Assembly (NCBI GenBank): GCA_903826575.1
Contig: CAIKEU010000039.1
Location: forward strand, 1-64,000
Direction: 5' to 3'
Length of the DNA: 64,000 nucleotides
Origin: an uncultured bacterium
GTDB taxonomy: Bacteria > Actinomycetota > Actinomycetes > S36-B12 > CAIYMF01
The translations under genes and the position numbers were made by a program. The notes under the pieces were generated by a model, which saw nothing but the letters and a program-made list of their open reading frames with translations, searched no databases and was not told where the DNA came from. Below, one piece after another: positions 1 through 64,000 of the stretch (positions are counted from its first letter, which is position 1; every line of letters starts with the position of its first letter).

Positions 1-15
1 CGCCACGACACACAC

Positions 16-435
16 ATGTCGATCCACGGTGACGAAAGCATTCAGCTCATCCGCGTTCTTTACGTGGACGACGACGAAATGATGCGCGACATTGTTGGTG
101 AGCATCTATGTCCCGTCATGAATCTGCTCAGCGTTTCGAGCGTCGCAGAGGCCATTGAGGCACTCGCCACTTTTGATCCGCAGGTTGTTCTAACCGACCT
201 GGACTTGGGGCCCGGCCCAGACGGCACCGACCTGATCGAATTCCTCGCGACCGAACACCGGCATATCGCCAGGGTCATCCTGTCTGCACATGATTCACAA
301 TCATTGTCGGAAATTCGCGGATCGGTCATTCCAGCGAACACGATGTACCTAGGCAAACTGAAGATTCCGTCGATGATTTATGTTGAGCTCGCAATTCGTT
401 CGTGCCTCAAGGAACAGTCCGTAGGGCGTTCATAG
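16..435 (+). CDS. Single-domain response regulator (receiver protein)
   Basis: This is a stand-alone receiver domain of about 139 residues with no output domain. The acidic pocket is visible as VDDDE (residues 18-21), the likely phosphoacceptor is Asp61 in LTDLDLG, the switch Ser is at about 90 in VILSAHD, and the conserved Lys lies in LGKLK (114-116). It ends 10 bases before a membrane histidine kinase on the same strand, so the two probably form a two-component pair. With no DNA-binding domain, it would act by protein contact or phosphotransfer. The ATG at 16 is only 15 bases from the window edge. There is no in-frame stop before it and no clear ribosome site, so the true start could lie further upstream. 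Confidence 0.8.
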   Translation: MSIHGDESIQLIRVLYVDDDEMMRDIVGEHLCPVMNLLSVSSVAEAIEALATFDPQVVLTDLDLGPGPDGTDLIEFLATEHRHIARVILSAHDSQSLSEIRGSVIPANTMYLGKLKIPSMIYVELAIRSCLKEQSVGRS

Positions 436-445
436 TGGCGGCCAC

Positions 446-2356
446 ATGATCGGCTTCATAGACCGACACTTCCCAGAATGGAACGAGTGGCGCTCCGCCC
501 GGGCGAAGTGGATCGTTTCGTGGAAGATCTGGGCTTTCTGGCTTCCTGGGGTGTGGCTCGGAACGGTTGCTATTGAATCGGCGAGCCACGAAGAACCCAT
601 CCCTCTGGTTTCCGGCCCCACCGCCTCACTCGTGGGCCAACTGGTCGGTGGTGCGCTGCTTTGGCTAGCGTCCGTCACCTGGCTCAGGGGCAGATTTGTC
701 CGGCCTGTTTCCCTGACCATCGTGCTTGCCACGTGGTTTGCCTCGGGTGTGGCAACCTACGTCACTACAGACCTGCTACTGCGCGTGATGAATTCCTCGC
801 CTGAGATCGATGCGCCAACAATATTGCTAGCTTATGGTGCCAGCGTGATGCTGCGTTGGTTTACCTCTGTAGCTGTGCTGGCTGGATTCGAAGTTCTGCG
901 CAGCAAGAGGTTGGAGGAGCGTCAGTCGCTTGAGACTGAGCGTGACCTGTTAGCCGGTCTTCACAGCTATGCAGAAGCGATAGACGTTGAACAGCGTTCA
1001 TTCATCACAACAATCCTCCAGCCACGCATCAACACGCTGCGCACGGAAATTGACTCACTTCTTGGGGCCGGATTCAGCCAGCCAGAGTCATTCGATCACG
1101 TCCGGGAGATCGCCACAGATGCCTCAAACAAAGCCAGATCGCTGAGCCACGCGATCGCTTCGATGGATTGGGCACCAATCAAGCCGAACACTCCTGAGGT
1201 GACCCCACGAAGCGCCACGGAGTGGGCAGCCGAATTCTTCGGATACCTGCCGCGAGTTCTTCCCGTCACACTGTGGCTTGTCTTCGTCCAGTTGACGTGG
1301 GCATGGACGAGCACCGACCTGCCAAGCACCATCGTTCTGATTTTCATTCAGACTGTCGTGATCGTCGGGTTTCTTGCATTCGGACACGTAGTGAAACGCC
1401 TGATGACGTCTGCCCCCTGGGCCCTACATCAAGCCTTTACGCACGCTCTTTTCGCCGTCACTTGGATCGTTTTGTGGAGGCTCACCTTCGCCATCGCCGT
1501 GCTGTTCGATGTGCCTAATCCAAAAATCTTTGTGCTCACAACGATCACCCGCACCGCATGTCTTCTCATTGGAACATCGCTCTTGTGCTTCATCATCGTG
1601 ATGAACAAGACAGTCACCGCGGCCTTAGCCACAAGCAAACAACGCATTCGTGCGTTGCGGTTCGAAAGTGAACAGATGGTAGCCGCAGCCCGTGAACGCT
1701 ATGCGACATTGCTCCATGGCCCAATCCAAGGGCGATTGGCACTGGCCTCGTTCCTGCTGACAGAACTCAGTCCGACAAATCTTCCCCACCGCCCAATTTC
1801 AGAAGCGCAGAAGGTTCGGCTAACCCAAATCCTCGACAGTGTGCACAGTGAACTGACGTCGCCGGCTTTCAAAAACTCAGACCATCAGACATTCTCAGAA
1901 TTCTTGGGCAAAACTCAGTCGCTCTGGCTCGGCCTTGTTGAGCTCGACTGGTCGATCAACGATGAGGCTCTCACCAGGATCGCGGCAAATCCGCGAGTGA
2001 CTCGAAACCTGATTCAGTTGTGTGACGAGGCCATCAACAACGCTAAGAAGCATGGACGAGCGCGCCGCATTCGAATCATCATCGATTTCCCTGATCACTC
2101 AACGAATGCTGTCGTGCGAGTGCTTAACGACGGCCTGCCACCTGTGCCGAAGGTTGGCTCAGGACTCGGAAACCACATGTACTCTTCCCTGACTCTTGAC
2201 TGGACGCTTCGAGCCATCGAGCCGGACGATTCGGGCTTCACGACTGAGTTGAAGCTGACCGTAATCGCTGCCCCGCTGTCAGGCCAGACAGGCCTTTCGC
2301 GCCCATCACCTCGAGATTCCCGCGCATCCGCCGATCTCGTTTCGGCCGGGGCGTAA
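446..2356 (+). CDS. Membrane sensor histidine kinase, NarL-type-like
   Basis: The protein has 636 residues. The N-terminal half has hydrophobic spans at about 27-45, 60-80, 87-108, 125-150, 270-290, 295-315, 330-355 and 362-388. The likely phosphoacceptor helix is ERYATLLHGPIQGRL with His424. This resembles the HisKA_3 pattern HDxxxQ, but Asp is replaced by Gly. A C-terminal HATPase domain shows the N box DEAINNAKKHG (about 527-537), the Asp-Gly of the G1 box at about 562 and GSGLGNH (571-577). It follows the receiver gene by 10 bases, which suggests cotranscription. The signal sensed is unknown. The last 25 residues are polar and look disordered. Confidence 0.8.
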   Translation: MIGFIDRHFPEWNEWRSARAKWIVSWKIWAFWLPGVWLGTVAIESASHEEPIPLVSGPTASLVGQLVGGALLWLASVTWLRGRFVRPVSLTIVLATWFASGVATYVTTDLLLRVMNSSPEIDAPTILLAYGASVMLRWFTSVAVLAGFEVLRSKRLEERQSLETERDLLAGLHSYAEAIDVEQRSFITTILQPRINTLRTEIDSLLGAGFSQPESFDHVREIATDASNKARSLSHAIASMDWAPIKPNTPEVTPRSATEWAAEFFGYLPRVLPVTLWLVFVQLTWAWTSTDLPSTIVLIFIQTVVIVGFLAFGHVVKRLMTSAPWALHQAFTHALFAVTWIVLWRLTFAIAVLFDVPNPKIFVLTTITRTACLLIGTSLLCFIIVMNKTVTAALATSKQRIRALRFESEQMVAAARERYATLLHGPIQGRLALASFLLTELSPTNLPHRPISEAQKVRLTQILDSVHSELTSPAFKNSDHQTFSEFLGKTQSLWLGLVELDWSINDEALTRIAANPRVTRNLIQLCDEAINNAKKHGRARRIRIIIDFPDHSTNAVVRVLNDGLPPVPKVGSGLGNHMYSSLTLDWTLRAIEPDDSGFTTELKLTVIAAPLSGQTGLSRPSPRDSRASADLVSAGA

Positions 2357-2396
2357 AACACAGCAGATGACCCTACCGATAAGGTCACTGCCTGAG

Positions 2397-2942
2397 CTAC
2401 GCCGCACTCAATGCGAAGCGACGCAACACGTAGCCGCCACCAGTAATCGTAGTAGTAGAAAGATTGTCAAAGCCGGACTCGTCGAGCAGCGGTCGCAACG
2501 TCACATTACTAGCGTCCACAGAAGAAGTACCGGCTAGGTACAGCACTCCCCCAGGTCGGATCGCGCGACGGATGTTCGCAAGCGCAGCAGAGACATACTC
2601 ATTGTCGAGGGCCATCACAGCATCGCCAAGCAGTGCCACGTCGATGCTGTCGGCTTCTAGATCGAGGCGCGTGACGTCCGCGGTAATGAACGTGGCACGG
2701 TCCTGCACTCCTACCTCGGCAGCGAGCTGACGCGCATCGTCGAGTGCATCAGCCGCACCGATGGAGATGCAGGTTGCGTCGGCGACATGGCGGATCAGGG
2801 CGAACCCCACCAGCCCGGAACTGCTGCCGATATCGGCCACGGTCTGACCAGTGGTCGGCATGACGCCCAGTGCGGCGAACTTTGATCCCATCTCGACGAC
2901 AGCAGCAGCTACATCGGGCCACGATTGATCAACCGAACTCAT
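2397..2942 (-). CDS. Class I SAM-dependent methyltransferase
   Basis: The product is a Rossmann-fold methyltransferase of about 181 residues. Motif I is VADIGSSSGLVGFAL, an acidic strand ends in ISIGAAD, and motif IV/post-IV is visible as DVALLGD and then RPGGVLYLAG. The substrate is not evident. The ORF is open 24 codons further upstream, but the ATG at 2942 is preferred because a -10-like TATCCT (2949-2954, read on the minus strand) sits exactly 6 nt ahead of it. That implies a leaderless transcript. It converges on the histidine kinase gene, leaving 40 bases between the stops. Family assignment is firm; function is not. Confidence 0.7.
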   Translation of the reverse strand: MSSVDQSWPDVAAAVVEMGSKFAALGVMPTTGQTVADIGSSSGLVGFALIRHVADATCISIGAADALDDARQLAAEVGVQDRATFITADVTRLDLEADSIDVALLGDAVMALDNEYVSAALANIRRAIRPGGVLYLAGTSSVDASNVTLRPLLDESGFDNLSTTTITGGGYVLRRFALSAA

Positions 2943-2948
2943 ACGACA

Positions 2949-2954
2949 AGGATA
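2949..2954 (-). promoter_or_regulatory. Putative -10 box for leaderless methyltransferase mRNA
   Basis: On the minus strand this reads TATCCT and ends 6 nt before the ATG at 2942. There is no Shine-Dalgarno motif. The -35 region is poorly conserved. The same -10-to-start spacing recurs at 19486 and 24545. Confidence 0.4.
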
Positions 2955-3374
2955 CGCGACAAATCGGGCATTCCATGTGATCGATCTCAGGCCGTTACGG
3001 ACAGCCAGAGTCACGTTGCATCAAGACTGACTCAACCAGCCTCAGCGATTGTTCTCCTCGTCGCACTCCTTGCAGAAGCTTTCACTGGTACTCCCTAGTC
3101 GCGGCCAGCGAGCCAGCCATCAAAATCGTCTAAGGTACAAACCGTGTCATCTGAGGGCCCCGCAGCAGCACAGGCTGGAGCACATTCGAACTGAACGGAC
3201 TAGACGATGGTTACGTAGAGTAATGATACGCGGATTGACTTACGATCTTGGCTTTTGTCACCCCAACGGAGTAGGACAGAAATTGGGGTACCGCGCCGCG
3301 ACTCGACGGGACCATCGACTCGCAGATCCTGACGCCCGAACACGAACCAAGCCGGGCGGGGCCGAATTCGCCCC
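2955..3374. other. Intergenic stretch left of the integrated element
   Basis: No convincing gene is seen here. Open frames across it translate the antisense of a tRNA fragment and are spurious. The 3340-3374 part is probably the original downstream flank of tRNA-Asn. It contains a GC-rich inverted repeat (GGGGC/GCCCC around 3357-3374) that could have ended the tRNA transcript before the element inserted. Confidence 0.4.
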
Positions 3375-3421
3375 TCTTGCTCCTGCGCCTGGATTCGAAC
3401 CAGGAACCGCCCGATTAACAG
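3375..3421 (-). repeat. attL-like direct repeat (tRNA-Asn 3' fragment)
   Basis: This 47-bp copy is identical to 9638-9684. It contains the 3' acceptor strand, T arm, variable region and 3' anticodon stem with part of the loop. It lacks the D arm and the 5' half, so it is not a functional tRNA. It is the left boundary of the integrated element. Confidence 0.9.
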
Positions 3422-3506
3422 ACAGACCATCAACGTATTCATACGTCCATTGAGCACGCATGCGTGTGCAATATCGTCACATTTGTCCAGTCGGTTGCAC
3501 CCTGTA

Positions 3507-3566
3507 CGTGACACGTTTCGTGACACGTTTCGTGACACGTTTCGTGACACGTTTCGTGACACGTTT
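3507..3566. repeat. Five perfect tandem copies of a 12-bp unit
   Basis: The unit CGTGACACGTTT is repeated five times with no mismatch, starting at 3507, 3519, 3531, 3543 and 3555. It begins 85 bp inside the left att copy. Its core GTGACACG recurs twice at 9566-9587, just inside the right att copy. The position and the shared core suggest arm-type binding sites for the integrase or an excision factor. The repeat could also be an iteron array. Confidence 0.75.
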
Positions 3567-3864
3567 CGGCATCACGAATGTCCGACTGAAACAAGGTTGC
3601 AATTGGTTCCCATACCCCGCACGGCCGAAGTCGCTCCCACGACACTCGCGGCCTGCGGACGTGGATTCCTTTGATGGCCGAACGGGTCTCGACCATTGTC
3701 ACGATACATTCCTGCGCTAACCAAGAAGTCCATGTTGGGAGTTGGTTCGACTAACGCTCAACGGCCACATGAACACAGAATTGAATTCATGAACGTGGCG
3801 CTTTCGATGGCTTACGCTGTCGCTAAATCACGCACTACAGCATCAAAACGAGGTGAAGAACGAC
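3567..3864. other. Non-coding stretch inside the element
   Basis: No plausible gene or RNA is seen between the 12-bp repeats and the small membrane protein gene. The only clear signal is a purine-rich ribosome site (GAGGTGAAG) at 3850-3858. Confidence 0.35.
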
Positions 3865-4203
3865 ATGTCGCTTCAGCCAGCGTTCATATGGGGGCTACTC
3901 ATCGGCGGCCTAGTCGGAGTCGTGCTTGAACGCGTGGTCGGTCGACCCGTAGATCGGTTCTTCGTCGATCCCCTGACACGGGCTTGGGCAAGCGACCAGG
4001 ACCGTTCAGGTGCGTGGAAAGCAGCTCAACGCGGATTGAAGAAACGTTCAGCTGCTGCCGCGGACCAGTATCGAAGCGCAGCCTTAGCGGAGCTGACGAT
4101 GGTCCAAAACGCAGCATGGGGACGAGCGATGAATGGTGATGTGAAGGCTGGCACTCTGGTTGTTCGCACGGTCGAACAGAAATGTCGACTACTCGGGGCG
4201 TGA
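3865..4203 (+). CDS. Small membrane-anchored protein of unknown function
   Basis: The product has about 112 residues and is not recognised as a known family. It begins with a hydrophobic helix (FIWGLLIGGLVGVVLERVV, about residues 6-24). A charged Arg/Ala-rich helical region follows, ending in a conserved-looking VKAGTLVVRTVEQKCRLLG. The ATG at 3865 is preferred over the GTG at 3853 because GAGGTGAAG lies just ahead of it. It is the first gene inside the left end of the element and converges on the minus-strand gene at 4485. The single N-terminal helix suggests an inner-membrane anchor with a cytoplasmic tail. Confidence 0.55.
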   Translation: MSLQPAFIWGLLIGGLVGVVLERVVGRPVDRFFVDPLTRAWASDQDRSGAWKAAQRGLKKRSAAAADQYRSAALAELTMVQNAAWGRAMNGDVKAGTLVVRTVEQKCRLLGA

Positions 4204-4428
4204 GCTGTTATCGCAGGCTCGTCTGGCGAGTATTCGCCTTGGTGTGCTCATCAACCGAGACCATCGGAACCTTCTGCGCCTGCCACCCAGACGCGTGCAT
4301 CAACACGAGCTTCCCGTTATGCAACAAGTAGACAGCTGACGTAGACACACGCTTAATGAACATACGTTCAGGCTACGCCCGCCAGCGATGAATGGTTAGC
4401 GTGAAAGCGAACAGGTTCCCAGACATGA

Positions 4429-4467
4429 CTCTGGCCCACCCATCCATGAAGGACAGGCAGGCCAGAG
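4429..4467. terminator. Possible bidirectional stem-loop between convergent genes
   Basis: CTCTGGCC (4429-4436) pairs perfectly with GGCCAGAG (4460-4467) across a 23-nt loop. It lies between the convergent genes ending at 4203 and 4485. There is no T-run, so terminator function is weakly supported. Confidence 0.25.
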
Positions 4468-4484
4468 CGGAATTTCTTGTCTCG

Positions 4485-5066
4485 CTAACTGTTGCAGGTT
4501 CCGTCAAGTTTTAAATCATGGCTTGGTCCTGGGCTACAGAATGCGAACAGATAGGGCAGAATCGTCGTCATCGAGCGTCCGTTCTGCTGGTATGACACCG
4601 TCAGACCACCATTTGAGTACTCGTCGGATTGCCCCGCTGCGTGCAGTTGGATGGCGAACTCAGGGCTGACGTCTTTAGAGATGGGCGCGTCTGGCAGCCA
4701 AGCCGTCTTGCAGTCCATCTTTATCTCAACCGGTTTGGGAAGGTATCCCATCGTTTCGAGTGGTTGGTCAGACAAAATGAAGAACGGAATACCGGTCTTA
4801 AAAGTGTCCTTCCAACCCCATGCCGTTAGCGTTAGGTTCGGCGTGGGTTCGTTTAGCTCGATTCCGGTGATGACAATTTTTGTCGTCGCGGGTGACTGGT
4901 TACAGAGCGGAATGTCCCCAAAACTTGTATCTCGTCTCGGGAAAAGAACGTGTTGGAATAGGGGATTGGGACCGAAGCCTAACTGTGGTTGCGGCCGCTG
5001 AAACCAGGCGACCGCAACCACAGCAACAAGAGACATTACGATGACGGCTGCGCCCAATCGCTTCAT
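4485..5066 (-). CDS. Membrane-anchored extracytoplasmic protein, unknown function
   Basis: The protein has 193 residues. An N-terminal uncleaved-type signal/transmembrane helix (about 4-22, LGAAVIVMSLVAVVAVAWF) is followed by a soluble domain. The rest is rich in beta-prone segments such as TKIVITGIEL and LTLTAWGWKD and has four Cys that could form disulfides outside the cell. Its ATG overlaps the stop of the upstream collagen-like gene by 4 bases (ATGA), so the two are translationally coupled. No family is recognised. It resembles accessory surface proteins only in general layout. Confidence 0.6.
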   Translation of the reverse strand: MKRLGAAVIVMSLVAVVAVAWFQRPQPQLGFGPNPLFQHVLFPRRDTSFGDIPLCNQSPATTKIVITGIELNEPTPNLTLTAWGWKDTFKTGIPFFILSDQPLETMGYLPKPVEIKMDCKTAWLPDAPISKDVSPEFAIQLHAAGQSDEYSNGGLTVSYQQNGRSMTTILPYLFAFCSPGPSHDLKLDGTCNS

Positions 5067-5437
5067 CAGGCAGGGTGGACTTCAAACTGTGTCGAGCTGC
5101 TAAGCCCCTTTGAACTGTTGAAGCACATAACGCCTGGTCCTTGTGGGCCGACAGATCCATCCGCTCCTGCCGGACCGGTCGAACCCGTCGCACCTTGTGC
5201 ACCAGTCGATCCAGTGTCACCTTTGAACAATGTTCCGGCAGCAAAGTCCGCAGCAGTCAACGAACCGTTCTTCACCTGCGCACCCGTCAGCGTGTTGTTC
5301 GCTATGTCCGCAGCCGTAATCGACTTGTCTTTGATCTGCGCACCAGTGATCAGAGAGGCGGCTGTCGCGGAGATTGTTGACGATAAGACGATCGCACCAA
5401 CGATCGTGAACACTGCTGTCCCACGTGAAATCTGCAT
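5066..5437 (-). CDS. Secreted collagen-like repeat protein
   Basis: The protein has 123 residues. A Sec signal peptide (MQISRGTAVFTIVGAIVLSS, cleavage probably after ATA/A near 26-28) is followed by two degenerate repeats of the type ITGAQIKDKSITAADI, common in actinobacterial collagen-like surface proteins. Next comes a run of about ten Gly-X-Y triplets (GDTGSTGAQGATGSTGPAG onward) and a short tail with one Cys. The collagen stretch is short and the C-terminus brief, so the protein may be truncated. It is coupled to the gene at 4485. The first six residues, MQISRG, are identical to those of the broken gene just upstream. Confidence 0.7.
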   Translation of the reverse strand: MQISRGTAVFTIVGAIVLSSTISATAASLITGAQIKDKSITAADIANNTLTGAQVKNGSLTAADFAAGTLFKGDTGSTGAQGATGSTGPAGADGSVGPQGPGVMCFNSSKGLSSSTQFEVHPA

Positions 5438-5446
5438 GAGTGATCC

Positions 5447-5743
5447 TTAATGCTTCTCGCAGGCGATGCCGTCTTTGTCACGGTCAAGCCCCTTGTTTGC
5501 CGTGTACGCTGCCGCGTTCACTTTGAAGTTGGTCACAGGGTCAGCAACGAGCTGCTTCTTCATGTTGCGGTCCTTCGCAGACTTCGACTTCGCGACCCCA
5601 TGCGGGAACACTTTGTTCAACGCTTTGCAATTCCCCTACTTCTTCGCCGCGGTTGGTGTCACCGCGTGCGCGGGAACAATCGAACCTGCCATGAGGATCG
5701 TGCCAACGATCGCTGCGATAACTGGTCCACGTGAAATCTGCAT
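5447..5743 (-). pseudogene. Secreted excalibur-domain protein interrupted by an amber codon
   Basis: Read through, this 98-codon frame encodes a signal peptide (MQISRGPVIAAIVGTILMAG, then PAHA) and a C-terminal excalibur calcium-binding domain. The domain is recognised from GNCKALNKVFPHGVAK and the DxDxDG-type end GLDRDKDGIACEKH. Codon 36 is TAG (5636-5638 on the minus strand) where the family has Tyr (KKYGNC). One base change would restore it, so this is a recent point-mutation pseudogene, a sequencing error, or a suppressed codon. It lies directly upstream of the collagen-like gene and shares its leader. Confidence 0.7.
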
Positions 5744-5879
5744 AATCCTGTCCCCACCCACGACGAATTGATCATGTGCAGACTATGCGCGACGTGTTAA
5801 AAGGGTCAACAGTCAGACAAGATCATTACACTTGTCCGCGTGGCAAAACTCATCGTCACCCTCGACGACCTAGGACCTC

Positions 5880-6077
5880 GTGCAGGTTCGGAGTTACCAG
5901 GCGATCGGAGCATGCGGCAAAATCACGTGCACTATGGGCTGGGTGACGGTGGCAAGCGCCACGATTCCTGCCGGAAAGACAAGCGTGAACACGAACGCGG
6001 TGTTTGTGTCGGGGACGTCGACTGCGGTCATTGTCTGCATCAAGGCGAACAACCGGCCCGACGTGGCCTGCTCGTAG
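5880..6077 (+). CDS. Short Cys-containing fragment, possibly a secreted protein remnant
   Basis: The 65-codon frame starts with GTG and reads AIGACGKITCTMGWVTVASA, then beta-prone segments ending in VIVCIKANNRPDVACS. The pattern looks protein-like but has no signal peptide or ribosome site. The frame is closed by a stop at 5871, just before the start. It may be the 3' end of a decayed secreted-protein gene. No family is recognised. Confidence 0.25.
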   Translation: MQVRSYQAIGACGKITCTMGWVTVASATIPAGKTSVNTNAVFVSGTSTAVIVCIKANNRPDVACS

Positions 6078-6095
6078 CCGGCTGAATAGCGAAAA

Positions 6096-6134
6096 GCCCG
6101 CCCCTGCCCGCTCTAGAGTTGTGCAGGGGCGGGC
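6096..6134. terminator. Strong GC-rich hairpin
   Basis: GCCCGCCCCTGC (6096-6107) and GCAGGGGCGGGC (6123-6134) form a perfect 12-bp stem with a 15-nt loop. It sits 18 bases past the stop at 6077. A TTTT tract follows only when read on the minus strand. It is probably a terminator serving the fragment upstream or a leftover of a lost gene. Confidence 0.5.
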
Positions 6135-6153
6135 AGTTCATCTGGCGCGGTGG

Positions 6154-6820
6154 ATGCCTGCGGGGTGGGTAGGTGCTCGCATTTCGAGCGTCACATCCGC
6201 TCAGTCTTCGAGCGTCGTCGACAATTTGTCTGCCGCGAGAAGGATCTTCAACGCGGACAGACCGTCAGCGCGGTACTCCGGTACGCAGTTGGTGCTATTC
6301 GGATTTTCACAAGGTGCTGATGTTGTTGCGTGTGCGTGGCAAAGTGACGGCGTAGCCAAACGTTCGCCCGTGGCCGCCGCGTACCGCACGAAAGTCCTCC
6401 GGACGCTCCTCTTTGCAGACCCGATGAAGAGTGATGGTGATAAGAACACTGGCTAGTTCTGAGTTCTGATGCTGGGGGCGCGGTAGTTGCGTGGGCACGG
6501 GAGTCTTCCCATTTGCTTCGTGGTCACGACAACTGGATTCGCCGTCCGGACTCGGACCAAGGCCTGTTCTCCACGCAAACAAGGCATATGACAATGTCAT
6601 CAGGAGTTTGTGCGGAGCGGAAGACATTGTTTGTAATGGCGGAGTCCTGAACACTCCTGTTCCACAAGGGGGAGGCAACTTCAGTCATGTGCACCCAGAT
6701 TTCGAGTACGACAATTACGAACAGTGCGAGGCGTCGCACACAGCGACTAAGTTGGTCGCTCGGAAACCTATCGCAGGGCCAGTCCTTGTTGGCTGCAACG
6801 TCTCAAAACTACAAGCGTGA
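6154..6820 (+). pseudogene. Cutinase/serine esterase-like gene, frameshifted
   Basis: Two reading frames together resemble a cutinase-family alpha/beta hydrolase. The first (to 6456) has SSVVDNLSAARRIFNADRP and the nucleophile elbow LVLFGFSQGADVVACAW, then VLRTLLFADPM. The second (from about 6470 to 6820) carries the C-terminal half, SLCGAEDIVCN, with the expected Cys pair and Asp, and a later His (FSHVHPDFEYDNY). The frames join around 6440-6470, where both have stop codons. There is no obvious signal peptide at the 5' end, so that end is probably missing too. It is likely a dead gene for a secreted esterase. Confidence 0.55.
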
Positions 6821-6864
6821 CGCCCGGTAGGCATTAGTAGTGCGAGGCGCGATCCTAGAACCTT

Positions 6865-6911
6865 GGAGACCGCAGAATTGTTGATAGTGCGGTTGCTATT
6901 CTGCGGTCTCC
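6865..6911. terminator. Bidirectional terminator with 14-bp stem
   Basis: GGAGACCGCAGAAT (6865-6878) and ATTCTGCGGTCTCC (6898-6911) form a perfect 14-bp stem with a 19-nt loop, followed by CTTTC on the plus strand. The right arm includes the last codons and the stop of the GT87 gene, so termination is built into the coding end. Confidence 0.7.
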
Positions 6912-8128
6912 TTTCGGATTTGACCTACAGCGAGACATACCAAAATCCCCAGTGTTAACCAGACGTAGCAGTTTGAGGCGAAGACTCTCGCAAACCAATC
7001 AGAGTCGATCGTGTGATCTGCCATCCGAAATTGCCAGATCAGGTTCGTAGCCATAATCAAGTCCAAGATTGACACCAAGAGCAACGCGACCGGATCTCTC
7101 TTGGCGTTGATCGTTAACGCCACACTTATGACAAGCACCCAAACCCAATGGTGTGTCCAAGAGACGGGTGAAATCAGGAGCGAGGTAGTAGCGAGTGCCG
7201 CCACGGCCCGGATGCGCTCATTCGGATCGGCAATGTCATGCTCTTTCAACGCTCTAAATAGCAGGGCCAAGACGGCGACGGCCGATAGCAACCACAAGGC
7301 CGTAGCCCCTGATCCGTCGCCAACGATCCGAACCCACGCCCCTTTGAGTGATTGGTTCCCGATGTATCCGGCCCAACCTATACGGTCGGTAGCAAAGAGA
7401 GTTCGTGTCCAGTACTCGATGCTGGCCGCAGGAAGTACGACCCCTGCAAGTCCAGTCACCACGGCTACTGTCGCGAGGGTTGTCCACACTGATCGCCAAT
7501 TGCGCTGCCAGATCAAGTACGCAACAAACACCGCGGGTGTCAGCTTGATCGCAATTGCAATCCCGAGAAGCACGCCCTTCGAGCGCCCTTGCACAATCAA
7601 GAGATCAACGCAGACAATCACCATGAGCATTACGTTCACTTGGCCGTAATCAAAGGTTGATTGGAAAGGATCCAGCCTTGTCGCCACCCCTGAGGAACCT
7701 AAGACCAAACAGACGATTCCGAAGCGTCCAAAGAACGCGAGCTGATTGCCGCTTAGACCTCGCGACCACGCTACCCATGTCGTAATCGCTGTAGCCAGAA
7801 ACGAACCGACGAGCAGGCTGAACGCGGCCACCTTAAAGCTCATCAGCGAAAACGGAAGCAAAACTAAGATGGCAAACGGTGGGTACGTAAATGGAAGTTT
7901 CCACTCGGTCACGTAGACGCCATATGGGTTTAGCCCTTGCGCCCTCCAAAGTTCAATGGCATCCCTATAGACGCGGAGATCGAGAAGCGCTGTCGGACTG
8001 AAGTTACGAATCACCCCCCATACGGTGATAAGCCAGCACGCTCCGCCAACGACGGCCAGAACCAAGAGCCCGAGCTTTTGATTGCGAGACAGCGACTTGT
8101 TGTCTTTCTCGTTAACTGCGGAAGACAC
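6896..8128 (-). CDS. GT87/DUF2029 polyprenyl-phosphate-mannose-type glycosyltransferase
   Basis: This is a polytopic membrane protein with about ten hydrophobic spans and the signatures of the GT87 (DUF2029) family: DLRVYRDA with the catalytic-type Asp in the first loop, NPYGVYV, FTYPPFAILVLLPF, FDYGQVNVMLM, GIAIAIKLTPAVFVAYL and GNQSLKG. Family members in actinobacteria transfer mannose or arabinose from a lipid-phosphate donor to cell-envelope glycans on the outer side of the membrane. The frame is open to 8326 (TTG), but those first codons do not look like this family and cover a recombinase-like HTH in another frame. The GTG at 8128 or 8170 is therefore more likely. It is the only intact enzyme gene among the cargo. 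Confidence 0.7.
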   Translation of the reverse strand: MSSAVNEKDNKSLSRNQKLGLLVLAVVGGACWLITVWGVIRNFSPTALLDLRVYRDAIELWRAQGLNPYGVYVTEWKLPFTYPPFAILVLLPFSLMSFKVAAFSLLVGSFLATAITTWVAWSRGLSGNQLAFFGRFGIVCLVLGSSGVATRLDPFQSTFDYGQVNVMLMVIVCVDLLIVQGRSKGVLLGIAIAIKLTPAVFVAYLIWQRNWRSVWTTLATVAVVTGLAGVVLPAASIEYWTRTLFATDRIGWAGYIGNQSLKGAWVRIVGDGSGATALWLLSAVAVLALLFRALKEHDIADPNERIRAVAALATTSLLISPVSWTHHWVWVLVISVALTINAKRDPVALLLVSILDLIMATNLIWQFRMADHTIDSDWFARVFASNCYVWLTLGILVCLAVGQIRKETAE

Positions 8129-8525
8129 AAGAAATGATAACCCGGCCCAGACGGCTAATGAGCGAATCACTTCGCCGTGAGGTTTGTCCTTGATTTTGAT
8201 CGCGGGCGGGAAGTTGTTCTGATCGAGTGGGTATTGGCGGATGACGTTCAGCTGAGTCGCAAAGGAGTCACGCACTTTTAACCTCCCGGTAAACGCTCGC
8301 TCGACTGACGCCGAGGATTCGCGCAACAGTTGGACACGTCGTGTTCACGTGCCTCGTACATCGATAGTGCGAGTAAACGTTTCTCTTCCGTCCACGCTCC
8401 AGCGGGCCGAACATTGTGTGAGGAGTTACCCCTGTTGCAGAGGGAACCACGGACGGTTGTTTATAGCGCGCAATTCCGGTGGTCTGCGTGGTAATTTCAC
8501 GCGCATCACACACAACGGGGGAGTA
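8129..8525. other. Divergent intergenic stretch
   Basis: This region separates the GT87 gene (minus) from the helical-repeat gene (plus) and must hold both promoters; I cannot assign hexamers with confidence. It also contains a possible recombinase HTH remnant (8268-8336). A good ribosome site, GGGGGAG, lies at its right end (8517-8523). Confidence 0.35.
8268..8336 (-). pseudogene. Possible C-terminal HTH remnant of a serine recombinase
   Basis: The minus-strand frame ends with CPTVARILGVSRASVYREVK. This matches the DNA-binding helix-turn-helix that closes Hin/resolvase recombinases (pattern SVAxIARxLGVSRxTVYRxL). No catalytic domain is found upstream in any frame. At 22 residues the match could be chance. 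It is recorded because it lies inside a mobile element. Confidence 0.3.
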
Positions 8526-8966
8526 ATGGTCGAACAAAACAATGAAGGTCCATGGGATGCCGAATGTTGGACTCTAGTGGAAAAGATTCGTGTCAGTGAC
8601 GATATTGATTTCGTGCTGTCCCATGTTGAGCACCCGGACTCTCCGGTGCGTCTCAAGGTGGCCGGCTGGTTCGATTTGGGTGATGCACACTGGCGATCGC
8701 ACAACCTCGACCCCAGTATGTCTCCGTTGCCTAGTCACGCGCCGATGCCCGACGATGTCGCTGCCATTTTGATTCGTGACACTGATTCAAGAGTGGCCAC
8801 TAGTGCAGCATTGCGGGTCAACGATCTAGCACTCTTGATAGACGTAGCGCTCGACGCGAGTGCCAATTCTGACCTTTCTGAGTGCGCGATGAAGCGGATC
8901 GTCACCTTGGATGGCCTTGATGCGTTTCTAGCCACCTCTGGTGATCTGCGTTCGACGCGCGGGTAA
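8526..8966 (+). CDS. HEAT/LRV-like helical repeat protein, unknown function
   Basis: The protein has 146 residues with ATG at 8526, supported by GGGGGAG two bases upstream. The N-terminus is acidic. The second half reads VAAILIRDTDSRVATSAALRVNDLALLIDVALD, like the DxDxxVRxxAxxR units of HEAT or leucine-rich-variant repeats that form a right-handed solenoid for protein contacts. Its 3' end overlaps the integrase frame by 26 bases in another phase. Enzymatic motifs are absent. It could be an element-specific partner of the integrase, or a host-interaction protein. The family assignment is tentative. Confidence 0.5.
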   Translation: MVEQNNEGPWDAECWTLVEKIRVSDDIDFVLSHVEHPDSPVRLKVAGWFDLGDAHWRSHNLDPSMSPLPSHAPMPDDVAAILIRDTDSRVATSAALRVNDLALLIDVALDASANSDLSECAMKRIVTLDGLDAFLATSGDLRSTRG

Positions 8967-9570
8967 ACCGTCGCCTCCACCAAGTACTTACACAACCGCA
9001 GAGTTGGCAACGATTCGAAATCATGTGTATCGCTCGGACCACGCACTCGCCCACGCGTTCATGCTGAGTTTGCATGGGCTGCGAAGGTCAGAAGTCCTCG
9101 GTCTTCGATTCGAGGACTTCTCACAAGAAGGATGGGTCACCATCGCTCGTTCTCGTCCCCCATCATCAAGAAAGCAGATAACGACGGAAGATACGAAGTC
9201 CAAAGCGTCCCGCAGAACGATCAAGATCGACGAAGAGACCCTCTCTGCCATCATGCGTGACAGCGCTCGACGAGGGACACAGGAGGGTTTTGTGGCGGTG
9301 GACGAAGCGGGAGGACCCATCTCGTCGGATCGCTACACAGACCTTTGGAGATCACTAGTGGCTGAAACGGGCTTACCGGTGCACAACTTCCTTGTCTTGA
9401 GGCGATCGGTGGAGACTGCGATGAGGGACAGCGGCGTGCCCATTCACATCAGCGCAGCAGTTATGGGCCACAGCGAACTGATGTCGATGAAGCACTACAC
9501 AGCCGCACACCAGGAGCGAATCGACACGGCCCACGAGTCCATGAACGCATTGTTGGACCGAAGCGTGTGA
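8941..9570 (+). CDS. Tyrosine recombinase/integrase, short (catalytic domain only)
   Basis: The 209 codons cover only the catalytic domain of a phage-type integrase. The first Arg is in LSLHGLRRSEVLGL, the beta-hairpin Lys is in TKSKASRRTIKI, the second Arg is in VLRRSVETAMRDSGVP, the His is in AVMGHSELMSMKHY, and the nucleophile Tyr is in MKHYTAAH. The usual His of box II (HxLR) is Leu here (LVLR). The N-terminal core-binding and arm-binding domains are missing: the frame is closed by a TAG at 8929 just before the GTG start. It ends 67 bases from the right att copy, as expected for an element integrase. It is either a truncated remnant or a minimal recombinase. Confidence 0.75.
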   Translation: MICVRRAGKPSPPPSTYTTAELATIRNHVYRSDHALAHAFMLSLHGLRRSEVLGLRFEDFSQEGWVTIARSRPPSSRKQITTEDTKSKASRRTIKIDEETLSAIMRDSARRGTQEGFVAVDEAGGPISSDRYTDLWRSLVAETGLPVHNFLVLRRSVETAMRDSGVPIHISAAVMGHSELMSMKHYTAAHQERIDTAHESMNALLDRSV

Positions 9571-9587
9571 CACGAATGTGACACGAA
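9566..9587. repeat. Two 11-bp tandem repeats near the right att site
   Basis: TGTGACACGAA occurs twice in tandem (9566-9576 and 9577-9587) across the integrase stop codon. It shares the core GTGACACG with the five-copy array at the other end of the element. A role as arm-type sites for recombination is inferred. Confidence 0.6.
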
Positions 9588-9637
9588 ATTTGCTGTACAT
9601 CGCTGGGTTCTGCGTTTCCGCAGGTCAGACCGGTCTT

Positions 9638-9684
9638 TCTTGCTCCTGCGCCTGGATTCGAACCAGGAACCGCCCGATTAACAG
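9638..9684 (-). repeat. attR-like direct repeat within tRNA-Asn
   Basis: This copy is identical over 47 bp to 3375-3421. It forms the 3' portion of the intact tRNA-Asn gene and marks the right boundary of the integrated element. Confidence 0.9.
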
Positions 9685-9714
9685 TCGGGAGCTCTGCCGT
9701 TGAGCTACGCAGGA
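9643..9714 (-). tRNA. tRNA-Asn (GTT anticodon)
   Basis: Read on the minus strand, the 72-nt gene folds as a complete cloverleaf. The acceptor stem is TCCTGCG/CGCAGGA with discriminator G, the D stem is GCTC/GAGC, the anticodon stem is CCCGA/TCGGG around loop CTGTTAA (anticodon GTT), and the T arm is CCTGG-TTCGAAT-CCAGG. CCA is not encoded in full. It is the integration target of the neighbouring element and lies downstream of the dnaG operon. Confidence 0.95.
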
Positions 9715-9831
9715 TCACTAGCACGTTCGCTAACACTGCCCACATTCCGCGAGCAGCCAGATGAGGATAGCAATAGCGGGTCGGGTCACAGAAATCGACC
9801 GGCCCTTGCGGGTGAAATTCACCGAGCGCGG

Positions 9832-10320
9832 CTAAACCCCAAGGGATGTTCGCAGCGTGGCTAGGGCCGCGTCGACCCGCTCGCGAACGTCAGGATCGGA
9901 CGAGTCGACTCCTGAGTCGAAGACCACCGACCAGCGAAAGTCCGTCTCCCCCGGCACGCGACGAGCCACGAGACGCGCTCCTCGATCCCCGTCCACTGCC
10001 ACATGATGTTGGACGACGATTGATGCCATCACCTGCTCGCGCACAACCGCTCCTAGGACCTCGAACTCGCCTTGGATCGGGACCTTGATGAGCCGTGGCG
10101 ATCCTCCCGCGACTTCCTGATATGCCACCTCGGCGAAGGTATCCGGCCAGGTGACACGCAGAATCAAATCCCACGAGAGCTCGGCTGGCTCAAAACCCTC
10201 GGGCAGAAGTAGCTCAGCCTCCGTCGCGGCGAGCCACGACGAGCCACTTGGCGCCCACGCCAAGATTCGCCTGCCAGATGCCCGCGCTTTCAATTCAGCG
10301 GGAATACGCTTTCGCATCAC
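9832..10320 (-). CDS. Conserved actinobacterial hypothetical protein downstream of dnaG
   Basis: The product has 162 residues with no signal peptide or membrane span. Segments such as KRIPAELKARASGRRILAWAP and then SGSSWLAATEAELLLP look like a small beta-rich PH-like fold. Its ATG overlaps the dnaG stop by 4 bases, so it is coupled to dnaG. Genes of this type often sit between dnaG and tRNA-Asn in actinobacteria; their role is unknown. Confidence 0.65.
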   Translation of the reverse strand: MMRKRIPAELKARASGRRILAWAPSGSSWLAATEAELLLPEGFEPAELSWDLILRVTWPDTFAEVAYQEVAGGSPRLIKVPIQGEFEVLGAVVREQVMASIVVQHHVAVDGDRGARLVARRVPGETDFRWSVVFDSGVDSSDPDVRERVDAALATLRTSLGV

Positions 10321-12203
10321 GTGTTCGACACCTGCTCACGCAAGCCGCGTCGATACGCCTCTAGAGCCAACACATCGGCGAACAGCGCTTGGTACGTGTC
10401 AGGGTCGGACGTCGGCTCAACTCGTTGAAGCCGCGCCTTCACATCGGTGATCCGACGCGAGGCATCAATCTCGAGCAGACGTGCCAACACCGATTGTGCG
10501 TACCGGTAGTCAATGTTCATCGCCGGGATCGGGTCGACAGCCAATTCGTGAACCACAGAGCGAACAGCATCGTCCGGGCAGGCAGCCAACACCGCATCAA
10601 GCCACGCGCGTCCGTCGAGGCCCGAGGCAGCACCGCCTGCATCAACGATGGCTTCGTGAACGGCTCGATACGCCGGCGCGCGGAAGGCATCCGATTCAAG
10701 CGCATCAACCCACGTGCCAGCCACCAGTGGGTGCTGAAGTGACACCTTCAATGCTTCACGCTCAACGGAGGCCACTGCATCACGCGGATCAGGACGAGGC
10801 AGGCGCGCAGTCGTCTGGCCGTCCTCATTCGTGGTGGATGTCGGAACGGCTGGACGCACAGGCGCGGCGGGCTGCGATCGGCCAGCTGATTGCACAGCCC
10901 GCGACACTTCCTCAACGGGCATGCCAAGCCAGCCGGCGAGCATCCGCGAATACTCCGGCCGCAAAGCCTGATCACGAATCCCCGCAACAACAGGAGCAGC
11001 AGCCCGTAAGCCGGCGACACGCCCCTCGGCTCGATCTAGGTCATGCCCGGCAAGCGCGGCCTTAATCGCGAATTCAAACAGCGGAACTCGCCCATCGATC
11101 AACGCCTGCACAGCCTCAGGCCCACGAGCAATGCGCAGCTCACACGGATCCATGCCGTTGGGCTCAATTGCGACGAACGTCTGCGCAGTAAACCGCTGAT
11201 CCTCAGCAAATGCACGCAACGCCGCCTTCTGCCCTGCTGCGTCTCCATCGAAGGTGAACACCACATGGCCGGTAAAGGTGTCGTCATCCATCAGGAGGCG
11301 GCGCAGGATCTTGATGTGGTCGGTGCCGAATGACGTGCCACAGGTGGCGACGGCTGTCTCCACGCCCGAAAGGTGTGCGGCCATAACGTCCGTGTAGCCC
11401 TCGACGATCACGGCCTGCTGCTTCTTCGCAATCTCTTTGCGTGCGAGGTCGAGTCCGTAGAGCACTTGGCTCTTCTTATAGAGAGGTGTCTCTGGCGTGT
11501 TCAGATACTTCGGGCCTTCATCATCGTCACGAAGCTTGCGGGCACCGAAACCAACGACATCCCCAGACAGATCGCGGATTGGCCACATGAGTCGGCCGCG
11601 GAAACGGTCGTAGAGCCCACGCTGTCCGCCGCGGACAGCGAGCCCCGCCTCAACGATCAGATCGTCACTGAACCCTTTGGAACGCAAATGCCCGATCAAC
11701 ACATCCCAGCCAACCGGTGCGTAGCCAACTCCGAAGTGGCTAGCCGCATCACGATCAAAGCCACGCTCAGTCAGGAACGTGCGTCCGATCTCTCCCTCGG
11801 GAGTGGCCAGGCGTGAGACGAAGAACTCGGCAGTGATCTTGTTTGCCTCGATCAGCTTGGTGCGATTCGAAGCCTGACGACCGGGCGTCGCCGTACCCTC
11901 GACGTAGCGAAGAGTGATGCCGTAGCGGCCCGCGAGCTTCTCGACCGCCTCACTGAACGAGAGGTGATCCATCTTGCGCAAGAAGCCGATCACATCACCA
12001 CCCTCGCCACAGCCAAAGCAGTACCAGGCACCTTTGGACGGGCTGACGTTGAAGGATGGGCTTCGCTCGTCATGGAATGGGCACAAGCCCTTGAGCGATC
12101 CCCCTCCTGCTGATTTGAGGGTGACGTAATCGCGGATCACCTCGTCGATCCCCGCCTTTTCGCGCACGAGAGCAACATCCTCGTCACGAATTCGGCCAGC
12201 CAT
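10317..12203 (-). CDS. dnaG: DNA primase
   Basis: The 628-residue primase makes RNA primers at the replication fork. A CHC2-type zinc-binding domain at the N-terminus shows CPFHDE (Cys41, His44) and CFGC (Cys62, Cys65). The RNA-polymerase core and TOPRIM domain follow, with VIVEGYTDVMAAH near 260 and the acidic DGDAAG near 320. The C-terminal third is the less conserved helicase-interacting region. Length matches the actinobacterial family. The start MAGRIRDEDV is the usual N-terminus. It is cotranscribed with the gene at 9832. Confidence 0.97.
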   Translation of the reverse strand: MAGRIRDEDVALVREKAGIDEVIRDYVTLKSAGGGSLKGLCPFHDERSPSFNVSPSKGAWYCFGCGEGGDVIGFLRKMDHLSFSEAVEKLAGRYGITLRYVEGTATPGRQASNRTKLIEANKITAEFFVSRLATPEGEIGRTFLTERGFDRDAASHFGVGYAPVGWDVLIGHLRSKGFSDDLIVEAGLAVRGGQRGLYDRFRGRLMWPIRDLSGDVVGFGARKLRDDDEGPKYLNTPETPLYKKSQVLYGLDLARKEIAKKQQAVIVEGYTDVMAAHLSGVETAVATCGTSFGTDHIKILRRLLMDDDTFTGHVVFTFDGDAAGQKAALRAFAEDQRFTAQTFVAIEPNGMDPCELRIARGPEAVQALIDGRVPLFEFAIKAALAGHDLDRAEGRVAGLRAAAPVVAGIRDQALRPEYSRMLAGWLGMPVEEVSRAVQSAGRSQPAAPVRPAVPTSTTNEDGQTTARLPRPDPRDAVASVEREALKVSLQHPLVAGTWVDALESDAFRAPAYRAVHEAIVDAGGAASGLDGRAWLDAVLAACPDDAVRSVVHELAVDPIPAMNIDYRYAQSVLARLLEIDASRRITDVKARLQRVEPTSDPDTYQALFADVLALEAYRRGLREQVSNT

Positions 12204-12354
12204 ACCCTGATCCTACGGAGGTTCGGCAACACTGACGAATGCTCATTCACAATCGCTGCAGATACTAGATAAGCCCTTATGATCTTGGCTGGCGTGAGCG
12301 GTTGCGTTCGCACTAGCCCGCGGGCTTGTAATGACGACAGCGATATCAACGGGC

Positions 12355-13089
12355 TTATCGACGACGCTCGACAGGCACGTCAGGGTTAGGCGACTGCCCG
12401 GGGATAGCACCGGTCGCTGCATCCGTCACAGACACAGCTTTTCGCGGTGCGTGACCCATGAGGCTTGCCTGACGAGCATGTGGTGGCATCTGACATCCGA
12501 TTCGAGTGTGCTCGGTGACCCCAGTGGTGTCTGGTCGACGAGCTCGATAAAGCACGTGAGGCGCCCACCATTGAAGGCCCGCGTCGGGATGGTTAAAAGT
12601 TCCCGAGTAAGACATTCCGAGCCGTTGCATCACCGCCTGCGACTGGATATTCGCCGGAACCGTGTACGACACAACTTCATCGAGATCGAGTTCACTGAAG
12701 GCGAAAGCGAGTGAGGCGTTGGCAGCCTCAGTGGCGATGCCCAGCCCCCACCAATCCGGCAACAATCTCCAACCCAGCTCAACCAATGGTTGACCATGCT
12801 CGAACGGCATCGCATATCGCGGCTGCGCCAGCCCAACGAAACCAGCAAATGCGCATGTTCCACGTTCAGATGCGCGCACGTCAACCGCCCAGAAGGTGTA
12901 GCCATGCCGCTGATGATGATCATCAAGCCGAGCCATAAACCCGTCGGTCTGGGCGTCCGTCATCGGCGATGGGAACCACCGCATGACGCGGGGATCAGCA
13001 TTCATCCGAGCGAACGGCGCACGGTCTGAGTCCTGCCAGGCCCGCAAAAACAGCCGAGGCGTCACCAACTCGTGCTTCACAAATACCAA
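12355..13089 (-). CDS. GNAT acetyltransferase, RimJ/RimL-like
   Basis: The first 180 residues form a GNAT acyltransferase of the RimJ/RimL type, starting LVTPRLFLRAWQDSDRAPF, with the acetyl-CoA loop region LLPDWWGLGIATEAANASLAFAF and the late motif NIQSQAVMQRLGM. These proteins acetylate ribosomal proteins or small amines; the substrate here is unknown. About 60 extra residues of low-complexity, Pro/Arg-rich character follow the domain end (HVLYRARRP). That is longer than the family norm and could come from loss of the original stop codon. It lies between dnaG and dgt. Confidence 0.75.
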   Translation of the reverse strand: MVFVKHELVTPRLFLRAWQDSDRAPFARMNADPRVMRWFPSPMTDAQTDGFMARLDDHHQRHGYTFWAVDVRASERGTCAFAGFVGLAQPRYAMPFEHGQPLVELGWRLLPDWWGLGIATEAANASLAFAFSELDLDEVVSYTVPANIQSQAVMQRLGMSYSGTFNHPDAGLQWWAPHVLYRARRPDTTGVTEHTRIGCQMPPHARQASLMGHAPRKAVSVTDAATGAIPGQSPNPDVPVERRR

Positions 13090-13140
13090 TTCCCCCGTAA
13101 GTCACCGCCTACGGATCGTTTCAGACGGCTAACACCATGA

Positions 13141-14409
13141 TCAACCGGCCGAACGGTTGACCCACGCCATCACACTTCGATCAGTCAGACTTGCAACCTG
13201 ATCGACGACAACGCGTAACCGACTCGTGTCATCGGGGGCCTTCTCGTATAGATCATGAAACACCAGGTCAAGATCGTTTGTCGAATCCACCATGAGGGTC
13301 TTTACCAATTCATGGATAACTTCGCGCTGTTGCGCGTAAATAGCCTCTGCTCCAGCCCGCTGCATCACCCACAGATTCGCAATGGCTTTGAGCACGGCCA
13401 CCTCCATCCGCTGCTCGCGCGGCACGATCAGGCTCGCCCCATAACGCGTTAGCCGCCCAGGGCCAAACTCTGCCCGGGTGGCCTCATCAGCGGCCGTGCA
13501 CAGCCGGCCGATCAGCGATGACGTCATATCTTTCAGCGCAGCAAGATCGCGCAGCGATCCGTCGTAACCCGCAGGCCACCACGGCAGCACGACGAGCCGA
13601 TCAAGTGCCGCCGACAGCTCACCTGCCTCAGCGTCAGCGGCATACCAGCCAGCTACGTCGAGGAGCCCCTCCGGGTCATGAGCCCGGCCAGCCCCCGGCA
13701 ACGCGCGAACGTCCAAATGCCCGCTGACGATCGCATCTTCGAGGTCGTGGACGGAGTAGGCCACATCGTCAGCCCAATCCATCACCTGGGCTTCAAAACA
13801 CGTCTGACCATCCGGTGCGCCGGCGCGTAGCCAGGTAAACACGTCGAGATCATCGTCGTACACACCAAACTTGCGCGTTCCCTCATGTCGCGGCCACGGA
13901 TACTTCGTAGACGCATCGAGCACGGCTCTAGTGAGATTGAGCCCCGCCGGCTGATCGGGACGAGCAGTGCCCTCGCGCCCGAACGTCTTGGCCTCAAGCC
14001 GGGTGAGCAGTCGCAACGACTGCGCATTACCTTCGAAACCACCGATGTCGGCGGCGATCTCGTTCAAGGCATCTTCACCATTGTGACCAAACGGTGGGTG
14101 GCCAAGGTCGTGCGAGAGGCAGGCCGCCTCAACGAGATCCGGGTCGCAGCCAAGGGATGCACCGAGTTCGCGACCGATCTGCGCACACTCAAGCGAGTGC
14201 GTCAGTCTCGTGCGCAGGAAGTCGTCTTCACCTGCAATGACTTGGGTTTTCGCAGCCAGCCGTCGCAATCCTGCAGAATGCAGTACTCGCGCGCGATCGC
14301 GAGCGAAGGACGAGCGTCCAGGCCTTTTGTTTTCTTCCGGGATCCAGCGTTCCTGATCACCATCCGAGTAAGCACTCATAGACGTTTCGTCACCGCCCTC
14401 ACTCGTCAT
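13141..14409 (-). CDS. dgt: Deoxyguanosinetriphosphate triphosphohydrolase-like protein
   Basis: The 422-residue HD-domain protein has the metal site His71 (LTHSLE), His100-Asp101 (SHDLGHPPFGHNG) and a later Asp in DDVAYSVHDLED. Enzymes of this family hydrolyse dNTPs to the nucleoside and tripolyphosphate, controlling the dNTP pool. Its place near dnaG is usual in actinobacteria. The start overlaps the stop of the upstream gene at 14406 by 4 bases, so the pair is coupled. Confidence 0.93.
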   Translation of the reverse strand: MTSEGGDETSMSAYSDGDQERWIPEENKRPGRSSFARDRARVLHSAGLRRLAAKTQVIAGEDDFLRTRLTHSLECAQIGRELGASLGCDPDLVEAACLSHDLGHPPFGHNGEDALNEIAADIGGFEGNAQSLRLLTRLEAKTFGREGTARPDQPAGLNLTRAVLDASTKYPWPRHEGTRKFGVYDDDLDVFTWLRAGAPDGQTCFEAQVMDWADDVAYSVHDLEDAIVSGHLDVRALPGAGRAHDPEGLLDVAGWYAADAEAGELSAALDRLVVLPWWPAGYDGSLRDLAALKDMTSSLIGRLCTAADEATRAEFGPGRLTRYGASLIVPREQRMEVAVLKAIANLWVMQRAGAEAIYAQQREVIHELVKTLMVDSTNDLDLVFHDLYEKAPDDTSRLRVVVDQVASLTDRSVMAWVNRSAG

Positions 14410-15110
14410 GATGCATTCACAATCTGCGTTACATCGCGTCGCTCAACAAGCCAGAAGTAGAGCAACCCACCCGTCTCACGCACGACGTAATCAAAGGTGA
14501 GCGCCGAGCCATCGCCCGATTGCGTAGGCGAGCCGTGAGCGTCAATGCCGAGTGCGCGCGCCATCGCCAGCGAGCGGGCCGTATGGGCGGGATCAGTGAC
14601 GATGGTTGCCGACGTCCATCCCTTGGCCTGCATGACATGAGCTACAGCTTGCAAACTCGACAGGGTGTCGCGCCCGGTAGGCACCGCGGTGATATCGCCA
14701 CGCGGGATGCCCTGCTTCACGAGCCAATCCTTACCCGCCTGAGCCTCAGTGGTCTTATCCCCCGACTTCTTGCCACCGACGGTGGTGATGTGCGGGGTGA
14801 TCTGCTCGTTGTAAACCGCAGCCGCATGGCTGAGTCGCGCCTCCAACACCGGGCTCGGTTTACCCCAGAATTGCGCGGCGCCAAGCACGATGCTCGTATC
14901 GGTAACGGTTCGATCATCGTTACGTGCGGCATAGAGCACGTTAATTAACGCAGCCGCAGGCACTGCAATGAGCGCGACGAGAAGTAGACCGACAATCCAT
15001 CCAAAGAATCGTCGCACCGGATGCCGGCGCTTTGGTTCGTCTACCACTCCTACATCCTCGCTGATCCCACCCACAGTCAGCGAGTCAGACCCACCTTCAT
15101 ACGTCCACAC
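14406..15110 (-). CDS. ElyC/SanA/YdcF-family (DUF218) membrane protein
   Basis: The product has 234 residues. A basic N-terminal segment and one transmembrane helix (about 36-57, FGWIVGLLLVALIAVPAAALI) precede a DUF218 domain. The domain shows DTSIVLGAAQ, ARLSHAAAVY, TEAQAGKDWL, DTLSSLQ and IVTDPAHTARSLAMAR. Relatives in enterobacteria (SanA, ElyC, YdcF) are linked to envelope integrity and undecaprenyl-phosphate metabolism; the exact reaction is unknown. The first 17 codons are weak and the true start may be an internal GTG. It precedes dgt with a 4-base overlap. Confidence 0.75.
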   Translation of the reverse strand: MWTYEGGSDSLTVGGISEDVGVVDEPKRRHPVRRFFGWIVGLLLVALIAVPAAALINVLYAARNDDRTVTDTSIVLGAAQFWGKPSPVLEARLSHAAAVYNEQITPHITTVGGKKSGDKTTEAQAGKDWLVKQGIPRGDITAVPTGRDTLSSLQAVAHVMQAKGWTSATIVTDPAHTARSLAMARALGIDAHGSPTQSGDGSALTFDYVVRETGGLLYFWLVERRDVTQIVNAS

Positions 15111-15138
15111 GTCTCAGCGGAACGAAGGGAGATATCAA

Positions 15139-17853
15139 TCAGCGAGTATCAGAACTCGCTGCCGCTAGGGCTGCGCGGCCGGCTTCCAGTCGAGCGATCG
15201 GCACCCGGAACGGTGAGCACGAGACGTAATCGAGGCCCACCTTGTGGAAGAAGTGCACTGACTCCGGATCCCCACCGTGTTCACCACATACGCCCAACTT
15301 CAAATCAGGACGAGTCTTGCGTCCCTCCGTCGCTGCGATCTGGACGAGACGTCCTACCCCATCGATATCAAGTGATTCGAATGGCGAAACCGTAAACACA
15401 CCCTTGTCGAGGTAGGCAGCGAAGAACGCCGCCTCCACATCGTCTCGGCTGAATCCCCAGGTGGTTTGGGTGAGGTCGTTGGTGCCGAAGGAGAAGAACT
15501 CGGCGGCCTCCGCGATGCGATGCGCGGTGAGGGCCGCGCGTGGCAGCTCAATCATCGTGCCAACGGGAATGTTCAGCGCCCGGCTTTCACGCTCAGAAAT
15601 TTCTTTAATAATTCCGCCTGTTTCATCTGCGACGAGGTGAAGCTCCATCACCGAGCCGACCAGCGGCACCATGATTTCAACCTTCGGCGTACCGCCAGCA
15701 TTGAGACGGTCTACAACAGCCTCAGTGATCGCACGTACCTGCAATGCGAACAGGCCCGGCACCACCAAGCCAAGACGCACACCGCGAAGACCAAGCATCG
15801 GGTTTGACTCATGTAGACGTTCCACGGCCGCAAGGAGTGCAAGGTCGTTAGCATTCGGGCTGCCCTGCTCATGTGCGATTGCAACGCGAACAGACAACTC
15901 GGTCAGGTTAGGCAGGAATTCGTGCAGCGGCGGATCGAGGAGACGAATCGTTGTGGGCAATCCATCCATCGCTTCTAGCAACTCGACGAAATCCTTGCGC
16001 TGCAAGGGAAGCAGCGCGGCGAGCGCATCGTCACGCTCGTCTGATGTCTCAGCCAAGATCACACGTTCAATCAGGACGCGACGATCACCGAGGAACATGT
16101 GCTCGGTGCGAGTAAGACCAATACCCTCGGCGCCAAGGTGACGTGCGCGCAATGCATCTTCCGCGGTGTCAGCATTCGCGCGAACTCGCAGCCGTCGCGT
16201 GCTATCGGCGTGACGCAGTAGACGATCAACTGAGCGAATCAGCGCCGCCGATTCCTCATCAGCCATGGCGATCGCTTCGTCCACCCCATGCTCGAGGTAG
16301 GTGACGACGGGTGACGGCACAACGGGCACCTCGCCAAGGAAGATCTCACCCGTTGATCCGTCGATGCTGATGACATCACCTTGACTGATCAGCGTGGTAT
16401 CAACGCGCGCCTGTTGTGCGTGCACGTCTACGTCCAGCTCTTCAGCACCACACACACATGTCTTACCCATACCGCGCGCGACGACGGCGGCGTGACTCGT
16501 CTTACCTCCACGCGCAGTGAGGATTCCGGCCGCGGCAATCATTCCTGCGAGATCATCGGGATTCGTTTCGCGACGAACCAAAATCACCGACTTACCCTGC
16601 TCGGCCCACTCGATTGCGGTGGCCGAATCAAACACCGCATGGCCAACGGCCGCACCCGGCGAGGCTGCCATCCCCTTGGTGAGAAGGGTAAGTGAGTCGG
16701 CCGCACCGAACTGCGGGAACATCAGCTGCGCGAGCTGCGCCCCGGTGACTCGATCGAGAGCCTCGTCCTCGGTGATTAAGTTTTCGTCGACGAGTTGGGT
16801 TGCAATGCGGAAGGCTGCTGCGGCCGTGCGCTTACCCACACGGGTCTGCAACATCCAGAGCTTGCCTCGCTCAATCGTGAATTCGATGTCACACAGATCG
16901 CGGTAATGGGTTTCAAGCCGACGCATCACCGTCATCAGTTCTCTGTGCGCGGATGGCTGCATCTCAGCCAAATCGTCCAGGCTCAAGGTGTTGCGAATAC
17001 CCGCCACAACGTCCTCACCCTGCGCATTGGCAAGGTAATCGCCGTAGGCACCCGATGCACCCGTCGATGGATCTCGCGTAAATGCAACACCCGTACCCGA
17101 ATCTGGGCCAAGGTTGCCGAAAACCATCGTGCAGATATTGACGGCCGTACCAAGGTCATGCGGGATCCGCTCACGACGACGGTAGAGACGTGCGCGATCG
17201 GTGTTCCATGAGTGAAAGACTGCGCGGATTGCAAGGTCGAGTTGCTCGCGCGGATGCTGCGGGAAGTCGATTCCGCATTGGTCGCGAACGATCTCTTTGT
17301 ACGTGTGCACGAGGTGCTGAAGATCGTGAACGTCAAGATCGACGTCCGATTCGACGCCCTTCATCGCCTTCGCCTTTTCGAGGGCGTCACTGAAGAACTC
17401 ACCCTCAATATCGAGCACAGTCTTGCCAAACATCTGAATCAGACGACGGTAGGAATCCCACGAGAAGCGCTCGTCACCACTTGCCTCGGCAAGGCCAACA
17501 ACACTCGCATCGTTAAGACCAATGTTAAGAACTGTTTCCATCATTCCGGGCATGGAGAACTTCGCACCCGAACGCACACTCACCAAAAGTGGATCGTGGC
17601 GATCTCCGAGCCGTCGTCCAAGTTGGTCTTCAAGTTGACGCAACGCTTGGGTCACTTGAACGCGCAACTCGGGCGGCTCTTTACCGGCGACGAGATACGT
17701 GCGGCACGCTTCAGTGGTGATCGTGAATCCGGGAGGCACCGGCAGCCCGAGATTCGTCATCTCAGCAAGGTTCGCTCCCTTACCGCCGAGTAGATCCTTT
17801 GCGTCCTTCGAACCTTGACTGAAGTCATAGACAAAGGTCGGTGTCGGAGCCAT
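15139..17853 (-). CDS. ppdK: Pyruvate, phosphate dikinase
   Basis: The enzyme interconverts pyruvate, ATP and phosphate with PEP, AMP and pyrophosphate. All three domains are present in about 904 residues: the N-terminal ATP-grasp domain (DLLGGKGANLAEMTNLGLPV), the central swivelling domain with the catalytic His in GGKTSHAAVVARGMGK, and the C-terminal PEP/pyruvate TIM barrel ending in KLGVCGEHGGDPESV. The ATG at 17853 is chosen because AAAGG precedes it at good spacing and the product then begins MAPTPTFVYDFSQG as in the family. The 18 codons upstream do not fit. It is probably transcribed alone. Confidence 0.96.
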   Translation of the reverse strand: MAPTPTFVYDFSQGSKDAKDLLGGKGANLAEMTNLGLPVPPGFTITTEACRTYLVAGKEPPELRVQVTQALRQLEDQLGRRLGDRHDPLLVSVRSGAKFSMPGMMETVLNIGLNDASVVGLAEASGDERFSWDSYRRLIQMFGKTVLDIEGEFFSDALEKAKAMKGVESDVDLDVHDLQHLVHTYKEIVRDQCGIDFPQHPREQLDLAIRAVFHSWNTDRARLYRRRERIPHDLGTAVNICTMVFGNLGPDSGTGVAFTRDPSTGASGAYGDYLANAQGEDVVAGIRNTLSLDDLAEMQPSAHRELMTVMRRLETHYRDLCDIEFTIERGKLWMLQTRVGKRTAAAAFRIATQLVDENLITEDEALDRVTGAQLAQLMFPQFGAADSLTLLTKGMAASPGAAVGHAVFDSATAIEWAEQGKSVILVRRETNPDDLAGMIAAAGILTARGGKTSHAAVVARGMGKTCVCGAEELDVDVHAQQARVDTTLISQGDVISIDGSTGEIFLGEVPVVPSPVVTYLEHGVDEAIAMADEESAALIRSVDRLLRHADSTRRLRVRANADTAEDALRARHLGAEGIGLTRTEHMFLGDRRVLIERVILAETSDERDDALAALLPLQRKDFVELLEAMDGLPTTIRLLDPPLHEFLPNLTELSVRVAIAHEQGSPNANDLALLAAVERLHESNPMLGLRGVRLGLVVPGLFALQVRAITEAVVDRLNAGGTPKVEIMVPLVGSVMELHLVADETGGIIKEISERESRALNIPVGTMIELPRAALTAHRIAEAAEFFSFGTNDLTQTTWGFSRDDVEAAFFAAYLDKGVFTVSPFESLDIDGVGRLVQIAATEGRKTRPDLKLGVCGEHGGDPESVHFFHKVGLDYVSCSPFRVPIARLEAGRAALAAASSDTR

Positions 17854-17951
17854 TGATTCACGCCTTTCGTAAGGGATCACCACGTGCTGCGCATCGCGTT
17901 CACGCAAGAACGGGATGGGCCACGATAGCGCGAACGTGACCTATCGCACAC

Positions 17952-18001
17952 GGTGCACTGCACCAACCGTTACATGTCCGGTGATGTTTCAGTGCAGTGA
18001 A
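17952..18001. promoter_or_regulatory. Two related palindromes upstream of ppdK
   Basis: GGTGCACTGCACC (17952-17964) is a perfect odd palindrome. TTCAGTGCAGTGAA (17988-18001) is an imperfect one. Both contain CACTGCAC, in opposite orientation. They lie about 100-150 bp upstream of the ppdK start and could be operator sites for a dimeric regulator. The regulator is unknown. Confidence 0.3.
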
Positions 18002-18107
18002 CTTTTGACGATCGTTCCCCTAGGCGGGATACATCGTCGAACGGCTGAGATTCCTTGTGATTTCAGGCGTATGCAAGCGGTTACGGATCCACACATCCGC
18101 GTCGTTG

Positions 18108-19295
18108 TTAGCCGCCGGAGACGGAGAGTTCTGCGGCAGAAATATCGTCTAGGAAACCCGTCAGATCATCTGGGTCGTCGAGCCAACGATCCGGGAGCGC
18201 CACTTTCTTACCCGGTTGCGTGCGACCGCGCGGCCCTTCGCTGACTTCGCCCGGCCATGGCTGGTCGAGGTTAAGTTGTGAAAGTAGCTCATCGATCTCG
18301 TCGAGGCTTGATGCCAGTGCGAGTTGGCGTCGGATCTCACCTTTAACCGAGAAGCCCTTCAGGTACCACGCGATGTGCTTACGGAAATCACGTGGCCCAG
18401 AGATCTCGCCGAACACCTCGGTAAGCAATTGCGCGTGATGACGCATCACCTGTGATACCTGTCGCAGATCCGGATTCGCCGGGATCTCGTGACCACTCAT
18501 CGATGCCGCGAGCTGTCCGAACAACCACGGCCGGCCGAGGCAACCACGTCCGACGACGATGCCTGCCGCACCGGTGTGCTCCATCATGCGCCTGGCATCT
18601 TGATGCGTCCACACATCACCATTACCGAGCACCGGGATACCAAACGGCTCAAGCTCTTCAACCAGCCGCGCGATCGCATCCCAATCGGCGTGACCTGAAT
18701 ACAACTGACTCGCGGTGCGTCCATGTAGTGCTACCCAGGCCGCACCTTCTTCGGCAGCGGTACGTCCCGCCTCCAGATACGTCAGGTGATCGTCGTCGAT
18801 TCCCTTACGCATTTTGACGGTGACGGGAGGTGCCGGTTTGCCCAGCGCCTGAGCCGTTTCGTTCGCAGTAGTGACGGCATCGTGAACGATCGCGCGGAAG
18901 AGCCCGCGTTTCCACGGCAGCGCTGAGCCACCACCCTTGCGCGTTACCTTCGCGACGGGGCAGCCGAAGTTGAGATCGATGTGATCGGCACGATCCTCCT
19001 CGACGAGGAGTCGCACCGCGTTAGCAACCGTTGTGGGGTCAACTCCGTAGAGCTGGATGCTGCGCGGTGATTCGTCGGGATCAGTTTCGATCATCCGCAT
19101 CGTCTCGTCGTTGCGCTCGACGAGTGCTCGCGAGGTGATCATCTCGGTGACGTAAATGCCGGTGATTTCGTTGTGCGTTGCTGCTCTGGCTTGCTCGCGG
19201 GCCAAGCGTCGGAACGCGCGATTGGTGATGCCAGCCATCGGCGCAAGGACGACGGGTACTCCGCCGCGCGCGAGAAGTTCGTAGCCAGGTTGCAC
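18108..19295 (-). CDS. dusB: tRNA dihydrouridine synthase
   Basis: This flavoenzyme reduces uridines in the tRNA D-loop. The FMN-binding barrel opens with VVLAPMAGITNRAFRRLAR. It carries the catalytic-Cys motif DLNFGCPVAKVTRKGGGSAL, the phosphate-binding LGNGDVWT and AGIVVGRGCLGRPWLF. The C-terminal helical region follows, for about 395 residues in total. The frame is open 50 codons further upstream, but that stretch is Arg/Ser-rich junk. The GTG at 19295 gives MQPGYELLARGGVP, which fits the family N-terminus. It diverges from the HNH gene. Confidence 0.93.
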   Translation of the reverse strand: MQPGYELLARGGVPVVLAPMAGITNRAFRRLAREQARAATHNEITGIYVTEMITSRALVERNDETMRMIETDPDESPRSIQLYGVDPTTVANAVRLLVEEDRADHIDLNFGCPVAKVTRKGGGSALPWKRGLFRAIVHDAVTTANETAQALGKPAPPVTVKMRKGIDDDHLTYLEAGRTAAEEGAAWVALHGRTASQLYSGHADWDAIARLVEELEPFGIPVLGNGDVWTHQDARRMMEHTGAAGIVVGRGCLGRPWLFGQLAASMSGHEIPANPDLRQVSQVMRHHAQLLTEVFGEISGPRDFRKHIAWYLKGFSVKGEIRRQLALASSLDEIDELLSQLNLDQPWPGEVSEGPRGRTQPGKKVALPDRWLDDPDDLTGFLDDISAAELSVSGG

Positions 19296-19462
19296 GTCGA
19301 TTAGTGTCCCACGGTTGTTCGATCTGGCCGATTCCGTTCGCGCGAGGCATTCGTTTGCCGAGCTTGCTGCGGGTTCGCTGCGGGTTCGCTGGGCTGACCT
19401 GCGACGATTACGCGACGTAACCGCGATCACGGAAAGTAGTTGCAATCATTGGGGATTCGGGC

Positions 19463-19498
19463 TTGACAAGGTTTTCGCACACCCGTACTATTCATACA
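19463..19498 (+). promoter_or_regulatory. Consensus sigma-70 promoter of a leaderless mRNA
   Basis: A perfect -35 TTGACA (19463-19468), a 17-bp spacer and -10 TACTAT (19486-19491) are followed after 6 nt by the ATG at 19498. Transcription should therefore begin at the start codon itself. This is the clearest leaderless promoter in the window and it fixes the start of the HNH gene. Confidence 0.85.
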
Positions 19499-20901
19499 TG
19501 TGTTCGATATCTGATGCGTCTCTCGGCGCTGAGTCAGTGGCCGAGTTGGTGGCCTCTGCCCATCTGTCGATCACACATCTTGCCAAGCTTGTCGGTGAGG
19601 AAGTCACCAACGGATTTACCTGCGATGAGTCGGCTGCGGCCCTTATGCGCGAGGTTGAGCTGCTCAGTTCCGTAGCCGATTTAGCGAACGCGGTTATCGC
19701 TACTCGGCTCGCTCGCATTGAAGCCTCGGGCGCTGCGATCAATGAGGGTTGGTCGTCGTCAACGCGTTGGCTTCAAGCAACCTGTCACCGTTCTGAACGT
19801 GAAGCCCGGGCATCAATTGGTCGTGCGCGAGTGCTACGCGATTCCTTCCGCGCGACGCAGTTGGCGTGGCTTGCCGGTGAGGCGTCCGGCGACGCGGTTC
19901 GCGAGATCACCGCCGAGGTTGGCAAGGCGGCGCGTGCCCTCCCCCATGAGCAACGCGAGGCCGGTATCGCGATGGCTCAAGAGATCGTCCTGCCCGTTGC
20001 AAAGGTGGGCACAGTTGCCGATGTTCGCACCGTCATTGAAGGCTTAAAGCTCGGCATCGATCCAGATGGTGCTCGGCAGGCCGAGATCGACGCGTATGAC
20101 GATCAGTTCCTCACCTTCACCACTGTCGGTGCTGGCGTCGATGTCAAGGGCTATCTCACGCATGAGACGGCTGCCATGGTGCAGACGGTGCTGGGCCAGA
20201 TCGTTGACGGGTGGTACCGCAGCGGGTCCTTGGCCCCTGCGGATTCGGGCTACGAGGGTGAGACTCAGGCGCAGCAGCGCCGACGCCAGCGTCTGCGCCG
20301 CAGCCATCTGTCTGCCATTGCTTTGGAGAATCTTGCCGAGCGCGCCTTGGCTGGTGAGTTCGTTGGCTCACATCATGGGGTTGCACCTCACGTGACGTTG
20401 ACGGTTGATCTCAATCTGATGAGCAACGAGCTCGGCGGCCGGCTTCACATTCCCGGCATGGAATCCACAACGACGGTCTGCACCCAAACCGCACAGCGCA
20501 TGCTCTGCGATTCGGGCGTAACGGCCGTGGTGATGGACAACGAGACGAGTTCAGCAAGCAGCCCCCACGACATCGCCTCACGGCTGTTGAGTGAATCTCG
20601 GCGAGTGCTATGGGTCGGGCGTGAACACCGCACGGTGCCACCTCGATTGCGTCGAGCATTGGAAGTCCGAGATCGACATTGTGCTTATCCGGATTGCCGA
20701 GTTGATGTCAGTAGATGTCATGCCCACCACGTTGTGGAATGGGAACACGGCGGATTGACCGATCTCGATAACTGCATCCTGCTATGCCAACGCCATCATC
20801 GGTCGGTACATGAGGGTGGAGCAACGATCGCGGCCGTCGGTCGTGATCCGCGCGCTGCTGGCTACTGGTCGATCAGTCCACCAAAGAGGCGACGATGGTA
20901 G
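19498..20901 (+). CDS. DUF222 domain HNH endonuclease-like protein
   Basis: The protein has about 467 residues. An N-terminal DUF222 helical domain (STRWLQATCHRSEREARASI is typical) is followed by a C-terminal HNH nuclease domain with CAYPDCRVDVSRCHAHHVVEWEHGG, then LDNCILLCQRHHRSVHEGG. The Cys pairs and the His-Asn-His catalytic pattern are intact. Such proteins occur in many copies in actinobacteria (13E12-repeat-like) and are thought to be mobile; their function is unclear. The frame is open from 19315, but the ATG at 19498 is set by the leaderless promoter. Confidence 0.9.
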   Translation: MCSISDASLGAESVAELVASAHLSITHLAKLVGEEVTNGFTCDESAAALMREVELLSSVADLANAVIATRLARIEASGAAINEGWSSSTRWLQATCHRSEREARASIGRARVLRDSFRATQLAWLAGEASGDAVREITAEVGKAARALPHEQREAGIAMAQEIVLPVAKVGTVADVRTVIEGLKLGIDPDGARQAEIDAYDDQFLTFTTVGAGVDVKGYLTHETAAMVQTVLGQIVDGWYRSGSLAPADSGYEGETQAQQRRRQRLRRSHLSAIALENLAERALAGEFVGSHHGVAPHVTLTVDLNLMSNELGGRLHIPGMESTTTVCTQTAQRMLCDSGVTAVVMDNETSSASSPHDIASRLLSESRRVLWVGREHRTVPPRLRRALEVRDRHCAYPDCRVDVSRCHAHHVVEWEHGGLTDLDNCILLCQRHHRSVHEGGATIAAVGRDPRAAGYWSISPPKRRRW

Positions 20902-20933
20902 GTATCTTCCACGGCAGCGATGTCAGCAGCCGA

Positions 20934-21731
20934 CTAATGCGCGTGATCCCCTTCAGCCGATGCAATCGCATCGCGATCAGTCACGCCCGGAGTTCCCAGC
21001 TTGACGCCTGCGGGCAGCGCCACGTGCACATCGTCGCAGTCGTCTACCGCCACAGTTCCGTGACGCACGACGAGCGAGAGCACATGCCCGCCGGTGGTTC
21101 TGTCATCGCTGAGGAAGTGCAAGTGATAGCCGGGAACTTCAACGCCCGCAGTCGCATCGGGGAATCGGAAGCCAAGCAATGTGCCACGAGCATTAGGCAC
21201 ATGCCACGTCGTCTGGTGAGCAACAACGTCGACAAGGGGTGGGTAGGGCGGTGTTTGGCGAGCAACACTGCGCAGGCCAATATCGTCAAAATCTCCGTCG
21301 ATCCTCACCGCTACTACCGATGCATCGGGTGCGGCAAGGCTGTCGATCAGTGCAGTGAGGTCGTCCCACGCCATCGGCTCGTTGATCTCATGCGTAACGC
21401 TAGGGGTAAACATGCACGCGACAGCAAATGGCGTACGTGTGGTGAGTGGCACTTCGCGCAGCACCGTGTCGCTGCCAGCCACCCAGGCATGGCCGTCGAG
21501 GATCATCAGCTCACCATCGAGCTTCTGAATCGTGCCGATACCCAGGTCGCCCATGCGCATGACTTCGGCCAGAGTGATGTCCGAGTCGTACTTACCCTGC
21601 AGCAGTGCGTCGATCGTGCCAGCCTGGACCACCTGATGCTCATGCACCGGATCATGATCAAAGCCCGCACGCGTCAGAGCACGAAGATGCAGCGCCCCGA
21701 TGAGTCGGTCATCGACGATGTCGCGAGCCAT
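20934..21731 (-). CDS. alsD: Alpha-acetolactate decarboxylase
   Basis: The enzyme converts acetolactate to acetoin, an overflow route for pyruvate. Family motifs are seen throughout the 265 residues: HQVVQAGTIDALLQGKYDSD, GDLGIGTIQKLDGELMILDG, TPFAVACMF, RIDGDFDDIGLRSVARQTPP, GTLLGFRFPD and the zinc/active-site stretch VEVPGYHLHFLSDDRTTGGH. No acetolactate synthase or acetoin gene is nearby. It ends 32 bases from the convergent HNH gene and starts 12 bases downstream of the glyS stop on the same strand, so it may be cotranscribed with glyS. Confidence 0.92.
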   Translation of the reverse strand: MARDIVDDRLIGALHLRALTRAGFDHDPVHEHQVVQAGTIDALLQGKYDSDITLAEVMRMGDLGIGTIQKLDGELMILDGHAWVAGSDTVLREVPLTTRTPFAVACMFTPSVTHEINEPMAWDDLTALIDSLAAPDASVVAVRIDGDFDDIGLRSVARQTPPYPPLVDVVAHQTTWHVPNARGTLLGFRFPDATAGVEVPGYHLHFLSDDRTTGGHVLSLVVRHGTVAVDDCDDVHVALPAGVKLGTPGVTDRDAIASAEGDHAH

Positions 21732-21743
21732 CGAAGTACTCCC

Positions 21744-23126
21744 CTAGCAGCCAGGAAGACGGGCAGCGAGCCAGCCCACAATGGAGTCAAGGCCAATGCG
21801 CTCTTGTTCCATCGTGTCGCGATCGCGAACGGTCACGGCCTGATCGTCAAGAGTGTCAAAGTCCACGGTGACGCAGTACGGGGTCCCGATCTCGTCCTGA
21901 CGACGATAGCGACGGCCAATTGCACCGGCATCGTCGAAGTCGACGTTCCAGTTCTTACGCAGATCGGCAGCCAAATCGCGCGCCTTCGGCGAGAGATCAG
22001 CATTGCGAGACAGCGGCAGTACAGCCACCTTCACCGGAGCAAGTCGCTTATCGAATCGCATCACTGTGCGGGTATCAACACCACCCTTAGCGTTTGGTGC
22101 CTCATCCTCGTCATACGCCTCGAGCATGAACGCCAGCAGAGCGCGAGTGAGTCCAGCAGCCGGCTCGATCACATAGGGGAACCAACGCTCATTGGCTTCC
22201 TGATCGAAGAAGCTGAGGTCAACGCCCGAATGCTCCGAGTGAGTCTTCAGGTCGTAATCGGTCCGGTTGGCAATACCTTCGAGCTCAGCAAATTCCGAGC
22301 CACCGAAGTTGAAGCGGTACTCGATATCTACCGTGCGCTTGGAATAGTGCGACAGCTTCTCTTTGGCATGTTCGTAGAAGCGCAGGTTGTCGGGCGAGAG
22401 ACCGAGGTCGAGGTACCAATTCCAACGCGTCTTGAGCCAGTATTCGTGCCACTCCTCATCCGTACCGGGCACAACGAAGAATTCCATCTCCATCTGCTCG
22501 AACTCGCGCGTGCGGAAGATGAAGTTGCCGGGCGTGATCTCGTTACGGAACGACTTACCCACTTGGGCAATACCGAACGGTGGCTTCTTCCGAGCGGTGC
22601 CAGCCACGTTCGCGTAGTTCACGAAGATGCCCTGGGCCGTTTCGGGGCGAAGGTAGTGAACGGACGCATCATCTTGCACCGGCCCCAGGTGGGTCGAGAG
22701 CAGGCCGTTGAAGTTACGCGGCTCAGTGAATTGACCCTTATTGCCACAGTTCGGGCAGTTGAGCCCAGCCAAACCACCCTCGGGGGCGCGGCCGTGCTTG
22801 GCCTCATACGCCTCGATCAAGTGATCTTCGCGGAAACGCTTATGACATGCGGTGCACTCCGTCAACGGGTCGACGAACGCTTCGAGGTGGCCAGAGGCAG
22901 CCCACACCTGTGGGGCCAAGATCACCGCAGAGTCGAGGCCAACGATGTCATCGCGGGATTGCACCATTGAACGCCACCACTGGCGACGAATGTTTTCCTT
23001 GAGCTCAACGCCAAGCGGACCGTAGTCCCAAGCGGAGCGAGTGCCACCATAAATCTCAGAGCAGGGGTACACAAACCCCCGACGCTTGGACAGGTTGACA
23101 ACGGCATCGACGCGATCGAGGGCCAT
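21744..23126 (-). CDS. glyS: Glycyl-tRNA synthetase (dimeric, class II)
   Basis: This is the single-chain alpha2-type enzyme of about 460 residues (the type often called glyQS). It has class II motifs: the motif 1 region [19 protein letters not shown], a zinc-binding pair CTACHKRF and CPNCGNKG, motif 2 [25 protein letters not shown], and motif 3 in [14 protein letters not shown]-terminal anticodon-binding domain begins near KVAVLPLS. The ATG at 23126 is chosen over 23141 because GGAG sits at the right distance ahead of it. Confidence 0.96.
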
Positions 23127-23183
23127 GATTATGTGCTCCATCCGGCTGGTATGTCGGCGAGAAGTATTCGGATTAATCCCAGC

Positions 23184-23599
23184 CTACTGGAACGTTTCGT
23201 AATGCCACTCCAGAGGCCGTCGCACGAATGGTCGATCAATCGCAATCACATCATCGAAAAGCTCACGTAGCACCGGCTCAGACTCGCGCGGGCACACCGG
23301 TACCGCAAACACCGTCGTAGCAGCACCGGCATCACGAAGCAGCGCACCCATCGCGCGCGCGGCCGTGCCGGTCTCAACTCCGTCATCAATCACAACGACT
23401 GTTCCACCAGCAATACCCGACGGAAGTTCGCCGCGGAATTCGTACAGCTCAAGCTCGGGTAACAGACCCGTTGCCTGAGCTGCTTTCGCAACGGGCACAC
23501 CACCGGGCGCGATCGCGATCTAACACACTCAGCGGTCAGCCAATCAATCAGCAGTGGCGCAAGTTGTTCACCGGCATCGGCGAAATCACGAAATGTCAT
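23184..23599 (-). pseudogene. Phosphoribosyltransferase-family gene with frameshift
   Basis: Two frames form one phosphoribosyltransferase-like protein. The N-terminal part MTFRDFADAGEQLAPLLIDW and following residues lies in one frame (from 23599). The rest, IAIAPGGVPVAKAAQATG, then VVVIDDGVETGTAARAMGAL (the PRPP loop) and a C-terminal tail, lies in another. The frames meet at 23519-23522, where one missing base explains the shift. It is either a pseudogene or an assembly or sequencing error. Family members often sit near tRNA synthetases or act on damaged or exogenous bases; the substrate is unknown. The upstream gene at 23601 ends 1 base before this start. Confidence 0.65.
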
Positions 23600-23600
23600 A

Positions 23601-23954
23601 TCAGTTCATCAACTCATCTGGCGATTGCGCGATCATGCTCACGAAATCCGTCACGCCGACTGCGGATCGAGAGGTGAGTACCTCAAAAGCCGATGCTTCA
23701 TCCTCGGCCGACTGCAAGAAAACCGCACGAAGTTTGATCTCATAGTTCCCCAAGGCACGTCGATAGCTGCCAACATCAGTCCACTCATGTGCCAGCACCA
23801 GCACGCTCGCCTCGTCAACCGCACGTGCAACCCAGCCCCGAATGAAGCCGGGGCTAGCGGCAAAGAGTGCGAGAACCTCGCGCGCGTCTACAAGGGCGTG
23901 ATCGAAGGTGGGGTAGCCAACTATCGGCATCCGATGTCGCGTTACAACTAGCAC
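23601..23954 (-). CDS. Antibiotic-biosynthesis-monooxygenase-like (ABM) domain protein
   Basis: This is a 117-residue protein of the dimeric ferredoxin-like fold. The pattern MLVVTRHRMP, then ALFAASPGFIRGWVARAVDE, LVLAHEWTDVGSYRRALG and a closing strand fits the ABM family seen in many actinobacterial genomes; the substrate is unknown. The GTG start at 23954 follows GGGGGA directly, which is too close for a normal ribosome site. A TAGGTT element ends 6 nt before it, so a leaderless mRNA is possible. It lies upstream of the frameshifted phosphoribosyltransferase. Confidence 0.65.
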   Translation of the reverse strand: MLVVTRHRMPIVGYPTFDHALVDAREVLALFAASPGFIRGWVARAVDEASVLVLAHEWTDVGSYRRALGNYEIKLRAVFLQSAEDEASAFEVLTSRSAVGVTDFVSMIAQSPDELMN

Positions 23955-24001
23955 TCCCCCAACCTACGCCCGTTAACCCGATCTGACGTAAGGTGAGCGA
24001 C

Positions 24002-24436
24002 GTGCCAGAAAGTAAGCGCCACCCCGCCCGGCGGCCAACCCAGCGTTCGGCCAAGCCGTCACATAAGTCGGCGCAATCAACATCGGGTAGCGCCAAAGCC
24101 GGCTCATCGAAATCCGGTCAGTCGAAGAGTGCGTCAAGCAAGGCGTATGCGCCCGGTTGGCGGGGATCGCTCGAGCGCGCAAGTGTCGGGCCGCTCTTTT
24201 TCCTGAACTCTCTGCCCCGCTTACTTGTGCCGTTAATGCTTGGCGTTCTGATGATCATGGGCTTAGCTTTGCCATGGCACTGGACCGGTATCTTCCTGCT
24301 GATTCCGGCCGCATTCCTCGGCTGGCTGATGGTGCTGTCGTGGCCGCTACTGTCCACAGCAGGAAAACTCGCCCGCGCCGGAGCAGTTATCGGATTGATC
24401 ATCGGCTGCGTTTTGCGCGTCACCGGCCACCTGTAG
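24002..24436 (+). CDS. Small membrane protein, actinobacterial (DUF6703-like)
   Basis: The protein has about 144 residues. A basic Ser/Lys/Ala-rich low-complexity N-terminus (about 1-50) is followed by SLERASVGPLFFLNSLPRL and three hydrophobic spans (about 72-92, 94-114 and 122-140). The layout is that of small actinobacterial membrane proteins of unknown function. The GTG at 24002 is preferred over 23993 because AAGGTGA precedes it at about 6-8 bases. It diverges from the ABM gene. Confidence 0.6.
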   Translation: MPESKRHPARRPTQRSAKPSHKSAQSTSGSAKAGSSKSGQSKSASSKAYAPGWRGSLERASVGPLFFLNSLPRLLVPLMLGVLMIMGLALPWHWTGIFLLIPAAFLGWLMVLSWPLLSTAGKLARAGAVIGLIIGCVLRVTGHL

Positions 24437-24520
24437 ACCGCGCGTTCCGCGTCCACGCCCCGCTTCACGTTCACGTCATGGCGCAGGCCCGCCGGGAGAC
24501 ATTCACCAGCCAAAACGATA

Positions 24521-24557
24521 TTGACAATCGTTTTCATTTAGGACAACAATCGCACTG
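24521..24557 (+). promoter_or_regulatory. ZIP-gene promoter overlapped by a Zur-like operator
   Basis: TGACAATCGTTTTCA (24522-24536) matches the actinobacterial Zur palindrome TGAAAATCATTTTCA at 13 of 15 positions. It overlaps a perfect -35 TTGACA (24521-24526). With an 18-bp spacer, -10 AACAAT (24545-24550) ends 6 nt before the GTG at 24557, so the mRNA should be leaderless. Repressor binding here would block RNA polymerase. Confidence 0.7.
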
Positions 24558-25288
24558 TGGCTCTGTTCATCGCGATCTGCACGGTGTTTTCCACCGCCCT
24601 CGGTGGCGTTGTGGCATTGCGCGCCCGCGATCGCATGCACCTCGTGCTCGGTGTGTCGGCGGGAGTGCTTCTGGGGCTGGTTGCGTTCGATCTTCTGCCA
24701 GAGATTTTCAGGTTGTGGTCCACAACTTCTGGCGCCGATCAAAAGGTGCCGTGGACCATGGTGGCCTTCGTTGGCGGTTTCCTTGCACTGCACGTCATTG
24801 AACGAGCCGCCGGCATGCACGAGCCGGCTGATCACGATTACGGCGATCACGCGCACGACCTCGCCGGTTCGCTCGGTGCCTTAGGGCTGATCGCTCATTC
24901 ACTCCTAGACGGACTAGCCATCGGCCTCGCGTTCCAGGTGAATGCATCTGTCGGCTGGACGGTGGGCATCGCGGTACTGGCTCACGACTTCGCCGATGGA
25001 CTCAACACTGTCACCCTCATGCGACGAGCGGGACATGACCGGCGTCGAGCAATGATCGCCCTTGGATTCGACGCCCTGGCTCCCGTGCTCGGCGTGCTTC
25101 TGGCCAGCTTCCTGAATCCGTCTGATCAATTCCTCGCCCTGTACCTCGGCGGATTTGCCGGGCTTCTGACGTACCTGGCCACAGCTGACATCTTGCCCGA
25201 GGCCCATGCACATCATCCGTCGCGCATCACCATGCTGATGACGGTGATCGGCGTTGCATTCATGTACGTCGTGTCGGTGTTCTCATGA
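24557..25288 (+). CDS. ZIP-family metal (zinc) transporter
   Basis: This 243-residue protein belongs to the ZIP family of metal importers. Seven to eight hydrophobic spans are visible. The metal-site helices read LGLIAHSLLDGLAIGLAFQ (His, Asp, Gly in span IV) and AVLAHDFADGLNTVTLMRR (span V). A His-rich loop, HEPADHDYGDHAHD, lies between spans III and IV. It is cotranscribed with the Zur-like gene (4-base overlap) under a Zur-like operator, so zinc uptake is the best guess; other divalent metals remain possible. The GTG start is set by the leaderless promoter. Confidence 0.85.
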   Translation: MALFIAICTVFSTALGGVVALRARDRMHLVLGVSAGVLLGLVAFDLLPEIFRLWSTTSGADQKVPWTMVAFVGGFLALHVIERAAGMHEPADHDYGDHAHDLAGSLGALGLIAHSLLDGLAIGLAFQVNASVGWTVGIAVLAHDFADGLNTVTLMRRAGHDRRRAMIALGFDALAPVLGVLLASFLNPSDQFLALYLGGFAGLLTYLATADILPEAHAHHPSRITMLMTVIGVAFMYVVSVFS

Positions 25289-25683
25289 GCGATCCGATCC
25301 GTCGCAGTACCAAACAGCGGGCCGCGATCTACGACGTTGTACAGCAGTTGCCGAATTTTCATAGCGCTCAGGACATTCACGCTGAGTTGACGCAACGTGG
25401 ATCCCGCGTCGGCTTAAGTACTGTGTATCGAGCCCTGTCGGCGATGGCCAACGACGGTGACGTTGACACGCTGCTGCGCGATGACGGAGAGACGCTGTAT
25501 CGGCAATGCGCCGATTCCGCTCACCATCACCATCTGGTGTGCCGGCAGTGCGGTGCAACGATCGAAGTTGATGGCCCAACCGTCGAAATTTGGACCCAAC
25601 ATATTGCTGCACAACATGACTTCGACGACGTGAGTCACACGCTGGAAATCTTTGGGCGCTGCCCACAGTGCCGAGCAGGTTAA
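25285..25683 (+). CDS. zur: Fur-family regulator, Zur-like
   Basis: The protein has 132 residues. An N-terminal winged helix (STKQRAAIYDVVQQLPNFHSAQDIHAEL, then VGLSTVYRALSAMANDGDV) is followed by the dimer/metal domain. That domain has HHHHLVCRQCG and CPQCRAG, the two CxxC structural zinc pairs, plus the regulatory-site His cluster. Coupling to a ZIP transporter and the operator upstream point to Zur rather than Fur. It probably represses its own operon when zinc is sufficient. Confidence 0.87.
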   Translation: MSDPIRRSTKQRAAIYDVVQQLPNFHSAQDIHAELTQRGSRVGLSTVYRALSAMANDGDVDTLLRDDGETLYRQCADSAHHHHLVCRQCGATIEVDGPTVEIWTQHIAAQHDFDDVSHTLEIFGRCPQCRAG

Positions 25684-25695
25684 CTCTTAATCTGG

Positions 25696-26463
25696 CTATT
25701 CATACGGGTTGGTCGGGGTCGGCACCGGTGTGACGGTGTGCGCTTGGACGTGTGCAATTGCAGTCTCACTTTGCGTTCCACCACCGGGTAGCCATTGGCC
25801 AATCACAGTCACCCATGAATTGGTCGGTGGAACTGGTGTCGGCGAAGACGAGGAGTCTGCGCCAAGTACCAGAATCTTTGTCACGGTCGCATCGGCCGCG
25901 CAACAGGTAAGAGTCAGTCGAGTTAAGTACCAGCCACCGTTGGGTGCAGATGTCGCAAACCCCGTCATCGAGATATTACGTCCCACCAAAGTCTTACCGT
26001 CATCCCAAATCGCCCGCGACGCATAGTCGTTGAGCGCCAATGCAACTGGGTCACCCGACGGTAGCGGTGGCGCCTGGGCCGTCGCGGCCGGCGCCGTGGT
26101 GACGGACGATTGTCGCTCTGCAGTGAAAGCGCCAAGGGCTGGCGGCGCGATCAGGAAGATCGCCAAAATCGGAACCACAAGCAACCATGCAATGCGCGGC
26201 GCAGGATGGGATTCGGCATCTACCAGGTGCTCGCCCTGCCCAGCCAACTGCGCATCCCCTGCCTGCTCGCGTCGCGCCGTACGCCACACATCTGCAAGTT
26301 GGAGTAGCCCAAGAACGATCAGAATCACACCCGAGGCGATCAGCCACGGCTTCAAGGACTCTTTGACATAGCGCAAGTAGATGTCTTGGGAGGTTATGCG
26401 CAAGAGCGCACCACCTATCAGGATCATGATGATCGAACCGACGTCACGGCTCACAGCAGCCAC
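25696..26463 (-). CDS. TIGR03943/DUF1980 family membrane protein
   Basis: The 255-residue protein starts with two hydrophobic spans (about 10-30 and 38-58, PWLIASGVILIVLGLLQL). A third span (about 92-112) precedes an extracytoplasmic domain with RNISMTGFATSAPNGGWYLTRLTLTCCAADATV; the CCxAD pattern is typical of TIGR03943. Such proteins pair with PF03773 permeases and are often in zinc regulons. Here its start overlaps the permease gene by 13 bases and it converges on zur, 12 bases apart. Confidence 0.82.
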   Translation of the reverse strand: MAAVSRDVGSIIMILIGGALLRITSQDIYLRYVKESLKPWLIASGVILIVLGLLQLADVWRTARREQAGDAQLAGQGEHLVDAESHPAPRIAWLLVVPILAIFLIAPPALGAFTAERQSSVTTAPAATAQAPPLPSGDPVALALNDYASRAIWDDGKTLVGRNISMTGFATSAPNGGWYLTRLTLTCCAADATVTKILVLGADSSSSPTPVPPTNSWVTVIGQWLPGGGTQSETAIAHVQAHTVTPVPTPTNPYE

Positions 26464-27422
26464 CAGCCAACGAGGCTTGCCGCGATGACCGCGACGACGA
26501 AGGTGGTCGGCGCAAAGCGTGCGGCAAAATGACGACCAAACGTACCCGCTTGCAGCGCAACGAGTTTGATATCGACCATCGGTCCAACTACTAAAAATGC
26601 CAGTCGAGCAGTGAGCGAAAATTGCGTCAGTGACGCGGCAACGAAAGCGTCGGCCTCACTGCAAATGCACAGAACGACGGCAAGTACAGACAGTCCGAGG
26701 ATCGACAAGAGCGGCTTGTCCGACACAGCCTGCAACCACGACGGTGGTACTACGACATTCAAGATTGCCGCGGTGATCCCGCCAATGACCAGGAACCCGC
26801 CAGCGTGTAGAAAGTCGTGAGAGGCTGTCCGCCAGAAGGTTCCGAACTTCGTATCGGCATGAAGGTGGTCTCGCTGCGGAATGTGGAGCCACTCACCTTT
26901 TCCGAAGGCTAACCACACCCAGCCCATCACCACCGCAGCAATCAGCGAGGCGACCAGTCGAGCCGCAGCCATCATGTGATTGTTAGGAAACGCCACGAAG
27001 GTCGACACGATCACAACAGGGTTGATCGCCGGACTCGACAGTAGGAACGCTAGGGCCGCAGCAGGAGAAACTCCCTGCGCCATCAATCCGCCGGCGACCG
27101 GAACTGACGCACACTCACAGCCAGGGATGAGTACGCCGGCGGCCCCAGCAACAGGAACGGCAAGGGCCGGATTCTTAGGTAGCACTCGCTCGAAGAACGC
27201 CGGCGATACATATGCCGCGATGAGACCCGAGAGCACGACCCCCAGAACCAGAAAAGGTAGAGCCTGCACAACGATCGCAACAAAGACGGTAGCCCCCGCT
27301 TCCCATGCAGGTGCTTGGAACAAACCAACTAGCCAATGTTGAGCGAGGATGAAGATCGCAAGCCCCGCAATGAAAAACTCAATTGCCGTGGGCTTCCAAC
27401 GTCTAGTGACAACCTCGGTCAT
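26451..27422 (-). CDS. PF03773 (DUF318) permease
   Basis: This 323-residue polytopic protein has the family signature [42 protein letters not shown] and the second-half repeat [12 protein letters not shown]. Members form a two-gene unit with TIGR03943 proteins and are linked to metal homeostasis or export; the substrate is not proven. The ATG overlaps the uppS stop by 4 bases, so it can be read through from the cell-wall operon. No separate Zur box was found at its start. Confidence 0.85.
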
Positions 27423-28258
27423 TGCGACGGCGGCAGACTGTGCGGTGGGTCAAGCCGCGGTGCAGCGAGTGGTCCGGCAACCGGCGGTAGCTCATGGGGA
27501 ACGGCCCCACCGTAGCGACGATCGCGAGATGCGTACTGCTCACACGCCCACCACAAGTGACGTCGATCGAAATCTGGCCACAGGGTTGGAGCGAAGACCA
27601 GTTCGGCATAGGCGGCCTGCCAAATCAAGAAGTTACTCGTCCGCTGTTCCCCGGATGAGCGCACAAACAAATCGACATCTGGCATGTCGGGTTCATCGAG
27701 ATATCTCGCAACAGTCTTCTCGTCTACCTTGCGTGGATCCAGACGTCCCGCAGCCACCTCGCGGGCGATCGCGGCCGTGGCGTCGGCGATTTCCGCGCGG
27801 CCTCCGTAATTGACGCACATCGTCAGCGTGAGGGTCGTGTTCTTCGCGGTGAGTTGTTCGGCTTGTTCAAGTTCGTCGATCACGGACTTCCACAGCTTCG
27901 GCCGACGCCCGGCCCATCGCACTCGGACGCCGAGGTCGTTCATCTCATCGCGGCGACGACGAATGACATCGCGGTTGAATCCCATCAGGAAGCGCACCTC
28001 GTCAGGCGATCGACGCCAATTCTCCGTCGAGAACGCGTACGCGGAGATCCAACCGATGCCTAGTTCGATCGCGCCGTGCACACAGTCGAGCAGACTTGCT
28101 TCGCCGGCCTCATGACCCGCCGTTCGCGGAAGTCCACGTTCTTTTGCCCAACGCCCATTTCCGTCCATGACGAGAGCAACATGCCGAGGGATCAGTTCAG
28201 GCTGAATCTTCGGCGCGGTCTCCCCGCTCGGATGCGGGGTCGGTGGACGAACGGGCAC
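27419..28258 (-). CDS. uppS: Isoprenyl transferase (undecaprenyl/decaprenyl diphosphate synthase)
   Basis: The enzyme elongates farnesyl diphosphate with isopentenyl diphosphate in cis to make the lipid carrier for cell-wall precursors. Its 279 residues include the pyrophosphate motif [23 protein letters not shown], the conserved [12 protein letters not shown], the late [21 protein letters not shown] and [10 protein letters not shown] Pro-rich C-terminal tail of about 20 residues follows. It sits downstream of recO as in most actinobacteria and overlaps the permease gene by 4 bases. Confidence 0.95.
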
Positions 28259-28316
28259 GACCCCATCGTGGCACTCCTACCTACCGTCAGGTGCACACCA
28301 CCCCCAAACGGCGGGT

Positions 28317-29054
28317 CTATGCGCCGTTGCGCTCCACGAACGGCAGGCTGCGTAATCCCCGTTCGAGCTGCCAATTGAGATATGCAGCAATTAACCCTGA
28401 AGCTTCTCGCCGGGCTCGACTTTGACTCGCATCAGCGGTATGCCAATCGCCGGCGAGCAGTGCTCCAAGAAGCGTGAACGTCTCAACTGCGGGTGCCGCT
28501 GATCCCGGTAGCCGGTCCTCGGTACATAGAGCTCCACCGGCCGCCACGTTGAAGGCACTGTGCGGGCCGGTGACTCCGCACCGCGCACAGGCGTCGAAAC
28601 TGGGCGCCCATCCGGCCACCGCCAGAGACCGCACAAGGTACGAATCCAAGATTAGTCCCGGGTCGTGTTCGTTGGTCACAAGTGCGCGCAACCCGCCGAC
28701 GAGCAAGAGGTACTGCTGGACGGTTGGTTCACGTTCCTCCGCAGTGAGCCGCTCAGCGGTCTCAAGCATCGCCTGGCCGGCGGTGTAGCGGCTGTAGTCG
28801 CCCACAAGGGCAGCCCCATAGGAGCTGAGGATTTCAACCTGGCTGACACCGTCGAGGGTTCGACCCTCATAAAACTGCACGTCCACATGACTGAACGGCT
28901 CTAATCGAGCACCAATACGAGACGACGTCTTACGCACGCCTTTAGCGACGGCTCGAACCCTGCCGTGATCGCGGGTGAGGAGGGTAACAATCCGATCGGC
29001 TTCGCCCAATTTCTGGGCGCGAAGCACGATTCCCTCGTCTCGATACAGACTCAC
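28317..29054 (-). CDS. recO: DNA repair protein RecO
   Basis: The 245-residue protein has an N-terminal OB fold (YRDEGIVLRAQKLGEADRIVTLLT, then GRVRAVAKGVRKTSSRIGARLEPF) and a helical domain with a partial zinc site, CARCG and LCTEDR. RecO loads RecA with RecR at gaps and anneals single strands. It lies between era and uppS, the usual actinobacterial position. The promoter must lie in the divergent gap shared with the AI-2E gene. Confidence 0.93.
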   Translation of the reverse strand: MSLYRDEGIVLRAQKLGEADRIVTLLTRDHGRVRAVAKGVRKTSSRIGARLEPFSHVDVQFYEGRTLDGVSQVEILSSYGAALVGDYSRYTAGQAMLETAERLTAEEREPTVQQYLLLVGGLRALVTNEHDPGLILDSYLVRSLAVAGWAPSFDACARCGVTGPHSAFNVAAGGALCTEDRLPGSAAPAVETFTLLGALLAGDWHTADASQSRARREASGLIAAYLNWQLERGLRSLPFVERNGA

Positions 29055-29169
29055 CTACCCATTGTCTATCGACATGCCGACGATCATGGTGCTGCCCCGC
29101 GCGTTTGCGCACAAAATTCTCGATACGGTCTGGGATGAGAGGGACCGACGAGCGGGATTGAGGACAACA

Positions 29170-30459
29170 ATGACATACGAACCCAAGGATGGTTGGCCAG
29201 AAGAAACGGCAGCCAAGGTCGCACAGGTCGACGAATCACGTGACAGCCGCACGTTCACCGTGCGCTTTGATCAGGCATCCGTCAGAAGGGCCGTCATTGC
29301 GACGGTAGGCATCTTGGTCGCATTCTCAATTCTCAAGTGGCTGTGGGATTCAGCCGGTCACTTCATCTTCCTATTCATGCTGGCCTGGTTGCTCTCGATA
29401 GCTATGGAGCCAAGCGTCGCATGGCTTGCCAATCACGGGATCAAGCGTGGATTGGCAAGTGGCCTTGTCATCTTGGGCATCATCTTGACCACGGTCGCTT
29501 TCGTCGTTCTGTTCGGTGGGATCTTTGTTTCACAGTCAGCAGATTTGATCAAGGGATTCCCCGATACCGTCCACAACCTCGTTGTGTGGATTAACCACAC
29601 GTTTAATCTCACCCTCGATCCCAACCACATCTTGAACTCACTTAATATCGATGCGGGCAAGATTGCTGAGTTGGCCAGTACATTCGCCGGCGGACTGCTC
29701 GGAATTCTAGCCCTAGTTTTCGGCGGCCTTTTCGACACGTTGACCATGTTTGTCTTCGCCTACTATCTGTCCGCTGACGGTCCGCGACTTCGTCGGATCA
29801 TCGGATCGTGGCTTCCAGCCAGAATGCAGAAAGTATTCGTTACAGTCTGGGATATCGCGGTCATTAAAACTGGCGGCTTCGTAGTTTCCAAAGTGGTTCT
29901 TGCCGCCCTGTCCGCACTATTTCACGTCGTAGCCTTCTACCTAATCGGAGTTCCGTTCTGGCTTCCGATGGGCATTTTCGCCGGCATCGTTGCCCAGTTC
30001 ATCCCCACCGTCGGCACATACATTGGGATAGCGATCCCCGCACTGTTCACCCTTGCCGTTGATCCGATCAAAGTTGTTTGGATCATCGCCTTCGCCACGA
30101 TCTACCAGCAGATCGAAAGCTACGTGTTCACCCCGCGCGTAAGCCGGGCCACGATGGACGTACACCCCGCGATCGCTTTGGGAGCGGTCTTTGTCGGCGT
30201 TGAACTCTTTGGTCCCATTGGAGCGATCATTGGTATTCCGCTGGCTGCAGCAATCCTGTCCATCATCGAGACGTATCGGAACAGGTACGAGCTCGTACCC
30301 GAGCTCACGGCTCGCACCCAAGGGGAAAAGCACACCGAGGACGAATTCGCAGGTGATCCAAACTTCGTGGTTCCCGCCGGCAAGCCGCTAACCGGTATCG
30401 CCACCCCTGACGATCCGACCGACGACCTGAAGGCGCTCAAAGACAAGGGCGAAAAATAG
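29170..30459 (+). CDS. AI-2E family transporter (PF01594)
   Basis: The protein has about 429 residues. A cytoplasmic N-terminus is followed by the family's hydrophobic pattern (spans near 40-75, 85-110, 180-215, 255-300, 305-335 and 340-370). Conserved elements include VGVPFWLPMGIFAGIVAQFIP, then TVGTYIGIAIPALFTL and VSRATMDVHPAIALGAVFVG. Members include transporters for quorum signals and Na+/H+ antiporters, so function cannot be fixed. The ATG at 29170 is supported by GAGGACAACA just upstream; the open frame further 5' overlaps recO. The tail is charged and disordered. Confidence 0.85.
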   Translation: MTYEPKDGWPEETAAKVAQVDESRDSRTFTVRFDQASVRRAVIATVGILVAFSILKWLWDSAGHFIFLFMLAWLLSIAMEPSVAWLANHGIKRGLASGLVILGIILTTVAFVVLFGGIFVSQSADLIKGFPDTVHNLVVWINHTFNLTLDPNHILNSLNIDAGKIAELASTFAGGLLGILALVFGGLFDTLTMFVFAYYLSADGPRLRRIIGSWLPARMQKVFVTVWDIAVIKTGGFVVSKVVLAALSALFHVVAFYLIGVPFWLPMGIFAGIVAQFIPTVGTYIGIAIPALFTLAVDPIKVVWIIAFATIYQQIESYVFTPRVSRATMDVHPAIALGAVFVGVELFGPIGAIIGIPLAAAILSIIETYRNRYELVPELTARTQGEKHTEDEFAGDPNFVVPAGKPLTGIATPDDPTDDLKALKDKGEK

Positions 30460-30497
30460 CTACTTTTCGCTCTGCCACGACGAGTCGAAAAGTAGCT
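30458..30497. terminator. Bidirectional stem-loop covering both stop codons
   Basis: AGCTACTTTTCG (30458-30469) and CGAAAAGTAGCT (30486-30497) pair perfectly over 12 bp with a 16-nt loop. It includes the TAG of the AI-2E gene on one side and the TAG of era on the other. The T-rich arm can act as a U-tract in either direction. Confidence 0.65.
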
Positions 30498-31452
30498 AGA
30501 ACCCCAGCTTGCGAAGTTCGCGCGGGTCTCGCTGCCAATCTTTGGCTACCTTCACCTGCAAGTCGAGGTGAACCCGCGTCCCCAAGAGTGCCTCGATTTG
30601 TTGACGTGAGGCAATGCCAATGTCGCGAAGTCGCGAGCCTTTGTGACCGATGATGATGGATTTTTGGCTATCACGTTCGACATAGAGGCCGGCATGAATA
30701 TCGAGCAACGGATCGTCGGGGCGACGACCTTCTCGCCAGATCATTTCGTCAACGACGACTGCGATCGAGTGGGGCAGCTCGTCTCGTACACCTTCAAGTG
30801 ACGCTTCGCGAATGAGTTCAGCGACCATGATGTATTCGGGTTCGTCTGTCAACTCACCGTCCGGATAGAGCGCGGGACCAAACGGCAAGAGCCCGACGAG
30901 CAGATCCGAGAGCAGTTCCACTTGGTCACCGGCCAACGCTGAAACAGGGACTACCTCAGCCCATTCGAATCCGAGTTCCTCACCTAGTCGGGCCACTTCG
31001 AGCAATCGAGCGCCAACTCCGTCCGGAGACGCCGCATCGGTCTTGGTGACGATGGCAACCTTGGGGGTTCGCGTGACGGCCGCTAACTCCTTGGCAATAA
31101 AGCGATCACCCGGGCCTACGGATTGATCGGCGGGCATACAAAAACCGATCACATCCACCTCGGCCCACGTCTCGCGGACAACGCTGTTCAGTCGTTCACC
31201 GAGCAGGGTGCGCGGGCGGTGCAAACCTGGAGTGTCGATGAGGACGAGTTGGGCATCATCGCGATGAACGATCCCGCGGATTGCGTGCCGGGTGGTCTGC
31301 GGCTTACTTGACGTGATGGCAACCTTCTCCCCCACCAGCGCATTGGTCAGAGTGGACTTACCCGCATTGGGTCGACCAACGAAGCAGGCGAATCCAGATC
31401 GAAAATCTGACGACTGCTTACCGATGGGGTTCTTACTTTCAGGGTTACTCAC
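30496..31452 (-). CDS. era: GTPase Era
   Basis: Era binds 16S rRNA and helps assemble the small ribosomal subunit. In 318 residues the G1 loop is GRPNAGKST, G2 is in SKPQTTRHAIRG, G3 is DTPG, and G4 is in VTKTDAAS (TKTD). A C-terminal KH domain carries SIIIGHKGSRLRDIGIASRQQIEALLG. It overlaps the transporter gene at 31449 by 4 bases. Confidence 0.96.
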   Translation of the reverse strand: MSNPESKNPIGKQSSDFRSGFACFVGRPNAGKSTLTNALVGEKVAITSSKPQTTRHAIRGIVHRDDAQLVLIDTPGLHRPRTLLGERLNSVVRETWAEVDVIGFCMPADQSVGPGDRFIAKELAAVTRTPKVAIVTKTDAASPDGVGARLLEVARLGEELGFEWAEVVPVSALAGDQVELLSDLLVGLLPFGPALYPDGELTDEPEYIMVAELIREASLEGVRDELPHSIAVVVDEMIWREGRRPDDPLLDIHAGLYVERDSQKSIIIGHKGSRLRDIGIASRQQIEALLGTRVHLDLQVKVAKDWQRDPRELRKLGF

Positions 31453-32381
31453 AAGATTGATTGTGTACTACTCGAGGCGTGTGGGTTGCGGCGCGTGGAA
31501 ACGAAGCCCTGCAAAGCCAGCCCAATGAGCACTAGTGCGGCACCCGCCCACTCGATTGGCAGCAAGTGCTCGCCCAAGATGACGACGCTTAGAACCGTCG
31601 CAATGACGGGCTCTGCGAGAACAAGGGTTGTGACTGGTCCGGCCGATAAATGCCGAAGCCCGCGACCGAACAGGACGTACGCGACCGTCGTAGCCGCGAA
31701 GCCGAGCCACAGAACCATCGCAAGACCCTTCGGGGTGCCGATCCACCCGAGTGGCTGGCTGAGCAAAATCGGCACCGAAATCAGCGCACCCAAGCCAAAC
31801 GCCGATGCCATCACTTCATCGCTGCTGTGCCCTGAATTGATCATGTGTTTCGCACCAATCGTGTACAGCGCATAGCCAGCACTCGCCATGAAACTCAGCA
31901 CGAATCCAAGAACGCTGATGTGCGACACCTCGATCCCAGCACCGATCAAGAACACCAAACCCATGAGACAGATCGCAGTAGCCACCACCCATCCCAGAGT
32001 GGGCCGATCCTTGAGCACTAACCACGAGAGCAAGCCGCCGAGAATCGGCCCCGTACCGATCGTGACTAATGTTCCAAGGGCAACCCCGGTCTGAAGTAAC
32101 GCACCGAAGAAACACACTTGGTACATCGTCGTCATCAAACCAGCCGCGACTCCCCACGGTGTCTTCCACAGACTGATCGCGCCACGGCGGGTCGCGCCAA
32201 GCAAGGGCAGCACGGCCATCAGACCACATCCACCGATGACAATTCGGGCTGCACCGACACCAAGTGGGGTCGTACCCGTCGGGCCTAGCGCTTGAGCGAT
32301 TCCTGTCGTTCCAAACAAACACGCCGCACCCAGAACCGCGAAAACAGCCAGAACCCGGCCGCGATGATCCTGATCACTCAC
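31449..32381 (-). CDS. EamA/DMT-family transporter
   Basis: About 310 residues form ten hydrophobic spans in two EamA repeats: LAVFAVLGAACLFGTTGIAQ at the first, and GFVLSFMASAGYALYTIGAK and later LVLAEPVIATVLSVVILGEH in the second half. Drug/metabolite exporters of this family carry amino acids, metabolites or drugs; the substrate is unknown. The GTG at 32381 gives MSDQDHRGRVLAVFAV and lies within a 14-bp tandem repeat that offers several GTGAGT starts in different phases. It is inserted between the cytidine-deaminase-like gene and era, an uncommon neighbour there. Confidence 0.8.
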   Translation of the reverse strand: MSDQDHRGRVLAVFAVLGAACLFGTTGIAQALGPTGTTPLGVGAARIVIGGCGLMAVLPLLGATRRGAISLWKTPWGVAAGLMTTMYQVCFFGALLQTGVALGTLVTIGTGPILGGLLSWLVLKDRPTLGWVVATAICLMGLVFLIGAGIEVSHISVLGFVLSFMASAGYALYTIGAKHMINSGHSSDEVMASAFGLGALISVPILLSQPLGWIGTPKGLAMVLWLGFAATTVAYVLFGRGLRHLSAGPVTTLVLAEPVIATVLSVVILGEHLLPIEWAGAALVLIGLALQGFVSTRRNPHASSSTQSIL

Positions 32382-32444
32382 GAGACTGCACTCACGAGAC
32401 TGCACTCACGACACAGCACTCACGAGACAGCACTGACGAGCATG
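32375..32444. repeat. 14-bp tandem repeat across a stop and a start codon
   Basis: Five units lie end to end from 32375: CACTCACGAGACTG twice, CACTCACGACACAG, CACTCACGAGACAG and a diverged CACTGACGAGCATG. Read on the minus strand, each unit carries GTGAGTG. The array contains the TGA of the cytidine-deaminase-like gene and the likely GTG of the EamA gene. Since 14 is not a multiple of 3, each copy shifts the phase. Confidence 0.85.
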
Positions 32445-32776
32445 TGGCCGGCCGGCGATACAACCAACACCGGAACGTTCGGCCCACCAAGCGCGCGGAT
32501 TTCAACTAGGTCCTGCTCAGTAACTTCAGCATCACTGCGAACGATCACGATCGCCTCGATCCCACGCGATCCTGAACTTGCCGCTTGCGCAACAGCAAGG
32601 CCAGCAGCCGAGACCGTAAGTCCATCAAGGGAAACCGTCGAAGCCGAATATGTACGTCCAGTTTCGTCACGAAGGGCGGCACCCTCAGCGGCACCAACGC
32701 GCGCACGCGCTCCTCGGGCAAGGGTGACGAGTTTGGCATCCTCAGGGCTTAGGTCCCCGCCGGTCAATTCACTCAC
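32420..32776 (-). CDS. Cytidine deaminase-like protein lacking the zinc motif
   Basis: The 118-residue protein holds the syntenic place of the actinobacterial cytidine deaminase gene and keeps the fold pattern (LVTLARGARARVGAAEGAALRDETGRTYSASTV, then IEAIVIVRSDAE). The catalytic HAE and PCGxC zinc ligands are absent: the whole sequence has no Cys, and its only His is near the C-terminus. Deamination is therefore unlikely. It may be a structural or regulatory derivative. It overlaps the CBS-domain gene by 8 bases. Confidence 0.65.
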   Translation of the reverse strand: MSELTGGDLSPEDAKLVTLARGARARVGAAEGAALRDETGRTYSASTVSLDGLTVSAAGLAVAQAASSGSRGIEAIVIVRSDAEVTEQDLVEIRALGGPNVPVLVVSPAGHMLVSAVS

Positions 32777-34100
32777 CAGCGCTATCCAATCTTACTGAAA
32801 GGGGTCGAATCACTTCGGTGGGTGCGTGATCCTCGTCGGGTACGGCCAAGACAGTCGCGATTCGGTTGCGACGACCGTGGGCGGACTCAGCGGTTAGCGT
32901 CCAATCGCTAACTCTGATCTGGGCGCCAGGAATCGGCACCCGGCCAAGCCGACGGGCCAGAAGGCCACCAACAGTGTCGACTCCTTCAACCTCAGCGTCG
33001 ATTCGTACACCGATGAGATCAGCAAAGTCCTCGACGTGCATACGCGCCTGAACTCGGAACGAACCGTCGGCACGAGACTCGACCTCAGGAATTTCAGTGT
33101 CGTACTCATCGGTGATTTCACCAACGATTTCTTCAACGACATCCTCAATCGTCACCATGCCCGCGGTACCGCCGTACTCGTCAACGACCACAGCTAGGTG
33201 CACCCGCGCGGTCTGCATGTCCTTGAGAAGATCGTCTGCACTCTTACTGTCCGGAACCATGACAACCGGCCGCATCAGGCTTGAAACTGATTCCGTCATT
33301 TCCGCGTCGTGATATTCGAACGTTCGTCGAGCCATATCCTTCAAGTAGACAACCCCGACGACATCATCGATGTTTTCACCGATCACCGGGATCCTCGAAA
33401 AGCCGCTGCGGAAAGCAAGTGACAATCCCTGACGCAGTGTCTTGGTTGATTCAATGACGACCATTTCAGTGCGCGGCACCATCAGCTCGCGAACGATGGT
33501 TTCACCAAACTCGAAAACCGAGTGGATCATCGCTCGTTCGTCGTCCTCGATCACATCACTGTCGCCCGCTAGGTCAACGAGCTCGCGGAGTTCAGTCTGC
33601 GATGCGAACGGGCCCTCACGAAATCCCTTACCAGGGGTGATCGCGTTACCGAATAAAATCAGCAACCGCGTGATCGGTGACAGGATCGCGGCTAACAACG
33701 TGGCGATGCCAGCAGAACGCATGGCAATTGTTTCAGAATGTTGCGCACCGAGGGTCCGCGGAGCGACACCCAGAGCGATGTACCCAACGATCGTCATCAC
33801 AATCGCCGCTTCAAGTACTTGTAGCCACACTGGTCCTGGCATCCGCGCAACAAACTCGCGAGTTACGAGCACTGTCGCGGCGGCAAGTAGCGCCATGTGA
33901 CAAAACAGAAGCACATTGACGTAGCGAGCTCGGTCGTCAAGCAGTGGCAGAAGTCGAGCCGCACCTTTAACGCCCTCGTGTTTGAGCTCCTCCGTGCGCG
34001 CACGCGACACTTTGCCAATCGCCGTTTCAGCTGCGACCAAGAAGGCTCCGATCACGATGAAGGCGGCCGAAAGCACTAACGAGATCACATCAGGCGTCAT
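32769..34100 (-). CDS. CorC/HlyC-family membrane protein (DUF21, two CBS domains)
   Basis: The 443-residue protein has an N-terminal DUF21 membrane domain (four hydrophobic spans within residues 1-155). It is followed by two CBS domains (RELMVPRTEMVVIESTKTLRQGL and VVMVPDSKSADDLLKDMQTA) and a CorC_HlyC domain ending near residue 420. A conserved link, VVDEYGGTAGMVTIEDVVEEIVGEI, is clear. Members act in Mg2+/Co2+ efflux or magnesium balance. It overlaps ybeY by 4 bases in the usual actinobacterial order. Confidence 0.88.
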   Translation of the reverse strand: MTPDVISLVLSAAFIVIGAFLVAAETAIGKVSRARTEELKHEGVKGAARLLPLLDDRARYVNVLLFCHMALLAAATVLVTREFVARMPGPVWLQVLEAAIVMTIVGYIALGVAPRTLGAQHSETIAMRSAGIATLLAAILSPITRLLILFGNAITPGKGFREGPFASQTELRELVDLAGDSDVIEDDERAMIHSVFEFGETIVRELMVPRTEMVVIESTKTLRQGLSLAFRSGFSRIPVIGENIDDVVGVVYLKDMARRTFEYHDAEMTESVSSLMRPVVMVPDSKSADDLLKDMQTARVHLAVVVDEYGGTAGMVTIEDVVEEIVGEITDEYDTEIPEVESRADGSFRVQARMHVEDFADLIGVRIDAEVEGVDTVGGLLARRLGRVPIPGAQIRVSDWTLTAESAHGRRNRIATVLAVPDEDHAPTEVIRPLSVRLDSAGE

Positions 34101-34558
34101 CGAGCCTCACCCGCCGCAGTCCACACCGTCAGCAGTTCGCCCTGAAGTCCAAACATTTCCGCGTGCTCGTCGGGCTCAGCGTGGTCATAACCGAGCAGGT
34201 GCAAGATTCCATGGGTTAGAAGAAGCGCGATTTCGTCATCGCGGGAGTGCCCCGCTGCCATGGCTTGCGCTTGCGCAACCTCTGGGCACAGCACGATGTC
34301 ACCGAGAACTCCCAGTTCAGACTCCTGGCCCTCAACGCCCGGCCGCAACTCGTCCATCGGAAACGACAGCACATCTGTCGGTCCGGGTTCATCCATCCAT
34401 TGAACGTGCAATTCCGTCATCGCGGGCACATCGACCAACACAATGGAGAGTTCGGACTCGGGATGCACGAGGAGGCGATCCAACATGAAGCGGGCTTGGC
34501 GCACGAGAAGGTCGACGTCGATGTCGGCGTCGGTCTCGTTGAGTACTTCGATCGTCAT
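34097..34558 (-). CDS. ybeY: Endoribonuclease YbeY
   Basis: YbeY is a metal-dependent RNase needed for 16S rRNA 3' maturation and ribosome quality control. In about 153 residues the conserved region WMDEPGPTDVLSFPMDE is followed by GDIVLCPEVA and the zinc triad HGILHLLGYDH. The ATG at 34558 (MTIEVLNE) is favoured over the GTG two codons upstream because AAGG lies at better spacing. It follows phoH by 11 bases and overlaps the CorC-type gene by 4 bases. Confidence 0.94.
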   Translation of the reverse strand: MTIEVLNETDADIDVDLLVRQARFMLDRLLVHPESELSIVLVDVPAMTELHVQWMDEPGPTDVLSFPMDELRPGVEGQESELGVLGDIVLCPEVAQAQAMAAGHSRDDEIALLLTHGILHLLGYDHAEPDEHAEMFGLQGELLTVWTAAGEAR

Positions 34559-34569
34559 CAACACTGACC

Positions 34570-35583
34570 TTAGCGAAGACCTCGTCGACCTTGGGGACGT
34601 TGCGCGGCATCCGCCTGTTTCGCGTCGAACTCCGCGTACCGATCGACGATCTTTCCGACGAGTCGGTGACGCACGACATCTTGACTATTCAGTCGACAAA
34701 ATGCGATGTCATCGAGACCTTCAAGAATGCCCTCAACAACCTTCAAACCACTGGCCGTACCGGAAGGTAAGTCAACCTGCGTCGTGTCGCCGGTGACAAC
34801 CATCGTCGAGCCGAAGCCCAACCGGGTCAGGAACATCTTCATCTGCTCTGGCGAGGTGTTCTGCGCTTCATCAAGAATGATGAACGCGTCATTGAGAGTG
34901 CGTCCGCGCATATATGCAAGTGGCGCCACCTCGATTGTTCCGCTCGTCATCAACCGCGGGATCGAATCCGGATCGATCATGTCGTGAAGCGCATCGTAGA
35001 GCGGACGAAGGTACGGATCGATCTTTTCTGACAGCGTGCCCGGTAGGAACCCGAGTCGCTCGCCGGCTTCAACCGCCGGCCGAGTCAAGATGATGCGACT
35101 GACGGCCTTCGCCTGCAAAGCCTGAACTGCTTTCGCAACAGCCAGATACGTCTTACCTGTACCAGCGGGGCCAATACCGAACACGATCGTGTTCACGTCG
35201 ATCGCGTCAACATAACGCTTCTGATTGAGAGTTTTAGGACGGATAGTGCGGCCGCGATTAGACAGGATGTTTGCCGTTAACACCTCGGCGGGGCGCACCT
35301 CACTGTTTTCACGCAACATGCCGATCGAACGCTCAACCGATTCACGGGTGAGCCCTTGACCCGTGCGCACCACGGTGAGAAGTTCAGCAAAGAGCTGCTC
35401 GACGAGTGCCACTTGCGTGGCCACACCGTTAACAGTGATTTCGTTGCCTCGAACATGGAGATCGACAGCCGGGAAACTGCGCTCAATGACCCGCAGGTGC
35501 TCGTCGGCGGAGCCAAGCAGGCTCACCATGTTGATCGATGCTGGAACGATGATCTTTGCCTGCGTATCTGTTGCTGTGGTCAT
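34570..35583 (-). CDS. phoH: PhoH-like ATPase
   Basis: The 337-residue protein has an N-terminal KH-like region (LLGSADEHLRVIERSFPAVDLHVRGNEITV) and a PhoH P-loop ATPase domain. The Walker A is GIGPAGTGKTYLAVA, the Walker B region is AFIILDEAQNTSPEQ, and sensor elements follow in MVVTGDTTQVDLP. It acts in RNA metabolism and is paired with YbeY in most bacteria. The C-terminal tail is basic. Confidence 0.94.
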   Translation of the reverse strand: MTTATDTQAKIIVPASINMVSLLGSADEHLRVIERSFPAVDLHVRGNEITVNGVATQVALVEQLFAELLTVVRTGQGLTRESVERSIGMLRENSEVRPAEVLTANILSNRGRTIRPKTLNQKRYVDAIDVNTIVFGIGPAGTGKTYLAVAKAVQALQAKAVSRIILTRPAVEAGERLGFLPGTLSEKIDPYLRPLYDALHDMIDPDSIPRLMTSGTIEVAPLAYMRGRTLNDAFIILDEAQNTSPEQMKMFLTRLGFGSTMVVTGDTTQVDLPSGTASGLKVVEGILEGLDDIAFCRLNSQDVVRHRLVGKIVDRYAEFDAKQADAAQRPQGRRGLR

Positions 35584-35699
35584 GAGTGCCGGCCTAACGC
35601 GGCCGATGCTGCCTTTCGAAGTTGTGGACCGCTTTCACGGGCGACGGGGTAGTCGTTGTCCCTATCGTAAGGGCACAACACCCGGACGCGCCCAGCAGA

Positions 35700-36047
35700 T
35701 TATCCCGGCGGCCAGGTAAGGCTCCGACCTGCAAGAACGTGCGCATGCACATGGCCTACCGTCTGCCCGCCGTCTGATCCGGTGTTGAACACAACCCGGA
35801 ATCCTTGTTCGAGGCCCTCTTGGGCTGCAAGTGTGGAGATCGCCGCGATCAGCTCACCGGCAAGTGCCGGATCCTGCGCACCGAGCTGCGCGATATCAGA
35901 ACTGTGGACTTTGGGAATGACCACGATATGCACGGGCGCCTGCGGGGCGATGTCGCGAAACGCGAGCACCCGGTCAGTACTCAGTACCTGGGTGGACGGA
36001 ATTTCCCCGGAAACAATGCGACAGAACAAGCAGTCAGAGTTACTCAT
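35700..36047 (-). CDS. HIT-family protein (Hint-type)
   Basis: In this 115-residue HIT protein, CLFCRIVSGEIPS opens the domain and VGHVHAHVLAG carries the histidine triad. Hint enzymes hydrolyse AMP-linked amines, such as aminoacyl adenylates released by synthetases. The order rsmE-HIT-phoH is typical. The gap to phoH is 116 bases, so phoH may have its own promoter. Confidence 0.92.
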   Translation of the reverse strand: MSNSDCLFCRIVSGEIPSTQVLSTDRVLAFRDIAPQAPVHIVVIPKVHSSDIAQLGAQDPALAGELIAAISTLAAQEGLEQGFRVVFNTGSDGGQTVGHVHAHVLAGRSLTWPPG

Positions 36048-36087
36048 GACCCAACGGTACTAGTCATGGCGTTGGCTCCGAGCATCG

Positions 36088-36855
36088 TCACCATCGGCCG
36101 GTCAGAGCTGACACAACCGCGATCGCGGCACCACCTGCGGTTGACGTGCGGAGAACATCAGGCCCCAGCCGAGCCGGACGCGCACCAGCCTCGACGAAGG
36201 CACCGAGTTCCTCATCGGAAATCCCACCTTCTGGGCCGACAATGAGCACGACGTCAGATGCACCCTGCTCCCGCGTGGCTAACAACTGCGCATTCAGGGG
36301 CGAATCAGCGCTTTCGTGAAGTACGTACGCGACACCGTTCGACACAAGCGTTGCTCGGATGCGAGTCGCTACTGCTGCCGTTGACTCGATCCCAGTTATC
36401 TGCGGGATGAACGCTCGTCGCGATTGCTTCGTCGCCTCCCGTGCAGTCGTCTGCCACTTGTCGACACCACGTTCGACCCTGTCGGCTTTCCATTGGGCAA
36501 TGGACCGCGAGGCGGACCACGGAACGATGACATCCACGCCAACCTCGGTCATTAGTTCGATGGCCAGATCGGCGCGATCACCCTTGGCCAGCGCCTGGAC
36601 GACGGTGATGCGCGGACTCGACATCTCATGCACCACAACACTATCCACGGACATCACAAGTTGATCGCGACCAATGACTTCTACGACAACACCATGGGCA
36701 ACCCGACCGAAGCCATCACTTGCCAGCACCGGTTCGCCGACGGTGAGCCGTTTAACGGAAACGGCGTGACGACCTTGCGCACCAGAGATCAGAACGCGTA
36801 CCGAATCCGACGCATCATCGGGAATCTGCTCAACAAGAAACAGTGGTGCCGTCAT
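36088..36855 (-). CDS. rsmE: 16S rRNA (uracil1498-N3)-methyltransferase
   Basis: This SPOUT-class methyltransferase modifies U1498 of 16S rRNA. In 255 residues, the N-terminal PUA-like part (LISGAQGRHAVSVKRLTVGEPVLASDG) precedes the knotted domain with VDVIVPWSASRSIAQWK and the SAM-binding end VVLIVGPEGGISDEEL, then LGPDVLRTSTAGGAAIAVV. The frame is open 104 codons further upstream, but that part covers dnaJ in another frame. The ATG at 36855 gives MTAPLFLVEQI, the family N-terminus. Confidence 0.94.
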   Translation of the reverse strand: MTAPLFLVEQIPDDASDSVRVLISGAQGRHAVSVKRLTVGEPVLASDGFGRVAHGVVVEVIGRDQLVMSVDSVVVHEMSSPRITVVQALAKGDRADLAIELMTEVGVDVIVPWSASRSIAQWKADRVERGVDKWQTTAREATKQSRRAFIPQITGIESTAAVATRIRATLVSNGVAYVLHESADSPLNAQLLATREQGASDVVLIVGPEGGISDEELGAFVEAGARPARLGPDVLRTSTAGGAAIAVVSALTGRW

Positions 36856-36889
36856 GGTGGTTAGTGAGCCAACTACATCGCGAAATGGA

Positions 36890-38008
36890 CTACGAGTGGA
36901 ACGCGTCGCGGATGCGGGAGAAGAATCCGCCCTGCGATGAGCTTTGATGAAGTGTCGGCTCAATCCGTTCCTCGTTCCGGATAGCTGCCAACTCACGAAG
37001 CAATTCCTCTTGCCGCTCGTCAAGTTTCGTCGGTGTGGCAACCTCGATGTGGACGTAGAGGTCGCCACGGCCGCTGCTGCGAAGCCGGGCAGTCCCTTTC
37101 TGGCGCAGCACAATCCGCTGGCCAGACTGCGTGCCAGCTTTGACCTCAATCGTCTCGTCACCATCAAGGGTGGTCAGCGGGATTGCCGTACCAAGTGCGG
37201 CAGCAGTCATTGGAACTGTCAGGGTGCAGTGCAGGTCGTCACCTTCACGCGTGAAGAACTCATGCTGCTTCTCAACGATCTCAACGTATAGATCACCGGC
37301 CGGACCACCACCTTGACCGACTTCACCTTCACCACGGAGTTGAATGCGAGTGCCTGTCTCAACACCCGGTGGGATTTTGATCGTTAACGTGCGTCGCGTC
37401 CGTACCCGGCCGTCGCCGGAACACTCAGGGCAAGGATGTGGAATCAACGTGCCGAAGCCCTGGCATTGCGGGCACGGACGTGACGTCATCACCTGACCGA
37501 GAAAACTGCGCTGGACCGACTGAATCTCACCGCGCCCCTGACACATCGTGCAGGGAACGACGTCGGTATTGGGTGCCGTTCCCATCCCCGAGCAGTCGGC
37601 GCAGGCAACAGCGGTATCCACTGCGATATCGCGAGTCCCACCGAACGTGGCTTCATTGAGGTCAACTTGGAGGCGAATCATCGCATCCTTACCTCGACTG
37701 ACCCGCTGGCGTGGCCCCCTGGACTGTCCACCGAAGAACGCGTCCATGATGTCGCCGAAGCCAAAGGTCCCCGGACCGAAACCACCGGCTCCCCCGCGCG
37801 GATCTCCGCCGAGGTCGTACATCTGGCGCTTCTCGGGATCAGAGAGCACCTCGTAGGCGGCCGTAACATCTTTGAAGCGATCCTGAGTGGCTTCGTCGGG
37901 ATTTACATCCGGGTGCAATTCGCGGGCGAGTTTGCGATACGACCGTTTGATTTCTTCCGGGGTCGCGTCACGCGATACGCCCAGTACGTCGTAATAGTCA
38001 GTAGCCAC
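36890..38008 (-). CDS. dnaJ: Chaperone protein DnaJ
   Basis: The 372-residue co-chaperone stimulates DnaK. It has the J domain with HPD (ELHPDVNP, about 35-38), a Gly/Phe-rich linker ([19 protein letters not shown]), four zinc-finger repeats ([32 protein letters not shown]) and the C-terminal substrate domains. No dnaK or grpE is linked, so this is the actinobacterial second copy (DnaJ2) that always follows hrcA. Only 6 bases separate it from hrcA. Confidence 0.96.
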
Positions 38009-38014
38009 GGCGTA

Positions 38015-39037
38015 TCACTGCTGCTCAGTCAGGATGCGACCGACGTAGCGTGCCACCGCACGTACCGACCGCATCGTGCTCGGATAGTCCATTCGGGTCG
38101 GACCGACAACACCCATCTGTGCCACTACTTCATCTCCTCGGGCGTAGCCCACTGTGACAACTGACGTAGACGTCAGCCCTTCCACTTCATTTTCATGACC
38201 AATGCGCACGCTGAGCGAATCACCTGACATGCTCTCACCGAGCAATCGCAACAGCACCATCTGCTCTTCCAGCGCTTCCAGAACCGGACGGACCGAACCG
38301 CCCCAATCCTCGCCGAAAGCGGCCAGATTGGATGTACCGGCTAACATCACTCGCTCTTCGTGGCGCTCAACGACCGTCTCAAGCAGGCTTGCGATGATGG
38401 CCGAAACCCCGGGTCGTTCATCGGGTGAGAACTCAGCCACGAGGCCACTCACCTTTGGCGCCACGTCGACCAGACGAATACCCGTGGCAACCTCGGAAAT
38501 CCGTGAGCGAAGTCGCGCTAGTAGATCGTCGGAGATAGGGAATTGAATGTCGATCACCCGTTGCTCAACGCGCCCGGTGTCGGCAATCAGGACCATGAGA
38601 ACGCGCTGCTGCCCAAGACCGACCAATTCAATGTGACGTACCGTCGAACGGGTGAGTGACGGATACTGGATCATCGCAACCTGATGGGTTAGTTGCGACA
38701 GCAGTCGAACCGATCGCTGCATCACATCATCAAGATCCACCGCACCGTCGAGGAACGATCCGATGGCCCGCTTCTCCGCCCCCGACAGGGGCTTGACCTG
38801 CGAGAGACGATCGACGAAGACGCGGTAGCCCTGATCGGTCGGGATGCGCCCAGCACTGGTGTGCGGCTGTGCGATCAAACCCTCATCTTCCAGCGCGGCC
38901 ATGTCGTTGCGAATAGTGGCAGGGCTGACACCAAGCGAGTAGCGCTCGACAAGAGAGCGTGAGCCCACGGGCTCGTGGGTGGCTACGTAGTCCTCAACGA
39001 TGGCGCGCAAGACAGCAAGGCGTCGATCCTCCGTCAC
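38015..39037 (-). CDS. hrcA: Heat-inducible transcription repressor HrcA
   Basis: HrcA represses heat-shock operons by binding CIRCE. In about 340 residues the winged helix reads [51 protein letters not shown], followed by the GAF-like and inserted dimerisation domains. The GTG at 39037 ([12 protein letters not shown]) is chosen because GGAGG lies just upstream; the open frame further 5' runs through the CIRCE element. The gene is autoregulated by that CIRCE and leads the dnaJ-rsmE-hint-phoH series. Confidence 0.95.
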
Positions 39038-39055
39038 GCACCCTCCAACCCGTAT

Positions 39056-39082
39056 TTGGCACTCAACAGTCCAGAGTGCCAA
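39056..39082. promoter_or_regulatory. CIRCE operator
   Basis: TTGGCACTC, nine bases, then GAGTGCCAA: a perfect inverted repeat of the CIRCE type (consensus TTAGCACTC-N9-GAGTGCTAA with one compensated change per arm). It lies 18 bases upstream of the hrcA start, with a TAGACT -10-like element just before it on the minus strand. Confidence 0.93.
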
Positions 39083-39104
39083 GTCTACGGGCTTTGACGC
39101 AAAC

Positions 39105-39127
39105 ACTCATTTCGACGCGAAATGAGT
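39105..39127. promoter_or_regulatory. Perfect 10-bp inverted repeat in a divergent intergenic region
   Basis: ACTCATTTCG (39105-39114) and CGAAATGAGT (39118-39127) flank ACG. It is 22 bp from the CIRCE and lies between hrcA (minus) and the membrane protein gene (plus). It has no T-run, so an operator is more likely than a terminator. Its cognate regulator is unknown. Confidence 0.5.
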
Positions 39128-39196
39128 CGATTCGATCCATCCCACTCGCTACGGTAGAGGTGGTAGCTCGCACGGGGCGGGCGAAAGGGGATTCAC

Positions 39197-40114
39197 ATGA
39201 GCTTTCCACCGCTTCCGCCAGAGGAACCGAACGTCAACTTGCCTGGTAACGGCTCAGTTCCTGAGCTCACGCCGCCCGCAGTCCCGCCAGTCGTCCCGCC
39301 AGTCGTCCCACCAGTCGTCCCACCCGGCGGGGCAACTCCGCCGCCTGCTCCACCGTCCGGACCACCCGTCTACCCTGCAGGTGCCGGCGAACCGGTGGGT
39401 CCTGCCAACAATGGCGTCAGTGTTGGCAACGCCTTTAGCTGGGCCATGACTGTTTTGCAAAAGAACTTGGCGACCTTCATCTCGCTGGCCGCGGTCGTCA
39501 TGGCTATTTACCTCATCCAGCATCTGGTCGGGAACAACATCGGCAATCAACTCACCCAAAACTGCGGCAATGGAGGAGTGAATACCGGTGGCGGAATCGC
39601 CCTAGGACCGGCATGTAACGCTGGTGTCTTTGCTGGACTCGGCATCAAATGGTTGCTCAGTTTGGTACTCGGAGTTCTCGGTGCACTGGCCTCAATCGGT
39701 GTCTACCGTGCCGCTCTGCGACGCACGGAAGGTGTGGAGCCGTCATTTGCGATGTTGACGACAGGTGAAAATCTCGGACCGTACATCATCACCGCACTGC
39801 TCTACGGCCTAGCCGTCACCTTAGGTCTCATTGCATGCTGCATCGGATCTTTGGTGGTCATGTTTCTCTTCCAGTTTGCACCGCTCTACTCACTCGACAA
39901 GGGCGCCGGTGTCGGCGAGGCGTTCAGCCGTAGCTTCAATGTGGTGAAATCCAATATCGGCGCTGTATTGATTACAGCGCTCATTAACTTCATCTTGGCG
40001 ATTATTGCGAACACGCTGTGGGGAATCCCGACTTTGCTCACTTTGCCGTTCACTGCACTGTTTACCGCGCACATTTACCGTCAACTCAACAGCGAGGCCA
40101 TCGCGCCGGCCTAG
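39197..40114 (+). CDS. Membrane protein with Pro/Val-rich N-terminus
   Basis: The protein has 305 residues. The first 75 are Pro-rich and disordered, with repeated PPVVPPVVPP encoded by 12-bp tandem DNA repeats (about 39282-39324). Then come six hydrophobic spans: about 95-112, 152-172, 195-222 (two), 230-250 and 260-290. Such proteins with a Pro-rich cytoplasmic head are common in actinobacteria near hrcA or hemW; their function is unknown. AAAGGGGA precedes the ATG at ideal spacing. The gene is monocistronic and converges on hemW. Confidence 0.75.
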   Translation: MSFPPLPPEEPNVNLPGNGSVPELTPPAVPPVVPPVVPPVVPPGGATPPPAPPSGPPVYPAGAGEPVGPANNGVSVGNAFSWAMTVLQKNLATFISLAAVVMAIYLIQHLVGNNIGNQLTQNCGNGGVNTGGGIALGPACNAGVFAGLGIKWLLSLVLGVLGALASIGVYRAALRRTEGVEPSFAMLTTGENLGPYIITALLYGLAVTLGLIACCIGSLVVMFLFQFAPLYSLDKGAGVGEAFSRSFNVVKSNIGAVLITALINFILAIIANTLWGIPTLLTLPFTALFTAHIYRQLNSEAIAPA

Positions 40115-40167
40115 ATCTCAAATGCATCAGGGGCGCTAGCTCAGTAGTTCTATTGCGGGCGATTTAC

Positions 40168-41388
40168 CTACTCGGTGAGTAAATCAATGGCAAGGCGATC
40201 TGCGAGCAGGCGCCCCTTTTGCGTGAGCGTCACTCGGCCCGTCGCGGCCCAATCGGAGTTCACCAGGCCGTTGTCCGCAGCAACGTCAACGACTTTGAGT
40301 TGCTCGCCTGACAGGCCGGCGGCGATAAGCCCGTCCTTCAACCGAATCGCTAACAAGATCTGCTCATCACGTTGTTGATCGCCGGTCAGGATCTCCCTTG
40401 CTTGTGCAGGGCTTAACCCAGCTTCGATCCGATCACCGTAAGCGCTCGGATGACGCACATTCCACCAGCGTGTACCCGCGATGTGCGAGTGCGCACCAGG
40501 TCCGATCCCCCACCAATCATCACTGCGCCAATAAGCAAGATTGTGACGACATTCGCCACCGGGCTTGGCCCAATTGCTCACCTCATACCACTGAAATCCT
40601 GCTGCGGTGAAAGCAGAATCGGCCTGGATGTATCGATCAGCCGCGACGTCATCATCGACATCTGAGATCTCACCTCGACGGACTTTGCCTGCTAGCCGCG
40701 TGCCATCTTCGACGATCAGCGAGTACGCGGACACATGATCGGCCCCGCTTGAGATGGCTGCATTGAGAGAGCGCGCGAAATCGTCACTGGTCTCCCCCGG
40801 CGTGGCATAGATGAGATCAACATTGACATGCTCGAATCCTGCCGACTGAGCTTCGTCGATTGCCTCGATCGCACGCCCCGGCGTATGCGTTCGTTCAAGA
40901 ACCTGCAGGACATTCGTAGCCACACTTTGCATTCCGAATGAGATGCGCGTGAACCCCGCTGATCTGAGCAAGCCCAAAGATTCAGGGCTAACCGAATCCG
41001 GATTTGCCTCCGTCGTCACTTCAGCATCGGCCGCCAAACCAAACTCGTCGCGGATGGCGCCAAGCATGTCCGAGAGATCCTGTGCCGGAAGAAGGGTGGG
41101 AGTACCGCCCCCGAAGAAGACTGTTGAGACGGGCACATCACGATCACCCAGAACCCGACGGGCTAGCCGCACTTCCGCCATTGCCTGAGCGGCATAGCCA
41201 CTCTGCGACGCAGATGCCCCTAGTTCGGACGCAGTGTAGGTGTTGAAATCGCAGTAACCACAACGACTTGCGCAGTATGGAACGTGAACATAGAACGACA
41301 AGCCCCGCTGCCCAAACGCTTCGGCGGATGCGGTTGGGAGCGCACCATCAACCGGAGCCGGTTCGCCATCAACTGGTAGCGAAGGCAC
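40168..41388 (-). CDS. hemW: Heme chaperone HemW / radical SAM (HemN-like) protein
   Basis: The 406-residue radical SAM protein has the cluster motif HVPYCASRCGYCDFN (CxxxCxxC), the GGGTPTLL motif and the HemN C-terminal domain. The coproporphyrinogen-oxidase-specific N-terminal segment is absent, and the length fits HemW, which inserts heme into respiratory enzymes rather than oxidising coproporphyrinogen. It follows the acyl-CoA ligase gene closely (21 bases). Confidence 0.9.
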   Translation of the reverse strand: MPSLPVDGEPAPVDGALPTASAEAFGQRGLSFYVHVPYCASRCGYCDFNTYTASELGASASQSGYAAQAMAEVRLARRVLGDRDVPVSTVFFGGGTPTLLPAQDLSDMLGAIRDEFGLAADAEVTTEANPDSVSPESLGLLRSAGFTRISFGMQSVATNVLQVLERTHTPGRAIEAIDEAQSAGFEHVNVDLIYATPGETSDDFARSLNAAISSGADHVSAYSLIVEDGTRLAGKVRRGEISDVDDDVAADRYIQADSAFTAAGFQWYEVSNWAKPGGECRHNLAYWRSDDWWGIGPGAHSHIAGTRWWNVRHPSAYGDRIEAGLSPAQAREILTGDQQRDEQILLAIRLKDGLIAAGLSGEQLKVVDVAADNGLVNSDWAATGRVTLTQKGRLLADRLAIDLLTE

Positions 41389-41409
41389 TGGTCTTCACGC
41401 AAACAGAGC

Positions 41410-43284
41410 TCATGAATTCGGATACATCGATTCGATGACATCGGCAAACGTGGTTTCGACAACCTTGCGCTTGATCTTCAGGCTTGGCGTGAGTTCCCCG
41501 TCTTCAACCGACAAATCGCGGGGCAAGATACGCACGTCCTTAATTGTCTCCCAGCGGTTAAGGCCTGAGTTGAGTTCGGTCATTGCATCGCGAACCATTT
41601 TGTCGATCTCAGGTGATGCCGCCCACTGCGCCATACCACCGTCGATACCGGCCGCCTTAGCAACACCAGGTGTGACGTCCGGATCGAGGGTGACAATGGC
41701 GGTTGCGTAGTTTCGTCCGCTGGCATGCACGATGACATTGCCCAAGATCGGACAGAGAGCCTTGAATCTCGATTCGATCAGAGCTGGCGCAATGTACTTA
41801 CCACCGCTGGTCTTGACGAGGTCCTTCTTGCGATCTGTTATGCGAACGTAGCCGTCATCGTCAATTTCACCGATATCGCCAGTCGCAAACCAACCGTCAC
41901 CGATCAGCACCTCAGCAGTAGCGTCGGGCAGATTGTGGTAACCACGCATAATGCCGTCACCTCGAAGCAGGATCTCGCCATCCTCAGCAATACGCGCTTC
42001 TGTGCCCGGGAATGGCATGCCGACTGTGCCAACCCAGTTGTGGTCAAGGCGTCCGACACAGGCGCCCGCCGAGGTTTCGGTGAGCCCGTAACCCTCGAGG
42101 ATTGGTAGCCCAACGGCGGCAAACCACATACTTACGTCCTTGGACAGCGCTGCCGAGCCCGAGATCATGAAGTCGATGTTTCCGCCTAGGCGTTCACGAA
42201 CTTTACCGAGCACCAACCTGTCCGCGATCTTGTGCTGTGCGGATAGAGCGAATGGAACGGACTTACCAGCCAGGGTCAGTTCGGCAACCTGCGTACCGAT
42301 GCCAATAGCCCAGTGATAGATCGACGCCTTCGCCCCGCCCTCTGACTCCGTGGTCGATTGAACTCGGGCGTACACCTTTTCGAAGATTCGCGGCGCCCCA
42401 CCCATGAAGTTTGGCTTTATCTCCGCCAGGTTATCGACGATCTTGTCGACGCGGCCGTCAACTGCAGTGGTAAAGCCAAGTTGGAGCTGTGCGGAGATGA
42501 GCACCTTGCCGAACGAGTGCGACAACGGAAGCCACAGGAAGTGCGTCTTGTTGAGCGGATCGGTAATCAAACCCATCGCATCAATTGCCGCACCCTCGTA
42601 CGTCCAATTCTTATGCGTCAGTTCAACGCCCTTGGGCTTTCCGGTCGTACCTGACGTGTAGATCAGGGTGGCGAGATGATCCGAATGCACGGCGTCGTTG
42701 GCCCGTATCACCGCATCGGGATCGGAGGCCAAAAGTGTGCGACCGCGAGCAGCGAGATCGTCGAGCGTGATTACCCACTCGTCAGTACGAACAGCGGGAT
42801 CAACTCCGGCAGTGTCCATCATGATCACACAATCAACACCACTGATCGAGGCGCGTTGCTCAAGTAACTTGCTCAGTTGCTTAGCATCTTCAGCCACAAC
42901 GAAACGTGAACCCGAATCACTAATGATGTACGCAACATCGTCAGAGTTCGTAGACGGATACACCGTCGTCGTCGCCCCGCCGGCGCACATCACTGCAAGG
43001 TCGGCGAAGATCCATTCGAGCCGCGTGGTGGAGGCAATCGCGACTCGCTGTTCCGGCTGCAGGCCAAGGGCGAGAAAACCAGCTGCGAGATCGACAATGC
43101 GCTCGCTACTGCGTGCCCAGGTCCACGAATCCCAACCTGTCGCCGTCGGCGATCGAAAGGCCTCATGCGCTGGAGTTAACTTGACCCGCGAGAACAGCAA
43201 CTCACCCATCGACGTCGCTGGAGTGGGGAGCGATTCAGGCGCCACACTTAAGCGACCAGCACTAGGAACCGCTGACTCGGACAC
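41410..43284 (-). CDS. Long-chain acyl-CoA synthetase (AMP-binding)
   Basis: The 624-residue ANL-superfamily enzyme activates long-chain fatty acids with ATP and CoA. The P-loop is LIYTSGTTGKPKGVELTHKN. The A5 motif is EGYGLTETSAGACV, the adenylate-binding Asp is in WFATGDIGEIDDDG, and the hinge Lys/Asp region is RITDRKKDLVKTSGGKYIAP. Length and motifs match the FadD15-like group of actinobacteria. It lies between lepA and hemW. Confidence 0.92.
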   Translation of the reverse strand: MSESAVPSAGRLSVAPESLPTPATSMGELLFSRVKLTPAHEAFRSPTATGWDSWTWARSSERIVDLAAGFLALGLQPEQRVAIASTTRLEWIFADLAVMCAGGATTTVYPSTNSDDVAYIISDSGSRFVVAEDAKQLSKLLEQRASISGVDCVIMMDTAGVDPAVRTDEWVITLDDLAARGRTLLASDPDAVIRANDAVHSDHLATLIYTSGTTGKPKGVELTHKNWTYEGAAIDAMGLITDPLNKTHFLWLPLSHSFGKVLISAQLQLGFTTAVDGRVDKIVDNLAEIKPNFMGGAPRIFEKVYARVQSTTESEGGAKASIYHWAIGIGTQVAELTLAGKSVPFALSAQHKIADRLVLGKVRERLGGNIDFMISGSAALSKDVSMWFAAVGLPILEGYGLTETSAGACVGRLDHNWVGTVGMPFPGTEARIAEDGEILLRGDGIMRGYHNLPDATAEVLIGDGWFATGDIGEIDDDGYVRITDRKKDLVKTSGGKYIAPALIESRFKALCPILGNVIVHASGRNYATAIVTLDPDVTPGVAKAAGIDGGMAQWAASPEIDKMVRDAMTELNSGLNRWETIKDVRILPRDLSVEDGELTPSLKIKRKVVETTFADVIESMYPNS

Positions 43285-43405
43285 GACGACCTCCCATGCA
43301 GCTCTGGATCATCCAGAGTTCTCGTACGGAAGCGTAGTGGGACAACTGGTCGCTTGCCGGACTTTGCGAGCACATCCGCGAACGGAAATTAAGCCTGCGC
43401 GAGAG

Positions 43406-45253
43406 TTACTTGGGTTTGGCCGGCGATTCGTCAGTGGACAACGCCGCGATGAACGCTTCTTGCGGCACTTCAACCCGCCCAACCATCTTCATGCGCTTCT
43501 TACCTTCCTTCTGCTTCTCAAGCAGTTTGCGCTTACGGCTGATGTCACCGCCGTAGCACTTGGCAAGAACGTCTTTGCGGATTGCTCGGATACTTTCACG
43601 CGCGATCACCCGAGCACCGATCGCGGCCTGAATGGGCACCTCGAACTGCTGGCGAGGGATCAGATCCTTGAGCTTGCCGGCCATATGGACCCCGTAGGCA
43701 TAAGCCTTGTCCTTGTGGACGATCGCGGAAAACGCATCGACAGCGTCACCGTGCAGAAGGATGTCGACCTTCACGAGGTCTGAGGCCTGCTCGCCGGTGG
43801 GTTCGTAATCGAGTGACGCGTACCCACGAGTCTTTGACTTCAACGCATCAAAGAAGTCAAAAACAATTTCCGCCAGTGGCAGGGTGTAGCGCAGCTCGAC
43901 GCGATCCTCAGACAGGTAATCCATCCCCATGAGGACCCCGCGTCGGGTCTGACACAGCTCCATGATTGCGCCGACATAATCACTTGGCGCCAGAATCGTA
44001 GCCCGGACGACAGGTTCGTTTACCTCAGAGATTTTGCCCGAGGGGAACTCGCTCGGATTAGTAACAATCAGCTCGCTACCGTCGTCCATCCGGACGCGGT
44101 AGACCACGTTGGGAGCAGTAGAGATTAGATCGAGATTGAACTCGCGCTCAAGGCGTTCACGCACGATCTCAAGGTGCAGCAAACCGAGGAATCCGCAGCG
44201 GAATCCAAAGCCCAGTGCGACCGACGTTTCCGGTTCGTAGACCAGCGCAGCGTCGTTGAGCTTCAACTTGTCGAGTGCGTCGCGAAGCAGCGGATAGTCC
44301 GAACCATCGAGGGGATACAGCCCCGAGAAGACCATTGGCTTGGGATCGCGGTACCCGCCAAGCGCCTGAGTCGCTCCGCGCAGCGAAGACGTAACCGTGT
44401 CACCGACTCGCGATTGACGAACATCCTTCACGCCCGTGATCAGGTAGCCCACCTCACCCACGCCGACAGCTGCCGACGGCACCGGCTCAGGGGAAATCAC
44501 GCCTACTTCGAGCAGTTCGTGCGTGGCGCCGGTACTCATCATCGAGATGCGCTCACGGGTGGAAAGTTGGCCGTCGATGACACGCACGTACGTCACAACG
44601 CCGCGGTACGTGTCGTACACGGAGTCAAAGATCATGGCTCGTGCGGGTGCATCCGCATCGCCGATCGGCGCAGGAATTAGCTTGACCACTTCGTTGAGAA
44701 GTTCGCCTACGCCAAGACCTGTTTTGGCACTCACCTTGAGGACATCGGCAGGATCACAGCCGATGATGTGCGCCAGTTCGGCCGCATACTTTTCGGGCTG
44801 AGCGGCCGGCAAATCAATCTTGTTGAGGACGGGAATGACCTGCAGGTCGTTTTCCAGTGCAAGGTAGAGGTTGGCCAGCGTCTGCGCCTCGATGCCCTGG
44901 GCCGCATCCACCAGCAGGATCGCGCCCTCGCATGCAGCTAAACTGCGAGAAACCTCGTAAGTAAAGTCAACGTGACCGGGCGTATCGATCAGATTCAGGA
45001 TGTACGTCACACCGTCATCGGCGGTGAACGGTAGCCGCACAGCCTGACTCTTGATGGTGATACCGCGCTCGCGCTCAATATCCATCCGGTCGAGGTACTG
45101 CGCCCTCATCTGACGTGAGTCGACGACTCCCGTGATCTGCAGCATGCGGTCGGCCAGCGTCGACTTACCGTGGTCGATGTGAGCGATGATGCAGAAATTG
45201 CGGATCACCGAGGGGTCGGTCGAACCCGGCTTGGGTGCAGACGAGTTGGCCAC
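43406..45253 (-). CDS. lepA: Elongation factor 4 (LepA)
   Basis: The 615-residue ribosome-associated GTPase shows G1 [16 protein letters not shown]2 [11 protein letters not shown]3 DTPGH and G4 NKID. Domains II and III follow, with the LepA-specific C-terminal domain at the end ([25 protein letters not shown]). The start is GTG. It diverges from rpsT across 307 bases. Confidence 0.97.
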
Positions 45254-45560
45254 GTGAGTCAGTGAGTCCTTACGAAAGAGTGCGGGGTTGGTGCGTACGG
45301 GCTCCTCTATCGTCCCACGAACCGGCCGTCACGCCGAACCGACATGACACCTACTATGACTGTCGTGCTCTCGGTGACCCGACGAGGTTAGCCATCCACC
45401 CGGACAAGGGTCCGAGCCATATCAATCGTCACCGTGCGTCATCTAGGCACGGATTTGTCCGGAGTACCCCCGAACAGGTACCCTGACGAGTCGGACCTTC
45501 GGCTCTTCGTGGGTTCGCACCTTCCGGCACGACCACCCGTAACGAAAAGGCTCCAGCACC
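45254..45560. other. Divergent intergenic region lepA/rpsT
   Basis: It must contain the promoters of lepA (minus) and rpsT (plus). A plausible rpsT promoter is at 45455-45484, leaving an rpsT leader of about 70 nt. No small gene or structured RNA is convincing. Confidence 0.4.
45455..45484 (+). promoter_or_regulatory. Putative rpsT promoter
   Basis: -35 TTGTCC (45455-45460), an 18-bp spacer and -10 TACCCT (45479-45484). The ribosome site AAAAGG precedes the GTG of rpsT further downstream. Confidence 0.45.
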
Positions 45561-45827
45561 GTGGCGAATATTAAGTCGCAGATCAAGCGCAACCGTACGA
45601 ACGAATTGGCACGCCAGCGTAACAAGGCGACCCGTTCGTCCCTGAAGACCGCAGTGCGTCGCTTCCGCGAAGCCGCTGCGGCTGGTGACGCTGCTGCTGC
45701 TGCCGAGTACGCACGCGCTGCCACTCGCCTGCTTGATAAGGCAGCGAGCAAGGGTGTCATTCACAAGAACCAGGCTGCTAACCGCAAGTCGGCTATCGCC
45801 TCACAGGCATCGTCACTCAGCGCCTAA
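45561..45827 (+). CDS. rpsT: 30S ribosomal protein S20
   Basis: The 88-residue basic helical protein binds 16S rRNA early in 30S assembly. [20 protein letters not shown] at the N-terminus and the Ala-rich central helix are typical, and [17 protein letters not shown] closes the core. The start is GTG with AAAAGG upstream. It stands opposite holA, as in most actinobacteria, and ends at a strong terminator. Confidence 0.97.
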
Positions 45828-45838
45828 CTAACGCTTTC

Positions 45839-45871
45839 AAAAGCGCCGTCCCTGCGGGGGCGGCGCTTTTT
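45839..45871 (+). terminator. Rho-independent terminator after rpsT
   Basis: AAAAGCGCCG (45839-45848) pairs with CGGCGCTTTT (45861-45870), loop of 12 nt, followed by a T-run. It lies 12 bases past the rpsT stop and can also serve holA on the other strand. Confidence 0.9.
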
Positions 45872-45884
45872 GCTTTCCCGTTTG

Positions 45885-46937
45885 TCAGCGCGATCGGTTG
45901 TTGACGATGGTGATGAGCGCGCGTTCAAGCACGTAGGTGCCCTGATCTCTATCCAATCCCTGATCTGACATGTCACGACCGTCCACCGCGCGACCTTTAA
46001 CTGCCGCATCCGCGATCGAGATACCGACGATCGCAGCTGCAACCGCAGACGGATGCCAACGCTTGGCCTGTTCGCGAATGTCTTTGACTTTGAAGATCGG
46101 TACGCCAGCCTCCTTGGCTACTTCTGCATCTGAGGCACCGCGCGGCGATGCCGCGACCCGACCCAGCCCACGTAAACCCGATGCAACAGCAGCCGATAAG
46201 AAAGGCCCCGCCCCCGCATCGTTGACCAACACCCATCGAGAGCGACGCATCGCCTCGACGGCCCGGCCACCGAGAACCGCATCTGAGACAAGGTATCCGG
46301 GAACATCGGCCACGCCGTCGTAGTACGCCGATACTGAGTCCGGGGTGATCGGATCGTCAGCAACATCGCTGACAAGTTGCGCACATGCCGCGGCCAGGGA
46401 GCGCGAATCGTCGCCGACGGCCCGGCGAAGCACATCCATCGCCTGTGGAGTGGCAGCTCGCCGAAGATCTTTAAATTCACGGGCAATGAAGTCGTCTACC
46501 GCTCGGCCTTTGATTTTGTCGCAAGCGGCCACGGTGAAGTCTACAGCCTTGAGCGCATCGCTGACTTTACGTCCCCGAACGCCACCGGGGTGCACGACCA
46601 CGAGCCGCACATCGCCTTCTCGAGCCGCAGTAAGAAGAGTCTCGACCATCACATCATCAGCAAAGTCCGCGGCGTAGACAATCACGACCGCTGCGTCGCC
46701 AAAGAGGTTAGGCGAACAGGCCTCAATCAGTGCGCCGAGGGCTTCATCACTGGTGACGTCAACGTCACGTCGCTCAATCTGCGGGTCCTCGACTCGTGCA
46801 TGCGCCATTACCGACGCAATAACCCGCTCGGCTTGAAAATCATCCGGACCATGCGCGAGCACCGCCCGTGAGGACGCTACCTGTGCCGAAGAAGCACCCG
46901 GTGATTTAGCGGACGACCGCTTGGCTGGTGGAGTCAT
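45885..46937 (-). CDS. holA: DNA polymerase III delta subunit
   Basis: The 350-residue clamp-loader subunit opens the sliding clamp at primed sites. Its N-terminal region (LAHGPDDFQAERVIASVMAHA) fits the HolA domain, and the middle and C-terminal helical regions (VGDDSRSLAAACAQLVSDV, then IREQAKRWHPSAVAAA) follow. A Ser/Ala-rich head of about 25 residues precedes the fold. It is downstream of comEC on the same strand with a 39-base gap, the usual actinobacterial arrangement. Confidence 0.9.
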   Translation of the reverse strand: MTPPAKRSSAKSPGASSAQVASSRAVLAHGPDDFQAERVIASVMAHARVEDPQIERRDVDVTSDEALGALIEACSPNLFGDAAVVIVYAADFADDVMVETLLTAAREGDVRLVVVHPGGVRGRKVSDALKAVDFTVAACDKIKGRAVDDFIAREFKDLRRAATPQAMDVLRRAVGDDSRSLAAACAQLVSDVADDPITPDSVSAYYDGVADVPGYLVSDAVLGGRAVEAMRRSRWVLVNDAGAGPFLSAAVASGLRGLGRVAASPRGASDAEVAKEAGVPIFKVKDIREQAKRWHPSAVAAAIVGISIADAAVKGRAVDGRDMSDQGLDRDQGTYVLERALITIVNNRSR

Positions 46938-46976
46938 AACCCCTAGAGCATGTCATGGCCACCCGACAGGTGCGGC

Positions 46977-49424
46977 CTACCCCCACGACCCTCGTCGAAT
47001 GAGTTGCAGTTCGCCTGTATTCGCCTTGACCACGGCCAGATCACCGTCGAGATCCGTACGTCCAACGATGGCACCTACCGCTTGATATGCATGCACGGTG
47101 CCCGGCCACGGATGGCCATAATCGTTGTTAAGACCAACACCAATCAACGCAATTTTGGGTCGGGTGATTCGAGCCCAGTTCGGTGATTGCTTGGCCGAGC
47201 CATGATGTGGGACTTTGACAACGTCGACAGCCGTGACCCGTCCACTTGCGAGCACAGCATCCTGCGCCGCAGTCTCCAAATCACCGCCTAGAAGTGCCCT
47301 CATTGAGTTGACCTTGGCCAGGATCGTCACGCTGGCATTGTTCGGATCAGAGCCAACACCGCGAAGAATTCGTTGCGGCCATAGGACATCCATAACAACC
47401 GGCCCGACCTGGAAGACATCTCCTGGGGCGGCATGACGTTCCGAAATACCCGCCGATTCGGCCCAGCGATAAACGCGGCCTGCCTCGGTGGCCGGCTCGG
47501 ATAGTGGTGAAACTTCGAGAATGGCTGGGCGAGTAATCGAAAGCAGTCCCGGTAAACCTTCAACATGATCCGCGTGAAAATGGGTTAGGACAACCATCGG
47601 GATTGCGGTAATTCTTGACCTCTGGATGCAGCCTCGCTCGGCAGCCGGATCAGGGCCCGTATCAACAGCAATCGCGGTCGCATCGTCAATCCTGATGAGC
47701 GCCGAATCCCCCTGTCCGACATCGCACATGATCATCTGCCAGCCCGCAGGTGGCCACGCGGATGCCGTTGTCAATGGCTGTGAGACAGGGGTTGGCACAC
47801 CAAGTGACAGCGCGATGCCAACGGCGATCACGGTTATACACAACCGTCGAATCTTTCCGGCGGGCGCAATGATCAGAGCGGCGATTCCGGACGCAACCAG
47901 CAATGCCATCAATCCAGCACCTTCGAGTCCACTCGTCCATGGAATCGGCGGGAAGTTCGCCGCTGTCCATCGAGCGATCGCCGATATGGTCGCGGTTGCC
48001 CAACAGGCCGGCAGTACGACAATCGCAGCCAGGCTCGGATTTACCACACCCACAGCACCGGCAATCAGCCCGAACGCCGTAGCCGGGAAGACGCACGGCT
48101 CTGCACAAATATTCGCAAGGATTCCGCCGAGCTGAAGTCCATTACCGAACCACACCGATACCGGTGCAACGATGACGGTCGCGGCAAAGGCAGCTACGCC
48201 CAAGGACGTAATTGTGCGGCCGAACCTGACAAGAGGCGATGACGGCGGTGGGCGATCGGCTCCCCTGCGAGCAACGACAATCAGCGCGGAAGTGGCCAGC
48301 ACAGACATCGCGAAGCCAGGTGAGATTGCCAAGAACGGATCCACCAGTACCAGCGTGCACACGGTAGCGGCCAGAACCGCTTGCGCCCGAAGCTTGAGTC
48401 CAAGGCTCGTGGCCGCAAGTCCAGCAATCGCCATAAGAGCCGCACGATCCACCGATGGCGCAGGCTGCACCACGATGACGTAGGCGACCACGCCACCCGC
48501 GACGGCCAGGAGTTGACGTCGGCCTCGTCGCAATCCCGATGTGCGCAGCAATCCGAGCCAGACGACGATGACAATGCTGATGTTTCCACCCGAGACCGCC
48601 GACAGGTGAGACAGTCCACTATCTCTCATCGCCATCGACAACTCATCGGACATCGCAGTGGTCTGTCCGACGACAAGGCCAGGCAGAAGTCCGCGCACAT
48701 CGTCAGGCTGCCCATGCACACTGGCAGCGACTGAGTTGCGAAAGACGTCGGCGACAACCTGCCACCAAGGCGCTTGGCTGGTGATCACCGTCGTTTCAGC
48801 GCGAACGTAACCCGCAACCCCTCGCAATGGCTCACCGGGCCGGACGGTGCCGACGATATGCACGAACGCTCCAGGGATGAGGCCGGCGACAGGTCGTCGA
48901 AGGTCTAGTTCCACCGGCAGATCCGCCACGATTACCTGACCACCGATGTGTTTCCAGTGACGAAGCGTTGCTCGGCATCGCCACGAATCGTCCATGCGTC
49001 GTGACCCGCTAGTGAGTCCAGATCGACGTTCCGGTGACGTATTGATCATGAGGTCGGCTTCGACGCGCAGATGGTGTTGTGCTCCGAGTGACTGGGCTTC
49101 GGTAGGCAGTGGATCGGCTTGAAGTGGCATCACCCGCCACGTGACGACCACCGCACACAGGACGATCACACACGCACCCGCGACACCTGCTCTTATCAAT
49201 TCAGGTGCAGAACCACGTGACTGTATTGATGAGTGACCCCAGAGCCGCCCAACCGCCGGCAGGAACCAGACCGCCATCAGCATGGCCGACGCCGCAGCTA
49301 CGGCCACGCCCCACATCGTGGGCCACCCGTGGCCAGTAATCAGGAGCAGATCCAACGCGGTGGCAACCCACACGCACAGGGCCGCACCGATCGGTACCCA
49401 CGAAGTTCGCGGCGGCTGCGTCAT
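46977..49424 (-). CDS. comEC: ComEC/Rec2 DNA internalisation protein
   Basis: The 815-residue membrane protein would form the channel for single-stranded DNA entry in natural transformation. It has an N-terminal DUF4131 region, the ComEC core with GLSHLSAVSGGNISIVIVVWLGLLR, and a C-terminal metallo-beta-lactamase domain with LTHFHADHVEGLPGLL and VPHHGSAKQS. All expected parts are intact. The start overlaps comEA by 4 bases. Many actinobacteria keep comEA/comEC without known competence. Confidence 0.93.
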   Translation of the reverse strand: MTQPPRTSWVPIGAALCVWVATALDLLLITGHGWPTMWGVAVAAASAMLMAVWFLPAVGRLWGHSSIQSRGSAPELIRAGVAGACVIVLCAVVVTWRVMPLQADPLPTEAQSLGAQHHLRVEADLMINTSPERRSGLTSGSRRMDDSWRCRATLRHWKHIGGQVIVADLPVELDLRRPVAGLIPGAFVHIVGTVRPGEPLRGVAGYVRAETTVITSQAPWWQVVADVFRNSVAASVHGQPDDVRGLLPGLVVGQTTAMSDELSMAMRDSGLSHLSAVSGGNISIVIVVWLGLLRTSGLRRGRRQLLAVAGGVVAYVIVVQPAPSVDRAALMAIAGLAATSLGLKLRAQAVLAATVCTLVLVDPFLAISPGFAMSVLATSALIVVARRGADRPPPSSPLVRFGRTITSLGVAAFAATVIVAPVSVWFGNGLQLGGILANICAEPCVFPATAFGLIAGAVGVVNPSLAAIVVLPACWATATISAIARWTAANFPPIPWTSGLEGAGLMALLVASGIAALIIAPAGKIRRLCITVIAVGIALSLGVPTPVSQPLTTASAWPPAGWQMIMCDVGQGDSALIRIDDATAIAVDTGPDPAAERGCIQRSRITAIPMVVLTHFHADHVEGLPGLLSITRPAILEVSPLSEPATEAGRVYRWAESAGISERHAAPGDVFQVGPVVMDVLWPQRILRGVGSDPNNASVTILAKVNSMRALLGGDLETAAQDAVLASGRVTAVDVVKVPHHGSAKQSPNWARITRPKIALIGVGLNNDYGHPWPGTVHAYQAVGAIVGRTDLDGDLAVVKANTGELQLIRRGSWG

Positions 49425-50302
49425 ATGCGAACGAGCGGTTTCAACCGCTCGAAAGTTCGCTGCCCGATACCTGAGATCTCTCTGAGTTGGTCAATTGCGG
49501 TAAATCGTCCATGCTGATCACGCCACGCAATGATGCGCGCTGCCATAACCGGTCCGACACCTGGGAGAGCATCAAGAGCCGCAACATCGGCGGCATTGAG
49601 ATCCACCGGTCCACCACTGGAACCCCCACCGGAGGACGAAAGTCCTGAAGATGTTAAACCAGATAGCGGCATCGCGGTCGGAATTTTATGCGAGACAAGG
49701 ATTTGTTCGCCATCAACGACTCGGCGAGCTAGGTTCAATCCACCGCTTGATCGTGAGGACATCAATCCACCGGCTGCTTCAATTGCATCTGAAACACGCG
49801 CGCCGGCGGGGAGCGTCACCAACCCAGGCTCGTGCACCTCACCGAGGATTTGGACAACAACGGTCTGCATCACTACCGATGACGTAGTTGCCGACGACGC
49901 GATCCCCGACGAGATTCCAGACGATGTACCCGGGGGTGGAACGCCGCCTGAATTCACCCCACTCGGCGCAGGTGACGAACTCACGTCGTTGCTTGCTAAG
50001 GCAATCGAGGATCCCGTCGCCATCGAGATGACCGCAGGAGTCGTCATCGTTGACATGTGTGTGAGTACCCACATGACAAGCGCAGTTAACGAAATGGCCA
50101 CCACAACTGGTCGCAGTGAAGCGGCACCCCACCTTTCCCACTGGCGCACACCAACCGAATCCCGCGATTCATCGAGATCGTCATCAGTGGCCAGAACTTT
50201 TCCATCGCGAAGAGCCATCAACCGAGCTCGGGCTTGGTCAGCATTGATTCGACGACGGGGACGTGGCAGCACCACACGACGATAAATTCCCCGAACTCGC
50301 AT
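49421..50302 (-). CDS. comEA: ComEA-like helix-hairpin-helix DNA-binding protein
   Basis: The protein has about 293 residues. The cytoplasmic basic N-terminus is followed by one membrane span (VVVAISLTALVMWVLTHM, about 85-103). After it come a Ser/Gly-rich linker, an SLBB-like domain (VVQILGEVHEPGLVTLPAGARVSDAIEAAGG) and a C-terminal double helix-hairpin-helix (LDALPGVGPVMAARIIAWR and ISGIGQRTFERLKPLVRI) that binds DNA outside the membrane. The ATG at 50302 is chosen because the open frame further upstream overlaps degV. It is coupled to comEC. Confidence 0.9.
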   Translation of the reverse strand: MRVRGIYRRVVLPRPRRRINADQARARLMALRDGKVLATDDDLDESRDSVGVRQWERWGAASLRPVVVAISLTALVMWVLTHMSTMTTPAVISMATGSSIALASNDVSSSPAPSGVNSGGVPPPGTSSGISSGIASSATTSSVVMQTVVVQILGEVHEPGLVTLPAGARVSDAIEAAGGLMSSRSSGGLNLARRVVDGEQILVSHKIPTAMPLSGLTSSGLSSSGGGSSGGPVDLNAADVAALDALPGVGPVMAARIIAWRDQHGRFTAIDQLREISGIGQRTFERLKPLVRI

Positions 50303-50342
50303 CAGAGACGGATAACTATGCGATGTGGGAAACCGCGCCACA

Positions 50343-51188
50343 TCACATGACTGGGGATATCCCGACGGCCACCATGCCCGGACCAACATGAGCACCGACC
50401 ACGGCGCCGACCTCACTGACAGTTATCGAGGCATCGGATATCCGTGCGGTCAAGAGCGTCGCCAGCGTGGCTGCATGCTCGTCAGCATCTAAATGTTGCA
50501 CAGCGATATCGCAGTGACGGCCCGCCGCACGCTCGACCGCACATTCGGTCAGTCGAGCCAACGCTTTGGACGATGTGCGCACCTTCTCCAATGGAACGAC
50601 GCGACCATCAACGAGCTCAAGAATCGGCTTGACCGCAAGCGCCTGCCCAACCACAGCCTGGGCTGTTCCGATGCGGCCACCACGTCGCAGATAGTCCAAG
50701 GTGTCCACGTAGAACAGCACGCTGCTGACCGAACATCGCGTCAGAATGGCCTTGCTCACCTCGTCGCCATCGGCGCCGCCGGCGGCAGCCGTCGCTCCGT
50801 CGAGTACAGCAAATCCCATAGCCATACCAACAATGCGCGTGTCTAAGACGGTGACGGGGATCGGCGATTCGCGCGCCGCAAGAAGTGCCGAGTCGTATGT
50901 CCCGCTCATGTCTGCCGACAGGTGCGCGGACACAACCTCCTGCGCTCCCTCTTCGGCGGCTGCTCGATAGGCACGCAAGAAGCTCTCCGGCGATGGACGC
51001 GAAGTTGTAACCCGTGCACGCCGACGTAGCGCGTCAGCCACGTCGAGCGCGGTTATCCCCACACCATCGTCAAAGGCCTCACCGTCAATCACAACACTCA
51101 CGGGGACAATAGTGACCTGACGAAGCGCGATCACATCCGCGGGCAGGTAGGCGGTCGAGTCGGTAACGACAGCAACCCGCGCACTCAT
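50343..51188 (-). CDS. DegV family protein (fatty-acid-binding)
   Basis: The 281-residue DegV-fold protein has VAVVTDSTAYLPADV at the N-terminus, SAHLSADMSGTYDSAL (lipid head-group loop) and VDTLDYLRRGGRIG in the middle. Members bind fatty acids; FakB relatives present them to a kinase for phosphorylation. No FakA-like kinase is seen in this window. It sits between leuS and comEA as in many actinobacteria. Confidence 0.9.
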   Translation of the reverse strand: MSARVAVVTDSTAYLPADVIALRQVTIVPVSVVIDGEAFDDGVGITALDVADALRRRARVTTSRPSPESFLRAYRAAAEEGAQEVVSAHLSADMSGTYDSALLAARESPIPVTVLDTRIVGMAMGFAVLDGATAAAGGADGDEVSKAILTRCSVSSVLFYVDTLDYLRRGGRIGTAQAVVGQALAVKPILELVDGRVVPLEKVRTSSKALARLTECAVERAAGRHCDIAVQHLDADEHAATLATLLTARISDASITVSEVGAVVGAHVGPGMVAVGISPVM

Positions 51189-51230
51189 GACGCGAGACTA
51201 CCTTTCACGTCGAACGTGCAGATCACTCGC

Positions 51231-53717
<2,487 letters not shown>

Positions 53718-53761
53718 AACTCATCTCTTGAATCACTTGGGCATCATTTCCGCGCGGTCTA

Positions 53762-55129
53762 CTAACGGCTCGCTACGCACTCAGCTAGCGTCGCGTCCAA
53801 TTCCGTCAAGAACCGATCCGCATCAGCCTGAGAGAACACTAGCGGTGGTCGAATCTTGAGATTGTTGTTGTACAGCCCGGCCGTACCGATAAGGATATGC
53901 CGTCTGCGCAAACCATTTACCAATTGGAGCATCAGCGTCTCGTTCGGCTCGCCTGTCTCAGGTACGACTAGTTCGACGCCGATGAACAGGCCGTCACCAC
54001 GGACCTGTGCAATCTGCGGATATGCCGCGGAAATCTGGCGAAGGCCGGCACGCAGGTACTCACCCACATGCGCCGCATTGGCCTGGATGCCCTCGTCCCT
54101 GATCACATCCATAACTGCTTGCGCCGCGGCGATGGCGGTGGCGTTACCGCCGAACGTATTGAAGTAGCGCAGGTCACGTCCGAACTTTTCCATCACTTCA
54201 GGGCGCATCATTGTCGCGGCAACCGGATAGCCATTGCCCATCGGCTTTCCAACGCACACCAGATCCGGAATCACTCGACCGTCTCGGACACTGTGCCGCT
54301 CAAAGCCCCACATCTGAGAGCCCGTGCGACCAAAGCCTGGCTGCACTTCGTCAGCGATGTAGAGCCCACCGGCTTCATGAGTCACGTCCACTGCGGGCTT
54401 AAGGAATCCCATGGGATCAGAAAGGACGCCGTCAGAGGCGAAGATCGAGTCGACGATCAACGCGGCGAAAGTGATGCCGTGCGTTGCAAGATCACCAATC
54501 GCGCTACGCACCTGCGTTGCGAACCATTGGCCAACATCGTCATGTCCGGCTTGCTGCACACGACGCGCATCCGGCACATCAACCACACGTACCCACTCGG
54601 GCAAACTCGATAGGCCACCGAGTGATGGTGAGATAGCAGCAGCCTCGGTCGTGACGCCGTGATACGCGTTACGAGTTACAACAACGCCCCTGCCACCGGT
54701 GTGGTACTTCGCAATCCGCAGCGCTAAATCAACTGATTCCGAGCCGGTGCACGTGTACATGATGTGCCCGATCTCCGCTGGCATGGTGGCTAAGATTTGC
54801 TCGGAATACTCAACAATTCCGCGATGAAGATAGCGAGTATGGGTACTGAGTTGGGCGGCTTGAGCGGCGATCGCCGCAGCAACTCGCGGATGTGCATGAC
54901 CCACACAGGGCACGTTGTTATAAACGTCGAGGTACTCCTGACCCTTGACGTCGTACAGGTGCACCCCATTCCCCCGAACGAACTCAATCGGTTCGTCATA
55001 GAAGAGCCGATACGCAGGGCCTAAGACATCAACGCGACGACGGACGAGATCAGCATGCTCGGGTTCGAGGGCACCAATGTCCTTCAGATTGAAGTAGTTT
55101 GACGGTCCCACCTGGCGGGGCTCAGCCAT
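53762..55129 (-). CDS. Class III aminotransferase-fold PLP enzyme, phospholyase-like
   Basis: The 455-residue PLP enzyme of fold type I shows CTGSESVDLALRIAKYHTGGRGVVVTRNAYHG (phosphate and ring stacking), DEVQPGFGRTGSQMWGFE, and the Schiff-base Lys in PDLVCVGKPMGNGYP. The sequence pattern is closest to AGXT2L-type proteins, which in animals are ammoniophospholyases acting on phosphoethanolamine or phosphohydroxylysine. Its direct partner is a kinase (8-base overlap), as in that pathway. The ATG at 55129 follows GAAGGG. True transaminase activity cannot be excluded. Confidence 0.8.
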   Translation of the reverse strand: MAEPRQVGPSNYFNLKDIGALEPEHADLVRRRVDVLGPAYRLFYDEPIEFVRGNGVHLYDVKGQEYLDVYNNVPCVGHAHPRVAAAIAAQAAQLSTHTRYLHRGIVEYSEQILATMPAEIGHIMYTCTGSESVDLALRIAKYHTGGRGVVVTRNAYHGVTTEAAAISPSLGGLSSLPEWVRVVDVPDARRVQQAGHDDVGQWFATQVRSAIGDLATHGITFAALIVDSIFASDGVLSDPMGFLKPAVDVTHEAGGLYIADEVQPGFGRTGSQMWGFERHSVRDGRVIPDLVCVGKPMGNGYPVAATMMRPEVMEKFGRDLRYFNTFGGNATAIAAAQAVMDVIRDEGIQANAAHVGEYLRAGLRQISAAYPQIAQVRGDGLFIGVELVVPETGEPNETLMLQLVNGLRRRHILIGTAGLYNNNLKIRPPLVFSQADADRFLTELDATLAECVASR

Positions 55130-56162
55130 CGCGTAACCCTTCGTGCGGATCTCGGTTATCAAGTAATTCAAGGGCGATTGTTGCGCTTTCCAGAGTACGC
55201 GAGGTGTACTCCGCGTTTTCAGGATTGGTCGCGCTCAACCATGAACCAAGCAGCAGGCGCTGGCATAGCCGCGCCCGCACCAGCGATGGAAGAAGTGCCC
55301 ACTCGTCATCAGTCAGTGGCTGCTCAGCGTGGAAAGCGGACGCGAGGGCATAGGGGTTTACCCACGGATCCTGATGCCGCCGTCCGACATCGACCACATA
55401 ACTCATCGCCAACCCGACGTCTGCAACGAGTGCCGACGCAACGACATCACCGAAGTCGAGGATTCCAGCAACCGCATCGGTGTCGGATTCGTTGACGAGC
55501 ACGTTGTCGCTATTGAGATCGTTGTGAATCACTTGTTGACGCATGGATCGCAGAGCCGGACCTGTCCTCTGGTCGTAAATATCGAGTTGGCTGGCGACCA
55601 GATTGCGCGTGTCGGGATCGGCGATATGTCCAAGCAATGGCCGCAGCGTACCCACCTGCGCTAGGTCCCAGGCGATGTAACGAGTCGACCCCTGATGGAC
55701 AAAGTCGCTCAGCGCAGCATTCAACCTGCCTAGCCATCTGCCCCTGCTGGCTGACTGCTGCGCACTGAGAATATCCAATGTGGGGATGCGGCCAGGTAAC
55801 CACGTCAGAAGACGCGCGTAACGTGGTTCGCCGTCCATTCCGGCGACCAACGTCAGCAATTCATCATCGGAATTGGGGATCACCTTCGGGATCGGGAGTT
55901 CGGCGTCACGGCAGCAAGCGTGTTCCAGAGCTCGTACCGAAAGATCAATGATGTCGAAGGAATCCGTCGGGTTCGCAACCTTCAGCAGCATGCGCCGACC
56001 GGATAGATCATCAAGGACGTAGGTGTCGTCACGCTCAGTATCTAGCCGATGGAGGTCGGCAACCTCGATCCCAAAAGACTCGGTTGAAATCGCGCGAACT
56101 CGCATAGGTGTCAGCCTCGTGAATGCCGCCGCCAAGCTGTCATCAATGGGGGGCTCAGACAC
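55122..56162 (-). CDS. APH/choline-kinase-type phosphotransferase (hydroxylysine-kinase-like)
   Basis: The 346-residue small-molecule kinase fold has the nucleotide Lys in RRMLLKVANPTD, the catalytic loop VIHNDLNSDNVLV (HxDxxxxN) and the metal Asp in ILDFGDVVAS. It is coupled to the phospholyase-like gene, so the likely scheme is phosphorylation of a hydroxyl amine followed by elimination of phosphate and ammonia. The substrate (hydroxylysine, ethanolamine or similar) is inferred only. It could also be a general amino-alcohol kinase. Confidence 0.8.
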   Translation of the reverse strand: MSEPPIDDSLAAAFTRLTPMRVRAISTESFGIEVADLHRLDTERDDTYVLDDLSGRRMLLKVANPTDSFDIIDLSVRALEHACCRDAELPIPKVIPNSDDELLTLVAGMDGEPRYARLLTWLPGRIPTLDILSAQQSASRGRWLGRLNAALSDFVHQGSTRYIAWDLAQVGTLRPLLGHIADPDTRNLVASQLDIYDQRTGPALRSMRQQVIHNDLNSDNVLVNESDTDAVAGILDFGDVVASALVADVGLAMSYVVDVGRRHQDPWVNPYALASAFHAEQPLTDDEWALLPSLVRARLCQRLLLGSWLSATNPENAEYTSRTLESATIALELLDNRDPHEGLRDG

Positions 56163-56208
56163 AGGACCACGCTACCTTGCCACCACGCATCCGCTTGGTG
56201 GCACGCGA

Positions 56209-56871
56209 TCAGGCGTTAGAAGAAACCTGTTCGACCGGTGCGTCGATAGAGCCGAGGCCGCGTCGACGGCCCGCGGTGAGAACCAACGTCAGCATGGCGC
56301 CAAAAGCCACCCCGGCGAGAGCAAATACCCACGGCAGAAATGATGGGGTTGACGACGTCGAAATCGATGTGGAGGACATATCCATACCGGGCATGCCGGA
56401 CGCGCCCGAAACGTTGTCGCCGAAGCCTTGCCCCTTTGGAATGGTGAATGTCACCTCGGTCGAGATGTCGTCACCCGACATGTTGTCCGAGCCGACCATG
56501 TAATCGCCATGATCATTTGCCTCCAAACCAACACTTAATGTGTGGTCACCATCGCCAAAGTCACGGGTAGGAATGAAAATCCATGAGCCATACGCGCGGC
56601 CGACGTCGTTTCCATCGATCGTGAGGTGGGCGTGACCCTGACCCTCGACATAGCCCTGTCCCACCGACTGGGGAGCGAAGGTGAACTTCGTCGTGGTGAT
56701 GTGAACGTTTATTCCGCCGCCCATTGAGTCCCAGGCCGCTGTCGCTGAGACCGTGGGCGCGACGTCGGCGCTCAGAGCGTGCGATTTGCCACCATGTGCC
56801 GAGGCCCCAATGGGTGTAAAAACGACTGCAGCCGCAGCAAGTGAGCCAACGAGCACCGAAATCCGACGCAC
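56209..56871 (-). CDS. Secreted His/Met-rich membrane-anchored protein
   Basis: The product has 220 residues. A signal peptide (VRRISVLVGSLAAAAVVFTP, cleavage after ASA) is followed by a beta-sandwich-like domain with EGQGHAHLTIDGNDVGRAYG, DGDHTLSVGLEANDHGDY and a Met-rich stretch MPGMDM. A final membrane helix (about 185-207) has a basic tail. The layout suggests metal binding at the outer face of the membrane. The GTG at 56871 has GGAGGGG just upstream. A Zur-like palindrome overlaps its promoter, which argues for a zinc-responsive role; copper is an alternative because of the Met motif. Confidence 0.7.
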   Translation of the reverse strand: MRRISVLVGSLAAAAVVFTPIGASAHGGKSHALSADVAPTVSATAAWDSMGGGINVHITTTKFTFAPQSVGQGYVEGQGHAHLTIDGNDVGRAYGSWIFIPTRDFGDGDHTLSVGLEANDHGDYMVGSDNMSGDDISTEVTFTIPKGQGFGDNVSGASGMPGMDMSSTSISTSSTPSFLPWVFALAGVAFGAMLTLVLTAGRRRGLGSIDAPVEQVSSNA

Positions 56872-56889
56872 AACGAACCCCTCCACAGA

Positions 56890-56905
56890 TGAATGATCAT
56901 TTTCA
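56890..56905. promoter_or_regulatory. Zur-like box at the promoter of the secreted metal-binding-like gene
   Basis: TGAATGATCATTTTCA holds a perfect right half (ATCATTTTCA) of the Zur palindrome and a weaker left half. On the minus strand it follows directly on a -10-like TACCCT (56904-56909) and lies 19 bases upstream of the GTG at 56871. A repressor bound here would cover the start of transcription. Confidence 0.5.
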
Positions 56906-57082
56906 GGGTACGTGGCTGTTGTGCTGTACGCGAGCGATCTTCGCCTAATCGGGTGATCGAACCGTAACTCTGTGAATCCATCACATGCGGACCACTCGTG
57001 GATCGATCCCGGTAAGGTGTCTTTCACTGCCTTACGTCATGTATCTACATCTGACGGGGCTCTAAGGGAAGGTTTCGCGAGC

Positions 57083-58581
<1,499 letters not shown>

Positions 58582-58585
<4 letters not shown>

Positions 58586-59559
58586 CGCACGAGCAAGCCC
58601 AGATCATGTCGGCAGCGGGTAGCAATCCGCCCGCTGCCGACATGATCTGGATCCCATCGGGAACCTTCACGATGGGATCGGATCGTCACTACCGCGAAGA
58701 AGCGCCCGCACGAGATGTGTCTGTAGATGGCTTCTGGGTCGCGCGCACTCCCACCACAAACGCTCAGTACGCCGAGTTTGTTGATGCAACCGGCTACGTC
58801 ACTGTGGCTGAACGCCCACTCGATCCCGCCGCTTTTCCTGGCGCACCGGCAGAGAACCTCGTGGCCGGGTCGATGGTGTTCGTACCAACCTCCGGCCCAG
58901 TAGATCTACGTCACCTCAGCCAGTGGTGGGTGTGGACGCCAGGTGCATCATGGCGGCATCCCGAGGGACGTCATTCGACGATCGACCACAGGGCCGACCA
59001 CCCGGTTGTACACCTGGCTGCCGAGGACGCCCAGGCCTACGCCAACTGGACGGGCTTGGCCCTCCCAACCGAAGCTCAGTGGGAACGAGCTGCACGTGGG
59101 CACGCCAAGGGTGCGTCGTACACCTGGGGCGATGAACCTGAGTCGGCCGGCACACCTCTAGCAAACTACTACCACGGCGCGTTTCCTTATCGACATGCGC
59201 CAGGGTACGGAACAACGACACCGGTGGGCACCTTCCCTCCCAACGATTTTGGTCTGGTGGACATGGCCGGGAACGTATGGGAATGGACGAACGATTGGTA
59301 CGCCGAAAAACGATTCGCCGACGACGATTCGTGCTGCATCCCGAGCAATCCCCGCGGTGGCAGCGAGCAAGACAGCTTCGACACGAACCAGCCGCAGTTT
59401 CCCATTGCACGGCGGGTTATTAAGGGCGGATCATTTCTTTGCGCGGACGAGTACTGCTTGCGGTACCGGCCAGCAGCCAGGCGGCCTCAGCCGATTGATA
59501 CGGGTATGAGTCACATCGGTTTTCGATGCGCCTTTAACCCAAGCGCGCCTACGCCCTAA
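58582..59559 (+). CDS. Formylglycine-generating enzyme (SUMF1-like)
   Basis: This 325-residue protein converts the sulfatase active-site Cys to formylglycine. MIWIPSGTFTMGSDRHYREEAP opens the FGE-sulfatase domain, and LPTEAQWERAARG and NVWEWTNDWY are conserved. The catalytic pair is Cys287/Cys292 in FLCADEYCLRYRPAARRP, so this is a true FGE rather than an inactive relative. It overlaps the sulfatase stop by 4 bases, a clear enzyme-maturase operon. Confidence 0.95.
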
Positions 59560-60763
59560 ACACCAGCGCGTCAACAACGGGGCGTTGATATTCCGAAATC
59601 GGGCGATCAAGGCGCACGAGTGGCCCGCCAACAGTTCGTCTGATCAACAGTGTGGTCGAGGTGCCGCCGTCGAGGGCAGTTGCCTGAGAGGCACCCAGAG
59701 CTTTCATAATCTCCGCGAACTGGTGGACGGTCGAACCTCCCCAACGAGTTCCATTGACAGTCGCTCGCCCAGACACGGTCACCACTAGTTCGTCACCATT
59801 GGGCAGCCAACCGATCGCCGATCGTGGCCGCAGGTTTTCGTCACGTCCAACACACGTCGTCTTGTTAACTCCCTGCGAAACCAAGGTGCCACCAGAGCCA
59901 ACCACAGCTGCTGGATTTACAAGCACCGCGTGAGGCCACGCGCCATCAGACTGAAGGACCGCAGATTCGGAAAGTTTGACCGTCACGGCATCACCGACCC
60001 GTAACGCGGCAAGTTTGGCATCGTAGGGACCCGCGGGAGCAGTCAGCCACCACTGATTCATCGCCGGACGTGACCGACCAACCGAGCCACGCTTTATGGA
60101 AATCACCTGACCATTGGCGACAACAATGGTTCGGGGACCATACGGGTGCGCCCGCTGGCCCCAGACATACGAGTACGCAGTGACACCAGATCCGAGGGTT
60201 TGCCAGTTGACCCCCACGACCGGCACACTGCCATGCGAACTGACGATTCGTCCGTTCAGGATGGTGACGGCCGGATGCGCACTTTGTGAATGCGCGTCGA
60301 TCGCGATCCCATTGATGCGAGTGCTCGTTGCCTTAAGGATGACGCCGTCACGCACCTGCGACTTTTCTGGGATCCCGCTGACGTTCGGGTCAAAATGGCC
60401 CGCGTTAATCACAACGACCGCGCGCGGATCGCGAGCCACCATGGCGGCGGGTGTGACCGCAGCGCTCATCGTTGGTGCGGTCACCGCACCTGGAGTCAGG
60501 GTGCCGCGCGGGATTGTCACGGCGGCCACGCGCGTCTCGTTCAGCGGATTGGATTGATGACCAGAGTCCCACATCGAAACCGAAGCACCCCCGGGCAACG
60601 CATACGTCGACGGTGTCGTCTTCAAGATTGTCGAGTTCGGCAGGCAGCTGGCCGCTTGAGCAGTCGGGGCGACCAGCGGACCTAGCGATGGCAGCAACGG
60701 CACAAGGCTGGCCGCAACAGTGGCGACGAGCACGCGGTTAACGAATTTCCCCCAACTTCGCAT
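59549..60763 (-). CDS. Secreted phosphodiester glycosidase (NAGPA-like) protein
   Basis: The 404-residue protein has a signal peptide (VNRVLVATVAASLVPLLPSL, cleavage near AQA) and a phosphodiester glycosidase domain: VVVINAGHFDPN, GIAIDAHSQ, and ALDGGTSTTLLI as the DGG signature. Relatives remove N-acetylglucosamine from phosphodiesters; in bacteria they act on cell-wall or exopolysaccharide phosphoglycans. The ATG at 60763 is chosen because the open frame upstream lacks protein character. It ends convergently inside the FGE gene end (11-base overlap). Confidence 0.85.
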   Translation of the reverse strand: MRSWGKFVNRVLVATVAASLVPLLPSLGPLVAPTAQAASCLPNSTILKTTPSTYALPGGASVSMWDSGHQSNPLNETRVAAVTIPRGTLTPGAVTAPTMSAAVTPAAMVARDPRAVVVINAGHFDPNVSGIPEKSQVRDGVILKATSTRINGIAIDAHSQSAHPAVTILNGRIVSSHGSVPVVGVNWQTLGSGVTAYSYVWGQRAHPYGPRTIVVANGQVISIKRGSVGRSRPAMNQWWLTAPAGPYDAKLAALRVGDAVTVKLSESAVLQSDGAWPHAVLVNPAAVVGSGGTLVSQGVNKTTCVGRDENLRPRSAIGWLPNGDELVVTVSGRATVNGTRWGGSTVHQFAEIMKALGASQATALDGGTSTTLLIRRTVGGPLVRLDRPISEYQRPVVDALVFRA

Positions 60764-60813
60764 ACATCGAGAATCGGCATGGCGACCGGGAAACCTGAGG
60801 CCGGTACACCTGA

Positions 60814-61026
60814 TCAGGTGTCTTCGTTCGGCCCCTTTTCGCTTTCTTGGGCAGCCCTGACCTCTTTGAGAGTGCGCTGCCAATAGGGAACGGTGACGAA
60901 CAGGATCGCAAAACCCACAAGTGGCCCGGTGAGAAATGACATGAAAGGTAGGTAGCGAACCGCGAAATAGCCAAAGAGATTCGCCACTACTACCGTCAAT
61001 GCGAACTTCAGCGACCACGCAGCCAT
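60814..61026 (-). CDS. Small membrane protein of unknown function
   Basis: The 70 residues hold two hydrophobic spans (about 5-24 and 28-47) and a charged tail (RTLKEVRAAQESEKGPNEDT). It lies between two secreted-protein genes on the same strand, 50 bases from the NAGPA-like start. The family is unknown; the regular span pattern supports a real gene. Confidence 0.6.
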   Translation of the reverse strand: MAAWSLKFALTVVVANLFGYFAVRYLPFMSFLTGPLVGFAILFVTVPYWQRTLKEVRAAQESEKGPNEDT

Positions 61027-61057
61027 GTGGTGAGCCTAGCCGGTCGTGACGGCGAAC

Positions 61058-62581
61058 CTAGCTGATGGCAATTCCATCAACGCTGACGCGCTTGCCTGTA
61101 GAGGTGACAACAATCTTCACCTTGCCTGTGCGAGGGCTAAACCGAATCGAACCCAGCAGCGAGCGCTGCGCGGCTCCAGGCTTCGCCAGAGAGACCGCGC
61201 CCACCTTTGCGGCACCAACGTAGACGTCTACGGAGCCACAGGTCGGACACGTCCATGCCACCAGCGAAAGTGAGGTCATCAATCGGACTTTCGTAGTGGT
61301 CAGCGACGAGCCTTTGATCGTTGCAGTTGATCCGGTTGACCCCAGCCAACCGGCATTCACCGTTGAGACCCAAGAGTTGGCGCTCGAACGTAACAAGGCT
61401 CGATCATCCATCGGGATGGTGGTGCACGTTTCGGCCGACCAGGAACTTGCTACCCCACGTGACGTGCGGGTCATCGCCGAGAAGCAATACCGAGTGTCAC
61501 TGCCACCAGAAAAAGTCGATGTACGAGCGTGCGTACCCGTCACAAGTGGCGTGTAGGCAGACAACGCGGCCCCACCAACCGACGTACGGTAACGAACGTC
61601 TACGGCGGCGACGTTCGCCATTGAGTTAACTGCCCAGGACAGCGGTACATCGGACCTCAACTGCTGAGCCGATAGAGCCGTCATAGCAACTGCTGGCGCT
61701 GGGATCGCCGCAGATACAGTGGCAACAAGTTTGCCCGTCTTCAGACCTAAATCCCCCAACGAGCCGGTGAGGATCTGCCCCGCGGAGTTCACCGCGACCG
61801 CCATCGGGTAGTACGCATCGCTGATCACAACTGTCGGCGTCGAGCCCGGGGTGAGCCGGAACACTCGATTCGCATAGGTGTCGGCGACTAGCACATTGCC
61901 GGCGGGATCAATCGTCAGGCCTTCTGGCCCAGCGAAACCGGTCGCCACTTGCGTCACTGCACGTGAGGCGTGATCAACCCGATATACCGATCCAACGCTG
62001 ACATTGGTAGCGCTATCGATTCGCGAATCTGAGACGAAAACGTCTCCGGCGGCATCGACCGCCAAGCCCTTCGCGAAGGTGAAACCTGATGCAATCGTGC
62101 TCTGAACACCTGCTCGCGTGACTTTCACGATGTCATGGACGTCAGCAACGAACATGTCACCGGTCGCGTCTACCGCAACGGCCGCTGGGTTGGTGAAATG
62201 AGCACCCACGTCGGTTTGTATGCCCGCAGACGTGATTTTTTCGACGCGGCCATTGAGGTAATCCGCAACATAAACATTGTTCGCCGCATCGACAGCCACT
62301 CCGAGCGGCGAGCGAAAGCCGTTACCCAGTTGCGTGAACGTCGGGACGCCATACACAAGTGACACCTTGGTGACGACGGACGCAGCGTAATCTGAAACAT
62401 AAACATTGCCGGTTGCATCAACCGCAAGTCCCGCCGGGGTTGCAAAGCCAGTGGCATAAACCGAGGTCGGCGACACGGCTTGGGCAGAAGCGGCGCCCAC
62501 GCCCAGCGGCGCGATCACTGCAACAGAAAGCGCCAACGCCGCGGCAACTTTCGGGGTGGTACGTCGCTTTGGCAACAGCAT
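61058..62581 (-). CDS. Secreted NHL-repeat beta-propeller protein
   Basis: The protein has 507 residues. A signal peptide (VAAALALSVAVIAPLGVGAA, cleavage near ASA) is followed by six NHL-type blades, each of the form PAGLAVDATGNVYVSDY, spanning about 45-290. A fibronectin-III-like segment (about 305-390) and a C-terminal beta-domain with CPTCG follow. Such proteins bind ligands or act in adhesion; no enzyme motif is seen. It is oriented like the two genes downstream. Confidence 0.85.
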   Translation of the reverse strand: MLLPKRRTTPKVAAALALSVAVIAPLGVGAASAQAVSPTSVYATGFATPAGLAVDATGNVYVSDYAASVVTKVSLVYGVPTFTQLGNGFRSPLGVAVDAANNVYVADYLNGRVEKITSAGIQTDVGAHFTNPAAVAVDATGDMFVADVHDIVKVTRAGVQSTIASGFTFAKGLAVDAAGDVFVSDSRIDSATNVSVGSVYRVDHASRAVTQVATGFAGPEGLTIDPAGNVLVADTYANRVFRLTPGSTPTVVISDAYYPMAVAVNSAGQILTGSLGDLGLKTGKLVATVSAAIPAPAVAMTALSAQQLRSDVPLSWAVNSMANVAAVDVRYRTSVGGAALSAYTPLVTGTHARTSTFSGGSDTRYCFSAMTRTSRGVASSWSAETCTTIPMDDRALLRSSANSWVSTVNAGWLGSTGSTATIKGSSLTTTKVRLMTSLSLVAWTCPTCGSVDVYVGAAKVGAVSLAKPGAAQRSLLGSIRFSPRTGKVKIVVTSTGKRVSVDGIAIS

Positions 62582-62831
62582 GTTCGGTGGGCCCCCGCGG
62601 TCGATGTCATGAAAAAGTGAAGAAGGACGATCGTCCCTCGCACATGAACTAACCCAATTAGGACAACATCAGAAACTGCGATGGGCCACACGAAAGTGCC
62701 CGTTTCAACTCGGCTGGCCCACCAAATCAGCGAAACTTGAGACTGTTGATGTTCTGGAGAACCACAACAGAATTGGTCAAGTCACCCACCGCAGTGCACA
62801 AACACGTGCTGACACCAGTTAGCGTGTTCCC

Positions 62832-62936
62832 ATGTTCACCATCATTGTTATCGGCATAGTCCTGGTTTTCGTCATCGGCGTCATTGGCTGGCGCATGCTT
62901 CGGGGCGAAGACCCACGCACCGGCCGTAAGGATTGA
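62832..62936 (+). CDS. Very small membrane protein (34 aa)
   Basis: The frame reads MFTIIVIGIVLVFVIGVIGW, then a basic/acidic tail RMLRGEDPRTGRKD. It has one clear membrane helix with positive charges after it, typical of real small membrane proteins. TAGCGT ends 6 nt before the ATG, matching the leaderless spacing seen elsewhere, but no -35 is evident. It lies 66 bases upstream of the lipoprotein gene. Confidence 0.45.
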   Translation: MFTIIVIGIVLVFVIGVIGWRMLRGEDPRTGRKD

Positions 62937-63002
62937 GTCGCGATCGCTCGCCTAGTTGAACGCGCATCCCCCGTAACCCATTCGACGAAAGTTGGAGCCA
63001 TC

Positions 63003-63677
63003 GTGAAGCGCACGTCTCCCCGCCGGCTGTTGAACATCGTCGCGAGCCTTGTGCTGATCGGCGGTTTGGCCGGCTGCGGAACGAGCACAGGGGACGGAGC
63101 CACTCCAACATTGAACACAACTGCGAGCCCAACCAGTCCGACGCCAGACTCGCCGTCACCGTCTGCCTCGACTAGCGCCGAGCAGACGGTGCTGACGATG
63201 AATGTCCAAGGTTGCGATGCGTGCACTATCAGCGCGATTCAAGTGGGCCCAAAGGACCATTACTTTCAGACCCCATTCGTGGCCGCGGGCAGAGTTACCG
63301 GCACTCAGGTGACGCTAGCAGTTCCGACGAAGTACACCAAAGGCATGTATTTCACTGCCACCTGCCAGACGGGGCAGTGCAATTCAAGTAATGCCCAACC
63401 CGTCGTTGTACTGCGGTACCCCAACCAAGCTGTCGGCGCGACGGTCGGCGACGCCGTGGCTGCAAGCCAGACAATGGCTTCGATGTGCTGGGCAGGAACC
63501 ACTGGATCCACCGCGTCATTTTCACTCACGACAACGACCTTCGCGGACAAAGACCTTTCGGGCAATCCCATGATGTCTATGCGAATTTGGGCAAGTCCTC
63601 AGATCGACGTAGTACCCGGAACGGACGCAACCACCTTCCACGGCGGATTAGGTGCCCAAGACTTTCTGCACTGCTAG
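63003..63677 (+). CDS. Secreted lipoprotein with Ser/Thr/Pro-rich linker
   Basis: The protein has 224 residues with GTG start. A lipoprotein signal peptide ends in the lipobox LAGC (Cys at about 24), so it is anchored in the outer face of the membrane. A Ser/Thr/Pro linker (about 25-60) precedes a compact beta-rich domain with paired Cys (GCDACTISAI, CQTGQC) suited to disulfides or metal binding. The family is not recognised. It ends 4 bases over the convergent gene at 63674. Confidence 0.75.
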   Translation: MKRTSPRRLLNIVASLVLIGGLAGCGTSTGDGATPTLNTTASPTSPTPDSPSPSASTSAEQTVLTMNVQGCDACTISAIQVGPKDHYFQTPFVAAGRVTGTQVTLAVPTKYTKGMYFTATCQTGQCNSSNAQPVVVLRYPNQAVGATVGDAVAASQTMASMCWAGTTGSTASFSLTTTTFADKDLSGNPMMSMRIWASPQIDVVPGTDATTFHGGLGAQDFLHC

Positions 63678-64000
63678 GCGACGGAGTCGTCACCACGTCG
63701 GCTGACCTGAATACGCAGCCCGTCGTAGGACGATACGAGATAGCCGATAAAGCGCTCCTGATCAGCATCGAGGTATGCCTCGCGAATATCGCTGAACCAA
63801 ACGTCCTCAAGAGAGGACGAATTGAACATGGGCCACGACGAGCCCCCGTCACCCATGTTCTCCACCAAACCCACCGGCAGTCCGCCGAAACACAGCGTCG
63901 CCGTCCAAGCAGTACCCCGAGGATTCGGGTATTCGTGGACGTTCTGCAATTCCCAACGGTTTACAAAGCCAATCCGTGGTTCGAACTCGCGGCTCTCCGC
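63674..64000 (-). CDS. Hypothetical protein, partial (5' end beyond the window)
   Basis: The minus-strand frame stays open to the right edge, at least 17 codons beyond the TTG at 63949, reading EPRIGFVNRWELQNVHEYPN and then AWTATLCFGGLPVGLVENMG. The C-terminus is acidic (DIREAYLDADQERFIGYLVS). No family is recognised, and no membrane span is present. The true start lies outside the window. Confidence 0.6.
   Translation of the reverse strand, partial: AESREFEPRIGFVNRWELQNVHEYPNPRGTAWTATLCFGGLPVGLVENMGDGGSSWPMFNSSSLEDVWFSDIREAYLDADQERFIGYLVSSYDGLRIQVSRRGDDSVA

Follow-up and report, generated by a model that had tools for sequence, protein, structure and literature searches.

The window analysed here, i.e., the whole stretch of 64,000 nucleotides, is the start of contig C39 in a 3.01-Mb draft genome of 106 contigs (G000). 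Within it, a 6.3-kb segment (3375-9684) lies between two copies of a 47-bp repeat, the second of which overlaps a tRNA gene. The features of this segment are as follows (coordinates, strand, feature):

3375-3421, +: displaced 3′ fragment of the tRNA-Asn gene at the distal insertion end, identical to 9638-9684 over its 47 bp
3507-3568, +: 12-bp tandem array, CGTGACACGTTT ×5.2, probable distal arm-type integrase sites (from the sequence and by analogy with an element of genome G003, see below)
3874-4203, +: small ORF, 109 aa, matching PHROG 645 (“RNase E”), E=1.3e-10
4485-5066, −: orphan ORF, 193 aa, open
5066-5437, −: short secreted collagen-like protein, 123 aa, open; below the Pfam cut-off
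5450-5743, −: gene with an Excalibur domain, interrupted after codon 35 by an in-frame TAG; probable pseudogene
6004-6820, +: cutinase-like region split over two frames (6004-6456 and 6470-6820), probable pseudogene
6229-6285, −: scrap of 19 codons that match (79-83%) the C-terminal end of a gene located elsewhere in this genome (contig C98)
6896-8326, −: GT87/mannosyltransferase-like membrane protein, apparently intact
8526-8966, +: ORF of 146 aa overlapping the integrase start; no Pfam hit
8941-9570, +: tyrosine integrase reduced to its C-terminal catalytic part, with LxxR instead of HxxR in box II (PHROG, Pfam, alignment)
9567-9585, +: two copies of GTGACACG, 11 bp apart, probable proximal arm-type sites
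9638-9684, +: proximal copy of the 47-bp repeat, i.e., the tRNA 3′ half plus 4 flanking bases
9642-9714, −: tRNA-Asn (GTT), the target gene, also found by Rfam

The repeat is perfect and its two copies have the same orientation, as the original prediction had it. The right copy starts in the anticodon loop of tRNA-Asn(GTT), the sole tRNA gene of the window, lies almost entirely inside this gene and extends 4 bases past its 3′ end; three of these four bases (CTT) are shared with the congener G004, whose contig starts there. Forty-seven identical bases ending in a tRNA anticodon loop cannot be a product of chance. Insertion at the ends of tRNA genes is common among mobile islands, and an intact tRNA at one boundary, a displaced fragment in the same orientation at the other and a tyrosine integrase (here its catalytic domain only) inside, beside the tRNA, make up the layout by which tRNA-targeted genomic islands are usually recognised. 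The anatomy of the repeat and the tRNA thus supports a delimited insertion made by a tyrosine integrase at tRNA-Asn, which had also been proposed. Base composition gives no sharp boundary, with a GC content of 53-60% inside the element and in its left flank and of 58-64% to the right.

Integrase and short motifs inside both ends

The integrase announced next to the intact tRNA is indeed there, pointing at the tRNA and ending 68 bp before the right repeat, but only as a C-terminal piece. It is 209 aa long, and its full-length relatives (392-635 aa) align with it solely via their C-terminal 170-210 residues; the Pfam match covers the catalytic domain alone (PF00589, E=2.2e-13), and the alignment to PHROG 1 begins only at position 259 of 611. 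Pfam finds neither a core-binding nor an arm-binding N-terminal domain in 8941-9570, and a search for the N-terminal part in all frames upstream of 8941 and elsewhere in the element returned nothing above noise. Box II reads FLVLRRS, i.e., its histidine has become a leucine, with the other Arg, GH and Tyr retained; the aligned relatives have HDLR, HDAR, HDCR or HGLR at this place. The N-terminal domains and the complete R-HxxR-H-Y set of a functional tyrosine integrase are, therefore, both missing. One has to keep in mind that the loss of the histidine need not mean the death of the integrase: it is weaker evidence than the missing domains, as the nearest relative (G019, 37% identity) is also without it (box II RAAR). 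Judging by its sequence, the integrase is a remnant, truncated at its 5′ end and deprived of its arm- and core-binding domains.

It could be argued that a short, catalytic-only recombinase is the working form, the G019 relative being another stripped-down integrase, and that it acts with a separate arm-binding protein (e.g., the product of the overlapping ORF 8526-8966) on an expanded array of arm sites; we consider this very improbable. The shortness of the G019 integrase was rejected as proof of a natural short family, as its gene runs off the end of a contig. The relatives sit beside tRNA genes, three of them beside tRNA-Phe, and the one from G003 has SAM-like domains and a weak match to an arm-binding domain.

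Repeat arrays had been reported just inside both ends, and they are found there. The left one, 86 bp inside the displaced repeat copy, consists of 5.2 perfect 12-bp units with GTGACACG as core; at the right end, copies of this core start at 9567 and 9578, 53-71 bp inside the right repeat, the first one overlapping the integrase stop codon. The number of GTGACACG copies in the whole window is not exceptional (9 found, 4.9 expected); what is unusual is their placement, with 7/9 located within about 140 bp of the two 47-bp repeats. The three relatives adjoining tRNA-Phe likewise have a motif pair at the integrase stop codon or immediately behind it, namely TGACACATCTGTGACACG in G009, TGACAAATACGTGACAAG in G019 and TGAGAGATTGTGAGAG in G003. 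The motif thus differs from one integrase to another across these three and the window, which fits arm-type sites bound by the integrase N-terminal domain. By analogy, the 12-bp array and the right-end copies would most simply be arm-type binding sites of the integrase; pairs and triplets of direct repeats around the core have been described in mycobacteriophage attP sites (PMC3203893).

Two other short sequences were recorded. The motif TGACCTGC, or its complement, lies between integrase and tRNA in several elements (about 9614-9626 in the window; loci L005, L007, L010, L067 and L073) and is possibly another protein-binding site of the recombination region. Outside the element, a 14-bp tandem repeat, CACTCACGAGACAG, is present in 4.7 copies with a 92% match (32375-32440).

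Cargo genes

GT87 is the only cargo gene that looks clearly intact, and its original assignment is solid (PF09594, E=5.7e-44); it is closest to mannosyltransferase models, and its best relatives in the order do not exceed 38% identity. If expressed, a protein of this family would transfer a sugar onto a lipid or glycan of the envelope. The other assignments fared less well. The Gly-X-Y stretch of the collagen-like protein is plain, but the Pfam match is short and below the cut-off; this ORF is also the sole one to match tail-fibre families in PHROGs, via the same repeat. The Excalibur domain is real, but its gene, which begins with a signal peptide, meets an in-frame TAG after codon 35 (near 5636) before continuing in the same frame to the domain. 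The cutinase-like region carries the nucleophile motif GFSQG in one frame and an apparent C-terminal part in the other; its Pfam match is below the cut-off, and the ORF matches PHROG 102 (endolysin) with E=3.5e-9. From their reading frames, the Excalibur and cutinase genes are probable pseudogenes; we use no stronger word because the assembly may contain base errors, and the stop and the frameshift could be consensus errors of the 106 contigs. The scrap at 6229-6285 corresponds to the terminal part of the C98 gene, which encodes 250 aa, and is, thus, a piece of a third gene.

The label “helical-repeat protein” given to ORF 8526-8966 is unsupported, as this ORF has no Pfam hit and its predicted structure is of low confidence (pLDDT 44); the structure models of the two orphan ORFs are uninformative (pLDDT 36 and 44). 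The orphan 4485-5066 has one paralogue (47%), on contig C17 of the same genome, whereas none turned up among 161 further genomes of this order. At their signal-peptide starts (MQISRG..., 5387-5437 and 5693-5743), the collagen-like and Excalibur genes are almost identical, as if one had been copied from the other.

The absence of replication and transfer genes noted originally holds for the main ORFs, among which the Pfam and NCBIfam scans revealed no relaxase or FtsK-type transfer gene, and the PHROGs scan no structural, packaging or replication gene. A defence-gene scan of the window’s ORFs was negative as well.

The tRNA-Asn site in related genomes

Contig C39 starts only 3.4 kb before the left repeat, and this left flank is strain-variable. 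In the congeners examined, dnaG adjoins tRNA-Asn; a YihY/BrkB gene lies on the other side of the tRNA, at a distance of 64-109 bp in G007, G009 and G010 and further away in others. In G000, the YihY/BrkB gene is on contig C88, the end of which overlaps window positions 446-516 perfectly (71 bp), and the order is likely YihY, deacetylase, thioesterase, response regulator, histidine kinase, methyltransferase, displaced repeat, element, tRNA and dnaG. Contig C59 of the closest relative, G004, has YihY, deacetylase, thioesterase and methyltransferase in the same order. The DNA to the left of the displaced repeat is, thus, chromosomal, since it is syntenic with G004 while the interval between methyltransferase and tRNA differs: in G004, this interval holds other genes, two of which have homologues on other G000 contigs, and a contig break exactly at the repeat, where contig C58 starts. 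An empty site was sought with both flanks in all congeners, and none was found; in no congener did the left flank match beside the tRNA, in G004 the contig is interrupted at the repeat, and in the others the DNA next to the tRNA is different.

In G002, a separate insertion occupies the same tRNA-Asn: on contig C9 (4151-4794), a displaced fragment of 26 bp precedes the beginning of a different integrase, and on contig C8 (136-275), GTGGCACG occurs twice beside the tRNA. As this insertion is independent, the site has been used repeatedly.

Other observations concern the neighbourhood. Contig C88 (3906-4421) ends in a near-copy of the start of the response-regulator/histidine-kinase region (window 1-516), identical over 446-516, which is either an assembly fork or strain variation. 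G006 has two tRNA-Asn(GTT) genes 2.2 kb apart (6718-6791 and 9008-9084, locus L064) with a dnaG-like fragment before the second, which suggests a local duplication. Finally, G003 and G008 have integrases beside tRNA-Met (loci L071, about 4396-5741, and L069; 58% mutual identity), representing a second site of integration within a few kb of the YihY gene.

It had been proposed to look for the same integrase and the same 12-bp array elsewhere, and no second copy turned up. DNA searches with the interior (3422-9637) gave no substantial match among congeners, nor any in phages or plasmids; no protein exceeds 37% identity over the length of the integrase in 166 genomes of the order and 395 of the class; the doubled array unit is found nowhere else in the order. 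Integrase, interior and array are, hence, all without a second copy in congeners, order, class sample, phages and plasmids, and for the integrase and the array (doubled unit included) this extends to viral contigs. A search of genome contigs for the integrase returned only a 24% Oceanobacillus integrase.

Origin of the element and related systems

We consider it likely that an integrative element has decayed to the remnant seen at 3375-9684, an island stranded at tRNA-Asn, with the arrays as the arm-type sites of its integrase. From the anatomy, a tyrosine integrase would have recombined the 3′ half of tRNA-Asn(GTT) with the corresponding core sequence of the incoming element; the latter would have brought a replacement 3′ half, leaving the tRNA whole and pushing the original half to the far end, and the two 47-bp copies are what is observed today. 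The GTGACACG copies inside each end would be the P and P′ arms bound by the integrase N-terminal domain, for which a related element offers a parallel. Later on, the integrase would have been deprived of its N-terminal half and of the histidine of box II, and both the Excalibur and the cutinase gene would have broken, as they appear in the assembled sequence. With a truncated integrase and broken genes, the element has probably lost the ability to excise on its own, and the original view of a complete satellite-type island that alters the cell surface is not supported. Against this remnant reading speak the failure to find an empty site, the strain-variable left flank with the contig start only 3.4 kb away, the consensus errors that could lie behind the stop and the frameshift of the cargo genes, and the nearest integrase relative, which also lacks the box-II histidine and runs off its contig.

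The related element is a complete-looking 20.1-kb insertion at tRNA-Phe in G003 (contig C35, 27238-47390), bounded by 44-bp perfect repeats (27238-27281 and 47347-47390), with TGTGAGAAATCGTGAGAGG 106 bp inside the distal repeat copy and TGTGAGAGATTGTGAGAGG at the proximal end. Its cargo comprises a TraA-like relaxase-helicase, two-component systems and an ABC-transporter-type permease, with no phage genes noticed among its ORFs. It resembles the window element by its related integrase (37%) and by the order tRNA, motif pair, integrase, cargo, motif copies and displaced fragment, and differs from it by its full-length integrase (392 aa), its relaxase-helicase, its target tRNA and its GTGAGAG-type motif.

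Could the remnant be that of a prophage, reduced to an integrase and a few genes? This narrower version of the preferred reading is possible, if rather doubtful. The integrase has PHROG 1 as best match, the cutinase-like ORF and ORF 3874-4203 match PHROGs 102 and 645, and mycobacteriophage and Rhodococcus phage integrases are among the relatives of the integrase; however, genes for a capsid, a portal, a terminase or replication are missing, the G003 element, which has a related full-length integrase, encodes a relaxase-helicase, and the only relative found for the orphan gene is a chromosomal paralogue. The remnant may derive from either a prophage or a mobilizable element. The original prediction of a complete satellite island whose cargo changes the cell surface, here a small one mobilized in trans by a helper, appears improbable. 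The ends are perfect, transfer and replication genes are missing, several cargo proteins are secreted or membrane-bound, and the intact array of arm sites could be served in trans by a full-length integrase; yet the element’s own integrase is truncated, the Excalibur and cutinase genes counted among its surface functions are broken, no helper was identified, and the searched genomes contain no second copy. Hardly credible, finally, is a repeat created by partial tRNA duplication or an assembly join without any integration. The assembly is a draft and forks here, with G004 contig C58 starting exactly at the repeat and C88 overlapping C39 by 71 bp; against this, the repeat extends 4 bp beyond the tRNA and stops in the anticodon loop, an integrase and matched motifs lie inside the ends, and G002 used the same tRNA independently.

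The tRNA-Asn(GTT) between the YihY/BrkB gene and dnaG is, thus, a reused integration site in this actinobacterial genus, and the same end architecture, with motif copies inside both ends, occurs in one wrecked and one complete element. The rest is ordinary genome decay, and the individual element is of no special importance.

Among known systems, the core is likewise flanked on either side by short direct repeats, proposed to be arm-type sites, in the attP regions of mycobacteriophages such as CrimD and Pixie, and the Pixie core measures 47 bp and overlaps a tRNA-Lys gene (PMC3203893); unlike them, the window has a distal array of five perfect tandem units, in an element without phage particle genes. 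Integrative and mobilizable elements (IMEs, reviewed in PMC5704250) share the integrase-based, site-specific insertion at a tRNA, whereas no relaxase gene was found in the window element. The closest description is that of the tRNA islands, defined by the Islander authors by a restored target and a displaced fragment marking the two ends (PMC4383910): the window element has the intact tRNA, the displaced 3′ fragment in the same orientation and the tyrosine integrase inside, next to the tRNA, but its 6.3 kb fall below the main published size peak of 13.6 kb, and its truncated integrase means that it is not “putatively active” in the Islander sense. It most likely belongs to this known kind in a degenerate form, as an ordinary remnant that was left stranded and not as a new, active element.
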